From Planctomycetota bacterium (lineage in GTDB: Bacteria > Planctomycetota > Phycisphaerae > Phycisphaerales > SM1A02), in assembly GCA_014381305.1 (NCBI GenBank), contig JACNLW010000057.1, positions 3,969 to 57,076 on the forward strand: DNA of 53,108 bases. Direction: 5' to 3'. The notes beneath the pieces are model-generated. The model made no database searches and had not been told where the DNA came from. It saw only the letters and a program-made list of their open reading frames with translations. A program made the translations under genes and the position numbers. Numbering within the stretch: the stretch's first letter is position 1; every line of letters starts with the position of its first letter. This document shows positions 1 to 53,108 of the stretch, piece after piece.

Positions 1-28
1 TCTGGCCATTGCGTTTACGGGCATACAT
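1..28 (-). CDS. Partial CDS cut by the left edge (N-terminus only)
   Basis: A ribosome-binding site (AGGAG, plus coordinates 32-36) precedes two possible ATGs on the minus strand. The ATG at 28 gives MYARKRNGQ and has a 3-nt spacing. The ATG at 24 gives MPVNAMAR in another frame and has a better 7-nt spacing. Both frames stay open to the window edge, so the frame cannot be settled. The gene begins about 50 nt downstream of phoR on the same strand and could be cotranscribed with it. Too little protein is visible to name a function. Confidence 0.4.
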
Positions 29-81
29 AGTCTCCTATAGTTTGGGGACTATACATGATTGGACGGTTCTTTTGGAGCGGT

Positions 82-1854
82 TTACGGGGCGATCGGAATG
101 CGTAACTCGAATGTTGTTCCTGACCCATATCCACTTGAAACAGAGATAGAACCACCATGCACAAGCGCAACGTGTTTCACGATTGCTAGCCCCAAGCCGG
201 TGCCCCCAGAATCTCGGCTTCTCCCCTTATCTACTCTGAAAAACCTCTCAAAAAGTCGGTTTTGTAGATCGCGAGGAATCCCTTGCCCGTTGTCAGAAAC
301 AGACAGAACTGCTAAATCCCCATCAAGCCCTGTGTGAATTTTGACCTCTCCGTTTCCATATCGAATCGCGTTTTGTACCAAATTTACACATGCCTGCTCA
401 AGCAATTGTCGGTTTCCTGAGATAGTTGTTTTATAATCAGTTTGAATAGAGAGTTGTGTATGTGTAACTTTCGCTTCATCCCCACATGCGGAAACAACGT
501 TTGTAATCACATCATCCAAGGCGATGGTTTCAAAGGTTGACTGAACAGCATCGTTATCTTGTTCAAGCGATGCAAGTGATAACAAGTCCTCAATAATTTT
601 TTCAAGTCGAACGGTGTTTCGCTCTATTATTTCTAAACACTTCTGTGTTTCTTCATCTTTTCCATATACATCGTGAAGCGTTTCTACATATCCCTTGATT
701 GCGGTGATTGGTGTCCGTAATTCGTGGGAAACATTCGCGGAAAAATCGCTTCGAATACCTTCTAGTCTTCGAAGAGCTGTCACATCATCGAGTAACACTA
801 AATACCCAGACACTTTCTCTTCGTTGTCGATAAGTTGTTGTACCTTCGCAATCAATTCTCGCCCAATTCCATTTCTGCCAAGAACAACAAGTTCAAACCG
901 CTGAGGCCTAGCCCGCGTTGTTTGATCAATGAAGGCGGAAAGATCAACATCTCTTACAAACTCTTCAAGTTGTCGCCCCCTAGGATCAACTGTATCTGGC
1001 ACGTCTAGTATCTTTGTTGCTGCTGCGTTGAACGACAGAATTGTTTTATCGCCATCAAGAGCAACAACCCCTGTGGGCATTGATCGCAAAATAGTGGACT
1101 GTTCTTCTTTTGTTTTTTCTACCGAATCAACGCTTTTGCTCAACCGTTCTGCCATTGCGTTAAGCGAAACACCAAGTTCTTCAAACTCTCCTGCGTGTGT
1201 GTTGTGTATTCGATGGTGCAACTCGCCGCTTGCAAATCGGTGTGCACTTTCTACAAGCTGGTTTATGTTTGCACTAATGATTCGCGAGATCAGTAATGTT
1301 GTGGCAATTGTTAAAAACAGCAGAATGCCGCCCACAACAATAATCAACTCAACAATCGCATGAATTTCTTTTTGAATTGTTGACATCGGCATTGCAACTC
1401 TTAAAACCGCAATAAGTTTTTCTTCGTTCAAATATGGCTTGGCAAAGTACGCCATATCTTCGCCGATGGTTTGGCTGTACCGTTGTGCCGAACCGCTTTT
1501 TCCTGAGCGAAGTGCGTCTTGCACCTCTTTTCTCATCAAATGATTGTCCATTTTTTGTGGGTTTGATTCGCTGTCTGCAATTACGTTTCCAGATGTATCA
1601 ATCACTGTTACTCGAAATTTCGTTGTCTCAAACTGCTCTTTAATCCGTCTGTTTAATGTTGGAGACAATCCAATGTTGTGCACATCCCCTTTAACAATAG
1701 GAATGATGTTTGAAAGTGTTTTGTATGTTTGTTCTGTGTGCATTGTTTTTATTTGTTGTACAAAAAACAAACCAATTGTTACCGTTGTGACAATTTGCAC
1801 AATTATCACTAAGAGCGAAACGCGCCACAAAAATGACTTGGGAAAAAGTTTCAA
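82..1854 (-). CDS. phoR: Phosphate regulon sensor histidine kinase PhoR
   Basis: Membrane sensor kinase (590 aa) expected to phosphorylate PhoB when phosphate is scarce. It has a transmembrane segment at about 12-32, an extracytoplasmic region at 33-165, a second membrane helix at about 167-190, HAMP at about 190-245 and a PAS-like region at about 255-360. The HisKA phosphoacceptor His377 lies in NVSHELRTP, and the ATPase shows N491/N495, DNGQGIP at 521 and GTGLGLA at 551. All catalytic boxes are intact. The start is TTG inside a TTGA overlap with the phoB stop, which implies translational coupling. The periplasmic region makes it a PhoR with an extended sensor, unlike the short E. coli protein. 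A relative sensing another envelope signal is possible, but the pst-phoU-phoB context argues for PhoR. Confidence 0.93.
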   Translation of the reverse strand: MKLFPKSFLWRVSLLVIIVQIVTTVTIGLFFVQQIKTMHTEQTYKTLSNIIPIVKGDVHNIGLSPTLNRRIKEQFETTKFRVTVIDTSGNVIADSESNPQKMDNHLMRKEVQDALRSGKSGSAQRYSQTIGEDMAYFAKPYLNEEKLIAVLRVAMPMSTIQKEIHAIVELIIVVGGILLFLTIATTLLISRIISANINQLVESAHRFASGELHHRIHNTHAGEFEELGVSLNAMAERLSKSVDSVEKTKEEQSTILRSMPTGVVALDGDKTILSFNAAATKILDVPDTVDPRGRQLEEFVRDVDLSAFIDQTTRARPQRFELVVLGRNGIGRELIAKVQQLIDNEEKVSGYLVLLDDVTALRRLEGIRSDFSANVSHELRTPITAIKGYVETLHDVYGKDEETQKCLEIIERNTVRLEKIIEDLLSLASLEQDNDAVQSTFETIALDDVITNVVSACGDEAKVTHTQLSIQTDYKTTISGNRQLLEQACVNLVQNAIRYGNGEVKIHTGLDGDLAVLSVSDNGQGIPRDLQNRLFERFFRVDKGRSRDSGGTGLGLAIVKHVALVHGGSISVSSGYGSGTTFELRIPIAP

Positions 1855-2531
1855 GAGTCTAGTGCTTCCGACAGCCTATACCCGACACCCCGAACTGTTT
1901 CTACAGCCGAAGAGAGATTGCCTAATTTTTTCCGTAGAGATGTGACGTGCACATCAATTGTTCTGTTTGATAATACAGCGTGGTCACCGTGGAGCGCCTG
2001 TGAAATTTGGTCTCTCGTGCGAACAAAACCGGGGCGTTTTGCAAAGTAACACAGAATGCCATATTCGGTCGCCGTGAGTTCTATTTGGTTCCCATTACAT
2101 AAAACAGAGTGTCGATCATTGTCAATAATTATTTTTCCACCTAATAATTTTATTGTGTTATCTGCTTCTAGAGTTTCCGTTCTTCGCACTACTGCCCGAA
2201 CTCTTGCCATGAGTATTTTTGGACTAAATGGTTTTGTGACGTAATCGATCGCACCAAGTTCTAAGCCAGAAACTATATCTGATTCATCACCAAGCGCCGA
2301 AACGATAATGATTGGAATATCAACCACTTTTTTGCAAATATCAAGACCAGAAATATCAGGAAGCATAAGATCCAAAAGAATTAGATCAATGTCGCCTTGT
2401 TCTAGAATGCTGAACGCCTCTTTTCCACTTGATGCAACGGTTGGAATAAAGCCCGATCGCGAAAGGTGCATACGAATCAAAGCTGAAATTTCTGGCTCGT
2501 CTTCTACAACTAAAACATTTATTTTTTCCAT
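1851..2531 (-). CDS. phoB: Phosphate regulon response regulator PhoB (OmpR/PhoB family)
   Basis: Two-domain transcription factor of 226 aa. The receiver has the acidic pair in VVEDEPE (residues 8-14), phosphoacceptor Asp54 in ILLDLMLPD and the conserved Lys in TKPFSP. The C-terminal winged helix (about 130-226) has the typical TATEYGIL, SNRTIDVHVTSLRKKLG and ETVRGVGYRL stretches. Once phosphorylated by PhoR it should activate the Pho genes, including this operon. I chose ATG 2531. An in-frame GTG at 2540 would add three residues, and neither start has a well-spaced ribosome site. The gene lies 28 nt after phoU and overlaps phoR by 4 nt. Confidence 0.93.
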   Translation of the reverse strand: MEKINVLVVEDEPEISALIRMHLSRSGFIPTVASSGKEAFSILEQGDIDLILLDLMLPDISGLDICKKVVDIPIIIVSALGDESDIVSGLELGAIDYVTKPFSPKILMARVRAVVRRTETLEADNTIKLLGGKIIIDNDRHSVLCNGNQIELTATEYGILCYFAKRPGFVRTRDQISQALHGDHAVLSNRTIDVHVTSLRKKLGNLSSAVETVRGVGYRLSEALDS

Positions 2532-2559
2532 GGGATGCACTGGTTATTGTAGAACCTTC

Positions 2560-3204
2560 TTAAGAGTGGCGAACCACTTCTCCTTCAATCATAAATATAA
2601 CGTCTTCTGCAATATTGGTCGCTAGATCGGCTATACGCTCAATTTTTGTTGCCACCGTAATGAGGCTGATGGATGTTGCTGTCAATTTTGCAGCGTTTTC
2701 TTGCGCCCAGTCTAATACGTCTTTTCGAAGATCGTCGACCTTGTCATCTGCTTCTCTCACTTTTCGTGCAAGGAGTGCGTCATCATGTGCAAACGATTCT
2801 ATTGCGTTGTGCAGCATGAGTTTCGTTGCTTCCATCATTTCGGGAACCGCGGTTGGCATATCAAATACCTCGTGCGCCTTTGTGATTTTTGAACCGCGTT
2901 TAGCAACGCCGCCAGCAAGATCTGATATTCGTTCAAGGTTTGTGTTGATTCTCATCACTGCGAGTACAAGCCGCAAATCCGATGCAACAGGTTGATCGAG
3001 TGCTAATATCTCTAAACACTCCGCTTCGACGTCAATTTCCATCTCGTCAATTTCGTGATCCTCGATTCGCACTTCTTTTGCTAAACCGCGATCACCCTCA
3101 ACAAGTGATTGAAATGAACGGGTGACAAGTTGTTCTACTTGCCCGCCCATCAACAACAACCTTCTTCGCAAACTTGAAATGTCTCGTGTAATTTTTTGTT
3201 CCAT
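2560..3204 (-). CDS. phoU: Phosphate transport regulator PhoU
   Basis: All-helical cytoplasmic protein of 214 aa with two PhoU repeats (about 15-105 and 118-203). Each carries an acidic metal-binding motif of the E/DxxxD type, seen in EDHEIDEMEIDVE and READDKVDDLRKD. PhoU links the Pst transporter to the PhoR/PhoB pair and represses signalling when phosphate is plentiful. The length is normal for the family. It lies 11 nt after pstB and 28 nt before phoB. The order pstB-phoU-phoB-phoR places transporter, coupling protein and two-component system in one transcription unit. Confidence 0.95.
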   Translation of the reverse strand: MEQKITRDISSLRRRLLLMGGQVEQLVTRSFQSLVEGDRGLAKEVRIEDHEIDEMEIDVEAECLEILALDQPVASDLRLVLAVMRINTNLERISDLAGGVAKRGSKITKAHEVFDMPTAVPEMMEATKLMLHNAIESFAHDDALLARKVREADDKVDDLRKDVLDWAQENAAKLTATSISLITVATKIERIADLATNIAEDVIFMIEGEVVRHS

Positions 3205-3215
3205 AATTTTATCCG

Positions 3216-3989
3216 TTAGCCGAATCGACCGCTAATGTAGTCCTCTGTTTTTGTTTCTTTTGGATTTGTAAACATGGTTTTTGTATCAGCAACTTCAATC
3301 ACTTCTCCTTCACAGAAGAACGCTGTCTGATCTGATACTCTCGAGGCTTGTTGCATGTTGTGTGTCACAATAACAATTGTGTATTCTTCCTTAAGATGAA
3401 GAATAAGTTCTTCAATTTTTGCTGTTGCCCTAGGATCTAACGCGGATGCCGGTTCGTCCATAAGTAGCACTTCTGGTTCGACTGCTAGCGCCCTTGCAAT
3501 ACAAAGCCTTTGTTGTTGTCCGCCCGAGAGTCCAATTGCAGATTTTTTAAGTCGATCTTTTACTTCGTCCCAAAGCGCAGCGTGTTTCAGGCTGTTTTCT
3601 ACAATTTCATCAAGTTCGTTTTTTCGCATTTTGTAATGAAGTTTTGGCCCAAAGGCAACGTTGTCATAAATAGATTTGGGAAATGGGTTAGGTTTTTGGA
3701 AAACCATGCCAACCCTTCGCCGCAAATCAACGACATCAACAGCCCTGTTGAGCACGCTCTCACCATCAAGGTTCAACGTGCCTGTTGCTCGGGCCGAGGC
3801 AATCATGTCGTTCATGCGATTTACCCACCGAAGAAAGGTTGATTTTCCACAACCAGATGGACCAATCAAAGCAGTGACTTCATTCCGTGGAACTTGAAGA
3901 TGAATATCAAGCAGCGCTTTAAAGTCACCATACCACGCACAAAAGTCGCGTACTTCTAAAACATTATTGTGGGTTGTGTTTGGTTGCAA
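3216..3989 (-). CDS. pstB: Phosphate ABC transporter ATP-binding protein PstB
   Basis: Cytoplasmic ATPase (257 aa) that powers phosphate import through PstC/PstA. It has Walker [10 protein letters not shown] at 43-51, a Q-loop near VFQKPNPFP, the signature LSGGQ at 154-158, Walker B VLLMDEP at 174-180 and the switch His in [20 protein letters not shown] is characteristic of PstB. The start is TTG, supported by a GGAG ribosome site 9 nt upstream that overlaps the end of pstA. Length is normal and no key residue is missing. Confidence 0.96.
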
Positions 3990-3994
3990 AAAAA

Positions 3995-4930
3995 CTATCT
4001 CCGTTGGAAGCGGTAGCGAATCAACGCCGCTGCACCATTAAAACATAAAAGGACTACAAGTAAAACAATGATTCCCGTAGCAGCCACGGCATGAAACTCT
4101 TCTTGAGGGCGACTTGACCAATTGTAAATCTGCAGAGGCATTGCAGTAAAATCGTCAAAGACGTTTGCTGGAACAAAACGAATAAACAAAAAACCACCAA
4201 TGACAAGAATGGGTGCGGCCTCTCCAATTGCGCGAGATGTTGCCAAAATTGCGCCAGTCAATATGCCGGGAGTTGACTGTGGTAGAACAACTCTTCGAAC
4301 AGTTTCCCACCTCGTTGCGCCCATTGCTAGCGATGCTTCTCTCAAAGATTGGGGCACTGCGCGCACTGCTTCTCTTGCGCTCACAATGACAATTGGAAGC
4401 ACCACGAGCGCAAGTGTAAGTCCACCAACTAAAACACTGCTTCCGAAGGGGAGACGGAAATACCAAAAGGACGTTGGATTTCCAGTATCAACAAGCGGGT
4501 GATTCATTGTTCCAAACAAGCCAAGCATTCGAGCAAAAACGGTAAGGCCAATAATGCCGTATACAATTGAAGGAACACCAGCAAGGTTTGCTATGTTTAG
4601 TTCAATAAACCGAGTAATTCTGTTTTTTGGTGCAAACTCTTCAAGATAAACCGCCGTTGCAACTCCAATTGGAAGCGCGGTCACAATACAAACAACACAA
4701 AGCCAGACAGTTCCCCACATTGCAGCTTTTACACCAGCCTTTTCTGGTTTTCTTGATGCGTAGCTTGTTAGAAAGTCTAAATCAAGGTGATGCCAACCTT
4801 GTTTTGCAATAGTAAATAAAAGAGTACAAAGTGCGGCAACCGAAAGAAGTGTGACAAAAACACAAAACACAACAAACAACTTGTTTACGAATTGTTTTTG
4901 TTGGTGACTTTTTATTACTCTGCCACTCAT
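3995..4930 (-). CDS. pstA: Phosphate ABC transporter permease PstA
   Basis: Inner-membrane permease of 311 aa with about six membrane helices. The first follows a short basic cytoplasmic N-terminus ([20 protein letters not shown]). The EAA-type coupling loop that contacts PstB reads about [21 protein letters not shown], and the helices after it are well conserved. It pairs with PstC to form the phosphate channel. It overlaps pstC by 4 nt (ATGA) and is followed by pstB after 5 nt. The length fits the family. Confidence 0.94.
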
Positions 4931-5892
4931 GAGTACACCTCTTTGTACCTTCGGGTCACACTATGCCCGATCCATGTGAGGGCAAGCGTCATGACAAAAA
5001 GAGTCGCTGCAACCGCGTAGCTTGATTTGTATTCAACCCCAATTGCATCGGTGTCTCCGAGAAATATTTGCACCGTGTATGCTGTCATGGTCTGCACTTG
5101 GTTTGTTGGATTCAAGGTCAATTGCGCCAAATTACCAGCCGCGAGTGCAACAATCATGGTTTCGCCAACAGCTCTTGCAATTGCGAGTAAACAAGATGAA
5201 ATAACGCCAGAAAGTGCGGCTGGAAAAACCACCTTTACCGATGTGTCGAGTTTTGTTCCACCAAGTGCGAATGATCCTTCTCGTAAAGAGTCCGGAACGC
5301 TTCGTATTGCGTCTTCGGACATCGATGTAACAATCGGAATACACATGATGCCAACCGCAATCCCCGCGCTGAGAGCGTTGTAAATATCAACCCCAGAAAT
5401 GATGGATTGAACAACTGGTGTGATCACCGTGAGTGCAAAAAAACCATACACAACAGTAGGAACGCCCGCGAGTACCTCAAGCGTTGGTTTGAGAATGTTT
5501 CTCACTGGGCTTGGTGCATATTCTGAAAGAAAAATTGCGGTGACAACACCACATGGAATTGCGATCAATGATGCGACAATTGTGACAAGCATCGTACCGC
5601 TAATCAGCGGCCAAATACCAAAATGTTTTTTGTGACCTAAGAGAGGTGACCATTTTGTCCCAAAGAAAAACTCAGATACGCTCACCTCTTCAAGTGCGAA
5701 GAAACTATATGCCTCGGTTCCTAAAACTAAAACGATTGCAATTGTTGTAACAATTGAAATCCCAGCAGCAATCGCAAGCAAACCTCGCACGATGCGGTTT
5801 CTTGCTCGCTTCATTGAAACAGATTTCGCCCTTCCCTTAAAAGAGGGAGAGGGCGACACCCTGGGGGTGGATGTTTGGGATTTGGGAGTCAT
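4927..5892 (-). CDS. pstC: Phosphate ABC transporter permease PstC
   Basis: Inner-membrane permease of 321 aa. The first helix is at about 35-57, and the EAA loop (LREGSFALGGTKLDTSVKVV) is followed by conserved helices. The first 26 residues are unlike other PstC proteins. They are encoded by a GC-rich double hairpin that looks like a dispersed palindromic repeat and reads TPRVSPSPSFKGRAK. The start may therefore be the internal ATG at 5814 (295 aa), with AAGGG about 14 nt upstream, or the ATG at 5892 may run through the repeat in frame. The gene lies 10 nt after pstS and overlaps pstA by 4 nt. Confidence 0.92.
   Translation of the reverse strand: MTPKSQTSTPRVSPSPSFKGRAKSVSMKRARNRIVRGLLAIAAGISIVTTIAIVLVLGTEAYSFFALEEVSVSEFFFGTKWSPLLGHKKHFGIWPLISGTMLVTIVASLIAIPCGVVTAIFLSEYAPSPVRNILKPTLEVLAGVPTVVYGFFALTVITPVVQSIISGVDIYNALSAGIAVGIMCIPIVTSMSEDAIRSVPDSLREGSFALGGTKLDTSVKVVFPAALSGVISSCLLAIARAVGETMIVALAAGNLAQLTLNPTNQVQTMTAYTVQIFLGDTDAIGVEYKSSYAVAATLFVMTLALTWIGHSVTRRYKEVYS
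5827..5869. repeat. Palindromic repeat-like double hairpin in the 5' end of pstC
   Basis: Two adjacent inverted repeats stand out from the AT-rich surroundings. CGCCCT at 27-32 of this stretch's 5800 block pairs with AGGGCG at 5850-5855 and continues inward through TCCC and GGGA with one bulge. CACCC at 5857-5861 pairs with GGGTG at 5865-5869. Double hairpins built on a CCCT..CCCT/AGGG..AGGG core are typical of dispersed palindromic elements. Whether it is repeated elsewhere in the genome cannot be seen from this window. Confidence 0.5.
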
Positions 5893-5902
5893 CCGTAATC
5901 TA

Positions 5903-6895
5903 TTATTCGTACACCGTAGCTAATGCGCCGTGTACCTTTTCTCCCTTGTCATCAATAAACTGGGTACCTGTTCGCAATGTTTCAATGTTGTGGATAACTC
6001 GGTCATACATGTCTTGTGGAAGTCGAACATATCCAACTTCTTCAGCCATGTCGCCTGCGTTTTCAACATAATAGTCCACAAAAACTTTTACAGCTGGTTT
6101 TTCTAATGCTGATTTTTTCACATAGATAAAGAGTGGGCGACTAAATGGTGCGTACTTTCCACTTTCAATTGTTTTATTGTTTGGTAGTACGTTCACTTCG
6201 CCGTTATAGATTGCAAGTGCTTTAAGTTTGTCTTTGTTTTCAAAATAGTATGCACATCCAAAGAACCCAATACCGCCCTTGTCGCCAGACACGCCGCGAA
6301 CGAGGACATTGTCATCTTCGGAAACAGACATATCGCTTCGGATTGACCCTGTTTTTCCTACAATTACTTCCTTGAAATAATCGAAAGTGCCCGAGTCTGT
6401 ACCTGGAGCGTACATTGTAAGCGGTGTCGTTGGCCAGTCTTTGTTAAGGTCGTTCCATGTTTTCACTGTTGAACCATCAAGAAAAATTTGTTTAAGTTGA
6501 TCAACTGTTAAGTTGTCGCACCATGTATTTTCTTTGTTTACGACGATTGTCAATCCATCATATGCAACTGGAACTTCGATGAACTCTACCCCTTCTTCGT
6601 TGCACAGTTTTTGTTCTTTTGCTTTGATTGGACGAGAAGCGTCGGAAATATCAGTTTCGCCAGCAGAAAATCTTTTGAAGCCACCGCCGGTGCCAGAGAT
6701 GCCCACGGTTACGCGAACTCGTGGTGCTTCTTCGGCAAATTCTTCGGCGATCGCCTCGGTAATTGGATAGACGGTTGAGGAGCCGTCTATTCTGACAGAG
6801 CCTGTAAGTTGGCTGTTGTCATCAGCAGTTCCCAGTGTTGGGAGTGCTGCTAAGAGAAGAGTTGTAAGTAGTAAGTTTTTCATGTTTGTTTTCAT
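5903..6895 (-). CDS. pstS: Phosphate ABC transporter substrate-binding protein PstS
   Basis: Secreted phosphate-binding protein of 330 aa. The signal peptide [19 protein letters not shown] ends near GTADD. The phosphate-binding loop DGSSTVYPI follows, then GISGTGGGF and [11 protein letters not shown], which are classic PstS contacts. I start at ATG 6895 because an AGGA ribosome site lies 8 nt upstream. A second ATG 12 nt later (6883) is a tandem copy of the same segment. A longer reading frame continues upstream but only because it runs antisense-free through the end of the porin gene. The next gene, pstC, follows after 10 nt. Confidence 0.95.
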
Positions 6896-6928
6896 GTTTG
6901 TTTTCCTGTTTGTTTTCCTGTTTATGAT
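6881..6928 (-). repeat. 12-bp tandem repeat spanning the pstS ribosome site and start codon
   Basis: On the plus strand CATGTTTGTTTT occurs twice (6881-6892, 6893-6904). It is followed by CCTGTTTGTTTT (6905-6916) and a decayed CCTGTTTATGAT (6917-6928). Read on the coding strand, the array gives two AGGA ribosome sites and two ATG starts at a fixed 12-nt period. The downstream AGGA and the first ATG form the best pair, with an 8-nt spacing. Because the unit is 12 bp, gain or loss keeps frame and only adds or removes four residues (MKTN-like). Confidence 0.8.
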
Positions 6929-6932
6929 TTTC

Positions 6933-8267
6933 TTAGAAAAGAATTTGCAGTTGGGTGCGAAGCAACATTTGGTCTTTTTCAGTACCCGTGTCTGCTCGCC
7001 AACCGTTACCCGATGAGACCCAATCTGCAGAAGCAGTACCTGCACCACTGTCTGTAATTGTTTTTCCTGCCCAAGCGACATCGGTTGACCATTTGATGTT
7101 GTTGCTACCCGCAGTTGGCCAATAGTTAAAGCCAATTCGAATTGCATCCATATCCATGTTCGATCCGTCTACTTCGCCTTCTTGGTACTGGGCAAAAAGT
7201 TCAACATTGTCATTCACTAACATGCCTCCCTGCAAGAGCCAGCCCGACGAATCAACTTCGTCTCCATTTGTTGCGTTTTTGCCCGTCGTTTCTACGACAT
7301 ACCCAAAAACATTCCACCCATCTGCACGGTATGAAACATCTACGGTCCAACCATTGCTTTCGTTAGCGTTAGCATTTCCATATTCAAACGTGTCGTTGTC
7401 GTTGTCGTTGTCATAATTTTCGTACGCAACACCAAGCAACCAACCGTTTTTTGCACCTGCTTTTGATGTGAGGTAATCAAAGTCTTTCCAGCTCGCCTCA
7501 CCAAAACGGAATTCTGCGCGAGCAGTCCAAGCGTTTGTTGGAGCCGTAAGTGCTGGGGTGTTGGATTGACCTGGTCCATCGGTGTACTGGAAAACGAGTT
7601 TCATGTCATCGTTCTTCCAACCATACTCTAATCCTTGCGTCCAGCCATAAGTAAACGCGTTGTCAAGCATCGATCGTTCAACTGTAAGTTGCTTGCTTGA
7701 CGAAACAATGTTTTCTCGAAGGAAGTTCGCCTTGAATTGTCCAAACTTAAACCAACTGCCGTTGTCAAACTTTTTGCCAGCCCATGCGTCTTCGGTGCTT
7801 GACCCACCACCTCGTGACCATGTTGCAACAATTTTATACACCCAAGACGGATCTACAACGTGACCAGAAAATTTAACCTTCGTTCTCCGTTGCTCAAATC
7901 CGTGCTGGGAATCTTGACCATCCGCATCGTTGTATAACCAGCGTGTTTGAAGTTGTCCGTTTATTTTTAGTTTCCAGTTTCCGTCAGCAGATTGAAGGAA
8001 TCCACCACCTTTGTACCCCGCCGTTGCACCGCCTCCTTGAAGGCTCGACCTTGTGTCTGCGTCAGCGAGCACATCATTGATTAAACTTCGAACTTGGTCA
8101 GATCGTTGTTCGTTGAGCCAGTGATTGTCTTCGTTTTTAAGCCCTGCAACTTCACTTTGAAGTTCAACTACCATTTGACGAAGTTCGTCTACTGATGCTG
8201 TAGTTGGATTTGGGTTTGCCATTGAGGCGGTTGTCATTGTGCACACAAGTGCAAGTAATTTATACAT
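6933..8267 (-). CDS. Phosphate-selective porin, OprO/OprP family
   Basis: Outer-membrane porin of 444 aa. A signal peptide (MYKLLALVCTMTTASMA) is followed by a short helical segment (about 25-55, VDELRQMVVELQSEVAGL) and then a long beta-rich barrel. The barrel shows features of the OprO/OprP family such as LKINGQLQTRWLYND, FEQRRTKVKFSG and KFGQFKANFLRE. It ends in Phe (LQILF), as outer-membrane barrels usually do. The start at 8267 has a strong AAGGAG site 8 nt upstream; the longer frame runs back over the tRNA and is rejected. The gene heads the pst operon, 37 nt before pstS, so phosphate is the likely substrate. Confidence 0.85.
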   Translation of the reverse strand: MYKLLALVCTMTTASMANPNPTTASVDELRQMVVELQSEVAGLKNEDNHWLNEQRSDQVRSLINDVLADADTRSSLQGGGATAGYKGGGFLQSADGNWKLKINGQLQTRWLYNDADGQDSQHGFEQRRTKVKFSGHVVDPSWVYKIVATWSRGGGSSTEDAWAGKKFDNGSWFKFGQFKANFLRENIVSSSKQLTVERSMLDNAFTYGWTQGLEYGWKNDDMKLVFQYTDGPGQSNTPALTAPTNAWTARAEFRFGEASWKDFDYLTSKAGAKNGWLLGVAYENYDNDNDNDTFEYGNANANESNGWTVDVSYRADGWNVFGYVVETTGKNATNGDEVDSSGWLLQGGMLVNDNVELFAQYQEGEVDGSNMDMDAIRIGFNYWPTAGSNNIKWSTDVAWAGKTITDSGAGTASADWVSSGNGWRADTGTEKDQMLLRTQLQILF

Positions 8268-8403
8268 TGATCGTCTCCTTTTTGATCTATGGATGGAAGG
8301 GTAATGTTGGAATGTTAAGATTTTGTTCAGATGTGGTATAAAATGTGCAAATAATGCTTGGGAGTTGCTGTTTTGCCCAAGGCTGAGTATCCTGTCCATT
8401 CTC
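8268..8403. promoter_or_regulatory. Divergent promoter region for the porin-pst operon and tRNA-Cys
   Basis: This gap must hold the start signals of the porin/pst/pho operon (minus) and probably those of tRNA-Cys (plus). On plus, TGGTATAAA at 8334-8342 fits an extended -10 (TGnTATAAT) about 55 nt before the tRNA. On minus the same AT-rich patch reads TTTATACC. No convincing CTGTCAT-type Pho box can be read; two xxxxCAT heptamers 11 bp apart next to the minus-strand -10 are too degenerate to call. Confidence 0.35.
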
Positions 8404-8477
8404 GGCCGAGTGCCCAAGTGGTCTAAGGGAACGGATTGCAAATCCGTCATTCGTGGGTTCGAATCCCACCTCGGCCT
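8404..8477 (+). tRNA. tRNA-Cys (anticodon GCA)
   Basis: A full cloverleaf can be folded. Acceptor GGCCGAG pairs with CTCGGCC at 8470-8476, and the discriminator is T, as expected for tRNA-Cys. The anticodon stem ACGGA/TCCGT encloses TTGCAAA (anticodon GCA). The T arm is GTGGG-TTCGAAT-CCCAC. CCA is not encoded. It sits between the divergent porin gene and a co-directional secreted-protein gene 27 nt downstream. Confidence 0.97.
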
Positions 8478-8504
8478 TCACACCCGTTTTAGAGGTTGAA
8501 ATGC

Positions 8505-9278
8505 GTGATTTTTAGATTTTTATCAATTTTACTTCTGGGTTCATTGGCGGCTGCTCAAGCACCAACCGTCTCGTTACTCCGTGAAGGATCGAGAATTGTT
8601 GATGCCCAAGCAACACTCATCCTGTTTAATGACGGATCACCTACCAAGGTCCAAGTGAGTGATGGAAGCGAGTTGGTTGTTTTTCCAAACGCCAGACTTG
8701 CTGAAATGGAGGGCGAGGCTTCCAAAAAACAGAACATGCAATTTCGTTTGAGCGGCGAAGTTTTTACGTATGACAAGGGCAACTTTCTGTTGGTGCGAGA
8801 TGTCACTGTAATTGGGTCGTTTGCAGAACGAAACTCTCCTGCGGTTGTTCCCTCTTCGCCAGACATTGATGATGATACGAACTCTTCGAAAGACGATTCT
8901 GTTGAATCAATAATCGCCGACCTCAAAGAAGCAACAGGTTCGCTTAGTAAATCCATTCGTAACGCAGCGAACAATCCCAACAAAAGATCATCGGCGAGAA
9001 CAGAAGGCGTGCGAATTACAAATCGTCGCGGTCACCTTGTTCGAAATAACGAAGGCGCTTGGGTGTTTATATTTGTTGCAGATGCAACCGGTCTCTCCGA
9101 CCCGCCATGTACCGTATTGCCAAGTACTGCATCTGCAAAACTTTTTGGATATGCAAGTAGAGGTGGTTTTACAATTCCGATTTTAGTTTCGGGCGAAGTT
9201 CTCACATATCACGGTCATGATTTTTTATTATTGCGTTCTTGGCGCAAGGTGCACACGGCCGATCACCTTGATGGATAA
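8505..9278 (+). CDS. Secreted protein with two related domains, function unknown
   Basis: Unrecognised protein of 257 aa. It has a signal peptide (MIFRFLSILLLGSLAAAQA) and two similar halves separated by an acidic/serine linker (about 110-145). Both halves end alike: LSGEVFTYDKGNFLLVRD (about 83-100) and VSGEVLTYHGHDFLLLRS near the C-terminus. Each is preceded by a VVFPNARLAEM/TVLPSTASAKL-type stretch. This indicates an internal duplication of a small beta-rich domain of about 65 aa. I chose GTG 8505 because AGAGG (8491-8495) lies 9 nt upstream; an in-frame TTG at 8496 would touch that site. The 3' end overlaps the convergent cyclophilin gene by 16 nt. No enzymatic motif is visible. Confidence 0.75.
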   Translation: MIFRFLSILLLGSLAAAQAPTVSLLREGSRIVDAQATLILFNDGSPTKVQVSDGSELVVFPNARLAEMEGEASKKQNMQFRLSGEVFTYDKGNFLLVRDVTVIGSFAERNSPAVVPSSPDIDDDTNSSKDDSVESIIADLKEATGSLSKSIRNAANNPNKRSSARTEGVRITNRRGHLVRNNEGAWVFIFVADATGLSDPPCTVLPSTASAKLFGYASRGGFTIPILVSGEVLTYHGHDFLLLRSWRKVHTADHLDG

Positions 9279-10219
9279 CGTGGTGCTGCGGGTACCATCT
9301 TGATGTTATGAATTTTAGGTGGGTTTTTGGGGCGACCTGTTTTTGGATCGGCAATTGGGGTTGCGGCAATTGATTTGATTGTGTCATTTCCAAGAACAGT
9401 TTCTCCAAAAGCACAATATTGCCCGTCAAGGCGAGCTGTTCCCTCCCGAGAAAGACAAATAAAGAACTGACAGCCCGCGGAGTCTGGGTCGCTTGCCCTT
9501 GCCATCGAGATCACGCCAAAATCATGTTTAAGTGAACTTGGTTCGATGGGGAGCCACCAGCCCGCGCTCCCTGAACCTGTTCCGGTAGGATCCCCCCCTT
9601 GAATCACAAATGGTAGCCCCTTGTTGGTAAGTGGAACAACTCTGTGAAATATTGTTTCGTAGTAAAAACCACCCGCTGCGAGTTCCCTAAAATTCCACGC
9701 GGTATTTGGCGCCGCGTCTGGCCGAAGTGTAATATGAATTTCGCCTTCACTTGTTTCAAGAATTGCATATTTGTCTTCATACACACGCCACCCATTTAGA
9801 ATTGATTCTTCAAACTCATCGTCAATTGCTTCATCTTTCCAATCGACAATTTTCGTGTGTGATGTTTTTCCACCATCGTTCGAAATTTCTTCAACAACCG
9901 GAACAAGACGGGAGCGAAGTGGTTCAATAACAATTGGAGAACCAATTGGAACATTGTCTATGGTAAGTTGAACCCATGCGGCTCTGGGTAACTCGTTTAT
10001 TTTTGGCAACCGCCTGAGTAAATCGTGTTGACCAGACGTAATCGCAGCGGGTTTAGAAAGAACATTGTTGTTGTGATCGAGCAACACAACATGCGCCATA
10101 TCTTTCCCTTCTGGTAAATCTATTTGGACCATTACACTTCGACCAACGGCGTTGTAAAGATGGTCGGGTGTAATCGGAGATGTGGCAACAAGGCAGTAGG
10201 AAATGAGTAGTTCAAACAT
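9263..10219 (-). CDS. Cyclophilin-type peptidyl-prolyl isomerase with N-terminal extension
   Basis: 318 aa. The C-terminal 170 residues are a cyclophilin domain: FHRVV with the catalytic Arg, VIQGGDPTGTG, GVISMARA, CQFFICLS and LDGQYCAFGE. The Trp of the human cyclosporin site is Tyr here, as in many bacterial cyclophilins. The first 150 residues are a separate beta-rich domain of unknown role. The N-terminus (MFELLISYCLVA) is short and hydrophobic and could be a weak export signal, so periplasmic action is possible but unproven. The start at 10219 has GGG immediately before it; the longer frame overlaps gatB and is not favoured. gatB lies 31 nt upstream. Confidence 0.85.
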   Translation of the reverse strand: MFELLISYCLVATSPITPDHLYNAVGRSVMVQIDLPEGKDMAHVVLLDHNNNVLSKPAAITSGQHDLLRRLPKINELPRAAWVQLTIDNVPIGSPIVIEPLRSRLVPVVEEISNDGGKTSHTKIVDWKDEAIDDEFEESILNGWRVYEDKYAILETSEGEIHITLRPDAAPNTAWNFRELAAGGFYYETIFHRVVPLTNKGLPFVIQGGDPTGTGSGSAGWWLPIEPSSLKHDFGVISMARASDPDSAGCQFFICLSREGTARLDGQYCAFGETVLGNDTIKSIAATPIADPKTGRPKNPPKIHNIKMVPAAPRYPSR

Positions 10220-10250
10220 CCCTGCATGGTCGCGTTGTTTACATGAACCG

Positions 10251-11735
10251 TCAACCCTGAAGTTGTAAAAGTAATTTTTCTCGTACAGATTTTGCGTCTG
10301 CGGCCCCGCCACTACGCTTCATTACTTCGCCCACAAGCCTGCCAATTGCCGCGTTTTTTCCAGAACGCACATCATCTGCTGCTTGTGGCTGTGCTTCAAT
10401 TGCTTCTGTAACCCAAGAGTCTATCGCTCCATCGTCAGTCACTTGAAGCAAAGAGTTTTCTTCTGCTACATTTTCTGGTGTTTGGTCTGAGTGGCACAGC
10501 AATCCAAAAAGTTTGTCTGCTGCGGAAGAGCCAATTTTGTTTTCTTGTCGCAACTCGATGAGCCCCGCGATTTGCTCTGGAGTAATGCCAAGTTTGTTCA
10601 CTTCACACTTATTTTCGTTAGCGTATTTTGCACCGGCGTTTAAAAGCCACTTTGCACTTTCTGTTCCGTTGTTGCTTTGTGTTACACATTGTTCAAAAAA
10701 GTTGCAAAGGTCCGGTTCAGCGGTGAGTGCCATCGCGTCTTTAAGAGAAAGTTTGTATGTAGATTGATATCGCAATCTTCTTGATGCTGGAAGTTCTGGA
10801 ATTGTTTCATTTACTTCCTCAATCCATTCTTGAGAAATTGTCAGAGGCACAAGATCGGGGTCTGGGAAAAATCGGTAGTCGTGGGCGTCTTCTTTTTCGC
10901 GTTGCATGATCGTCACTTGTTTATCATCATCCCAACCACGCGTGCTTTTTGCATTTGGTCCCATTTCTTTTCCGTCTTCAATCCACGCTTCAACTTGCCG
11001 AGTTGTTTCGTATTCGATCGCACCAGCAATGGCTTTGAAAGAATTAAGATTTTTGATTTCAACAATCGGCGTCGCGTGTTCAACACCATCTTCTGTTGTG
11101 ATGATCATGTTGATGTTTGGTTCAAACCGCATGTGACCTTTTTGCATAATGCCCTCGGTAACACCTAAATACCTGCAAATATCCCGCACTTCTCGTGCAT
11201 ACGCAACCGCATCTTCTGCGCTGTGTAGATCTGGAGCAGAAACAATTTCAAGCAACGGTGTTCCCGCGCGGTTTAAATCGACAAGCGATCCATCATACTG
11301 TTCGCCGCCTGGAAGTTCATGCCCTAATTTACCGGTGTCTTCTTCAAGGTGCGCCCGAATAATATTGACCGGCTTTCGGTCTTCGCCAACTTCAATAACA
11401 CCGTTCATACAAAGCGGTTTGTCGAACTGGCTTATCTGATACCCTTTAGGGAGATCTGGGTAATAATAGTTTTTTCGGTCCCATTTTGTAAAGTTTGCAA
11501 TCGTACAATTCAGTGCTAAGCCAACGCGCATCGACATGGAGACGGCGCGCCTGTTGATAACTGGAAGTGATCCGGGCAGCGCCATGACCACTGGGTCAAC
11601 AAGTGTGTTTGGTTGTGCGTCATACTGTTTAGGTGAAGCTGCGTTTGGAGCAGTTGTGAACATCTTGCTCTCGGTCGCAAGTTCGACGTGTATTTCCATG
11701 CCAATAAGAACGCGAGACGAAGTTATATTTGTCAT
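10251..11735 (-). CDS. gatB: Aspartyl/glutamyl-tRNA(Asn/Gln) amidotransferase subunit B
   Basis: Subunit of GatCAB (494 aa), which converts Glu-tRNA(Gln) or Asp-tRNA(Asn) to the amidated forms. The N-terminal catalytic part has IGMEIHVEL, FDKPLCMNG, the family signature VDLNRAGTPLLEIV and MRFEPNINMII. The C-terminal tRNA-binding YqeY-like tail ends in VGEVMKRSGGAADAKSV. The length is normal. gatA and gatC are not in the window, so the complex is encoded at separate loci. It overlaps pyrE by 4 nt. Confidence 0.96.
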   Translation of the reverse strand: MTNITSSRVLIGMEIHVELATESKMFTTAPNAASPKQYDAQPNTLVDPVVMALPGSLPVINRRAVSMSMRVGLALNCTIANFTKWDRKNYYYPDLPKGYQISQFDKPLCMNGVIEVGEDRKPVNIIRAHLEEDTGKLGHELPGGEQYDGSLVDLNRAGTPLLEIVSAPDLHSAEDAVAYAREVRDICRYLGVTEGIMQKGHMRFEPNINMIITTEDGVEHATPIVEIKNLNSFKAIAGAIEYETTRQVEAWIEDGKEMGPNAKSTRGWDDDKQVTIMQREKEDAHDYRFFPDPDLVPLTISQEWIEEVNETIPELPASRRLRYQSTYKLSLKDAMALTAEPDLCNFFEQCVTQSNNGTESAKWLLNAGAKYANENKCEVNKLGITPEQIAGLIELRQENKIGSSAADKLFGLLCHSDQTPENVAEENSLLQVTDDGAIDSWVTEAIEAQPQAADDVRSGKNAAIGRLVGEVMKRSGGAADAKSVREKLLLQLQG

Positions 11736-12274
11736 TGCGCGGTCTCTGTAATTCCAAGGTCTGCGGTTGTAAAGAGAGATTGAAAGTTATAACCCGCGGT
11801 TTCTACATTTTCTCTTGCCCCTTCGCATCGATCAATGACTGCGATGATTGATAACACTCTCGCGCCAAGACTTGTAATTGTTTCGGCAGCTTCAAGTACT
11901 TGCCCGCCCGTTGTTGCGATGTCTTCGATGATCACCACGCTATCCACTGGTTGAAGCGTGCCCTCAAGTTGCTTAGCAGTGCCATATTCCTTCTTTTGGT
12001 TTCTCATAAAGATACATGGAAGATCGCTCGCCATAGAAACTGATGTAACGAGCGGAATGCCGCCAAGTTCAGCGCCCGCGAGAAGCGTTGTTCCTTCTGG
12101 AAGCAACTCTCCAAGGAGTGGACCAATTGCTCTGAGAATGTCTGGTTTTGTTGAAAAAAGGTACTTATCAATGTACCAAGTGGACTTTCTACCGCTTCGA
12201 AGTGTAAAGTCTCCATGAAGAACCGCTGTTTGTGCTATTCGTTTGGCTAGTTCGTCTCTTGTCATGTTGTGCAT
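11732..12274 (-). CDS. pyrE: Orotate phosphoribosyltransferase
   Basis: Cytoplasmic enzyme of 180 aa that joins orotate to PRPP to give OMP in pyrimidine synthesis. The PRPP-binding motif is VVIIEDIATTGG, the upstream loop is GAELGGIPL, and the N-terminal GDFTLRSGRKSTWYID is typical of PyrE. An in-frame ATG at 12265 (MTRDEL) is an alternative start. The gene overlaps gatB by 4 nt and lies 25 nt after the membrane protein gene upstream. Confidence 0.94.
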   Translation of the reverse strand: MHNMTRDELAKRIAQTAVLHGDFTLRSGRKSTWYIDKYLFSTKPDILRAIGPLLGELLPEGTTLLAGAELGGIPLVTSVSMASDLPCIFMRNQKKEYGTAKQLEGTLQPVDSVVIIEDIATTGGQVLEAAETITSLGARVLSIIAVIDRCEGARENVETAGYNFQSLFTTADLGITETAQ

Positions 12275-12299
12275 TCTATCATTCTTGTGGAAAAACTAC

Positions 12300-13187
12300 T
12301 CACAGGGATGGTTCGGGAGGTATTTTTCGGAGAAAGTGCTGACCTAGAAGACCAAAGGGAATCACAACGACGAGTTCAACGAGACGGTTCACAAGATCAG
12401 CGATAAGTCCAAGCGCGATTGCAGATGGAAAAACCGTTACCCATGAAGCGACGAGTCCAATGATCCATTCGCGGCCGCCGAGACCACCTGTTGGTAGTGG
12501 GAGCAAGGAAGCAATTGAGCCGGCGCCCGCAAGTAAAATTGCTGTCTCGGGCGAAATGTCATAATCCATTAATCCAAAAATAATCCAATATCGCAGCGCA
12601 AGGAGCAACACATCAAGGTAGCGAAACGTAATTGCCAAAGAAAATGGTTTCATTTGTGTCTTGCATGACAAGGGTAGTAAAACTAAAACTGGAAAAACAA
12701 GTGCAATCAAGACTGGTATTGAAAATATATTGCTAAGAACTGCGAGTGAAAGGGCAACGATCGCCATACATATTAATATCACGATTGTCTCAACAAGTAT
12801 TCTTAATGATGAAGAGGCTGGTATCCCGTTCACTTTGCTGTGATATACCGTTCTGCCTATAAGTCCCGCGCGCATCGGCAACCAGTTCAACATTCCAGCT
12901 ACCATAATCAACCAGAACATTTCGTTTCGCCCAATTGGTTTGGATCCTTCTTTTGCAACCCCTTTACGATTCAATAGGCTGCGGAAAGATTCAGAAACAC
13001 AAGCGACCGCCAAAAGCGTAATGCATGGAAGCGAGGTGAGGCTCCACAGGTTTGGCCTTTCAATAGATTCGATCGCTTTTGAAAGATCGTCCCACCGACT
13101 CCAAATTGTAAAAACCGCTGCGGACAGTAGTGCAACACTAACAATCCACCCAATAATTCGTGTTTTGTTACTGTCCTTGACTTTCAT
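12300..13187 (-). CDS. Flippase-like / lysylphosphatidylglycerol synthase transmembrane-domain protein
   Basis: Integral membrane protein of 295 aa with about eight helices starting at residue 11. The motif LPTGGLGGREWIIG near residue 236, preceded by LLAGAGSIASLLP, matches the membrane domain shared by MprF-type proteins and YbhN-like proteins. The catalytic C-terminal domain of MprF is absent, so it is not a complete lysyl-PG synthase. A role in lipid or polyprenol-linked substrate handling is inferred from the family only. It lies between pyrE and a large secreted protein, with gaps of 25 and 8 nt. Confidence 0.7.
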   Translation of the reverse strand: MKVKDSNKTRIIGWIVSVALLSAAVFTIWSRWDDLSKAIESIERPNLWSLTSLPCITLLAVACVSESFRSLLNRKGVAKEGSKPIGRNEMFWLIMVAGMLNWLPMRAGLIGRTVYHSKVNGIPASSSLRILVETIVILICMAIVALSLAVLSNIFSIPVLIALVFPVLVLLPLSCKTQMKPFSLAITFRYLDVLLLALRYWIIFGLMDYDISPETAILLAGAGSIASLLPLPTGGLGGREWIIGLVASWVTVFPSAIALGLIADLVNRLVELVVVIPFGLLGQHFLRKIPPEPSL

Positions 13188-13195
13188 TGTGAGTC

Positions 13196-15745
13196 TTACT
13201 CGCCACCAGTGTCACCTGTTGCTTTCTCTCGCCTTTGAGCCACCCTGTTTTCAATCCACTTGTATACCCAATTTGCAATAATTTTTACCCGAGGACTTTC
13301 ATCCTCCCTTGCAGAAAGGAGACGGGCATTATCGAGCATCATCTCGTCAACTGAGGGAGAAACAAATCGTAACATCCAGCCAATTGTCGTAACTTCGCTT
13401 TCGTCGACATCGGCCATGCCAACAAGGGATTCAAAAGAAGGGTCTTTTGACATGACCGAAAGAATCCACGCTTTTGAATTGATATCTAGGCTTGGGAACT
13501 TCATCAAAATCGCTGTTGTTGCTTCATCTTGAAGTGGGTGGCGTTCACCCTCTGGAATTTGCACCACTTCTTCTCCTGGTGGAGGTGTGATTGTTGGTTC
13601 AACAACGTGAATATGTGTGTCATCTCCAACAACCCAAGTAAGAAGCACTAGTGAAACAAGGTCGTCTGGTGAGTCCATTTCATGTACTTGACCAATTGCT
13701 TTTTCTAACCAAAGGTTCGTGGGTTTTATGCCTTCAACTCGTAACTCTTGCTGTTTTGATTTTGAACCAAGCATAGATGGTTCGTAGACCAACTCAATAC
13801 CACCCTGTATGTTTTTTCCTGTTCTAACTGAAAAATTAGTAACTGCATAAAACTTTAAAAAACCACCACTTGTTGCCCATTCATTAAAAACAGATCCTAC
13901 CCAGTAATTTCTAAGGTCAACCGTTACAGTAAATCTTTCTCGTGGTTGTAAAATTAATTTTCTATCAATTGGAACAATAATAGGAATACGATTGTTTATT
14001 GTTAAGCCTACTACTTGCGCTTCTGCTTCAAGTAATACTGTTGGTTGAATCGGACCTTGCTGCGCAATCTGCATCGGCAACATTCCATTGTTGGATAATT
14101 CCACTTCAACAAGAATAGGTTGGTACGGCCGCAGGTTTTTCGTCAAGGCTGTTGCCCGTATATTAAGGGTCGTTGTTGGGTCGGTCGCATACCTGTCAAT
14201 TGCCGCTGGAATAGCATCAATCATCGATTCTAGTTGCGCCGTATCTTCCCGCGCAACAACTTGTTGCCCTAGAATTTTTTCAAGTTGATTCCGAGACCAA
14301 ATTCCCAAGAGAGTTCCTGCGCTATCTCGAGCAACTTGCAAAAACATTTTTGCAGATTCTCGTTTCTTACCCTGTGCAAGACGCACCAAAGCGAGCCCAA
14401 CAACAGCGGCGTCATTTTTATCGCTTAATGAGAGAAACGTTTTTTCTGCGGCATCTACGCTCCCCAAACGAAGAGATATCCAACCTTCAATCAAATCTTT
14501 TTTGCTTTTGGAAACCTCGCTGCGTGACTCGGCCATTGCAATAAATTTTTCCGAATCTTCCGTCAAATCTCCAAGCCAAACCGATATCCAAGCAGCCTGC
14601 AGACAGTTTTCTTTAAACAACACCTCTTTGTTTGGTGTGTCTGGTTGGTTTCCTGCTGCAAGAAGGATTGAGGCAAATGAATCAAGCGCCTGTCTTAATG
14701 ACCACTCTGCTTCCTCTTTTTTTAGACCTGAATATATTGCCGCTTTCATTGTTGCTAATTTTGGCGCAAGTGGTGAATGAACTCTTGCTAATTCAAGTGG
14801 AGTGACTCGTGGTTGTTGTTCCCGAACAGTTTTTCTGAATTTTTCATCTGCTGTTCTTTGTCTCGCTGCAATAATTTTTAATGCAGACTCAATATCTCTT
14901 GCGCCCCAATGTGACATCACCATGTCAGACAACAAATTGTTGTTCACCACAGCAGGATTTCCCGCGTTATCTGCGAGTGCAATGTCGTATATCCGGCTTG
15001 CGGCTTCATACGCGCCATACGACATGAGTAATTCGGCTAAAGATACTTGCGTAGTAACATCTCGCATGTTTGCAAGCATCAGTGATGTTAATAACTCAAC
15101 CCTTCGATATGCGTCCGCCGATTCATCACCAAAAAAACCAACTGCCACGGCGGTAGCGCTGGTGAAATACGGATCAAGTGCGACTGATTCAGCGAGCCAC
15201 CTTGCAAACTGTTGTTTATCTCCAAGTTGTCTTTGTAACATTGCTGAGTCAAACGCGAGCCTTGACGCAACGTGTTGATTTAGGTTTTGTTGCCCTTCGG
15301 GTGATAATAGTTGTTCGTAGAGCGCAACTCTTTCCGACGCGGTGTTAAGCGTATCAATCGCATCTCGAAGGCGGGCAAGTTGCAGGGGTGTTTCGTCTGG
15401 GTACAACCGCAGCAATTCTTTAACCCCTCTCTGGTGCATTACTGGATCATCTGAAATAGCTGCCATTTCAATCCACGCTCTCCAAACACTTGGATTATCG
15501 GGATTCATTTCTGCCGCAGTCTCAATTAAAGCAACTCCGACATTAATCCCCTCTACATCTAGGGGTTCTGTTTGAAGGGCTGTTCGAGCAACGCGGAGAA
15601 TTTCTTCTGAAAGGTGTTGCGCGGCAGATTTTTGAAGTACATCTTGAGAATAATCAACTGCAAAAAGATTGCCGCAGATCAGGGCGAATAACAGCACTGC
15701 TGTGTTAATTTTGAAGGGGAAGCGATTTTTGGGAAATATGATCAT
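13196..15745 (-). CDS. Large secreted helical-repeat (TPR-like) protein, function unknown
   Basis: 849 aa with a signal peptide that ends near FALICGNLFA-VDYS. Residues about 35-480 are alpha-helical and repetitive, with TPR-like helix pairs (for example AELLMSYGAYEAASRIYDIAL and GLALVRLAQGKKRESAKMFL). Residues about 500-670 look beta-rich (LRPYQPILVEVELSNNGMLP), and the C-terminal 150 are again helical. The protein is probably periplasmic or surface-bound. No catalytic motif is seen. It starts a minus-strand run into the flippase-like gene 8 nt later and is divergent from another secreted helical protein, with a 178-nt gap. Confidence 0.75.
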   Translation of the reverse strand: MIIFPKNRFPFKINTAVLLFALICGNLFAVDYSQDVLQKSAAQHLSEEILRVARTALQTEPLDVEGINVGVALIETAAEMNPDNPSVWRAWIEMAAISDDPVMHQRGVKELLRLYPDETPLQLARLRDAIDTLNTASERVALYEQLLSPEGQQNLNQHVASRLAFDSAMLQRQLGDKQQFARWLAESVALDPYFTSATAVAVGFFGDESADAYRRVELLTSLMLANMRDVTTQVSLAELLMSYGAYEAASRIYDIALADNAGNPAVVNNNLLSDMVMSHWGARDIESALKIIAARQRTADEKFRKTVREQQPRVTPLELARVHSPLAPKLATMKAAIYSGLKKEEAEWSLRQALDSFASILLAAGNQPDTPNKEVLFKENCLQAAWISVWLGDLTEDSEKFIAMAESRSEVSKSKKDLIEGWISLRLGSVDAAEKTFLSLSDKNDAAVVGLALVRLAQGKKRESAKMFLQVARDSAGTLLGIWSRNQLEKILGQQVVAREDTAQLESMIDAIPAAIDRYATDPTTTLNIRATALTKNLRPYQPILVEVELSNNGMLPMQIAQQGPIQPTVLLEAEAQVVGLTINNRIPIIVPIDRKLILQPRERFTVTVDLRNYWVGSVFNEWATSGGFLKFYAVTNFSVRTGKNIQGGIELVYEPSMLGSKSKQQELRVEGIKPTNLWLEKAIGQVHEMDSPDDLVSLVLLTWVVGDDTHIHVVEPTITPPPGEEVVQIPEGERHPLQDEATTAILMKFPSLDINSKAWILSVMSKDPSFESLVGMADVDESEVTTIGWMLRFVSPSVDEMMLDNARLLSAREDESPRVKIIANWVYKWIENRVAQRREKATGDTGGE

Positions 15746-15844
15746 AAAGCGGTCTATATTGCTACACAGTAGTACATTTTAACTTGCTTGTATCGGCAAT
15801 TGAGGGCTCTTTGGCAAATCATTGAGAGGAATCAACAAAAGCCG

Positions 15845-15903
15845 TTGACACCACAAGTTAGCGTTGGTAATTTCGTCACCTCTCTCGTGAATCTAACTAG
15901 AAT
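15845..15903 (+). promoter_or_regulatory. Candidate promoter(s) for the secreted-protein/oppA pair
   Basis: Two readings are possible. TTGACA at 15845-15850 with TAATTT at 15868-15873 gives a 17-nt spacer. TAGAAT at 15898-15903 is a better -10 but has no clear -35 at the right distance. The second would leave a leader of only about 14 nt with no ribosome site. The rest of the 15746-15923 gap, which must also hold the promoter of the minus-strand gene, shows nothing else I can name. Confidence 0.35.
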
Positions 15904-15923
15904 ACCCCATTACCATTTTGCCC

Positions 15924-16970
15924 ATGTTTAATATTAAAAAAATACTACTCCTTACTCTTTTGATGGTCGCGACAACAGCCACCGCTCAACCCTCATTTCG
16001 AATTACCTCGTTTATTAGTCACCGCGATCTCACCGATCGTCAAAAAGCTGATATCCAGAAGTACATACAAGGGTGGACCGACGCAATGTTCACCAACAAC
16101 ACAGAAAAACTTGGTGAAGCGAGACGTGGTCTTTCTGAACCGCTTGATAAACGGTGGGCGATGTCAAACACCGCAAGAATGCATTATTGCGAGTCATTAC
16201 TCACTTGTTTTGAACCAATTCTCTCAGAAGAAAATGAAAATGATCTAGCATCAGTGAATGCGTTACAAATATTGTCCCTTCTTGGAACCGAGCGTAGTGT
16301 CACTACAATTATGCGTCACGTAAGCAGTTCGTTTGAGGACCGAGCCGCATTGCGACAATGGGCTTCAGTAGGTTTAGAAAATAGTTTTCAATCTGGTCGG
16401 TTACCACTTACTCGAATCACAAGTGCTGCAACTTTGTTAGCAGACGCAGCTTCAAGAGAACCTGTTTGGTACGTTGCTTCTAGACAACTTCAATCGTTAA
16501 GTACACTGGGCACTACTCCTGGGTTACGAAGATCTGAGTTGTCGGAGCTTCAAGAACTTTCATTCGAATTACAAGTTCAAGCAATTTCAAATATTATTGA
16601 AGATGTTTCTGCAAACAAAACGGCAAGTTTTCGGGTGCGCCCCATCCGTTCTGGATTATCTTCTTTGAGGTTACAGCTGATTGAACCAAGTGTAGATTCT
16701 GAACTTAAAGAAAATACAATCAATAGCCTTATTCCTGTACTAATACGCGTTCTTGAAATCTCGCTTGAACAGTCAAGTGGTGCGCAAAAGAACGAACGCC
16801 TTCTTGTTGCATATGGTGGAGCAATTGAAACCGCAAACACAATGTTACAGCGGTTTGTTGGGAATCAGGGTCTCGAAGATGTCGACATTCGTGAATCTTG
16901 GGAAGCCGGAGATACGCAACCCTTGGCGGACGCCATTACATACTGGCAGGGTCAGGTTTCTTCTAAATAA
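15924..16970 (+). CDS. Secreted helical protein, function unknown
   Basis: 348 aa. A signal peptide (MFNIKKILLLTLLMVATTATA) ends before QPSFR. The rest is mostly alpha-helical with HEAT-like alternation (for example NALQILSLLGTERSVTTIMRHV), but no repeat is regular enough to name. I chose ATG 15924; an in-frame TTG lies six bases earlier, and neither has a clear ribosome site. The next gene (OppA-like) begins three nt after its stop, so the two are probably cotranslated. The divergent neighbour is also a secreted helical protein. Confidence 0.7.
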   Translation: MFNIKKILLLTLLMVATTATAQPSFRITSFISHRDLTDRQKADIQKYIQGWTDAMFTNNTEKLGEARRGLSEPLDKRWAMSNTARMHYCESLLTCFEPILSEENENDLASVNALQILSLLGTERSVTTIMRHVSSSFEDRAALRQWASVGLENSFQSGRLPLTRITSAATLLADAASREPVWYVASRQLQSLSTLGTTPGLRRSELSELQELSFELQVQAISNIIEDVSANKTASFRVRPIRSGLSSLRLQLIEPSVDSELKENTINSLIPVLIRVLEISLEQSSGAQKNERLLVAYGGAIETANTMLQRFVGNQGLEDVDIRESWEAGDTQPLADAITYWQGQVSSK

Positions 16971-16973
16971 ACT

Positions 16974-18809
16974 GTGTATAAACTCCTCCTACCCATCGCG
17001 ACTCTCATTGCGGTTGTAGTTGTGCTGTCCTCGTATGAGGGTAAAAACTCTCGGGCTGATTTTGTTTTTATCAACCGCGGTGATGTGTTTACCCTTGACC
17101 CCCAGCGCATGAGTTGGTTGAACGATATGCAAATGGCGTACTGTTTGTATGAAGGGTTGGTTCGATGGAATCCCAATGATTTTTCTATTGAACTAGCCGC
17201 GGCTGATTCGGTTGAAAAAAGTGAAGATGGTTTGTCGTACACGTTTCATATCCGAGAGGACGCGAAGTGGAGTAATGGTGCGCCACTTACTTCGTATGAT
17301 TTTCAGTACGCATGGATGCGGTTATTAACGCCTGATTTTGCTTCTGATTATTCTGGGTTTTTCTTTTCAATAAAAGGCGCGCGGGCGTATTGGACTTGGC
17401 GAACTCGGGAGTTAGCGAACAAATCTACTTTGTCTATTGAACAGGTTGCGGAGGTGTTTGAAGAAATGGTTGGTGTTACGGCCCTTGATGCAAACACGCT
17501 TCGCGTTGAACTTGAACAACCCGTGCCCTATTTTCTTGATCAACTCGCGCTCGCGGTTTGCAGCCCTGTGTATAAACCGTCTGTTGAAGGGTGGATTGTT
17601 GATCCAAAGGTTTCTGAGAAAATGCGCACCGCTGGTTGGCATACGGTCAATCCTCCGACAATGAGCGATCGAAAGTGGATCTCTATTGACGAAACTACGG
17701 GGCGGTTGAATCAAAAACACACTTGGGCGAGGCCCACCACCCTTGTGTGCAACGGACCATTTGTGCTTGAAAGCTGGAGATATAAGCGAGATATGCGGCT
17801 TGTTCGAAATCCTTTTTTTCATTCTCCCGAACAATCAACTCTTGATTCTATTGAAGCAATCACGATTGCAGACACAAACACTGCGATTATGGCATTCGAG
17901 TCTGGTGGCGCCGATTGGCTCAATGGCGTGAATGCAGATTACCAAGCAGACATGTTGGAACAACAGGCCCGCGGTGAGAGAACAAATATTCACGCCTTTC
18001 CTACTTTTGGAACCGATTTTTTCTCTTTTAACTGTAGAAAAAAACTTCATAATGGGAGTGTGAATCCGTTCCACGATGCGTCGGTGCGACGTGCATTTGT
18101 TTTTGCAACTGAACGAAGTGCAATTGTAAAACACGCTACGAGATTGCTTGAACCAACAGTTTCAAGCTTTGTTCCACCACAATCAATTGACTCGTATGAG
18201 ACTGTTGTAGGAATTGGGTTTGATGCAGACAGAGCAATTTCTGAACTTCACTCTGCTGGGTGGGTGGACCGAGATGGTGACGGTTTAATTGAAAACGAGT
18301 CAGGCGAACTCTTTCCTGTTGTAGATGTGTTGTACACCACAAATACACCAAGGTATAAATGGGTTGCGTTGGAACTTCGTGCTCAGTGGCAGAAAAGATT
18401 GGGTGTACGCGTTGAACTTCGTGGCACTGACAATAAGTTTTTTAGTGCTGATCTAAGAAGCGGGAATTTTATGGTTGCAAGGGGCCGGTGGTACGGAGAT
18501 TATGGTGACCCAACTACTTTTTTGGATGTGTTTAGATCAGACAGTGGAAACAATGATCGTGGATATGTAAATAAAGACATAGACAACGCACTTGACCTTG
18601 CGGCTCTTGAATTAGATCCCAAAAAAAGATTGCAAATGTTACATGACATCGAAGAAACTTTGTTTACAGAGGATGTGCCCATGCTTGTCATTTGTCAATT
18701 GCTTCAGTTATATATGTATGAACCAGAGCGTGTGAGTGGACTTACAACCCACCCCAGATTAACGCAGCAGTTGTGGAGAGTCAATATCAATTCACCCGAG
18801 GATCAATAA
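16974..18809 (+). CDS. Peptide/oligopeptide ABC transporter substrate-binding protein (OppA/DppA family)
   Basis: Extracytoplasmic solute-binding protein of 611 aa. It has an N-terminal hydrophobic segment (LLLPIATLIAVVVVLSS) that lacks a lipobox Cys and may stay as an anchor. The SBP_bac_5 hallmarks follow: LDPQRMSWLNDMQMAYCLYE, DGLSYTFHIREDAKWSNGAP, CNGPFVLESWRY and a C-terminal region with FMVARGRWYGDYGDP. The start is GTG, three nt after the previous stop. A permease gene of the same system lies convergent and overlaps the 3' end by 23 nt. No second permease or ATPase is encoded nearby. Confidence 0.9.
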   Translation: MYKLLLPIATLIAVVVVLSSYEGKNSRADFVFINRGDVFTLDPQRMSWLNDMQMAYCLYEGLVRWNPNDFSIELAAADSVEKSEDGLSYTFHIREDAKWSNGAPLTSYDFQYAWMRLLTPDFASDYSGFFFSIKGARAYWTWRTRELANKSTLSIEQVAEVFEEMVGVTALDANTLRVELEQPVPYFLDQLALAVCSPVYKPSVEGWIVDPKVSEKMRTAGWHTVNPPTMSDRKWISIDETTGRLNQKHTWARPTTLVCNGPFVLESWRYKRDMRLVRNPFFHSPEQSTLDSIEAITIADTNTAIMAFESGGADWLNGVNADYQADMLEQQARGERTNIHAFPTFGTDFFSFNCRKKLHNGSVNPFHDASVRRAFVFATERSAIVKHATRLLEPTVSSFVPPQSIDSYETVVGIGFDADRAISELHSAGWVDRDGDGLIENESGELFPVVDVLYTTNTPRYKWVALELRAQWQKRLGVRVELRGTDNKFFSADLRSGNFMVARGRWYGDYGDPTTFLDVFRSDSGNNDRGYVNKDIDNALDLAALELDPKKRLQMLHDIEETLFTEDVPMLVICQLLQLYMYEPERVSGLTTHPRLTQQLWRVNINSPEDQ

Positions 18810-19734
18810 AACGGTACGACACATCCACAAGCAAATTAAAAAGTATTAACATTGTTGCGTACACCAGCACTATTCCCATCAAAACCGTGATGTCTTTTCC
18901 AAGAACCGCGTCAACAAAGTGTGTTCCAATGCCCGGAACAGCAAATACTTTTTCAACGACAAATGAGCCCGTCATTGCAGCGGCTGTTGCTGGGCCAAGA
19001 TAACTCAACACGGGCAAAAACGCGTTTTTAAGTGCGTGTTTCATGACAACAATTCGCTCTGGCAAGCCTTTTGCGCGTGCAGTTCTGATGTGATCACTTG
19101 CAAGTTGCTCGACCATTCCGCTTCTTGTGAATTGTGCAATGTATGCGGCAAATGGTAGGCTTAGTGCAACTGCGGGCAGTGCAACATGTTTCCAAGTTCC
19201 CCAACCTCCAACTGGAAACCACCCGAGCCATACTGAAAAAACAACAAGCAACACAACGCCAACAACAAATGCAGGGATACTGATACCAACAAGTGAAATC
19301 GAGATGGTCAACACGTCTAGCCACGATCGCGGCCAAACTGCACTCAATACCCCTGCCGTAACGCCCAACACAACCGCGATGATCATTGCGGTTAATCCAA
19401 GAATAATAGATACGGGAAGTTGGCTTGCTAGAATTTCGTTCACGGTCCAGTTTTCGTGCCGAAGGCTTGGGCCAAAGTTAAATACAGGACCCTCTTCGCC
19501 GCCAAACAGCCATGCACCTCCGCTTGCTTTCCAGAGATATCCTGTGTAAAAACCAACTGGGTCGTTCAAATTATAATTTTCTGCCATCGCCTCCATCACT
19601 TCTGGTGGTGGTCGACGACCTTCTTTTTCAAGTGGGTTCCCTGGAATGAGCCATGCAAGTGCGAACGTTGTTGTGTACACCGCCAACAAAATAATTGGAA
19701 GTTGGATCAGTCTCCATACAACAAGTTTAGTCAT
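18787..19734 (-). CDS. Oligopeptide/dipeptide ABC transporter permease (OppB/DppB family)
   Basis: Inner-membrane permease of 315 aa. The N-terminal helix and motif RLIQLPIILLAVYTTTFALA are followed by FGPSLRHENWTVNEIL, about five further helices and the EAA loop (ASDHIRTARAKGLPERIV), then FVVEKVFAVPGIG. These are standard features of OppB/DppB. Its start lies 16 nt after the enolase stop on the same strand. It faces the OppA-like gene tail to tail. An OppC-type partner and ATPases would be needed for a working importer and are not present here. Confidence 0.9.
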   Translation of the reverse strand: MTKLVVWRLIQLPIILLAVYTTTFALAWLIPGNPLEKEGRRPPPEVMEAMAENYNLNDPVGFYTGYLWKASGGAWLFGGEEGPVFNFGPSLRHENWTVNEILASQLPVSIILGLTAMIIAVVLGVTAGVLSAVWPRSWLDVLTISISLVGISIPAFVVGVVLLVVFSVWLGWFPVGGWGTWKHVALPAVALSLPFAAYIAQFTRSGMVEQLASDHIRTARAKGLPERIVVMKHALKNAFLPVLSYLGPATAAAMTGSFVVEKVFAVPGIGTHFVDAVLGKDITVLMGIVLVYATMLILFNLLVDVSYRFIDPRVN

Positions 19735-19750
19735 TGCTGCATCTCATACT

Positions 19751-22028
<2,278 letters not shown>

Positions 22029-22040
22029 TGATGTATGGTA

Positions 22041-23693
22041 CTACGCGTACGAATGCAATCCTGAAATTGTAAAATTGATGATGATCCAGTTAAAGAGCAT
22101 CACGGCGCATCCCAACAGTGCAAGCCACGCTGTCCAAAATCCCTTGTCTTTCACTTTCATGCGGATATGAATCAGCACAACAAAAATCAAAAAAGTATTC
22201 AGTGCAAACACTTCTTTTGGGTCCCAACCCCAAGGTCTGCCCCAAGAGTGGTCTGCCCAAATAGCGCCCATTACGATACCCGCCCACAAGAGGATAAATG
22301 AAAGTTCTACAAGAATCATTGTTGCACCATCAAGAACAGCTCCAACGTTGTTTCCAAGCGCAGACTCGCCGCCCTTTCGTTTTTCAACAAGTGATGCAAC
22401 ACCTCCGGCTTTGGCAAAATCTTTTTTGCCATTTATCCCTCTCGCTTTTTGAATACCTCGGCGTACCAAGTAAAAGAACGCAGTGACTGCCGCAACAAAA
22501 ATAAGGGCATAAGAAAAGATAATGAAGTTCACATGAATATACAACCACACGTCGTGTAGAACTGGCATTTTGTTGGAAATGTGTGGGTTTAGTTCAAGTG
22601 GATAAAGGCGAACTGCTAGCAAAGCAACCATTGCAGTAATCGCAGCGGCAAGTGGAAGCAGGTGTTTCATAGCGGTTTTACGCAGATAAAATTCTAACAA
22701 AACAGCGAACAAGCCACCCATCCACGCTGAGGTGGTGATTGCTTCAAACATGTTTGTGTTGGGATACCTTCCAGACACATACCAACGCCAAATGACAGCG
22801 ACTGTGTTCAGTAGAACCGCTAGAAAGAAAACACACATGCCAACACGACCAACATTGTCAAATCTATAAACAAATGCCATAAGCAATAGCACAACGCTCA
22901 CGAGATAGACGATCCAAACCCAAGTGAGGTTTCCAAGCCTAAAGTACTTGCTCTCTAGTTTTAGTTTTCCGGCTTCTGGATACACTTCGGTTCCAGCACC
23001 AAGTGCTGGAATCAACGATGCAAGTGTTGCAAGTTCAACATTCGTAGTTTGTGCGTCACCCGCTTGCCACGCGACCACCATGCGCTGCCAAGCGTCGACG
23101 ATCTCTTCGTTATCTAATGTGTCGAGCGTAGTCCAGGGATCGTTCTCGCTTCCACTACTTGGTGGAATCATTTTTAAACTCGCCCAAAGAGTTCGGGGGT
23201 CGCTCGCCCCAATCGCTGAATCAATAACTTCAATTGGCATTGCAAATCTTCGGTTGTCTCGTCGCAGGCGACCAAGAAGTGATTGCACCAGTGGGCTTTG
23301 AATCAACTCCCTTGAAATCAGCCCAGTTTTCATAAATTTCGCAAGACGTTCTTTTAAGTTTGGATTAAGAGAGTCTAATTCACTGGCAATGCTTGCTCGA
23401 AGACCCTTGTGTTTAACATAGATAAAATCTTTGTCCACATATCGGTCTGGTCGCAACATCATGTCAAAATATGTAAACGTGGCGCTCTGGCCCTCGTATT
23501 TTTTCGAACCCATGATGTAGGGCATAAATGATCGAGCGAACGTTTCGTACGACTTTACACGTCCTTCTGTAAACACCGCTACTTGGTCACCCCACGGGTT
23601 CATGTCTACCTGTTCTTCAAAAGTCGTGGGCTGCGCAGCAAAGGAAACACCTGAGGCAATGAGCAAAAATAAAATAGTAATCATTTTTTTCAT
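22041..23693 (-). CDS. ccsA: Cytochrome c biogenesis protein CcsA/ResC with periplasmic N-terminal domain
   Basis: System II haem-handling protein of 550 aa. A signal peptide (MKKMITILFLLIASGVSFA) and an extracytoplasmic domain of about 220 residues precede a membrane domain with about eight helices. The tryptophan-rich haem motif WADHSWGRPWGWDPKE is present, and conserved His residues lie in the flanking helices (for example DVWLYIHVNFIIFSYA). CcsA presents haem to apocytochrome c with ResB. The N-terminal domain is larger than in classical CcsA. It overlaps resB by 4 nt, indicating joint translation. Confidence 0.92.
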   Translation of the reverse strand: MKKMITILFLLIASGVSFAAQPTTFEEQVDMNPWGDQVAVFTEGRVKSYETFARSFMPYIMGSKKYEGQSATFTYFDMMLRPDRYVDKDFIYVKHKGLRASIASELDSLNPNLKERLAKFMKTGLISRELIQSPLVQSLLGRLRRDNRRFAMPIEVIDSAIGASDPRTLWASLKMIPPSSGSENDPWTTLDTLDNEEIVDAWQRMVVAWQAGDAQTTNVELATLASLIPALGAGTEVYPEAGKLKLESKYFRLGNLTWVWIVYLVSVVLLLMAFVYRFDNVGRVGMCVFFLAVLLNTVAVIWRWYVSGRYPNTNMFEAITTSAWMGGLFAVLLEFYLRKTAMKHLLPLAAAITAMVALLAVRLYPLELNPHISNKMPVLHDVWLYIHVNFIIFSYALIFVAAVTAFFYLVRRGIQKARGINGKKDFAKAGGVASLVEKRKGGESALGNNVGAVLDGATMILVELSFILLWAGIVMGAIWADHSWGRPWGWDPKEVFALNTFLIFVVLIHIRMKVKDKGFWTAWLALLGCAVMLFNWIIINFTISGLHSYA

Positions 23694-26080
23694 GCTGCAG
23701 TCCTTTCATAGATTGCCAGTTGTCGCCTGCGTTTAATCATTGGTTTTACATAAAAAGCCCAGATCATTCCCGCAACCGTGAGACAACACCCAAACAGCAT
23801 TGGAAAAATACCAAAACGATTCCCTACACCTAAAACGGTGTAATTAAGCCCTGGCGAAGTACTGTCTGGCGGATCCCACTGTGATTGAAAAAACCAGTAA
23901 TTTCCATAACTTTTTGGATCGTTCACACTCACAGCAACTTCGACTTCTTCGTCACCCATAAACCGAATAAGGCTTCTCCAGTTCAACACACTTGATGTTC
24001 TGCCAGAAAACCCTCCGATGTGGGAATCTATTTCAAACGCATCTAGTGCAACTGGAACGGGAAGAGGTGCGCTCTTTCGAGAGAACAATACTTCGAACAT
24101 TCTGCCGTTTGGTAATTGCATCACCGTTGGCTCATATCGAAAACGTCGAACCGTTTCCTTTTGTGACTGGAATGGATACTGATGGAATGGGAGCCACGAT
24201 GTGGCGGCGCCACTGGGTGTTGGAATTGCAAGTTTTACCATTGAATAAAAATTGCTAGCACTTGGATCACGCTGAGACGGGGGAACAATTGATGGGCGTG
24301 TTTCGTTTTTGGTTTTAGACTCAGCACGAGTCAATGTAATTGTAACTTCGTCAGTAAGGTTTATTGGTTCGCCAACTACCATGTTGTGGTATTGGGGATC
24401 ATCATCACCAATTCCCATCAATAAACCATACGCTCCGCCATCAAGACCTCCAATAACTGTAATGGGTGATCCCCCAGCTGAATATCGCATCGTTATTGCA
24501 TCATCAATAAATGTGGCGGTATCTTCTTCGTGTTCTACACCCTCAATGACATCACGGTTCATCGCCGGGTTGTCAAAAACCCACCGTTCCCACTGCTTTT
24601 CTCCGTTTTTTATTTCTATTTGTGCAAGAGAAACAACCACGCCTGAAATATGAAGGTCGTTTTGTACTGATTTTATTTTGTATGAATAATCTGTATCACC
24701 AATTTGAGTAAATGATTCTTTGTTTGTAATTGGAATTACATATTCTGTGTTATTTACAGTGCAGAGTATTGATGGTTTAAGATTTTTTTGTAACACATCT
24801 AATTCTGTTTCATCCTCAAGCCAACGGTACGACATTAGTGTTGCGTCGGCTGTGTTTAATGATTTGTCAAAAGCGTACATCTCAACACCTTGTTCGGTAC
24901 CATCGCTTTTTCGAAGCGACACCCATACAACCGGAAACAGTTCTTCTCCCGCAACAATTCTACTTCCGGGGAATGCGTATCGAAGATAGCCTGTCACCAC
25001 AACATCTTGTTGAAGAAAATCTTCCCCGTTCGCAGGCGAAAGGTTTAGAGACAATGAACGCATCACATCTGTCGGGGCACCCCAAACGTCATTGAGGGTT
25101 GGAATATAATCATTGAAGCGTGGGAGATTTTCAATTGGACGCTCTGTCCAACTACTGATTGGTTCGCCCGATTCAGAAATTTCTCTCATATAAATCGCTG
25201 CGCTTTGAGTCACAAAAAACCTGTCTTTTGCATCGGGTGCAAGTTGTATATTTATGGAATCGTCAACAAGGGCTGTACCTAGCACCTTCTTCGCTCTTGC
25301 CATTGGTTTTTTAGGATCACCAGTTGCAATAACGTCTTCGGTGTATTCAGGATATCCCAAAATGAGTTGCCTCATAAAATGCTCATCTTCTGGACCCCGC
25401 ACCGAAACTGTTACTGCGTACGCTTTCTTTCCAGCATCGTCACCAGACATCAATTCCCAGTTTGGGTTTAAGTCAGAAATTGTAAAAGACCAGTCTCCAA
25501 CCCAAACCGAATTTGCTGGTGTTGCCACCATAGAAACCGTGTCTTGGTTCGGCATCGAGATTTCTACCTGAGTTCGGGAAACGACTACATCACCTTCTAC
25601 TTTTTTAGCAAAGTAAACAACACAACCTATAACCATCACAATCACGCCACCGTGAATCGACCACACACCAATTGTTAATATATTGAAGGGGATTCTTCGA
25701 AGCGTCACAATTGACATATTCAAACAAAGGAGCGCGACCAACCATTTGAATGGCCACCAATGGAACCATTCGAACTCTGTCATTTCCATCGATTCTCTGA
25801 CGTTTACCCAAGTTTGTGGTTCTAATATTGCAAAACTCACTGGAACTCCGGATGAGCCGACCGAGCAGTAAACAAACAATGTGCAAAGTGTTGTGATGCC
25901 AAGCCAAACTGTTGTAAAAAGATCTATGAACGCAATTGCGATGCATGTGGGAACAAGGAGGTACCACCACACAGAACCAATCTCGCCAGATCTCCAGAAC
26001 AACAAAACCAAGGCCGCCGCTGGTAACAACCAAAGTAAACTGGTTGGCCATCTAAAGAACGGGTGGGATTTTAGTGACAT
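23690..26080 (-). CDS. ResB-like cytochrome c biogenesis protein
   Basis: 796 aa with about five N-terminal membrane helices (roughly residues 12-150), a very long extracytoplasmic region (about 160-745) and a C-terminal helix near FGIFPMLFGCCLTVAGMIWAFYV. This topology and the 4-nt overlap with ccsA match planctomycete ResB/Ccs1-like proteins, which are much longer than the 450-550 aa of classical ResB. Sequence identity to ResB is weak by eye, so the assignment rests on topology and context. It follows the hydroxyacyl-CoA dehydrogenase by 3 nt. Confidence 0.8.
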   Translation of the reverse strand: MSLKSHPFFRWPTSLLWLLPAAALVLLFWRSGEIGSVWWYLLVPTCIAIAFIDLFTTVWLGITTLCTLFVYCSVGSSGVPVSFAILEPQTWVNVRESMEMTEFEWFHWWPFKWLVALLCLNMSIVTLRRIPFNILTIGVWSIHGGVIVMVIGCVVYFAKKVEGDVVVSRTQVEISMPNQDTVSMVATPANSVWVGDWSFTISDLNPNWELMSGDDAGKKAYAVTVSVRGPEDEHFMRQLILGYPEYTEDVIATGDPKKPMARAKKVLGTALVDDSINIQLAPDAKDRFFVTQSAAIYMREISESGEPISSWTERPIENLPRFNDYIPTLNDVWGAPTDVMRSLSLNLSPANGEDFLQQDVVVTGYLRYAFPGSRIVAGEELFPVVWVSLRKSDGTEQGVEMYAFDKSLNTADATLMSYRWLEDETELDVLQKNLKPSILCTVNNTEYVIPITNKESFTQIGDTDYSYKIKSVQNDLHISGVVVSLAQIEIKNGEKQWERWVFDNPAMNRDVIEGVEHEEDTATFIDDAITMRYSAGGSPITVIGGLDGGAYGLLMGIGDDDPQYHNMVVGEPINLTDEVTITLTRAESKTKNETRPSIVPPSQRDPSASNFYSMVKLAIPTPSGAATSWLPFHQYPFQSQKETVRRFRYEPTVMQLPNGRMFEVLFSRKSAPLPVPVALDAFEIDSHIGGFSGRTSSVLNWRSLIRFMGDEEVEVAVSVNDPKSYGNYWFFQSQWDPPDSTSPGLNYTVLGVGNRFGIFPMLFGCCLTVAGMIWAFYVKPMIKRRRQLAIYERTAA

Positions 26081-26083
26081 TTG

Positions 26084-26947
26084 TTAACCTTTTTCGTAGT
26101 TGTACACACCTTGGCCAGATTTATCACCAAGGCTCCCTGCCTCAACTAATGCAACAAGTTTTTCGTTCGGTAAATATTTTGGATTTTTATCCAGCCCGTT
26201 ATACATCACCATCATGATGTCTCGGCATACATCAAGACCAATGTAATCTGCTAAACGAAGCGGACCCATTGGAAATGCGCAGCCAAGCTTCATGATTGAA
26301 TCGATATCTTCTGGTTCTGCCACACCATCTGACCACGCATGGAACGCTTCGTTGATCATTGGCATCAGTACGCGGTTTGAAACAAAGCCTGCGAAATCAT
26401 TTGCTGGAACTGGAATTTTCCCCATAGATTCAGAAAGCGCAATTGTTGCCGCAGTTGTTTCTTCGCTCGTGTTATTCCCTTTAATTACTTCTACAAGTTT
26501 CATAACCGGAACTGGATTAAAAAAGTGCATCCCAATCACTCGGTGTTGAGCCTCTGGAATAGCAGAAGCGAGATCTGTGATTGAAATAGATGAAGTGTTG
26601 GTTGCAAGCACGACGTCATTACCAAATGTTTCATTCATTTGTATAAATATTTTTTTCTTAATGTCTACGTTTTCAGTCGCAGCTTCGACAGCCCACCCTG
26701 CATCTGAGCCTTCTGCCATAGATGTAACATAAGAAAGCCTAGCGATCGCTTCGGCAGATTCTTCTTGTGTCATTCGTTCTTTTGATACTGCGCGGGCACA
26801 TTGTTTTTCGTGATACGATTTTGCTCTACCGAGTTGTTCTTCACTAATGTCAATAATTACTGCGTCAATACCATGTGTAGCTGCAGTGAGCGCTATACCG
26901 CTTCCCATTGTTCCCCCACCAATCACTGCTATTTTTTTTGTAGACAT
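26084..26947 (-). CDS. 3-hydroxyacyl-CoA (3-hydroxybutyryl-CoA) dehydrogenase
   Basis: 287-aa NAD(P)-dependent enzyme acting on 3-hydroxyacyl-CoA. It has the Rossmann motif VIGGGTMGSGIA at the N-terminus, NTSSISIT, the catalytic HFFNPVPVMKLVEVI stretch and the C-terminal domain with GFVSNRVLMPMINEAF and GCAFPMGPLRLADYIGLD. Its length is that of the small stand-alone family (Hbd/PaaH), not of the long FadB fusion. It lies three nt after the citrate synthase-like gene, which suggests a shared role in short-chain acyl-CoA metabolism. Confidence 0.92.
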   Translation of the reverse strand: MSTKKIAVIGGGTMGSGIALTAATHGIDAVIIDISEEQLGRAKSYHEKQCARAVSKERMTQEESAEAIARLSYVTSMAEGSDAGWAVEAATENVDIKKKIFIQMNETFGNDVVLATNTSSISITDLASAIPEAQHRVIGMHFFNPVPVMKLVEVIKGNNTSEETTAATIALSESMGKIPVPANDFAGFVSNRVLMPMINEAFHAWSDGVAEPEDIDSIMKLGCAFPMGPLRLADYIGLDVCRDIMMVMYNGLDKNPKYLPNEKLVALVEAGSLGDKSGQGVYNYEKG

Positions 26948-26950
26948 CGG

Positions 26951-28108
26951 TCAATCATTCCAGCTTCTTAGTTCGCTGCCTGTATATTTGGCGAGTGGGC
27001 GAATAATTCTGTTGTTTTGGTGTTGTTCCATGATGTGCGCACACCATCCTGTAATTCTTGCGACCACAAAAATTGGTGTGTATTGTGGAACAGGGATTCC
27101 AAGCGCGTAATACGTCATGCCACAAGGAAAATCAACATTTGGAAATATGTTTTTATCTCGCAACATAATTGCTTGTACTTCATCACCAAGATCAAACCAT
27201 TTTTTTGCTTCTGGGTTTGCTGTATCACAATATTCAAGACCCCATTTACGGAGAATGCCCGCTCGGTGATCGCCGTTTTTGTAGACGCGGTGACCAAAGC
27301 CCATGAGTTTTTTCTTTGTTTCAAAAGCGTTCTGCATAAACTCGTCTGCTGTCGAACCGTTTTCGACTTCTAACATGATCTCTTGCAACATTTCCATCGC
27401 CGCTTCATTTGCGCCCCCGTGCAAGTTCCCCTTCAGGGCGCCGATGCCGCCGCACACACAAGAGTGCAGGTCACCGTTTGTTGAAGCAACCACTCTGCAT
27501 GTAAATGTAGAAGCGTTGAAGTCGTGTTCCGCGTATAAAACAAGGGAAACATCCATTACTTTTGCTGCTGATTCGTGTGGTTTTTCGCCAGACATACACC
27601 ACAACAAGTTTGCCGCATGGTCAAGGTTTGGATCTGGGTCAACAGGATTCTTGCCATCAAGTGCCATTTGGTGCACGCCGATACATGTTGGAATTTGTGC
27701 AAGAAGGTACATCGATTTCCGCATGTCAGCGTCGGCACTGTTATCTTCACAAACTGGGCAAAGGTGTGACAACAGTGATACTGCGGTTCGAAGAACCGCC
27801 ATTGGGTGTGCTTCTGGGGAATTGTTTGCAATATGAATAATTGCATCTTTTACACTTTCTGGAATTGCCCGCATCGACACAAGTTGCGCTTTAAAGTCGG
27901 CCAACTCTTCACTGTTTGGTTTCTCGCCATTGAGGAGCAGGAATGCAACCTCCTCGAATGTTGCGTTTGCAGCCAAGTCTGCTATTTCATACCCCCTGTA
28001 CATTAATTGGGTTTGATTCACGGCGCAAACCGAGGTATCACCAATCACTTGGCCCGCAAGGCCGCGCTGATCGGTGGGTTTATTTGTTGTTTCTTTTGTA
28101 GATGTCAT
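26951..28108 (-). CDS. prpC: Citrate synthase family protein, probably 2-methylcitrate synthase
   Basis: 385 aa of the short type II-like family. Active-site His residues lie in LHGGANEAAM and GFGHRVYK, and the Asp lies in NVDFPCG. YAEHDFNASTF is also diagnostic of this family. The neighbouring gene encodes a 2-methylisocitrate lyase, so condensation of propionyl-CoA with oxaloacetate is the most likely reaction; ordinary citrate synthase cannot be excluded by sequence alone. The ribosome site GGAAAG precedes ATG 28108. A 75-nt gap separates it from the lyase gene upstream. Confidence 0.87.
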   Translation of the reverse strand: MTSTKETTNKPTDQRGLAGQVIGDTSVCAVNQTQLMYRGYEIADLAANATFEEVAFLLLNGEKPNSEELADFKAQLVSMRAIPESVKDAIIHIANNSPEAHPMAVLRTAVSLLSHLCPVCEDNSADADMRKSMYLLAQIPTCIGVHQMALDGKNPVDPDPNLDHAANLLWCMSGEKPHESAAKVMDVSLVLYAEHDFNASTFTCRVVASTNGDLHSCVCGGIGALKGNLHGGANEAAMEMLQEIMLEVENGSTADEFMQNAFETKKKLMGFGHRVYKNGDHRAGILRKWGLEYCDTANPEAKKWFDLGDEVQAIMLRDKNIFPNVDFPCGMTYYALGIPVPQYTPIFVVARITGWCAHIMEQHQNNRIIRPLAKYTGSELRSWND

Positions 28109-28183
28109 AGGTAGTCTTTCCGCAAATCACCATCAACCAATTGAAGTGGTCTGCGCCCCACATTCTACCTGAAAAGGGGGTTC

Positions 28184-29842
28184 TTATGTGCCTTTGAATT
28201 TCCATGGCTCGCCGGGCACATAGTCTAAAGTGTCGTATAACTCTTGCCTTGTTTGCATTGTGGATTCAAACCCTTCTGCAGATCCTGTTTTATGTAACTG
28301 AGACAAGCAATTGGTTATCGCACCCATTGCGACTCGTTGCATTGTGACAGGATAAATGACGAGGTTATACCCAAGTGATTCGAATTGTTTTGCACAAAGG
28401 TGGGGTGTTTTTCCAAACTCTGTCATATTCGCTAAAAGAAGGCCTGAACATTCCTTTGCAAAAATTTTAAACTCATCTTCCGATCGAAGACCTTCTGGAA
28501 AAATCATATCTGCACCCGCCTCTCGATACGCACAACCTCGCTCGATAGCGGCTGCCAACGAGTCGGTTCCACGAGCATCGGTGCGGGCAATTAGAATGAA
28601 ATCTTTATCTCGTTTACTGTTTACTGCAAATTCAATTTTCTCAACCATCGCCCATTGAGAAACGAGTGTTTTTCCATCGAGATGTCCACACCTTTTTGGA
28701 AACTCTTGATCTTCAATATGCAAACCAGCCGCGCCATTGCTTTCATATTCCATCACCGTTCGAGAAATACTTTCTATCTCTCCATATCCCGTGTCGGCAT
28801 CTGCGATCACGGGTAACTTGCTCGCAGACACGACCTCGCGAATTGTGCGGCACATTTCGGTAAGGGATATCAAACCAATATCTGGGTAGCCAGAAGCGTT
28901 GGCCGTTGCACCACCGCTGATATAACAAGATTCAAAACCGGTTTTTGCAATCGCAGCAGCAACAAGTCCGTTCCATGCGCCGGGGCACATCACAATACCC
29001 TCGTTCATTTTTTTTCTAAGTGTTGCTCCGGGGTGTGTCATTGTGTATATTTTACGTGACTTTGTTGTTTTATGTGCAACCTGTGCATTATTTGGTACCA
29101 CGCTGATAAACATTTTGGCTGATGCAATCAGTAAAACAACACCTAGGACTGTTCGCAAACCTTGGTGACCTAGCCTGCGAGAACCAAAGGTAGCGCCTGC
29201 AAAACCGCCAACAACAACCGCTACGCCAAGTGGAGCCACAAAAATAAAATCAACTGGAAGTCCCCCTTGGTCCATGGTTATTCCGCCAAGGCTAGCAATT
29301 GAGTTTACTAAAATGAATGGTGCGCTAAGTGCTGCTGTTTGTTTTGCAGTTGCCCAGCCAAGGAGAAGAATTAATGGACTTAAGAAAATACCGCCACCAA
29401 CGCCGATGATTCCGCTTGGAAAACCAATGAGTACTCCTGCAATGATGATCAATAGGGTAGGAGATCGTTTAGACTGCTCGGTTCCTTTTATTGGAACGAA
29501 TAAACGAATTGCAGCGTAAAGCAAAATAATCCCAACAATCGGTTTGTATATAGTTGAAGGCACTTCTGTGTATCCCCCAACAAAAGCCGCTGGAATACTT
29601 GCGCAAATCAATGGAATAAAAATATCTTTTCGAAACGTTCCTGTTTTACCAAACCTCCATGTGCCAATAGAGGCTACAACTACATTTAACAAGAGGGCTG
29701 TTGGTCGCATCTCTTCTGGGGCGATGCCCGAGAGCGCTAGCACGGCTAAATACCCAGACCCCCCACCATGACCTACTGTCGAATATAAAGCCGCCATGAC
29801 AAGAACGGCGATCCCAATGATGAGCGTTTGTTCGTCAAACAC
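28184..29842 (-). CDS. Apparent fusion: TauE/SafE-type permease plus 2-methylisocitrate lyase
   Basis: 552 aa in one uninterrupted frame. Residues 1-250 form a TSUP (TauE/SafE/DUF81) permease with about eight helices and the motifs TVGHGGGSGYL and IGVGGGIFL. Residues 268-552 are a complete isocitrate lyase-family enzyme with DADTGYG (348-354), IEDQ (376-379), KRCGH (383-387) and RTDA (420-423). KRCGH is the 2-methylisocitrate lyase form. The linker is only about 18 residues. The start is GTG with no clear ribosome site. A second start at ATG 29041 could yield the lyase alone, so two separate proteins whose intervening stop has been lost remain possible. Confidence 0.8.
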   Translation of the reverse strand: MFDEQTLIIGIAVLVMAALYSTVGHGGGSGYLAVLALSGIAPEEMRPTALLLNVVVASIGTWRFGKTGTFRKDIFIPLICASIPAAFVGGYTEVPSTIYKPIVGIILLYAAIRLFVPIKGTEQSKRSPTLLIIIAGVLIGFPSGIIGVGGGIFLSPLILLLGWATAKQTAALSAPFILVNSIASLGGITMDQGGLPVDFIFVAPLGVAVVVGGFAGATFGSRRLGHQGLRTVLGVVLLIASAKMFISVVPNNAQVAHKTTKSRKIYTMTHPGATLRKKMNEGIVMCPGAWNGLVAAAIAKTGFESCYISGGATANASGYPDIGLISLTEMCRTIREVVSASKLPVIADADTGYGEIESISRTVMEYESNGAAGLHIEDQEFPKRCGHLDGKTLVSQWAMVEKIEFAVNSKRDKDFILIARTDARGTDSLAAAIERGCAYREAGADMIFPEGLRSEDEFKIFAKECSGLLLANMTEFGKTPHLCAKQFESLGYNLVIYPVTMQRVAMGAITNCLSQLHKTGSAEGFESTMQTRQELYDTLDYVPGEPWKFKGT

Positions 29843-29860
29843 GGAAACATTGTACGCGGG

Positions 29861-31684
29861 TTAATTGTTTTGAGTGGTGAAGTCAAAAGATGTTGACTTG
29901 GTTGGTCCAACCACTGTTGCAACAAGTGTGTTGGTTGGAGATTCTGTAAAAACAAGAATTCCCGCAAGTTGTTCGTGTTCTAGTTTCGCCGCAACTTCGT
30001 GGGTACTTTGCATTCCGTCAGGGAGCCACACACGGGTGCGTGCATCAAGTTGTTGATCTGACACAATGTCCCACCCTTGCAAGATGAGTTGTTCAACAAT
30101 ACCAATGACTTGTGTTTTGCATGTTTCTGGGTCAGATGCCACTGCACAGTTTTCTAATAAAAGAACTCGTCCACTTGGTCTTTGGTGATCAAAGAGAGAG
30201 GGTGAAGAAACAGTGTTTACAGTTTGTGGGATTGTTGGTGTGTTGTCCGAAGACGTTGTCGCATACACGATCACTGCACAAATAATAAATGCTGCCAATA
30301 GGCCAAGGGGCTTTGTCTTGTTTTTTTCTTGTTTAAAAGGACCTCCGCCAGTTGATGGTGTTGTTCGTGGACGAACACTTTTTTTATACACAACTTCGGC
30401 TGGACTACTTTGATCGTCATTCATGGATGGTAAATCAGCGGGTCGAACCTTTGTAACATCTTTCGCGTGCAAAATGGTTTCTATATCTGCAAGCATTTCT
30501 TCAACCGAACAATATCGTTTGTCATAATCTGACATTGCGCGCCGAACCACCCAGCGAATAGATTCGGGGCTATTCTTGTTAAACCCGCTCAACCCGCCGT
30601 GGGGAGGAAACGTGTTTTCCAACATGAAATAAAGAACTGCACCAGCGCTGTACACGTCAAACTTTGATCCGTCTACTTGGTGCACCTTTACGCCGCGCAT
30701 TGCTTGTCGAACCAATTCTGGGTCACGAAAATATTCTGTGCCGTGGGTGGTAAGGGTCATTGCCGAGGCGAGGGGTGTAACTAAACCAAGATCAACAAGG
30801 TTCGCCCTTCCATCGTGCACGATGATATTGTCTGGTTTCACGTCTTTGTGCCACAGACCAGCCAAGTGGTATTCTCGCAATGTCTGCAAAAGGGTTTGTT
30901 GGTATAAAAGTATTGTTCGCAGATTTTTATTATTCAGATTTGCAGAGGTTCCGTGTAGCGACGATGTGACCGAGCCTAAATGATCCCCATCGTGAAACGG
31001 CATTGCGTACCAAAACCGTTTGTTATCAAGATGGTGCTCGATAATTAAACCGAGTTTTTTTGCTGCCTCCATCGATCTTGATTCTCTAACAATTTGGGGT
31101 AATGCGGAACCATCTGATATATCAAAACACTTAATGACTGCCTTTGGGGATCCGTTGTGTGGTTTGGCAATGTATATTTTTGCGCCACTCCCACCCGGTG
31201 GAAGTGTGCCAACAACGGTATATCCTATGAACTTGTTTTCTGTTTTTTTGTTTTCACCAAATACGTGTTTTAATTCTTCTATCACCCCTTCTACTTCGGA
31301 TCGGACTTGCTTGGCATAATCTGGGGTTTCTTTTTTCTTTGGAGTGCCAATTCCAATCACGCGGAGTGGGTTGTCGATAAAAATTGCAACGAGTCGATTC
31401 CATACTTCATAAAATCGTTTTTTTGCTGCGTGTATTTCTATTTTTGCAATATCCCACCGCGCGAGAACAATGCAAAGTACGGCACGCAAAAGTTTTACTA
31501 CACCGACAAACAACGCGATTGGAATCAATAATACATCTCGAAACTCCTGAAAAACAAACCGGAAAAGTCGTCCTATGAATAAAAAGACGTGGCCTATGAC
31601 TGGAATAACTACATAGATACACACAACAACTCCGCCAATCAGAATTGCTAGTGTGAGTAATAATCCAAACAAAAACGAAACCAT
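29861..31684 (-). CDS. Membrane Ser/Thr protein kinase (Hanks type)
   Basis: 607 aa. Two N-terminal hydrophobic segments (about 3-40 and 50-76) precede the kinase domain (about 154-405). This has a Gly-rich loop GTLPPGGSGAKI, Lys185 in AVIKCFD, Glu201, HKDVKPDN (279-286) and DLG (298-300) in place of DFG, which is a tolerated change. A third membrane helix (about 460-477) precedes a 130-residue C-terminal domain of unknown fold (RVLLLENCAVASDP onwards). All catalytic residues are present. It begins in a TAATG overlap with the sigma factor stop, so the two are coupled. Confidence 0.87.
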   Translation of the reverse strand: MVSFLFGLLLTLAILIGGVVVCIYVVIPVIGHVFLFIGRLFRFVFQEFRDVLLIPIALFVGVVKLLRAVLCIVLARWDIAKIEIHAAKKRFYEVWNRLVAIFIDNPLRVIGIGTPKKKETPDYAKQVRSEVEGVIEELKHVFGENKKTENKFIGYTVVGTLPPGGSGAKIYIAKPHNGSPKAVIKCFDISDGSALPQIVRESRSMEAAKKLGLIIEHHLDNKRFWYAMPFHDGDHLGSVTSSLHGTSANLNNKNLRTILLYQQTLLQTLREYHLAGLWHKDVKPDNIIVHDGRANLVDLGLVTPLASAMTLTTHGTEYFRDPELVRQAMRGVKVHQVDGSKFDVYSAGAVLYFMLENTFPPHGGLSGFNKNSPESIRWVVRRAMSDYDKRYCSVEEMLADIETILHAKDVTKVRPADLPSMNDDQSSPAEVVYKKSVRPRTTPSTGGGPFKQEKNKTKPLGLLAAFIICAVIVYATTSSDNTPTIPQTVNTVSSPSLFDHQRPSGRVLLLENCAVASDPETCKTQVIGIVEQLILQGWDIVSDQQLDARTRVWLPDGMQSTHEVAAKLEHEQLAGILVFTESPTNTLVATVVGPTKSTSFDFTTQNN

Positions 31685-32415
31685 TATGTTCGCCCTTCTG
31701 CTTCTTCACCCAAGAAAATTTGGTGGGTGTGATACAAATTGCTTACAGCGTCATCAAACATGGATTCGCTTCCGGACAAACCGGCTTTTTGCGCTTCCGA
31801 TTCCTCTTCTGGCGTAAAACTATATTGCATAACTACCTCTGCAATTCGTTGTTTGAGTTGATCACGTACTTTTACCATGTGTCTACTTACTGTTGGTTCG
31901 CTTATTCCTAATGCTTCAGAAACTTCCTTACCTGTCTGAGTATCAAGTGCTCGCATTCTCCATACTTGAAATTGGACAAAATCCACTTCTGATTCTGTTC
32001 TTCGGATTGCAGCGCAGATTTTTGCAGCAAACATTCTTTGTTCAAAAACTTCATCCACCTCAAGAGCCGCTTGGCTCGAATCAATTCGCTCATCAAGCGA
32101 GAGTGGTTTCACACCACTGTTCCTTTTTTGCGCATTGCGGCGATCAAACTCGTCTCCAAGCGTGTGCTTTGCAATCGATAGAAGCCACGTGCTAAATCTC
32201 GCCCCCCTGTCTGGGTCGTACCTCTCTATACACCGAGAAAGTGCAGCCAATGTATCTTGGGTGAGGTCTTGTACTGTTTCAAAACCAATGCGACCACCGC
32301 CCCATTTTGACAATTGAAACCGTATGGCTGGACCAAAGTCCTGCCACAATTCAAACCACGCCGCCTCGTCACGGTCGCGGAGCCTGCGCACAAAAGTGGT
32401 TGTCAGGGCATTCAT
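31684..32415 (-). CDS. ECF-type RNA polymerase sigma factor
   Basis: 243 aa. The sigma region 2 core is FETVQDLTQDTLAALSRC with YDPDRGARFSTWLLSIAKHTLGDEFDRR. Region 4 with its helix-turn-helix is EVSEALGISEPTVSRHMVKV. A C-terminal tail of about 45 residues after region 4 is unusual. I chose ATG 32415 because AGGAAG lies about 9 nt upstream; a GTG at 32421 is a longer alternative. The downstream kinase gene overlaps by 1 nt, and planctomycete ECF factors paired with Ser/Thr kinases are known. No anti-sigma factor is encoded nearby. Confidence 0.87.
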   Translation of the reverse strand: MNALTTTFVRRLRDRDEAAWFELWQDFGPAIRFQLSKWGGGRIGFETVQDLTQDTLAALSRCIERYDPDRGARFSTWLLSIAKHTLGDEFDRRNAQKRNSGVKPLSLDERIDSSQAALEVDEVFEQRMFAAKICAAIRRTESEVDFVQFQVWRMRALDTQTGKEVSEALGISEPTVSRHMVKVRDQLKQRIAEVVMQYSFTPEEESEAQKAGLSGSESMFDDAVSNLYHTHQIFLGEEAEGRT

Positions 32416-32545
32416 TGGCACTCTTCCTTATTGGGACAATTCATTATGGGATTTTAGGGTCAGAATGAAATAGTTCACGATATTTCCCCAAATACTTGGT
32501 ACGCACGGGCTGTTCTGTGCAAAACAGTAACAAAAGGAGGTTGCC

Positions 32546-33460
32546 ATGGGCGCCACAACACGATTTATTGTTCGATGGGGATTAATTGGAGGTCTTGCTT
32601 TGGGTGGTGTCACCTTATTGGTTGGGCCAAAACGGGTCGTTGCTTGCTTCGATCAACTACGAGAAGAGGCTTCGTCAATCGTTGATGAAATGGTTGATGA
32701 CCCAATTGCACTCCGCCGTCAACTTGATGAACTTGCGCAGGAATATCCAGTAAGAATCGCAGAGATTACCGGCGAGGTTTCCAAAATTGATCACCAGCTT
32801 GGCCAATTTGAGCGGGATGAATCAATTGCATTAAATGTTGTAAAACTAACAACAGTCGATCTTGATGCACTAAAAGAACTTGTTGCCATTGCTGAAAATG
32901 AAGAGAGTGTCGGTGGAAAGCCCGTTTCTTTTTGGTTTGAAGGCGTGCGATACGACCTTGAAAGTGCGTACACAAAAGCAAGGAGAATACGAACCGTAAG
33001 AGCGAATTACGAAGATCGTCTTGCGGCAGACCGTAGACAAATGGAATTGATGTCTGAACAACGTACTCGGCTCGCATCAATTTTAGAAAAAATACAACAT
33101 GAACACGAACAATACCGTTCCCAACTTTGGCAACTTGATCGAGAAATTGATGCAATCGAACGAAACGATCACATTATTGCGATGGTAGAACGGCAACAAC
33201 AAACACTGTCATCATTTGATCAGTTTGGTTCAGGAAACAATTTGGATCAGGTGCGGTCGAGGCTCGCAGAAATTCGCACTGTTCAAGAAAGTACTATCCT
33301 TGCACTCACTGAAACTGGTGGTGGATCTGATTATGAAACACGGGCGAGGTTCGCAATGAGTGAGGGTGCAAACGAAAACCCGTTTGTTGAAACAAAACCT
33401 GTTCATGTAAGAGAAGACGCAGGACCATACGCTTTGCTTGGTGGTAAAGATACGCACTAA
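32546..33460 (+). CDS. Membrane-anchored coiled-coil protein, function unknown
   Basis: 304 aa with a strong AAAGGAGG ribosome site 6 nt upstream of ATG. An N-terminal hydrophobic segment (about 12-28, WGLIGGLALGGVTLLVG) is followed by about 200 residues of heptad-rich helices (roughly 35-95 and 140-225), then a disordered acidic tail. This resembles PspA-like or chromosome/envelope spacer proteins in layout only; no sequence identity is visible. It is divergent from the sigma factor-kinase pair (130-nt gap) and is followed by the tandem repeat motif and terminator. Confidence 0.72.
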   Translation: MGATTRFIVRWGLIGGLALGGVTLLVGPKRVVACFDQLREEASSIVDEMVDDPIALRRQLDELAQEYPVRIAEITGEVSKIDHQLGQFERDESIALNVVKLTTVDLDALKELVAIAENEESVGGKPVSFWFEGVRYDLESAYTKARRIRTVRANYEDRLAADRRQMELMSEQRTRLASILEKIQHEHEQYRSQLWQLDREIDAIERNDHIIAMVERQQQTLSSFDQFGSGNNLDQVRSRLAEIRTVQESTILALTETGGGSDYETRARFAMSEGANENPFVETKPVHVREDAGPYALLGGKDTH

Positions 33461-33565
33461 ACCCTAGTTGTTACTTAGCGCATTTTTCTGGGTAGGCACA
33501 GATTACCGGGCGGTATACCAAGAAGAACCCTAGTTGTTACTTGAAACATTTCGGGGTAGGCACAG
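33460..33565 (+). ncRNA. Tandem two-block repeat, candidate structured RNA element
   Basis: Two copies lie 66 nt apart, at 33460-33501 (42 nt) and 33526-33565 (40 nt). Each has a 17-nt block AACCCTAGTTGTTACTT and a 12-nt block GGGTAGGCACAG, both identical between copies. The middle part differs in sequence and length (13 vs 11 nt). The blocks are mutually complementary (ACCC with GGGT, or CCTA with TAGG). Copy 1 is followed by TACCGGGCGGTA and copy 2 by the terminator hairpin. The first copy begins inside the TAA stop codon of the coiled-coil gene. It matches no riboswitch class I recognise. Confidence 0.5.
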
Positions 33566-33597
33566 GCGGCGATCGATTGTTTCGATCGCCGCTTTTT
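33566..33597 (+). terminator. Strong intrinsic terminator
   Basis: GCGGCGATCGA (33566-33576) pairs perfectly with TCGATCGCCGC (33582-33592) around the loop TTGTT, and TTTTT follows at 33593-33597. The T run is on the plus side only, so it ends transcripts of the coiled-coil gene and the tandem motif. It does not serve the convergent SpoIID-like gene. Confidence 0.93.
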
Positions 33598-33635
33598 CGT
33601 TGCCCTTGAAGTAATAGTGATATTGTTTGGGTTCG

Positions 33636-34886
33636 TTACAAAACACTTGCAATTGACACCTCAGGATAATACCACTCTAAAATTGATTCCCAAGACATGT
33701 TTTGCCCAGCAAGAACCTGTGCGCCATATTGACACAAACCAACACCATGTCCCATACCAACTCCACGTAATTCTAGGTCAGAACCAGTTCTTGAAGCCAC
33801 CAAACAAGATGATTTTAATTTAGGTGATGGTTTTGGAATTGTTGGGTATGACTGATTCGCTGCGTGCACTAGTTGTTTTGCACTAATTTTATGTTTGATG
33901 TTTTTTCGATCAATGATTTCTAGTTTGATTGGCCTGCCATGTTTGTTTGCTTGGATAGGAATAATTGATTCTATTGAACCGAGTTGATGAAGCGGATGGT
34001 TGGTTCTACCACCAGACCATTGCACTAGCCGTTTTGTAAAGTTTTTATATGATCTTTTCACCGTCCATTGATGAACGCCAAGTGATGTACACACATCTTT
34101 TCCGCTGCGTCCATGAAGGGGTGGGATTTCGTGTAGGTGTGATCCACTAATCGCATCACTCGCTGCTGCCGCCATTCCACCACAACACGCACTGTAGTAC
34201 GAGGGGACAACCGTGTTGTTCCATGTAAGCAACACCCCTTTTGTGTCGTTCACTGCGCGGTGTGCTACATCTAATGTTACGTCGCCTAAAAACACCTGTG
34301 AAGACGGTCCGTCTGAAACGTCAAAGTGACTTGTTGCTTTTCGCTGCAAGTGTTGCGCCGTTGCGTAACTCCGAGCGGCAACCGCTTGGGCTGCGAATGT
34401 GTTTGGGTGCCAATGAGAATAAAGTTCTCCCGCAATAACTCCTGGTACATATTTCTCCATAGGCACATGAACCACAATGTCAAATGCGTGTGGTGAAATG
34501 TCCCGTCTTGGATGGAGAGAAATTTTTCCGGTACATCTTTTTATTTTTTCTGGTGTGATCAATGTGTGGGTATCTTTATTGTGTATCCACAACTCTTGAT
34601 CTTTTGTTTCTGGTGTAAAGGCGCGTGAAGAAGATAGTTTCCAGCCTTTGTTTGTTAACAGAACATGATCGTCATCTAACCTGAAACCCTCTTTTTTTCT
34701 GATTTTTCCAACCCGAACACGCATTGTGATCATTTCTGTCGGAATAGAGAGTAGTTTTTTTGGCGCAGGGGAAGATTCTTCATCCCTCTTCGCACAAGAA
34801 AACAAACCGCCAATTACCAACACCCCTGTTGCCGTCATAAAATCTCGGCGATTGCAGAAATTTGGTTGAAAAGGTTTATTTACCAT
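33636..34886 (-). CDS. SpoIID/LytB-domain lipoprotein
   Basis: 416 aa. The N-terminus CNRRDFMTATGVLVIGGLFSC has a twin-arginine-like RR and a Cys that could be a lipidation site. The SpoIID/LytB domain follows: VPMEKYVPGVIAGEL (about residues 143-157), FAAQAVAARSYA, SYYSACCGG and the C-terminal GHGVGLCQYGAQ. In sporulators this family is a peptidoglycan lytic transglycosylase; here a cell-wall or amidase-activator role is only an inference. I chose ATG 34886, preceded by GGGG; a GTG lies directly before it. It is divergent from lemA with a 50-nt gap. Confidence 0.82.
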   Translation of the reverse strand: MVNKPFQPNFCNRRDFMTATGVLVIGGLFSCAKRDEESSPAPKKLLSIPTEMITMRVRVGKIRKKEGFRLDDDHVLLTNKGWKLSSSRAFTPETKDQELWIHNKDTHTLITPEKIKRCTGKISLHPRRDISPHAFDIVVHVPMEKYVPGVIAGELYSHWHPNTFAAQAVAARSYATAQHLQRKATSHFDVSDGPSSQVFLGDVTLDVAHRAVNDTKGVLLTWNNTVVPSYYSACCGGMAAAASDAISGSHLHEIPPLHGRSGKDVCTSLGVHQWTVKRSYKNFTKRLVQWSGGRTNHPLHQLGSIESIIPIQANKHGRPIKLEIIDRKNIKHKISAKQLVHAANQSYPTIPKPSPKLKSSCLVASRTGSDLELRGVGMGHGVGLCQYGAQVLAGQNMSWESILEWYYPEVSIASVL

Positions 34887-34936
34887 CACGCCCCATAGTG
34901 TATCGGTGGTACATTGCTTGCGAAGGAGTTTTTATC

Positions 34937-35566
34937 ATGAAAAATATATTGAACGTGGAACCAATCATTGCCTCTACCGGACTTATCGTCGGATTCGTTG
35001 TTGGGTTCGTTTTATTGCTTGTAATTTTTGTTGTAGGCATTTTTAATGGTCTTGTTGGGTTGCGGAACCGAGTTAAAAACGCGTATGCCCAAATTGATGT
35101 GCAACTAAAACGCCGTTATGACTTAATCCCCAACCTTGTTGATACTGCGAAGGGGTACATGAAACATGAAAGCGAAACCCTAGAAGCAGTCATCAACGCG
35201 AGGAACCAGGCTGTTTCCGCTGCTTCTGCTGCCTCAAAGGACCCAACTGCTGCCGGTGCAATTGCTGGGGTCGCGGGCGCCGATGGTGCGCTCACTGGTG
35301 CGTTGGGTAAATTAATGGTTGTAATGGAAGCATACCCCGACTTAAAAGCAAATGAAAACATGATGCAGGTTCAAGAAGAGTTAACGAGCACCGAAAACCG
35401 AGTTGCATTTTCAAGACAGGCGTATAACGATGCTGTTATGTCTTACAACAACAAACGTGAAATGTTCCCATCAAATATAGTTGCGGGCATGTTCGGATTT
35501 ACCGTTGCGCAAAGTTGGGAACTTGATGATGAGGCTGCTCGCGACGTTCCAAAGGTTAATTTTTAA
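34937..35566 (+). CDS. lemA: LemA family protein
   Basis: 209 aa. A membrane helix (about 12-35, LIVGFVVGFVLLLVIFVVGI) precedes the conserved LemA helices with NRVKNAYAQIDVQLKRRYDLIPNLV and FSRQAYNDAVMSYN, and FPSNIVAGMFGF near the end. The start at 34937 has AAGGAG 8 nt upstream. LemA proteins are anchored with a short extracytoplasmic N-terminus. The gene is followed after 12 nt by an M48 protease, the usual partner. Its function is unknown. Confidence 0.94.
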   Translation: MKNILNVEPIIASTGLIVGFVVGFVLLLVIFVVGIFNGLVGLRNRVKNAYAQIDVQLKRRYDLIPNLVDTAKGYMKHESETLEAVINARNQAVSAASAASKDPTAAGAIAGVAGADGALTGALGKLMVVMEAYPDLKANENMMQVQEELTSTENRVAFSRQAYNDAVMSYNNKREMFPSNIVAGMFGFTVAQSWELDDEAARDVPKVNF

Positions 35567-35578
35567 CACTTCGATCTG

Positions 35579-37411
35579 ATGAATTTTTACGAACACCAAG
35601 ATCGGGCGCGAAAGCGAACGAAAATCATAGTGTTTTTGTTTATTGTTGCTGTTTTTATGATCATGGCAATGGTTGTTGTACCCGTTGGAGTGGTCTCTGA
35701 GTGGAACAGTGGCGCCATCGTTGTCTCGGCTGTGTTTTGTTTGCTTATTGTTGGAATTTCTGCTCTTGTAAAACTCGGACAACTCAACGATGGTGGGCAT
35801 GTTGTAGCGGAAATGCTCGGTGGTACCGAACTGCAAAGAACAAGTAGCAATTCCTCAGAAAGAAAAGTAAACAATATTGTTGAAGAAATGGCGATTGCGA
35901 GTGGTATGCCCGTGCCGCCGGTTTATATTATTGAAGACGATTCTATCAACGCGTTTGCTGCTGGCTGGACTCCAAGTGATGCTGTTATTGGCGTAACACG
36001 TGGGTGTATAGAACAATTAAACAGAGACGAGTTACAAGGCGTCATCGCCCATGAATTTAGTCATATCTCACATGGAGATATGCGAATTAACATTCGACTT
36101 ATTGGAATAATTTTCGGGATTATGGCACTTGGTATTACTGGTTGGATTTTTGTGAGACACATTGGTCCAATGATTTTATATTCTTCTTCGAGATCTCGAT
36201 CAAAAGAGGGTGCTGGTGGAGCAGGTATTGGATTAGCAATCATTGTGCTTGGTTTGTTTCTTGTTATTTGTGGTGCAATTGGAACTTTTTTTGGAAGATT
36301 AATCCAAGCGGCTGTTTCAAGGCAACGAGAGTTTCTCGCTGACGCCTCAGCGGTGCAGTACACACGAAACCCAAGTGGGATTGGAGGTGCACTCAGACAA
36401 ATTGGTGGTATACCTGATCAATCCACGCTCGCAAAAGACGCGGGCCAATGTAACCACATGTTTTTTTCACAAGCCGTAAGTTCGATTTTCGCTAGCCACC
36501 CGCCAATTACTGAGCGAGTTGCGCGTATTGAGGGAATTGATATGTCCTCTCTCCAAACTCCTGCGCATGAACAGGTGGTGGTTGGCGATGCAAGGATTTC
36601 TGGTTTTTCTTCAACTAGTGTAAAAACTTCGGTCCAAGAAGCTTCGGCAATTGAAGATAAATATATTGATCGTGCTCGGCAAGCTATTCATAACATTTCA
36701 AATCCCATCAGAAGTGCTTTGGGCAACAGTTGGTCTGCAAGGCTGGTGATGTTTTCACTCCTCATAGATACGCAAGATGTACAACAGAAAAATTTGCTCA
36801 ACGATCTTCTTTCTAATCAAGAGAGAACTGAGTTGCGAAAAATTTTGCTTCTTATTGATAAAGAAAAGCGGTCTTCTAGAATCCCTATGATCGACCTTGC
36901 CGCGCCGGCGCTAAAACAACTAAGCAGTGAACAACAGGTCGTGTTTGTAAAAACGCTCACGGATATCGCTCAGTGTGACAATGTTGTGAGCAGATTTGAG
37001 TGGGTTCTTATTTCTGTTATCAAAAAACACCTCGGGAACAACTCTTTCCAAAAATTATCTCAGGGTGCGAACAAAAAACTTGGTCCTCTTTCCAAGGATG
37101 TTGTTGTTGTTCTTTCTACGCTTGCATACAGTGGGGCAGAAAATCAGGCGCAGGCAGAGCGTGCTTTTAATCATGCTATTCACGAAATTGGGTTGAAAAA
37201 AGAGCGGATTCGTGAAGTAAAAGATTGCACAATGGAGTCTATCCACCACGCTCTCAACAAATTACAACGCTTGCGATTTGTGGAAAAAGAAAAACTTCTG
37301 TTTGCTTGTGAATCTTGTGTTGTACACGATGATCACATCACTGTTGCCGAAGCAGAAACAATCAGGGCAATTGGGGACGTGCTTGATTGCCCAATCCCCA
37401 TGTTTGGATAA
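35579..37411 (+). CDS. M48 (HtpX/Ste24-like) membrane metalloprotease with helical C-terminal extension
   Basis: 610 aa. Membrane helices lie at about 15-38 and 45-63, and the zinc-binding HEFSH is at 158-162. Two more helices (about 170-190 and 205-235) are followed by the third ligand Glu in SRQREFLADASAVQY. Residues about 340-610 form a helical extension with TerB-like flavour (for example DNVVSRFEWVLISVIKKHL); that likeness is tentative. Zinc ligands are all present. The pairing with lemA is common in bacteria and points to membrane protein quality control. Confidence 0.9.
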   Translation: MNFYEHQDRARKRTKIIVFLFIVAVFMIMAMVVVPVGVVSEWNSGAIVVSAVFCLLIVGISALVKLGQLNDGGHVVAEMLGGTELQRTSSNSSERKVNNIVEEMAIASGMPVPPVYIIEDDSINAFAAGWTPSDAVIGVTRGCIEQLNRDELQGVIAHEFSHISHGDMRINIRLIGIIFGIMALGITGWIFVRHIGPMILYSSSRSRSKEGAGGAGIGLAIIVLGLFLVICGAIGTFFGRLIQAAVSRQREFLADASAVQYTRNPSGIGGALRQIGGIPDQSTLAKDAGQCNHMFFSQAVSSIFASHPPITERVARIEGIDMSSLQTPAHEQVVVGDARISGFSSTSVKTSVQEASAIEDKYIDRARQAIHNISNPIRSALGNSWSARLVMFSLLIDTQDVQQKNLLNDLLSNQERTELRKILLLIDKEKRSSRIPMIDLAAPALKQLSSEQQVVFVKTLTDIAQCDNVVSRFEWVLISVIKKHLGNNSFQKLSQGANKKLGPLSKDVVVVLSTLAYSGAENQAQAERAFNHAIHEIGLKKERIREVKDCTMESIHHALNKLQRLRFVEKEKLLFACESCVVHDDHITVAEAETIRAIGDVLDCPIPMFG

Positions 37412-37487
37412 ATTTCCAAAACAACAAACAGTCCAAAACAACAAGCAGCCGAGGGAGTTGTTTATGGGAAGTGGAATTCGAGTGGAG

Positions 37488-38417
37488 TTAATCTATTTCG
37501 CGCAGTTTTAATCCAAACATCGCAAGCCCATCGTGAATTTCCACAAGGCTTGTTGAACCAAAGTTTTTAATACCAAGCAGCTCTGCTTCTGTGCGAATTG
37601 CAAGATCGGCAACCGATTGAATATTCAACATTTGCAACGCTTTGCGTGCGCGAACTGAAAGGTTGAGTGATGAAACTGGTTTTGATAGCACTTGTTCAGA
37701 TGTGTGTGCCAAAAGCTCTTCGTATCGGTCTTGGTGTATCTGGCTAGTAGGTCCATCCGCGCCCTGTCCAAGCCGCAACCCGCGAGCAGTCAACATGTGT
37801 TTGATTTCAGTGAGTGAGGTTTCGCCAAAGTTTTTATAACTAAGCAATTCGGTTTCGCTAATTTTTAGAAGATCGCCAAGTGATCTGATTTGCATTTTCT
37901 TTAAACAGTTTCTAGCGCGAACAGATAACTCGAAGTCCGTCACCGGTGTGTTCATAAGCGCTTGATTTTTTGCTGCATCGCGGGCAATATCTTCATCGTA
38001 ATACATGTGCGCAGAAGATTGAACGTCTTTGAGATACAAACGAGCACGCTTGTGGGATGGGTCGGTGTCGAGAATTTGCCTTAAGCATTTTTCTGCTTTG
38101 TTAATTCTTCCTCGATCTTCATACACAACTGCAAGATTGAGTAACACGTTTATGTTTGGTCGTTCTGCGGAAGCCAACTCTTCGTAGAGGGTTGTGGATT
38201 CCATTTCTTCGCCAACCAAGTCGAGAAGATACGCAAGCTTAAACAAGTGGTCTGGATTTGATCCAGAGGCTACTGCTTTGCGTAACTCATCAATTGCTCC
38301 GACTCGAAAACCATTTTGTTCGAGTTCGAGTGCGGTGTTGTAATGTTGGTCCGCGGTTGCTGCGTCGCCACCACCGATGACTGTTTCAAGATTGTTGTTG
38401 CTTTTTTCTACTATCAC
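37488..38417 (-). CDS. TPR protein with two RNA polymerase alpha-subunit C-terminal domains
   Basis: 309 aa. Residues about 20-130 are TPR helix pairs (for example NVLLNLAVVYEDRGRINKAEKCL). Two alpha-CTD domains follow, at about 157-217 and 245-306. Each has the LSVRARN/K start and the ELL..KNFG.TSL.EI helix-hairpin-helix end. Compared with E. coli alpha, the key DNA-contact Arg265 is kept (Arg167, Arg256) and Asn268 is kept in the first domain only. The alpha N-terminal assembly domain is missing, so this is not RpoA. The start is GTG with GGAG 9 nt upstream. A role in transcription or UP-element binding is inferred. Confidence 0.85.
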   Translation of the reverse strand: MIVEKSNNNLETVIGGGDAATADQHYNTALELEQNGFRVGAIDELRKAVASGSNPDHLFKLAYLLDLVGEEMESTTLYEELASAERPNINVLLNLAVVYEDRGRINKAEKCLRQILDTDPSHKRARLYLKDVQSSAHMYYDEDIARDAAKNQALMNTPVTDFELSVRARNCLKKMQIRSLGDLLKISETELLSYKNFGETSLTEIKHMLTARGLRLGQGADGPTSQIHQDRYEELLAHTSEQVLSKPVSSLNLSVRARKALQMLNIQSVADLAIRTEAELLGIKNFGSTSLVEIHDGLAMFGLKLREID

Positions 38418-38486
38418 GTATTAATTCTCCGTCTTCTGTGAGTTGCAACGTTTTATTGTACAGAACTTTTCGCTTTTCGCCAACAC

Positions 38487-40046
38487 TCACCCTAGATTGT
38501 GGTCTCCAAGATCCGCGACTGCTGCATCTGCCTCGGCCGCTGGGGGACCAATAGTAATTGGTGCTGACCTCGCTGCTTCTAGTCGATCTGGGTCTTTGAG
38601 AAGGTCTATTTCCCGCCATTTCCCTTTTTCAAAGCGTATAACCATGGTTATTCCAATAAGAATGATATACGTAGCCGCAGCAATCCATGGCCCAATTGAA
38701 CCCATGTTTGGAAAATAGGTAACAGCAACCCATCCACCTCCAACAATAAACACCCAACTATATATGGCGGTGACGATGCCGGGCCAAACGGTATCGCCTG
38801 CCCCGCGGAGCGCGCCAGAATACACAATACCAAGAGCGTCAACTGTTTGAAAAAGAGCGACAAGAATCAACATTTTTGATCCAAGTGAAATAATTGCCGC
38901 TCGCCTTGTTGGTTCTATATCAGATCCAGAAACAAACCAAGCAATCATATCTTCTCTAAAAATAATAAACACTGCCGCGCACAATGTCATATACACCATT
39001 GCGATAAAAACACCAACCCTCGCTCTGGAAACCGCAACGTCAGGTTTACCAGCACCTATATATTTTCCAACTATTGAATTCACTGCAACGTTCAAACCGA
39101 TTGCTGGCATAAAACTTAAATTCAAGTAGCCAAGGGCAATCCAACCAGCAGTCATGTCATCAGTTCCAAAATGTCCGACAAAAACTGTCATAAAGATCGC
39201 CCAACAAATAATTTCATTCCCCCATTGGATCGCTCCGGGCCAACCCAGCCGAAACAATTGCTTGCATGTTTTTAAACATGGTCGCCATGGTCGGCGAGTT
39301 TGATATGCGTTATTAAATTTGGCGCTCACAAAAACGGCGAATGGTATGAGCATCTCAAAAAACATTCCAACGACTGTTCCGTATGCTGCGCCCGTTAAAC
39401 CAAGTGCGGGTGTTCCGGGTATGCCCGGAATAAATCCAGGAATACCCTCTTCGCCAAATATAAAAATATAGTTCGCAACTATGTTGATTATGTTCGCAAT
39501 AATTGTTGAAACAGTAATAACCTTTGGCATGTGCATACCAAAAAAGTATTGCGTAAACCCTCTTCCAACCAACAAGAACACGCTTCCTAAAATTGTAATT
39601 GCTGCATAACTTGATTCGAGAGATACCAATTCTGTTGCATTGCTAATATTGTCGCCAACATGAATTGATTGAAAAACCCATGGAAGAATAATTGCCCAAG
39701 GAACCAAAAGGGTTACCCATAAAACAAGAGAGATCCACATGGCCGCCCATGGATATTTAGGACCAATTTCTGGTTTTCCAGACCCCAAATATTGACTGAC
39801 GTAAGTATTAACAACTGTAACCACACCCATCACCGTTGCAATCATTGCAAATGACCACGTTCCGGCGTTGCCTTGCGCTGCGACTTCAAGTGGACCAACT
39901 TTGCTCACCATTAGTTTGTCGACAAACTGCATAAAAGTAAAACTAACCATCGTAAGAATTGTTGGCCACGCGATGGACCACACTTCTACGAACGGGTTTA
40001 CTGGTGTACTTTTGGGTTTATTTATTACTTTGTCTTTGCTTTCCAT
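38487..40046 (-). CDS. MATE family multidrug/cation efflux transporter
   Basis: 519 aa with about 12 membrane helices after a short cytoplasmic N-terminus. Family features are EVWSIAWPTILTMVSF, FMQFVDKLMVSKVG and AAQGNAGTWSFA in the first half, and GAGKPDVAVSRARVG and DALGIVYSGALRGAGDT in the second. It would export drugs or metabolites in exchange for Na+ or H+. It is about 60 residues longer than typical members, mainly at the C-terminus (rich in A/D) and in a loop near residues 200-215. It overlaps the thioredoxin-fold gene by 22 nt. Confidence 0.92.
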   Translation of the reverse strand: MESKDKVINKPKSTPVNPFVEVWSIAWPTILTMVSFTFMQFVDKLMVSKVGPLEVAAQGNAGTWSFAMIATVMGVVTVVNTYVSQYLGSGKPEIGPKYPWAAMWISLVLWVTLLVPWAIILPWVFQSIHVGDNISNATELVSLESSYAAITILGSVFLLVGRGFTQYFFGMHMPKVITVSTIIANIINIVANYIFIFGEEGIPGFIPGIPGTPALGLTGAAYGTVVGMFFEMLIPFAVFVSAKFNNAYQTRRPWRPCLKTCKQLFRLGWPGAIQWGNEIICWAIFMTVFVGHFGTDDMTAGWIALGYLNLSFMPAIGLNVAVNSIVGKYIGAGKPDVAVSRARVGVFIAMVYMTLCAAVFIIFREDMIAWFVSGSDIEPTRRAAIISLGSKMLILVALFQTVDALGIVYSGALRGAGDTVWPGIVTAIYSWVFIVGGGWVAVTYFPNMGSIGPWIAAATYIILIGITMVIRFEKGKWREIDLLKDPDRLEAARSAPITIGPPAAEADAAVADLGDHNLG

Positions 40047-41113
40047 CTGCCTCTATCCACTGTTTCTGTTTCACCAGAATCAGCGCGCACCACTTGATCA
40101 ATAATTGACTGTGTTAACGTTGATGGATTTCCTTGCCACCGCACGGTATTGTCGCTACTAATCACCATAGCGAGTGGAATTGCCCTGCAACTTATTTTGT
40201 TTTGCATTTTTTTACTTGCATCAATTGCGACGCCGTAGTGCATGGGAGTTTTCTTTTGAAATGCAGACACTTTTTCAGTAGTCTCTCCAGAAACGCCTAC
40301 GAATGCCACTTTGTCGCCAAAATGTTTGGCGAGTTCGTTGAGATGTGGAATAGATTTTCTGCATGGTGGACACCAAGTTGCCCAAAATTCAACTACGCGA
40401 ACTTTGTTTTCAACATCAAATGGTTCTGAAATCCACTCCTCGACATAAAACTGTGGCGCTTCTTTTCCTTGCATATTTGTTGCTTTGCCAAAACTTTCAC
40501 TAAATGGTGGGTATTCGGTTGTCACTTCGGTTGGATTACTTTTTGGAACAAACTCATCAACTTTAATCGATTGGTCTACTTCTTCGGCAAGGAGAGATTC
40601 GATTGCTTTTGAGAGCCCCCTTGTTCGCAACCCTATGTGTCGCACCGCCCCGTTTCTATCAACAACAATTGATACTGGATCGTAATAAACCCCAAGATGA
40701 TTACACGTATTGCCCGAGTGGTCAATTGCTGTTGGTGTTATAAGTTTTCTTTTCTTTATAAATTGCTTTGCCTTATTCGATCCCTGTGGAGTGTGTAGAG
40801 AAATGAGCACAACGTCATCTTTTTGTTCTAGCCCATCAATAATTTTTTGTGAAGCAAACGGGGCGACTCTTCCAGAGGCAGATTGATTTGACCACGTTTG
40901 AATAACAATAACTTTCCCCTTAAAGTTTTCCCACACAGGTATCTCGTTGCCTTTTTCTAAAACCCACTCCACGTCCTCGTGAAAAGAAGGAAGGGAAAAT
41001 GAAATCATTTCTTCAATTGCATCGCGGTCAATCGTGTCAAGTCTTGGGTCTAACCACTCTTTTGGTGTAGAAAATGACAGTGTAATAACTGCGCAGGTAA
41101 GTAATAACGACAT
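40025..41113 (-). CDS. Secreted protein with two thioredoxin/TlpA-like domains, one lacking CxxC
   Basis: 362 aa with a signal-like N-terminus (MSLLLTCAVITLSFS). The first domain (about 45-175) has the TlpA fold pattern (VIVIQTWS...LISLHTP, PVSIVVDRNGAVRHIG), but QSAS at 77-80 stands where CxxC should be. The second domain (about 215-350) has the active FWATWCPPC with CPPC at 248-251 and AIPLAMVISSD with the cis-Pro. It probably reduces or shuffles disulfides or delivers reductant in the periplasm. The first domain may be a binding module. Confidence 0.85.
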   Translation of the reverse strand: MSLLLTCAVITLSFSTPKEWLDPRLDTIDRDAIEEMISFSLPSFHEDVEWVLEKGNEIPVWENFKGKVIVIQTWSNQSASGRVAPFASQKIIDGLEQKDDVVLISLHTPQGSNKAKQFIKKRKLITPTAIDHSGNTCNHLGVYYDPVSIVVDRNGAVRHIGLRTRGLSKAIESLLAEEVDQSIKVDEFVPKSNPTEVTTEYPPFSESFGKATNMQGKEAPQFYVEEWISEPFDVENKVRVVEFWATWCPPCRKSIPHLNELAKHFGDKVAFVGVSGETTEKVSAFQKKTPMHYGVAIDASKKMQNKISCRAIPLAMVISSDNTVRWQGNPSTLTQSIIDQVVRADSGETETVDRGRWKAKTK

Positions 41114-41148
41114 TGTGCCTCTCCTTTTATGTAAAGACTATGTGTAGA

Positions 41149-43365
41149 TTACCAATTTGCAATCACAAGGAGAAGATCTGATACATTTATATTTTCGTCA
41201 GGAACAATGTCTTCAGCACAAACGCCTTCACATGGTCCCCATGATGAAATTATCGTGAGTATGTCCTTCACATTCACCAAACCATCGCAGTTAACATCGC
41301 CAACCACACCCGCTTCTACTGATGCTGAAATAGATACATCATCAATGTTCCAGCCTGAATATTGCCAAGCTGTATCCGTAGATCCCATCGTCCAACGAAT
41401 TGAGACTGAGGATGCGTTATCTGCTACTGCTGAGATGTCGTACGAAACTGTTTGCCACTGGCTATCTGTTATCTCGGATTGATTCGTCCAAATTGTTTGC
41501 CATAAACCAACATCACCTTTCACAGAGATACTTGCGTGGTCATACGCGGGCTGTTCAACATTGAGATATCTTGAAAATTGTAGTTGAGTATTTTGGGTTC
41601 CCGAAAGATCAAATGGCCCAGCAACAATGTGTTTTTCTGAAAGATTATTTTCATAGTCCCCGTTCAAGTTGTAGCCAATAACATTGTTTCCAGACGCACC
41701 ACTTGTTGGGTCCGAGTTTCCGTACTGGCCCCCACCACCTGTGGGTTGTCCCCAAGACCAGAGACCTTCTGTGGACCAGTTTGGATTTTGATCCATGGTG
41801 AACTCTTCAATCAGTTGTGATGCGCTCGCTGTTAGCACAGTGTCGCCCGTGGGGTATCTTTGGTACTGACCAGAGGTTGTTTCAACATCAAACCAATACT
41901 TTGTTGAGAGACCACAAAGAGATCCGGGAATATTGGCAGTAAACACGCCGCCTCCGTTATGTTGCAATGGAATAGTTGCCTCTGTTCCGGTTTCGCCATA
42001 ACGAATATGAATATTTGCAGTTGTTGGATCAATCGATCCGCCAAGTGGGGATTGCATGCTAACGGAAAGTTCGTGTATCTCCCCGGGATTGACAAACTGC
42101 AATAAACCGTTTGGAAAACTGATTGATACTGGGTTTGAAACAAACCGCATCATTGCCAAAACACCTTCAAAACTTTCTTCACAGGTTGGGACTATTTCAC
42201 TTGGTGGTAAATCAAAGCCCGGGGATCCGGTTGGTCTAAGTTCTACTGTGTATCCAAGTGCGCCCACGCTTGTTGTCCAATCTTGGAATGTTCCGTCGGC
42301 ATAATACAAAACGTCACCCGGTGTTCCAACGGTGTACTGTTCCCCGTGTACCGATTGATAACCGTCATGCATTGCTTCTCCAAGTGCTTGAAGAATTTCA
42401 TCATCGGGGTGTGGGGTTGAGGTATATCCCCAAGCCTTCAAAATAAGTTGTGAATAACTGTGAAAATCAATATGTGTAACAAAATTAGGAAGCGATTCAA
42501 TTAGAGTTCGCATGGCCTGTGTTTCTGGTTCTGAAAAAACACTTGGGCCAACATACACATCACTACAAGTTGATGTGCTTGTGCTGTCGCCACCATTCCA
42601 ATCAATATCCCAGTTTCTATTAAGATCAACACCTTCACACGACCCGCTGTTATTTCGCCTGTTCTTTCTCCAAAAACGATCACCACCAGCTGCATATGTA
42701 AACTCATATCCATCTGGGTTCACAATTGGAACAATGACCACTTCAGTTGTGTCTAAAAACGATTGAATTTCTGGGTTGTTTTTCCACCCCTCGATGAGAT
42801 GTTCGGCAATGTAAACTGGAACCATGACTGCAATCCACTCGCGAGCGTGCTGGCAACCATTAAACAATATTCTTTTTCGGTCCGTTGCGTCTCCGGGAGA
42901 TGTGATTTTTATTCCCCATATTGTTCTACCTTCGTGACTTGTTCCAACTTCAAACACAGACGCAATGTCTGGGTCACTGTTGGCGAGTTGTTGTAGGTGG
43001 AGATTTACTTCTGGCCAAGTTTTAAAATCACTGTACCAACCACCAACCCCAGAATTTCTTGCTTCACTTCGAACTTGATCTATTTTTTTGATGTAGCTGG
43101 CAATGTCTCGCTCTGTAACCTTTGTTGCAATGTGATGAAGACGGGCTTTTTCTGCCATTTTTTCTGTCATCAACATCTGTGTTTGACCGGGGTGGTCATA
43201 GCATGCGAGTGATTTCGCGCCAAGATCGCGTAAAAATTGGATGTCCTCAGGGCACGCAATTTCTACATTTGCCATCACCCAACCCTTGTATCTGTCAGTT
43301 GTTGGTGAACTTGGAGATAGGGTGCACAGAATTGTTGCCGCAGTAAGAATGGTTGTAATCATCAT
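41149..43365 (-). CDS. Secreted M14 zinc carboxypeptidase with dockerin-like C-terminus
   Basis: 738 aa. A signal peptide precedes a propeptide-like segment (about 25-100) and the M14 domain (about 115-420). Zinc ligands are His173 and Glu176 in HAREW and His302 in FHSYSQ. Substrate-site VDLNRNW and catalytic Glu375 in YTVELRP are present. A beta-rich region (about 420-540) and an MAM/immune-inhibitor-like module (about 540-690) follow. The last 50 residues are two dockerin-like calcium-loop segments ending in IANW. Two ATGs follow GAGGAG; the second (43362) has the better 6-nt spacing. This architecture is typical of planctomycete secreted hydrolases. Confidence 0.9.
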   Translation of the reverse strand: MMITTILTAATILCTLSPSSPTTDRYKGWVMANVEIACPEDIQFLRDLGAKSLACYDHPGQTQMLMTEKMAEKARLHHIATKVTERDIASYIKKIDQVRSEARNSGVGGWYSDFKTWPEVNLHLQQLANSDPDIASVFEVGTSHEGRTIWGIKITSPGDATDRKRILFNGCQHAREWIAVMVPVYIAEHLIEGWKNNPEIQSFLDTTEVVIVPIVNPDGYEFTYAAGGDRFWRKNRRNNSGSCEGVDLNRNWDIDWNGGDSTSTSTCSDVYVGPSVFSEPETQAMRTLIESLPNFVTHIDFHSYSQLILKAWGYTSTPHPDDEILQALGEAMHDGYQSVHGEQYTVGTPGDVLYYADGTFQDWTTSVGALGYTVELRPTGSPGFDLPPSEIVPTCEESFEGVLAMMRFVSNPVSISFPNGLLQFVNPGEIHELSVSMQSPLGGSIDPTTANIHIRYGETGTEATIPLQHNGGGVFTANIPGSLCGLSTKYWFDVETTSGQYQRYPTGDTVLTASASQLIEEFTMDQNPNWSTEGLWSWGQPTGGGGQYGNSDPTSGASGNNVIGYNLNGDYENNLSEKHIVAGPFDLSGTQNTQLQFSRYLNVEQPAYDHASISVKGDVGLWQTIWTNQSEITDSQWQTVSYDISAVADNASSVSIRWTMGSTDTAWQYSGWNIDDVSISASVEAGVVGDVNCDGLVNVKDILTIISSWGPCEGVCAEDIVPDENINVSDLLLVIANW

Positions 43366-43425
43366 AGACTCCTCATTATGACTGTTCGCAGCCTTATTAC
43401 CAATAGATTCACTCTATTTTTTATT

Positions 43426-43577
43426 TTAATTGACTCGGAGTCAATTAATTTTTCGTGTTTTTAATGCACTCGGAGTTAATTAAATGCTTGTTTTTATTAA
43501 AAAAACAGCAGTTTTGGAGTAATTGACTCGGAGTTAATTAATTTTTTCGTGTTTTTAATGCACTCGGAGTCAATTAA
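43426..43577. repeat. Array of four 23-bp palindromes in two 57-59 bp units
   Basis: Elements lie at 43426-43448, 43461-43483, 43519-43541 and 43555-43577, centred on a G at 43437, 43472, 43530 and 43566. The first is perfect: TTAATTGACTC-G-GAGTCAATTAA. The others have two mismatched positions each. Centres are 35 or 36 bp apart within a unit, and equivalent centres 93-94 bp apart between units. The spacers TTTTTCGTGTTT and TTTTTTCGTGTTT differ by one T. The array lies between the divergent carboxypeptidase and chaN genes, so operator use is plausible. Elements 1 and 3 are followed by T runs and could also act as terminators on plus. Confidence 0.85.
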
Positions 43578-43627
43578 CGAGATTGGTCAATGTTGACAGT
43601 GTGGTGGGTTTTTGTCAGCATACTTGG

Positions 43628-44584
43628 ATGATAAAAATTGTCGCCATTTTATTTTTAAGCCTCTTTTTTCTCTTGGGATGCACCACCCCTCCGCAAGCAC
43701 CAATGTCAGCCAATGATCTTGGATTTGATGTGCGGGAGTATGTAACAATCACAGAAACAAGTGGCAGCGAATCCGTTCTTTGGAAACACATGATGGACCG
43801 TGTTGGGAAGGCTGAAATTATTCTCCTTGGAGAGTTACATGATCACGCCGTTGGGCACGCAGTACAGCTCGCCGTCACCGAAGATGTTTTAGAAAAATGG
43901 CCAACAAGTGTTGTTGCGTTTGAAATGCTTGAGCGAGATGAACAGTTGCTTGTTGATGATTACATGGAAGATTTCATTGACGCGGAAACTTTTGCCTCCC
44001 TCACAAGGTCTACTTCTTGGGCGGGAGGCGGAAGTTGGGACGCGTGGTATCAACCTATTATTGATGTTGTAAAAAATTCAGAAGGGTCCGTTGTTGCCGC
44101 AAATGCACCGAGGCGATACGTAAGGGTTGCAAGACTTAATGGGTATGAAAAAATAGATGAGTTGCCTAAATCTAGAAGTGCATTTGTTCATTATCCAAAA
44201 GAGCTTTCTTCAGGGAGATATCGACAACGGTTTTGGGAACTTGCGTTCCATAGCGACGATGAAGAGGAACAGGAAGAAATTGATGTAACAACAATTGATC
44301 CAGACGACCCAATGTTGCCAGTATTTAGAAGTCAACAGGTTTGGGATTCAACCATGGCAAATTCAATTGCGTTGCAAAACCCTACGGTTGATAAAAAAGT
44401 CTTGCTTCTTGTTGGACAGTTTCATATTGAATACAACGGAGGCGTTGTACAGGAACTAAAAAAAATGCTTCCAAATGCAAAGATACTTACAATTTCTATT
44501 CAAAAAGAAGTTCCAGAAGAAGACTGGGACGGTTCCCCAAAAATTGCTGACTTTATGCTCGTTGGAGAGGACCCAAAAAGATAA
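43628..44584 (+). CDS. ChaN-like haem/iron-regulated lipoprotein
   Basis: 318 aa with a lipoprotein signal (MIKIVAILFLSLFFLLGC). The ChaN family core follows: IILLGELHDHAVGHAVQL, VVAFEMLERDEQ, a WAGGGSWDAWYQPI stretch, AANAPRRYVR and LLLVGQFHIEYNGG. The paired His residues in ELHDH and GQFHIEYN match the haem-binding faces of the family. I start at ATG 43628; the longer frame from 43583 would place 15 residues before the signal peptide. The stop codon directly abuts the convergent tsaC stop (TAATTA). The palindrome array ends 50 nt upstream. Confidence 0.85.
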   Translation: MIKIVAILFLSLFFLLGCTTPPQAPMSANDLGFDVREYVTITETSGSESVLWKHMMDRVGKAEIILLGELHDHAVGHAVQLAVTEDVLEKWPTSVVAFEMLERDEQLLVDDYMEDFIDAETFASLTRSTSWAGGGSWDAWYQPIIDVVKNSEGSVVAANAPRRYVRVARLNGYEKIDELPKSRSAFVHYPKELSSGRYRQRFWELAFHSDDEEEQEEIDVTTIDPDDPMLPVFRSQQVWDSTMANSIALQNPTVDKKVLLLVGQFHIEYNGGVVQELKKMLPNAKILTISIQKEVPEEDWDGSPKIADFMLVGEDPKR

Positions 44585-45520
44585 TTAAGAAGATGCGCGG
44601 CGCAGCCGATCGTTGACAGCATCCCAATCTGGTGTATTTGGTGGTTTTTCCACACATATTCGTTCGGGATTCATCGCATCGGCTTTACGTATCTCTGCAT
44701 ACATATATTTTGCGTATGCAACAGGTTCATCTGGCATTTGCACCGCAGTACCAATTGTTGGGGTGGCACCGATCACAAGGAACACTGTTTTTTCTTTTTG
44801 GTGGTTTTGAATCTCGTCTGTTGTTTGTAAAATCAATCTTGATTTTGGCGCGTAATGTTTTTCTGATGTTCCGGGTGATTCGTTTTGGTGGGTGGAATTT
44901 TGTATCACAACTTCACCTATCAACTTTGTAATATCATCGGTTGTGATTGATCCGAGCCGCAAAATTGTCGGCGTTCCAACCATTGATATCACCGTTGATT
45001 CAATCCCTTTTTCACAGGGGCCGCCGTCTAAAATAAAAAGTTCATCTCCAAAATCTCCGCGGACATGCGCTGCGGTTGTTGGCGATGTGTGACCGGATAT
45101 ATTTGCAGATGGTGCAGAAATTGGTCCACCAAACCTCGCGAGAAGTTTTTTTGCTACTTCGTGGTTTGGACAGCGCACCGCGATTGTGTTGCTCCCGCCA
45201 CTGGCCTCTTTTGGAACACTACTGTTTCTGTGTAAAATAATAGTGAGTGGTCCGGGCCAAAATGCATTTGCAAGTGTATCACACCGACTATCCCAGCCAT
45301 TGGTAATATTTTTTGCGTCTTCTATATTGCAAACATGTGCAATCAACGGGTTGTTGTTTGGTCTGGATTTTAGTGTGTAAACAAGCGATATTGCTTTTTT
45401 GTTTAGCGTGTCACAACCAAGTCCGTACACTGTTTCTGTTGGAAATGCCACAACCCCGCCACCTTGCAATAGTTGCGAAGCTTGTTCAATAGTTTCTTTT
45501 GTTGCCAATACGGCCGACAT
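44585..45520 (-). CDS. tsaC: L-threonylcarbamoyladenylate synthase, Sua5 type
   Basis: 311 aa. The YrdC domain (about 8-195) makes threonylcarbamoyl-AMP for the t6A tRNA modification: GGVVAFPTETVYGLGCD, KSRPNNNPLIAHV, WPGPLTIIL, NTIAVRCPNH and PISAPSANISG. A C-terminal Sua5 domain contains SPGTSEKHYAP, as in long Sua5 proteins. The start at ATG 45520 lies two nt after the tolC stop. A TTG at 45526 inside the overlap is another option. All conserved motifs are present. Confidence 0.94.
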   Translation of the reverse strand: MSAVLATKETIEQASQLLQGGGVVAFPTETVYGLGCDTLNKKAISLVYTLKSRPNNNPLIAHVCNIEDAKNITNGWDSRCDTLANAFWPGPLTIILHRNSSVPKEASGGSNTIAVRCPNHEVAKKLLARFGGPISAPSANISGHTSPTTAAHVRGDFGDELFILDGGPCEKGIESTVISMVGTPTILRLGSITTDDITKLIGEVVIQNSTHQNESPGTSEKHYAPKSRLILQTTDEIQNHQKEKTVFLVIGATPTIGTAVQMPDEPVAYAKYMYAEIRKADAMNPERICVEKPPNTPDWDAVNDRLRRASS

Positions 45521-45522
45521 GT

Positions 45523-47289
45523 TCAATCTTCTATAAACATTGCGTCGTCAAGTGATATTTGGTGCATTTCTAGGGTTGTGCCTGCTGCTAAATAAAGCGA
45601 TGCGAGTGAAGTATTAAAGTTCACCGCAGACGTAAACTCTGCAATGCGTGCATTTGCCAAACCCGCTTGTGTTTGAAGTTTTAAATTAAGAAAGGTGGGG
45701 GTTAAGCCACTGAGGGTTTCCTCTTCAACCTTAAGCGCTCGAAGATTTTCCGCTTGTGCAATTCTAAATGATTTGTTGGCGGAAACTAATTCTGCACTCG
45801 TTGCAACATTTCTCATTGCTTCTTTAACTTCTAGAACAGCTTTTTGTAACCCCTTGTTATAAGCGGTAATCGCGACAATTCGCTGTAGTCTTGATGATCT
45901 ATAACCCGCCTCGGCCATTCTGTTTCCTATTGGTTGTTCAAAAGATAAACCAACAAGATGGTTGAGGTAATCTCCATCAAAAACCTCTGAGTACGCATTT
46001 CCCGCTCCAGAATCCAAGCCGTAATAAGAAAGTTGTGCTTGTACATCAAGCTGTGGAAGCGTTGCGTTTTTCGCAACATTTACTTGAATATTCTGATCTT
46101 CTACTTCTATTTTAAGCCTTTGGAGATCTGGTCTATTTTCCGCAGCAGACAAAATTGTATCTCGCAACGAAAGGATAATATCTTCCACCTCAATGTTGCC
46201 TGTTGGGCAAAGCACCGTTGTTGATTCTACTGGAAAAACAGGGTTGTTCATTAGGACTTTTAATCTGTCAGAAGCGTTTTGAACAACTGCCTCTTGTGAA
46301 ATGACGTCGGCGGAGCGCTGTTTCACCGTAGCAACCGCTTGCGCGTAATCCGCTTCACTTGTGTCATAAGATCTGCGTAACTCTAAAATTTCTACAACAG
46401 ATTCGCCTTCACCAAGCAACCACTCTTGAACTTGCAGCACGCGCCACTGAAGCGCGAGTTGGAGGTAGGCTGTTTGTGTGTCAGTGACGACTTGATGTAA
46501 TGATTGACGGAATTCTTGCTTTGATTTTTCTGTTGCGTTAGAGGCGAGTCTTACATCTGCTAGAACTACTTTTTCCCCAAACCCGCGCAAGAGTGGTTGT
46601 TTAAAATCAATTGTTCCTACTGATTCCCAACTTGGATTAGGTACAAATGTAAACCCCGGTGTTTCGGAATTTGTTTTTGTCGCAGAAGTTGAGAGTGTTA
46701 ACACGCCCCCACTGTTTAATTTTTTAGCAAGTGATGCTTCGTATGTTTGTACTTTACTTCTAGATTCTGAGGCACCAAAAGGCGCGCCGCCAACCAAGGA
46801 CTGTTGTTGTGGAATTTTCACTGCTCTGTCTGTGGCGCTTCCCGAAAACACAAAATCAAATACTGCTTCTGCTTGTGTGTACGATTGTTCTGAAATTGCG
46901 GGTTCAATCCTTGCTATTTGTAAATCAAGATTGTGGAACACCGCTGATTGCACAGCCTCTGTTACGCTTATTGTTGTGGTGGAAAGTGGATTGTCACCAA
47001 TTGGTGTCTTTATTTCAGATGGCCAAACCGCCTTGAGTCCAATTGGTGTAATTGCGTTTAACTCGTCCATCCTCTGAACAAGTGCGGGTTCGATGTCGTC
47101 TGGAATGCTTTGCACAGATACAGAAATCCCTGTCTCTAATTCAATATCGTCGCCAAGGAGGTGGTGTAGGTTTCCAACATCCCTTGCCCCCGAATGTGAA
47201 TCTAGGGGGGATTGACACCCTGTAAAAACAGTTCCGGTGCTTATGATTGCTGCGAATGTATAAAGACCGCATAGTTGAGTAAGTTTCAT
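45523..47289 (-). CDS. TolC-like outer-membrane efflux lipoprotein
   Basis: 588 aa. The N-terminus ends in the lipobox VFTGC, so the mature protein should be lipid-anchored. The long helical pattern of outer-membrane efflux proteins follows, in two halves (about 100-340 and 350-580), with QPLLRGFGEKVVLADVRLA and SFEQPIGNRMAEAGYRSSRLQRI. This family forms trimeric outer-membrane tunnels. No periplasmic adaptor or pump is encoded next to it. It lies two nt before tsaC and is divergent from the SH3-like gene. Confidence 0.87.
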   Translation of the reverse strand: MKLTQLCGLYTFAAIISTGTVFTGCQSPLDSHSGARDVGNLHHLLGDDIELETGISVSVQSIPDDIEPALVQRMDELNAITPIGLKAVWPSEIKTPIGDNPLSTTTISVTEAVQSAVFHNLDLQIARIEPAISEQSYTQAEAVFDFVFSGSATDRAVKIPQQQSLVGGAPFGASESRSKVQTYEASLAKKLNSGGVLTLSTSATKTNSETPGFTFVPNPSWESVGTIDFKQPLLRGFGEKVVLADVRLASNATEKSKQEFRQSLHQVVTDTQTAYLQLALQWRVLQVQEWLLGEGESVVEILELRRSYDTSEADYAQAVATVKQRSADVISQEAVVQNASDRLKVLMNNPVFPVESTTVLCPTGNIEVEDIILSLRDTILSAAENRPDLQRLKIEVEDQNIQVNVAKNATLPQLDVQAQLSYYGLDSGAGNAYSEVFDGDYLNHLVGLSFEQPIGNRMAEAGYRSSRLQRIVAITAYNKGLQKAVLEVKEAMRNVATSAELVSANKSFRIAQAENLRALKVEEETLSGLTPTFLNLKLQTQAGLANARIAEFTSAVNFNTSLASLYLAAGTTLEMHQISLDDAMFIED

Positions 47290-47416
47290 CTGATATAGAA
47301 TACCAATCTTTTAAAGAACTACCTGTTTTCAGGTTGCTCAATCTTCTTTTTGGCGATATTCTCACATAAAACTACTAGCTAGAAACCCCCAAGCATGGAT
47401 GTCGAGGAGGCGAAAC

Positions 47417-48658
47417 ATGACAAATCAAATTAATCTCTGGAACACTGCGGCAATAGGTGTAACTATATTGACCGCAACACTAAACCTTTCAACTTACGCC
47501 CAAGATGGCGCTGCTTCGGATAACTCATGGTGGGGAGAAATCACCACCGAGGCAACTGCTGTTCGGTGTGGTGCGAATGAAAGTTATTATCCACTTTCAT
47601 ATTTAACAACGGGTGACGTTGTTCGTGTTGTCGGAAAAAGACAAGACTGGTATCAAATTGTTACTGAAGGGACCGCTTTTGAAAATGTAGTTGGATATAT
47701 CAAGTACCCAGAAAAAGATTCATCGCTGTTTATGGTTGAGGGGAACAACGGCACATCGAGTAGTGAAATAGAAATCATTGCAAAGAATGTAGAGTCAGAT
47801 GAAATGTATCGGTCTTGGAGACCTGTTTGCCGTTTAGAAAATGGTGACACGGTTCAAATTGTAAGTACAGAAAAAAAGGCACCTGGAACACTGCATCGCG
47901 AAGCATATATTGTGCACACTGTTGCACTTCCCCAAGAAGCGACTGCTTGGATCAACGTTTCTTTCGTCAAAAAAACAACTGATCCTGCTGAACAAACGAT
48001 CGTGAACACAACCCCTGTTGTTGAAGAGGAGGCACTCGTAAACGAACCAGTCGCCACGACCGAGGATGACACGGTACTTGTTACAAATGAAGAAGACGAG
48101 GCGTTACAAACACTCACGCTTTCCGAACTTGAAGAGGCGTGGACCGCTATTTCTCAGGAACCTGTAATGGGTGCAGAAATTGCACCGCTGCATGATCTTT
48201 ATGGTCAGTTGTTAGAAGAAAATATTGGGGATTTGGTCATTGAAAGAATATCTACTGGTCGAATGAAACAACTCGAAATTTGGGGTCAACTTAAATCACA
48301 AAAAGAAAGAATTGCTGCACTTCGCGCAAAATTAGGCTCAGAATCCGGCGCTGTATCAGAATATATAGAAGTCATGGGAACGTATGGTGATTACGCTTTG
48401 ATTGGCCGATTAGCGCTCTCGAACACGTTTAATGGCAAAATTAGACCGTTTATGTACAGAGTTCAAAACGAATCTGGCAGGACAATTGGGTATTTACCAA
48501 TGAATCCAAATTGGGACCTCTCTTCAATGGTTGGACAAGTTGTTGGAATTAATGGAAATATGAATTGGGATGCCTCGTGGAGAGTCAATGTTGTTGAGGC
48601 CTCTGGATTTGATCTTCTTACGCCCACTACCGCTGAGGTGCAGAGTGATATACAATAG
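47417..48658 (+). CDS. Secreted SH3-like domain protein
   Basis: 413 aa. The ribosome site GAGGAGG lies 6 nt before ATG 47417. A signal peptide ends near LNLSTYAQ. Two bacterial SH3-like segments can be made out: AVRCGANESYYPLSYLTTGDVVRVVG with WYQI (about 38-90), and ICRLENGDTVQIV-type with WINVSF (about 120-185). An acidic linker (about 190-235), a helical middle with a coiled-coil stretch (about 285-310) and a C-terminal beta-rich domain with YGDYALIGRLA follow. Binding to cell-wall or surface ligands is an inference from SH3-like folds. No catalytic motif is visible. Confidence 0.75.
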   Translation: MTNQINLWNTAAIGVTILTATLNLSTYAQDGAASDNSWWGEITTEATAVRCGANESYYPLSYLTTGDVVRVVGKRQDWYQIVTEGTAFENVVGYIKYPEKDSSLFMVEGNNGTSSSEIEIIAKNVESDEMYRSWRPVCRLENGDTVQIVSTEKKAPGTLHREAYIVHTVALPQEATAWINVSFVKKTTDPAEQTIVNTTPVVEEEALVNEPVATTEDDTVLVTNEEDEALQTLTLSELEEAWTAISQEPVMGAEIAPLHDLYGQLLEENIGDLVIERISTGRMKQLEIWGQLKSQKERIAALRAKLGSESGAVSEYIEVMGTYGDYALIGRLALSNTFNGKIRPFMYRVQNESGRTIGYLPMNPNWDLSSMVGQVVGINGNMNWDASWRVNVVEASGFDLLTPTTAEVQSDIQ

Positions 48659-48712
48659 TCAACTTGCTTAGGAACGACCTATAGACTCCCGTTGGAAGTT
48701 CCTTCGCCCCCC

Positions 48713-48729
48713 GTTCCCATTTTGGGAAC
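48713..48729. other. Perfect 7-bp hairpin directly before tRNA-Ala
   Basis: GTTCCCA (48713-48719) pairs perfectly with TGGGAAC (48723-48729) around the loop TTT. It ends four nt before the tRNA 5' end. There is no T run after it, so it is not a standard terminator. It could mark the leader of the tRNA transcript or the end of the upstream SH3-like gene's message. Confidence 0.5.
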
Positions 48730-48733
48730 AACT

Positions 48734-48806
48734 GGGGCATTAGCTCAATTGGGAGAGCGCTGCCTTTGCAAGGCAGAGGTTATCGGTTCGAGCCCGATAT
48801 GCTCCA
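48734..48806 (+). tRNA. tRNA-Ala (anticodon UGC)
   Basis: The acceptor GGGGCAT pairs with ATGCTCC, giving the G3-U70 wobble that identifies tRNA-Ala, and the discriminator is A. The anticodon stem CTGCC/GGCAG encloses TTTGCAA (anticodon TGC). The T arm is ATCGG-TTCGAGC-CCGAT. CCA is not encoded. It stands alone, followed by a terminator. Confidence 0.97.
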
Positions 48807-48810
48807 TTTT

Positions 48811-48845
48811 AAAAACGACCCGCATAGAGACGGGTCGTTTTTTTT
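48811..48845. terminator. Bidirectional intrinsic terminator
   Basis: AAACGACCCG (48813-48822) pairs with CGGGTCGTTT (48831-48840) around an 8-nt loop. T runs follow on plus (48838-48845), and on minus the sequence ends in TTTTT. It would end the tRNA-Ala transcript from the left and the rsmJ transcript from the right, whose stop lies at 48844. Confidence 0.92.
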
Positions 48846-49599
48846 ATGGGGCAAGACCATACACCTCGTACCTCACCTGTTTTCCTTTGTGCACAACAAC
48901 CGGATCGTCTGCCATTTGTGGTGCGTGGTTTGGTCGCTTCACAATTACCCTTTTGGCGTTTGTGTTGCGCGCCGCACAAAACAGAGAATCCGCATCTAAA
49001 TCATGTCCAACGATTTGGCTCAAAAGTTGTATGCGACCCGGTGGAAGGGGTGATTTTTTTTTCTTTTGAGGAAACATGGGGTCTATGTAGATTGAGTCGA
49101 CGTTTTTATGTGTTTCTAATAGTTGTTTTGCGTCGCCCTCTAGAATGGTAAGGTTGTTATGAAGTGCAGCCCAAAGATCTGCGTCTTCTTTCGCCCGCCT
49201 CATGCCATCGTGCAAAAGAAGCGAAACAATTGGAGACCGTTCAATCGCGACAACCTTAAATCCCATAAGCGCAAGAAGAATTGCGTCTCCACAAAAACCA
49301 GCGGTTGCGTCTATTACTGTGTGGGTTGTTGCGCCAATAGCTTTTGGGAGTGGTTGTTTTTTTGATAGGTTTCCCGCTCCCTGCCGCCTATCTACTTTTG
49401 AAAAATCTATAAAAAAACCATTCCCCACCTTTGTGTCCGGTCTTCTTAGTTCTGTGTGAGAATCAAGGAATGACAAAACAAGCCCTGTGTGATTTTCAGA
49501 ACCAGTACCGACAACATGTAATGCTCGCTTCGCTTGTGCAACCCTTGTTTCGTCGGTTGTGTTCACTTCTATTTTGAGACGTGGTTCCATTTGATTCAT
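48844..49599 (-). CDS. rsmJ: 16S rRNA (guanine-1516-N2)-methyltransferase, RsmJ family
   Basis: 251-aa SAM-dependent methyltransferase. Conserved features are GNGFFIDFSK, the SAM-binding VIDATAGFCGDAILLALMG, AIERSPIVSLLLHDG, the catalytic YIDPMFPQKKKKS and RVIVKRPNHAP. These match RsmJ, which methylates G1516 of 16S rRNA in E. coli. Another in-frame start, ATG 49590 (MEPRL), is possible. It is divergent from the M16 protease gene with a 91-nt gap. Confidence 0.9.
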   Translation of the reverse strand: MNQMEPRLKIEVNTTDETRVAQAKRALHVVGTGSENHTGLVLSFLDSHTELRRPDTKVGNGFFIDFSKVDRRQGAGNLSKKQPLPKAIGATTHTVIDATAGFCGDAILLALMGFKVVAIERSPIVSLLLHDGMRRAKEDADLWAALHNNLTILEGDAKQLLETHKNVDSIYIDPMFPQKKKKSPLPPGRIQLLSQIVGHDLDADSLFCAARNTNAKRVIVKRPNHAPQMADDPVVVHKGKQVRYEVYGLAP

Positions 49600-49690
49600 G
49601 TAATTATCGCTATTTTGCTACACTGCTCGATTGTAGATCAAGAGGATCTGTCACACACAATAACGACAACTGAAAAGTTGGAGCACCTTT

Positions 49691-51466
49691 ATGAAACGAT
49701 GTATTGCAACACTCTTAACACTCCTTTGTTCACAAGCAACTGTCGCTCAACAAGTAGATCCTGAGGTTTTCACCCTTGACAATGGCATGAAATTTATTTT
49801 ATTGCAGCGATCTGCAGAGCCCAACAATGTTGCGGTTGGGTGGGTTGCAAAAGTTGGTTCGGTAAATGAACGACCCGGAATTACAGGATTGAGCCATTAT
49901 TTTGAGCATTTAATGTTCAAGGGGACTAATACAATTGGGACCAATGATCCTGTTGCTGACGCTGCTTTCACGAAGAAAGAAAGTTTTTTAAGAGATCAAA
50001 TGCTTGAAATTGTTTGGGGAGAACAATATGACCGGTTTCGATCAGGAGAAATAGATGATCCTTGGGACGAACAATATGACACCCCAAAACTAGCGGCACT
50101 GCGTAAAGAAATAGTAGAAACAATGAACGAACACAGGTCGGTCATTGTGAAAGATGAGTTTTCTTCGGTCTATCAAAAAGCTGGCGCGGTGGGTATGAAT
50201 GCTTTTACTTCTGAAGATATTACGTTTTATATTAATGGGCTGCCGGCCAATAAATTAGAGTTGTGGTGTTGGTTAGAATCAGATCGTCTTCAAAATAGTG
50301 TGTTTCGAGAGTTTTTCTCTGAACGTGATGTTGTGCACGAAGAAAGAAGAATGCGGACCGACGCTTCGCCAACTGGCAAGTTTGATGAACAATTTAACTC
50401 TATGTTTTGGGAGGCTTCTCCATATTCCTGGCCAGTCATTGGGTGGCCAAGCGATCTTAATAGCTACACACTCGAAGAGGCGAAACGGTATTTTGATGTG
50501 TATTACAGACCAAACAACTTGATCGGTATTGTTGTTGGTGATTTTGATATTGACGCCACTAAAAAAATGATTGCAGAATATTTTGGTCGGCTCAAAAAGG
50601 GAAGTCCACCGCCGCCGGTTCCAACAATTGAACCTGCACAAAAAGCACCACAAAGACTTGTTGGGGAGGTTGATGCGCAATCTCAAGTAGAGGTTCGATA
50701 CCACGCCGTTCCTTTTGGGCACAAGGATTCGTATGCCTTTGAAGTAATGTCTGCGGTTTTAAATGGTAGAACCGGTCGTCTCTTTAAAAGTATGGTTGAG
50801 GGTGAAGAAATTGCAGCGAGTGCACGAGTTGGGCTCGATGGAAAAAAATACGCTGGCGCTTATTCTTTTAAGGCAACAGTAAAGGGTGACTCTACGCCCG
50901 AGGAGTTAGAGGCTGCTTGGTACCGAGAATTAGAACTTCTACAAAACGAACCGGTCTCAGACGCGGAACTACAAAAGGTAAAAAACAACATTGTTGCTGA
51001 TCAGTACCGTGGACTTCAGAGCAACTATTACCTCATGATTCAACTGGGGTTCTTTGAAATGTTTGGTGATTGGAACTATATCAACACCGCTTCTGACCGC
51101 CTCCTCGGTGTGACAAGTAGTGATATTATGGAAATTGCAAATACATATTTTGACACGAATAACAGTTCAGTTGCCATTTACAATCGCGCCTCCGATGCAG
51201 AGCCTCTTGATGAAGAGTTGGAATCGTTTTCTCCAGAACAACGCGCGATGGTTCAACAGGCGTTAAATGATTTAGAAAATGTTCCAACTGCAATGATTGG
51301 TACTGTTATTGATAATATAAAAACACAGTCGAGTGGGGTTCCTCAAGAGGTTAAGGTTGTATTTGATTATTTGATTAAAAAATTAGAAGAACGATTGCAT
51401 CAAGAGAGTGATTCAGTAGAAAACAAACAGACGGACCCCGACGAGGATATTATCGAAATAGAATAA
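49691..51466 (+). CDS. M16 zinc metalloprotease, catalytic subunit
   Basis: 591 aa with a signal peptide (MKRCIATLLTLLCSQATVAQ). The inverted zinc motif is HYFEH at 69-73 (LSHYFEHLMFKGT). The family pattern continues with ITFYINGLPANKLELW, YTLEEAKRYFDVYYRPNNL and the C-terminal half with VKNNIVADQYRGLQSN. An insertion of about 60 residues after the zinc motif (about 95-150) and an acidic tail of about 60 are unusual. GGAG lies 7 nt before ATG. It is followed after 69 nt by a second M16-like protein, forming the usual active/inactive pair. Confidence 0.92.
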   Translation: MKRCIATLLTLLCSQATVAQQVDPEVFTLDNGMKFILLQRSAEPNNVAVGWVAKVGSVNERPGITGLSHYFEHLMFKGTNTIGTNDPVADAAFTKKESFLRDQMLEIVWGEQYDRFRSGEIDDPWDEQYDTPKLAALRKEIVETMNEHRSVIVKDEFSSVYQKAGAVGMNAFTSEDITFYINGLPANKLELWCWLESDRLQNSVFREFFSERDVVHEERRMRTDASPTGKFDEQFNSMFWEASPYSWPVIGWPSDLNSYTLEEAKRYFDVYYRPNNLIGIVVGDFDIDATKKMIAEYFGRLKKGSPPPPVPTIEPAQKAPQRLVGEVDAQSQVEVRYHAVPFGHKDSYAFEVMSAVLNGRTGRLFKSMVEGEEIAASARVGLDGKKYAGAYSFKATVKGDSTPEELEAAWYRELELLQNEPVSDAELQKVKNNIVADQYRGLQSNYYLMIQLGFFEMFGDWNYINTASDRLLGVTSSDIMEIANTYFDTNNSSVAIYNRASDAEPLDEELESFSPEQRAMVQQALNDLENVPTAMIGTVIDNIKTQSSGVPQEVKVVFDYLIKKLEERLHQESDSVENKQTDPDEDIIEIE

Positions 51467-51535
51467 AATTATTATTCCAAAAGCAACTGAGACATATAAA
51501 AGGCACAAATTAGTGCATATAGGGTTTTAACCACA

Positions 51536-52978
51536 ATGATTATCCAAACCGTTTTACTTACGACAATTCTTAATATTCCAAACCATCCAGACAATATTCA
51601 GTTTCCTGAATATGATTTCTCGCCTCCCTCCTCTGCTACATACCGGTATGAATTAGGGAATGGGATTCCTGTTTATATTGCAGAAGACAGAGAGTTACCG
51701 CTTATTGATATATCGTTTACATTTAGGGGCGGCTCTTATCTTGATCCAACACATCAAATTGGGCTCTCAACAATGATGGCCGGTCTAGTTCGCAGTGGTG
51801 GAACAACGTCTCTTTCTGCAGAGGAATTAGATGAAAGGTTTGATTTTTTGGCGGCAGGTGCAGCTGTGCGGGGGTCAGGGGAAACCGTAAGCGCGTCACT
51901 AAATACTCTTTCTTCAAACATCGACGAAAGCTTTCCGCTATTTGTTGACATGTTGCGTAATCCGGGTTTTCAACAATCAAGATTTGATTTAAGCAAGGAC
52001 AGTATTGTTGAACGTTTAAAACAAAGAAATGACAATCCTTCGAGTATTTTAAAGCGAGAAACATCATCTCTGTTATTTGGCAATTCATACAAGGGGCTTC
52101 AAACAACTGGGGATATGGTTGAATCGGTGACACTAGAGGATTTACAATCAATACATAATGTAATAATAAATCCAGCAAATCTCATCATTTCTGTAAGTGG
52201 TGATTTTGATAAAGATGAAATGTTACAAGTTCTAGAAAATCAAATAGGAGATTGGACGTTTGGAAACACTGTGGCCGCTCCACCCGATGTTGATTTTGTA
52301 GTTGAACCGGGTATTTATTTTGTTGACCAAGATGTTTCGCAGGGTGGAGTGAGAATTGGCCTGCGATCTCTCCGCCAAGGCGACGATGATTTAGAAGCTG
52401 CCACGATCATGAATTACATTCTCGGCGGAGGTGGTTTTAGTAGTCGAATTACTCAGACAGTCCGATCAGATGAGGGACTTGCATACAGCGCTGGGTCATT
52501 CCTCGCGCCGGGTGTTTACATGGATGGCATGTGGGGCGCTGGGTATGAGTCCAAAAGCAAAACTGTCGCGCTTGCTGCTGATCTAATTTTTAATGAAATT
52601 AATACAGTTAAAACAGATTTTGTTTCTGATGATGATTTAAATTTGGCAAAAAGTGCACTCATTGAACAGTTTCCATCTGTTTTTCAATCAAAAGCGCAAA
52701 CGGTTGGTGTTTTTGTTTCGGATGAAATTTCAGGGCGTGATCCTGCGTACTGGTCTACTTATAAGGACAGAATCAACGCTGTGCAAATTGAGGATGTGAG
52801 GCGCGTTGCCAATGAGTTGTTAAGAACAAATGAGATGGCCATGCTTGTTGTTGGAGATTGGGATGTTATATCTGAAGGAAACGAACGGGCAACAATGAAT
52901 GATATTCTTGAAATAATTGGAGGTTCAATTATTGAACTTCCACTAAGAGACCCGCTTACACTTCAACCGATTGAATAA
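51536..52978 (+). CDS. M16 family protein without zinc motif, probable partner subunit
   Basis: 480 aa. The N-terminal part aligns with M16 subunits (YELGNGIPVYIAEDRELPLIDISFTF, GGSYLDPTHQIGLSTMMAGLV), but HxxEH is replaced by HQIGL, so it cannot bind zinc in the usual way. The C-terminal motif DEGLAYSAGSF with nearby GGGGFSSRITQTVR keeps the Arg/Tyr pair used to hold the substrate C-terminus. Such partner subunits complete the chamber of the catalytic subunit. The N-terminus (MIIQTVLLTTILNIP) is a weak export signal. Confidence 0.9.
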   Translation: MIIQTVLLTTILNIPNHPDNIQFPEYDFSPPSSATYRYELGNGIPVYIAEDRELPLIDISFTFRGGSYLDPTHQIGLSTMMAGLVRSGGTTSLSAEELDERFDFLAAGAAVRGSGETVSASLNTLSSNIDESFPLFVDMLRNPGFQQSRFDLSKDSIVERLKQRNDNPSSILKRETSSLLFGNSYKGLQTTGDMVESVTLEDLQSIHNVIINPANLIISVSGDFDKDEMLQVLENQIGDWTFGNTVAAPPDVDFVVEPGIYFVDQDVSQGGVRIGLRSLRQGDDDLEAATIMNYILGGGGFSSRITQTVRSDEGLAYSAGSFLAPGVYMDGMWGAGYESKSKTVALAADLIFNEINTVKTDFVSDDDLNLAKSALIEQFPSVFQSKAQTVGVFVSDEISGRDPAYWSTYKDRINAVQIEDVRRVANELLRTNEMAMLVVGDWDVISEGNERATMNDILEIIGGSIIELPLRDPLTLQPIE

Positions 52979-53032
52979 TTGTTGCTTCTCTTTACTCCAC
53001 GTACAACTTAAAAAGATTATCCTTTACAAACT

Positions 53033-53108
53033 ATGGCTAGACCTATAAAAAAAGGCTGGATTACAGCAAAAACTGCTGATATTAATGATCTATATGAACG
53101 ATCTGTGC
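53033..53108 (+). CDS. Partial CDS cut by the right edge, possibly a SAM-dependent methyltransferase
   Basis: ATG 53033 opens a frame of 25 residues (MARPIKKGWITAKTADINDL, then YERSV) that runs off the window. It lies 54 nt after the M16 partner gene on the same strand. Similar N-termini, with a TADxxxLYExSVQ-like stretch, are familiar from class I SAM-dependent methyltransferases, but so few residues make that a guess. No clear ribosome site is seen. Confidence 0.5.
   Translation, partial: MARPIKKGWITAKTADINDLYERSV

Follow-up and report, generated by a model that had tools for sequence, protein, structure and literature searches.

A covarying RNA element at the 3′ end of a planctomycete coiled-coil gene, doubled in one species, with a possible feedback on the divergent ECF sigma factor

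The stretch of DNA analysed here (the window, 53,108 nucleotides of a Planctomycetota contig) holds a tandem repeat of two short blocks that an initial annotation had put forward as a new structured RNA. This repeat is the recently doubled form of a small folded RNA present in a group of marine planctomycetes. Positions 33526-33597 are the 3′-terminal RNA element of a coiled-coil gene, in which a stem-loop is followed by a mostly unpaired conserved linker and a terminator. In addition, the predicted pairing of the linker with the start of the divergent sigma factor mRNA suggests a feedback switch. It is quite possible, if somewhat short of probable, that this 3′-terminal element, with its upstream half doubled here, acts through its linker as a negative feedback on the ECF sigma factor. 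To our knowledge, small-RNA control has hardly been described in planctomycetes. If true, a 3′-UTR RNA loop onto an ECF sigma factor would bring such circuits to an unexplored phylum, and a simple reporter could test it; even without the pairing, this is a clearly selected, covarying 3′-UTR RNA that is found in no library.

The tandem repeat and its single-copy relatives

The two blocks recur letter for letter at the positions first annotated (Table 1), separated by 13 nt in copy 1 and by 11 nt in copy 2. The last base of the TAA stop codon (33458-33460) is the first base of block 1, so that the element does begin inside the stop codon of the membrane coiled-coil gene, and the block pair is unique to this locus in the whole 1.88-Mb genome. 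An exact 17-mer repeat inside 70 bp is not a product of chance. The blocks had also been described as able to pair through ACCC and GGGT; this pairing is possible, and it is used in the fold of copy 2.

Other parts of the initial description need revision. The middles of the two copies do differ in length, but they are not wholly unrelated, as CATTT occurs in each, and over their first 26 nt the copies are 85% identical when placed in register. The pattern was said not to be what a recent duplication leaves behind, whereas the data fit a duplication of ~46 nt, after which changes gathered mainly in the loop. Of the hairpins proposed to follow each copy, the second is a strong terminator, but a meaningful hairpin after copy 1 is not borne out, and copy 1 folded alone gives a z-score of +1.14, its fold being equalled or bettered by 185 of 200 shuffles.

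Table 1. Features of the locus (positions in the window)
Feature	Position	Strand	Description
Ser/Thr protein kinase gene	29861..31684	-	overlaps the end of the sigma gene; Pkinase E 5e-17
ECF sigma factor gene	31684..32421	-	Sigma70_r2 E 5e-12, sigma70-ECF E 1.8e-18; probable ATG start at 32415
Predicted pairing site across the sigma start codon	32403..32421	-	GUGCC-[AAUGAA]-UGCCCUGA; best duplex among 206 gene starts for the copy 2 linker
Promoter-like site of the sigma gene	32431..32456	-	TAAAAT-N15-CCCAA; in 8/9 genus members, two of these with CCTAA
Promoter-like site of the host gene	32466..32491	+	TGAAAT-N15-CCCAA; sequence motif
Host gene	32546..33460	+	304-aa protein, N-terminal membrane segment and coiled coil; matches no Pfam or NCBIfam family
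Block 1	33460-33476 and 33526-33542		AACCCTAGTTGTTACTT (17 nt); letter-identical in both copies
Block 2	33490-33501 and 33554-33565		GGGTAGGCACAG (12 nt); letter-identical in both copies
Copy 1	33460..33501	+	tandem duplicate of the upstream half; no terminator, no stable fold alone; absent in 8/8 sister species
Copy 2 hairpin 1	33526..33557	+	ACCCU:GGGGU pairs, variable loop (fold of 33525-33600); orthologous hairpin covaries in sister species
Linker stretch	33551..33563	+	UCGGGGUAGGCAC; 3′ part is the conserved unpaired linker; whole stretch able to pair with the sigma start (duplex prediction)
Intrinsic terminator	33564..33597	+	13-bp stem, then TTTTT; stem covaries in sister species

All eight sister species with an orthologue of the host gene carry one element directly 3′ of the stop codon, consisting of a hairpin, a linker of ~10 nt and a strong terminator, and the tandem copy is therefore, among the genomes compared, an innovation of the window species. 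The upstream half of the element was tandemly duplicated in this species, giving rise to the two-block pattern. In six of the eight sister species the element reads like CCCTGTTTACTACAGGG-CGTTTAGCAC-terminator. In the closest relatives of the window species (G005 and G002) the linker reads GGGGAAGGCAC or GGGATGGCAC, and the upstream hairpin of G005 is a different one. The tandem arrangement itself was considered as a conserved RNA unit and discarded, since it is seen in the window species only and copy 1 lacks a stable fold. In G009, direct and inverted copies of CTCTGAGACTTTTTTTAGCCCAAAAATCG lie after the terminator (L006, around 2005-2107).

Covariation, conservation and spread of the element

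In an alignment of six sister species, four of the six pairs of hairpin 1 have changed on both sides and still pair, and the same is observed for five of the ten pairs of the terminator stem. For the whole structure, this amounts to two-sided changes in 9 of 16 pairs, with a covariation score that was reached in none of 500 shuffles and lies far above those of all slid structures; the test is based on the six sister sequences, the window's copies not being among them. The compensatory changes that characterize structured RNA elements, and whose lack had been named beforehand as an argument against this one, are thus present. Linker identity in the six sister species is 97%, against 47% at four-fold sites of the host gene, and in the window's clade it is 87%, against about 50% at neutral sites. 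Because the hairpin pairs covary and the linker far outconserves four-fold sites, a selected 3′-UTR RNA element exists. The G+C-rich stem followed by a T-tract 3′ of the gene, as in intrinsic (Rho-independent) terminators, is kept in all eight sister species. Of the earlier proposal of a structured RNA acting in a 3′ UTR or as a small RNA, the structured 3′-end RNA is thereby borne out by covariation and linker conservation, while its role in the 3′ UTR or as a small RNA is plausible.

A covariance model matches copy 2 of the window at 30.7 bits, and it also detects the orthologous element in seven sister species. Outside the genus, a search of 151 family genomes with this model gave no convincing homologue with hairpin, linker and terminator; the matches obtained there were mostly to the terminator alone or lacked parts of the element, and were rejected. 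The element is confined to one locus in one genus, without the recurrence beside different genes or in other genera that is typical of a widespread riboswitch-like class, and the expectation that it would recur elsewhere is not borne out. The idea of a broad new RNA class loses ground in the same way, as the lack of homologues outside close relatives, which had been named as an argument against it, is largely what was found, and a ligand pocket is not supported. The proposed comparison with Rfam returned two tRNAs only in the window and no match at the element there or at its counterparts in the orthologous loci, so that a known RNA family or riboswitch was dismissed. CcsR1 was likewise dismissed as its identity, being a weak Rfam match in L006 that lies far under threshold. 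Two extra matches to GGCGTTYAGCAC, in G003 and G009, lie away from the locus, the one in G003 within a coding frame, and look like chance.

The gene cassette and its promoter-like sites

The host gene stands, as initially described, divergent from a sigma factor and a kinase gene, now matched to an ECF sigma factor and a Ser/Thr protein kinase, and its orthologues are found in 34 of 61 relatives. The sister genomes G008 and G011 possess SpoIID and lack the sigma and coiled-coil orthologues, together with the element. In both of them SpoIID abuts the TauE gene, which indicates that the kinase, the sigma factor, the coiled-coil gene and the element (29861-33597) are missing as one block. As the element is absent where SpoIID remains without the cassette, it travels with the coiled-coil gene rather than with SpoIID, the convergent gene. 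In other genera with the same gene and sigma factor, an ordinary terminator without the linker is present. Beyond the kinase gene, a single 552-aa frame of the window (28184-29842) joins a TauE-like membrane domain to a methylisocitrate lyase (PrpB-like) domain; G008 and G011 have two separate frames instead.

A TGAAA-N15-CCCAA motif (spacer about 15) lies upstream of the coiled-coil gene at 25 of 30 homologous loci across the order, against an average of 0.01 in shuffles. It is common for an ECF sigma factor to drive transcription of its own gene and of one next to it. Given this habit and the similar motifs upstream of both genes, the neighbouring sigma factor probably drives the two of them, and the coiled-coil gene is, judging from these motifs, probably transcribed by the divergent ECF sigma factor. 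In the window, the host-gene (+) and sigma-gene (-) sites stand back to back (32431-32491). The 5′ UTR of the host gene also holds, upstream of its ribosome-binding site, a hairpin, GCACGGGCTGTTCTGTGC (32503..32520, + strand). Across the genus its 3′ arm, UCUGUGC, is almost invariant and its 5′ arm varies with pairing kept, as read by eye.

Predicted pairing with the sigma start, competing readings and known circuits

The element would most likely make and protect the 3′ end of the mRNA. Its 3′ end of roughly 70 nt may be released as a 3′-UTR-derived small RNA or may act within the mRNA, and the linker may pair with the mRNA of the divergent ECF sigma factor on both sides of its start codon, a pairing that would lower sigma translation. 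Since the host gene appears to be transcribed by the very sigma factor that the linker would repress, this would constitute a negative feedback. The pairing would need to be Hfq-independent, because Hfq (PF17209) was found in none of 13 genus genomes, in which controls were detected.

In six sister species the linker, GGCGUUYAGCAC, is predicted to pair with GUGC-[CAA or UAA]-UGAACGCC in the sigma mRNA, spanning the start codon, while the window linker UCGGGGUAGGCAC, unlike that of the sisters, is predicted to pair with GUGCC-[AAUGAA]-UGCCCUGA. Duplex energies range from -16.6 to -22.7 kcal/mol in the window and the six sister genomes, and in each of seven of the nine genomes at most 14 of 1000 shuffled linkers were as good. 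The sigma start ranks 1 of 206 gene starts in the window genome, 1 of 150 in G001, where it is better than all 149 sampled starts, and 2 of 1004 in G004, the latter ranking being drawn from 1.31 Mb. When 578 pooled starts serve as the null, the seven genomes have 0 to 20 that are as good. With the GCAC part held fixed, p was 0.001-0.03 in the six sister species and 0.045 in the window, whose linker is predicted to pair better with its own sigma start than with any of the other eight. In G005 and G002, the closest relatives of the window, the pairing is not significant (135 and 62 of 578 pooled starts as good), and neither is that of copy 1 with the sigma start. If the sigma promoter is as proposed, the sigma leader would be only about 8-15 nt long, which counts against the pairing, as do the failure to detect Hfq in 13 genomes and the linker-free terminators of other genera. 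The seven significant genomes were tested one by one, the six sisters share ancestry, which makes their tests non-independent, and the sigma start was picked as target post hoc; for these reasons, the pairing of linker and sigma mRNA is presented as a good hypothesis rather than a finding. The full account, in which the ECF sigma factor is curbed by an Hfq-independent 3′-UTR RNA of its own target gene that pairs across its start codon, with a seed reshaped in the clade of the window and an element doubled in this species, is offered tentatively and leans towards the doubtful.

Several other pairings were examined. In other genera, eight of nine cases give no signal at the sigma start. A match in L015 was discounted, as part of it falls upstream of where the transcript presumably starts, and in G015 11 of 12 pairs form at the same position (p 0.05), although its nearest relatives lack the linker and the match may be chance. 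Pairing of the linker with the 5′ UTR of its own host gene (GCACAG with CTGTGC) was seen with p 0.03-0.7 and rejected. Among the 1004 starts of G004, the best predicted duplex of the G001 linker is with the start region of the nearby M48 peptidase gene (L123; gene start at 35579 in the window), possibly by chance.

A plain 3′ end may well account for the element, though this too we would not call probable. The terminator would end the mRNA, and the stem-loop and linker would only stabilise its 3′ end or tune termination or nuclease access, perhaps via a linker-binding protein, the complementarity to the sigma mRNA being accidental. The strength of the terminator, with its 13-bp stem, and the covariation of the hairpin agree with such a role, as do the failure of the pairing in two of nine genomes and the fact that a terminator alone suffices in other genera. 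However, a near-invariant unpaired sequence of 10 nt is not explained by that alone, and the high rank of the sigma start is left without explanation.

The convergence of the coiled-coil gene with SpoIID raises the further, unlikely, reading of two back-to-back terminators, hairpin 1 acting for the minus-strand SpoIID gene and hairpin 2 for the coiled-coil gene. A minus-strand U-rich stretch can be seen by eye after hairpin 1 in about four of nine genomes (e.g., G004 and G002), and, where the cassette is missing, SpoIID and TauE apparently form an operon. Nevertheless, about half of the species have a poor tail, a terminator scan detects none on the minus strand at this place in the window, and the conservation of the linker is not accounted for. 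It is very improbable that the linker is what remains of a copied sigma 5′ end, an origin that would explain the direct-repeat resemblance in G001 between GGGCGTT---TAGCAC (+ strand) and GGGCGTTCATTAGCAC at the sigma start: such a relic should decay, yet linker identity is 97% against 47% at neutral sites.

The proposed feedback on the sigma factor resembles that of OppZ and CarZ of Vibrio cholerae, autoregulatory 3′-UTR-derived sRNAs that feed back on their own circuits (PMC9438474). As in those cases, a short, terminator-ended RNA at an mRNA 3′ end is proposed to repress genes of its own circuit. However, OppZ needs Hfq and RNase E and targets the mRNA of its own operon, whereas here no Hfq gene was found and the putative target is the divergent sigma gene. 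Small RNAs are also described as giving sigma factors a repressive arm (PMC9438474, PMC8103513). The sigma-E-dependent RNAs MicL, MicA and RybB resemble the element as RNAs under an ECF-type sigma factor, and MicL also derives from a 3′ gene region, but they repress mRNAs of envelope proteins, while the target proposed here is the start codon of the sigma factor itself (PMC9438474, PMC8103513). The element shares no Rfam sequence family with any of the three. The likeness to the kinase-linked groups ECF43 and ECF59 is one of gene adjacency, an ECF sigma gene lying beside a Ser/Thr kinase gene, and a 3′-UTR RNA arm is not mentioned for them in the portion of PMC8103513 considered. Finally, the element shares with ordinary intrinsic terminators the G+C-rich stem and T-tract after a gene, to which, unlike them, it adds a covarying stem-loop and a near-invariant linker upstream.
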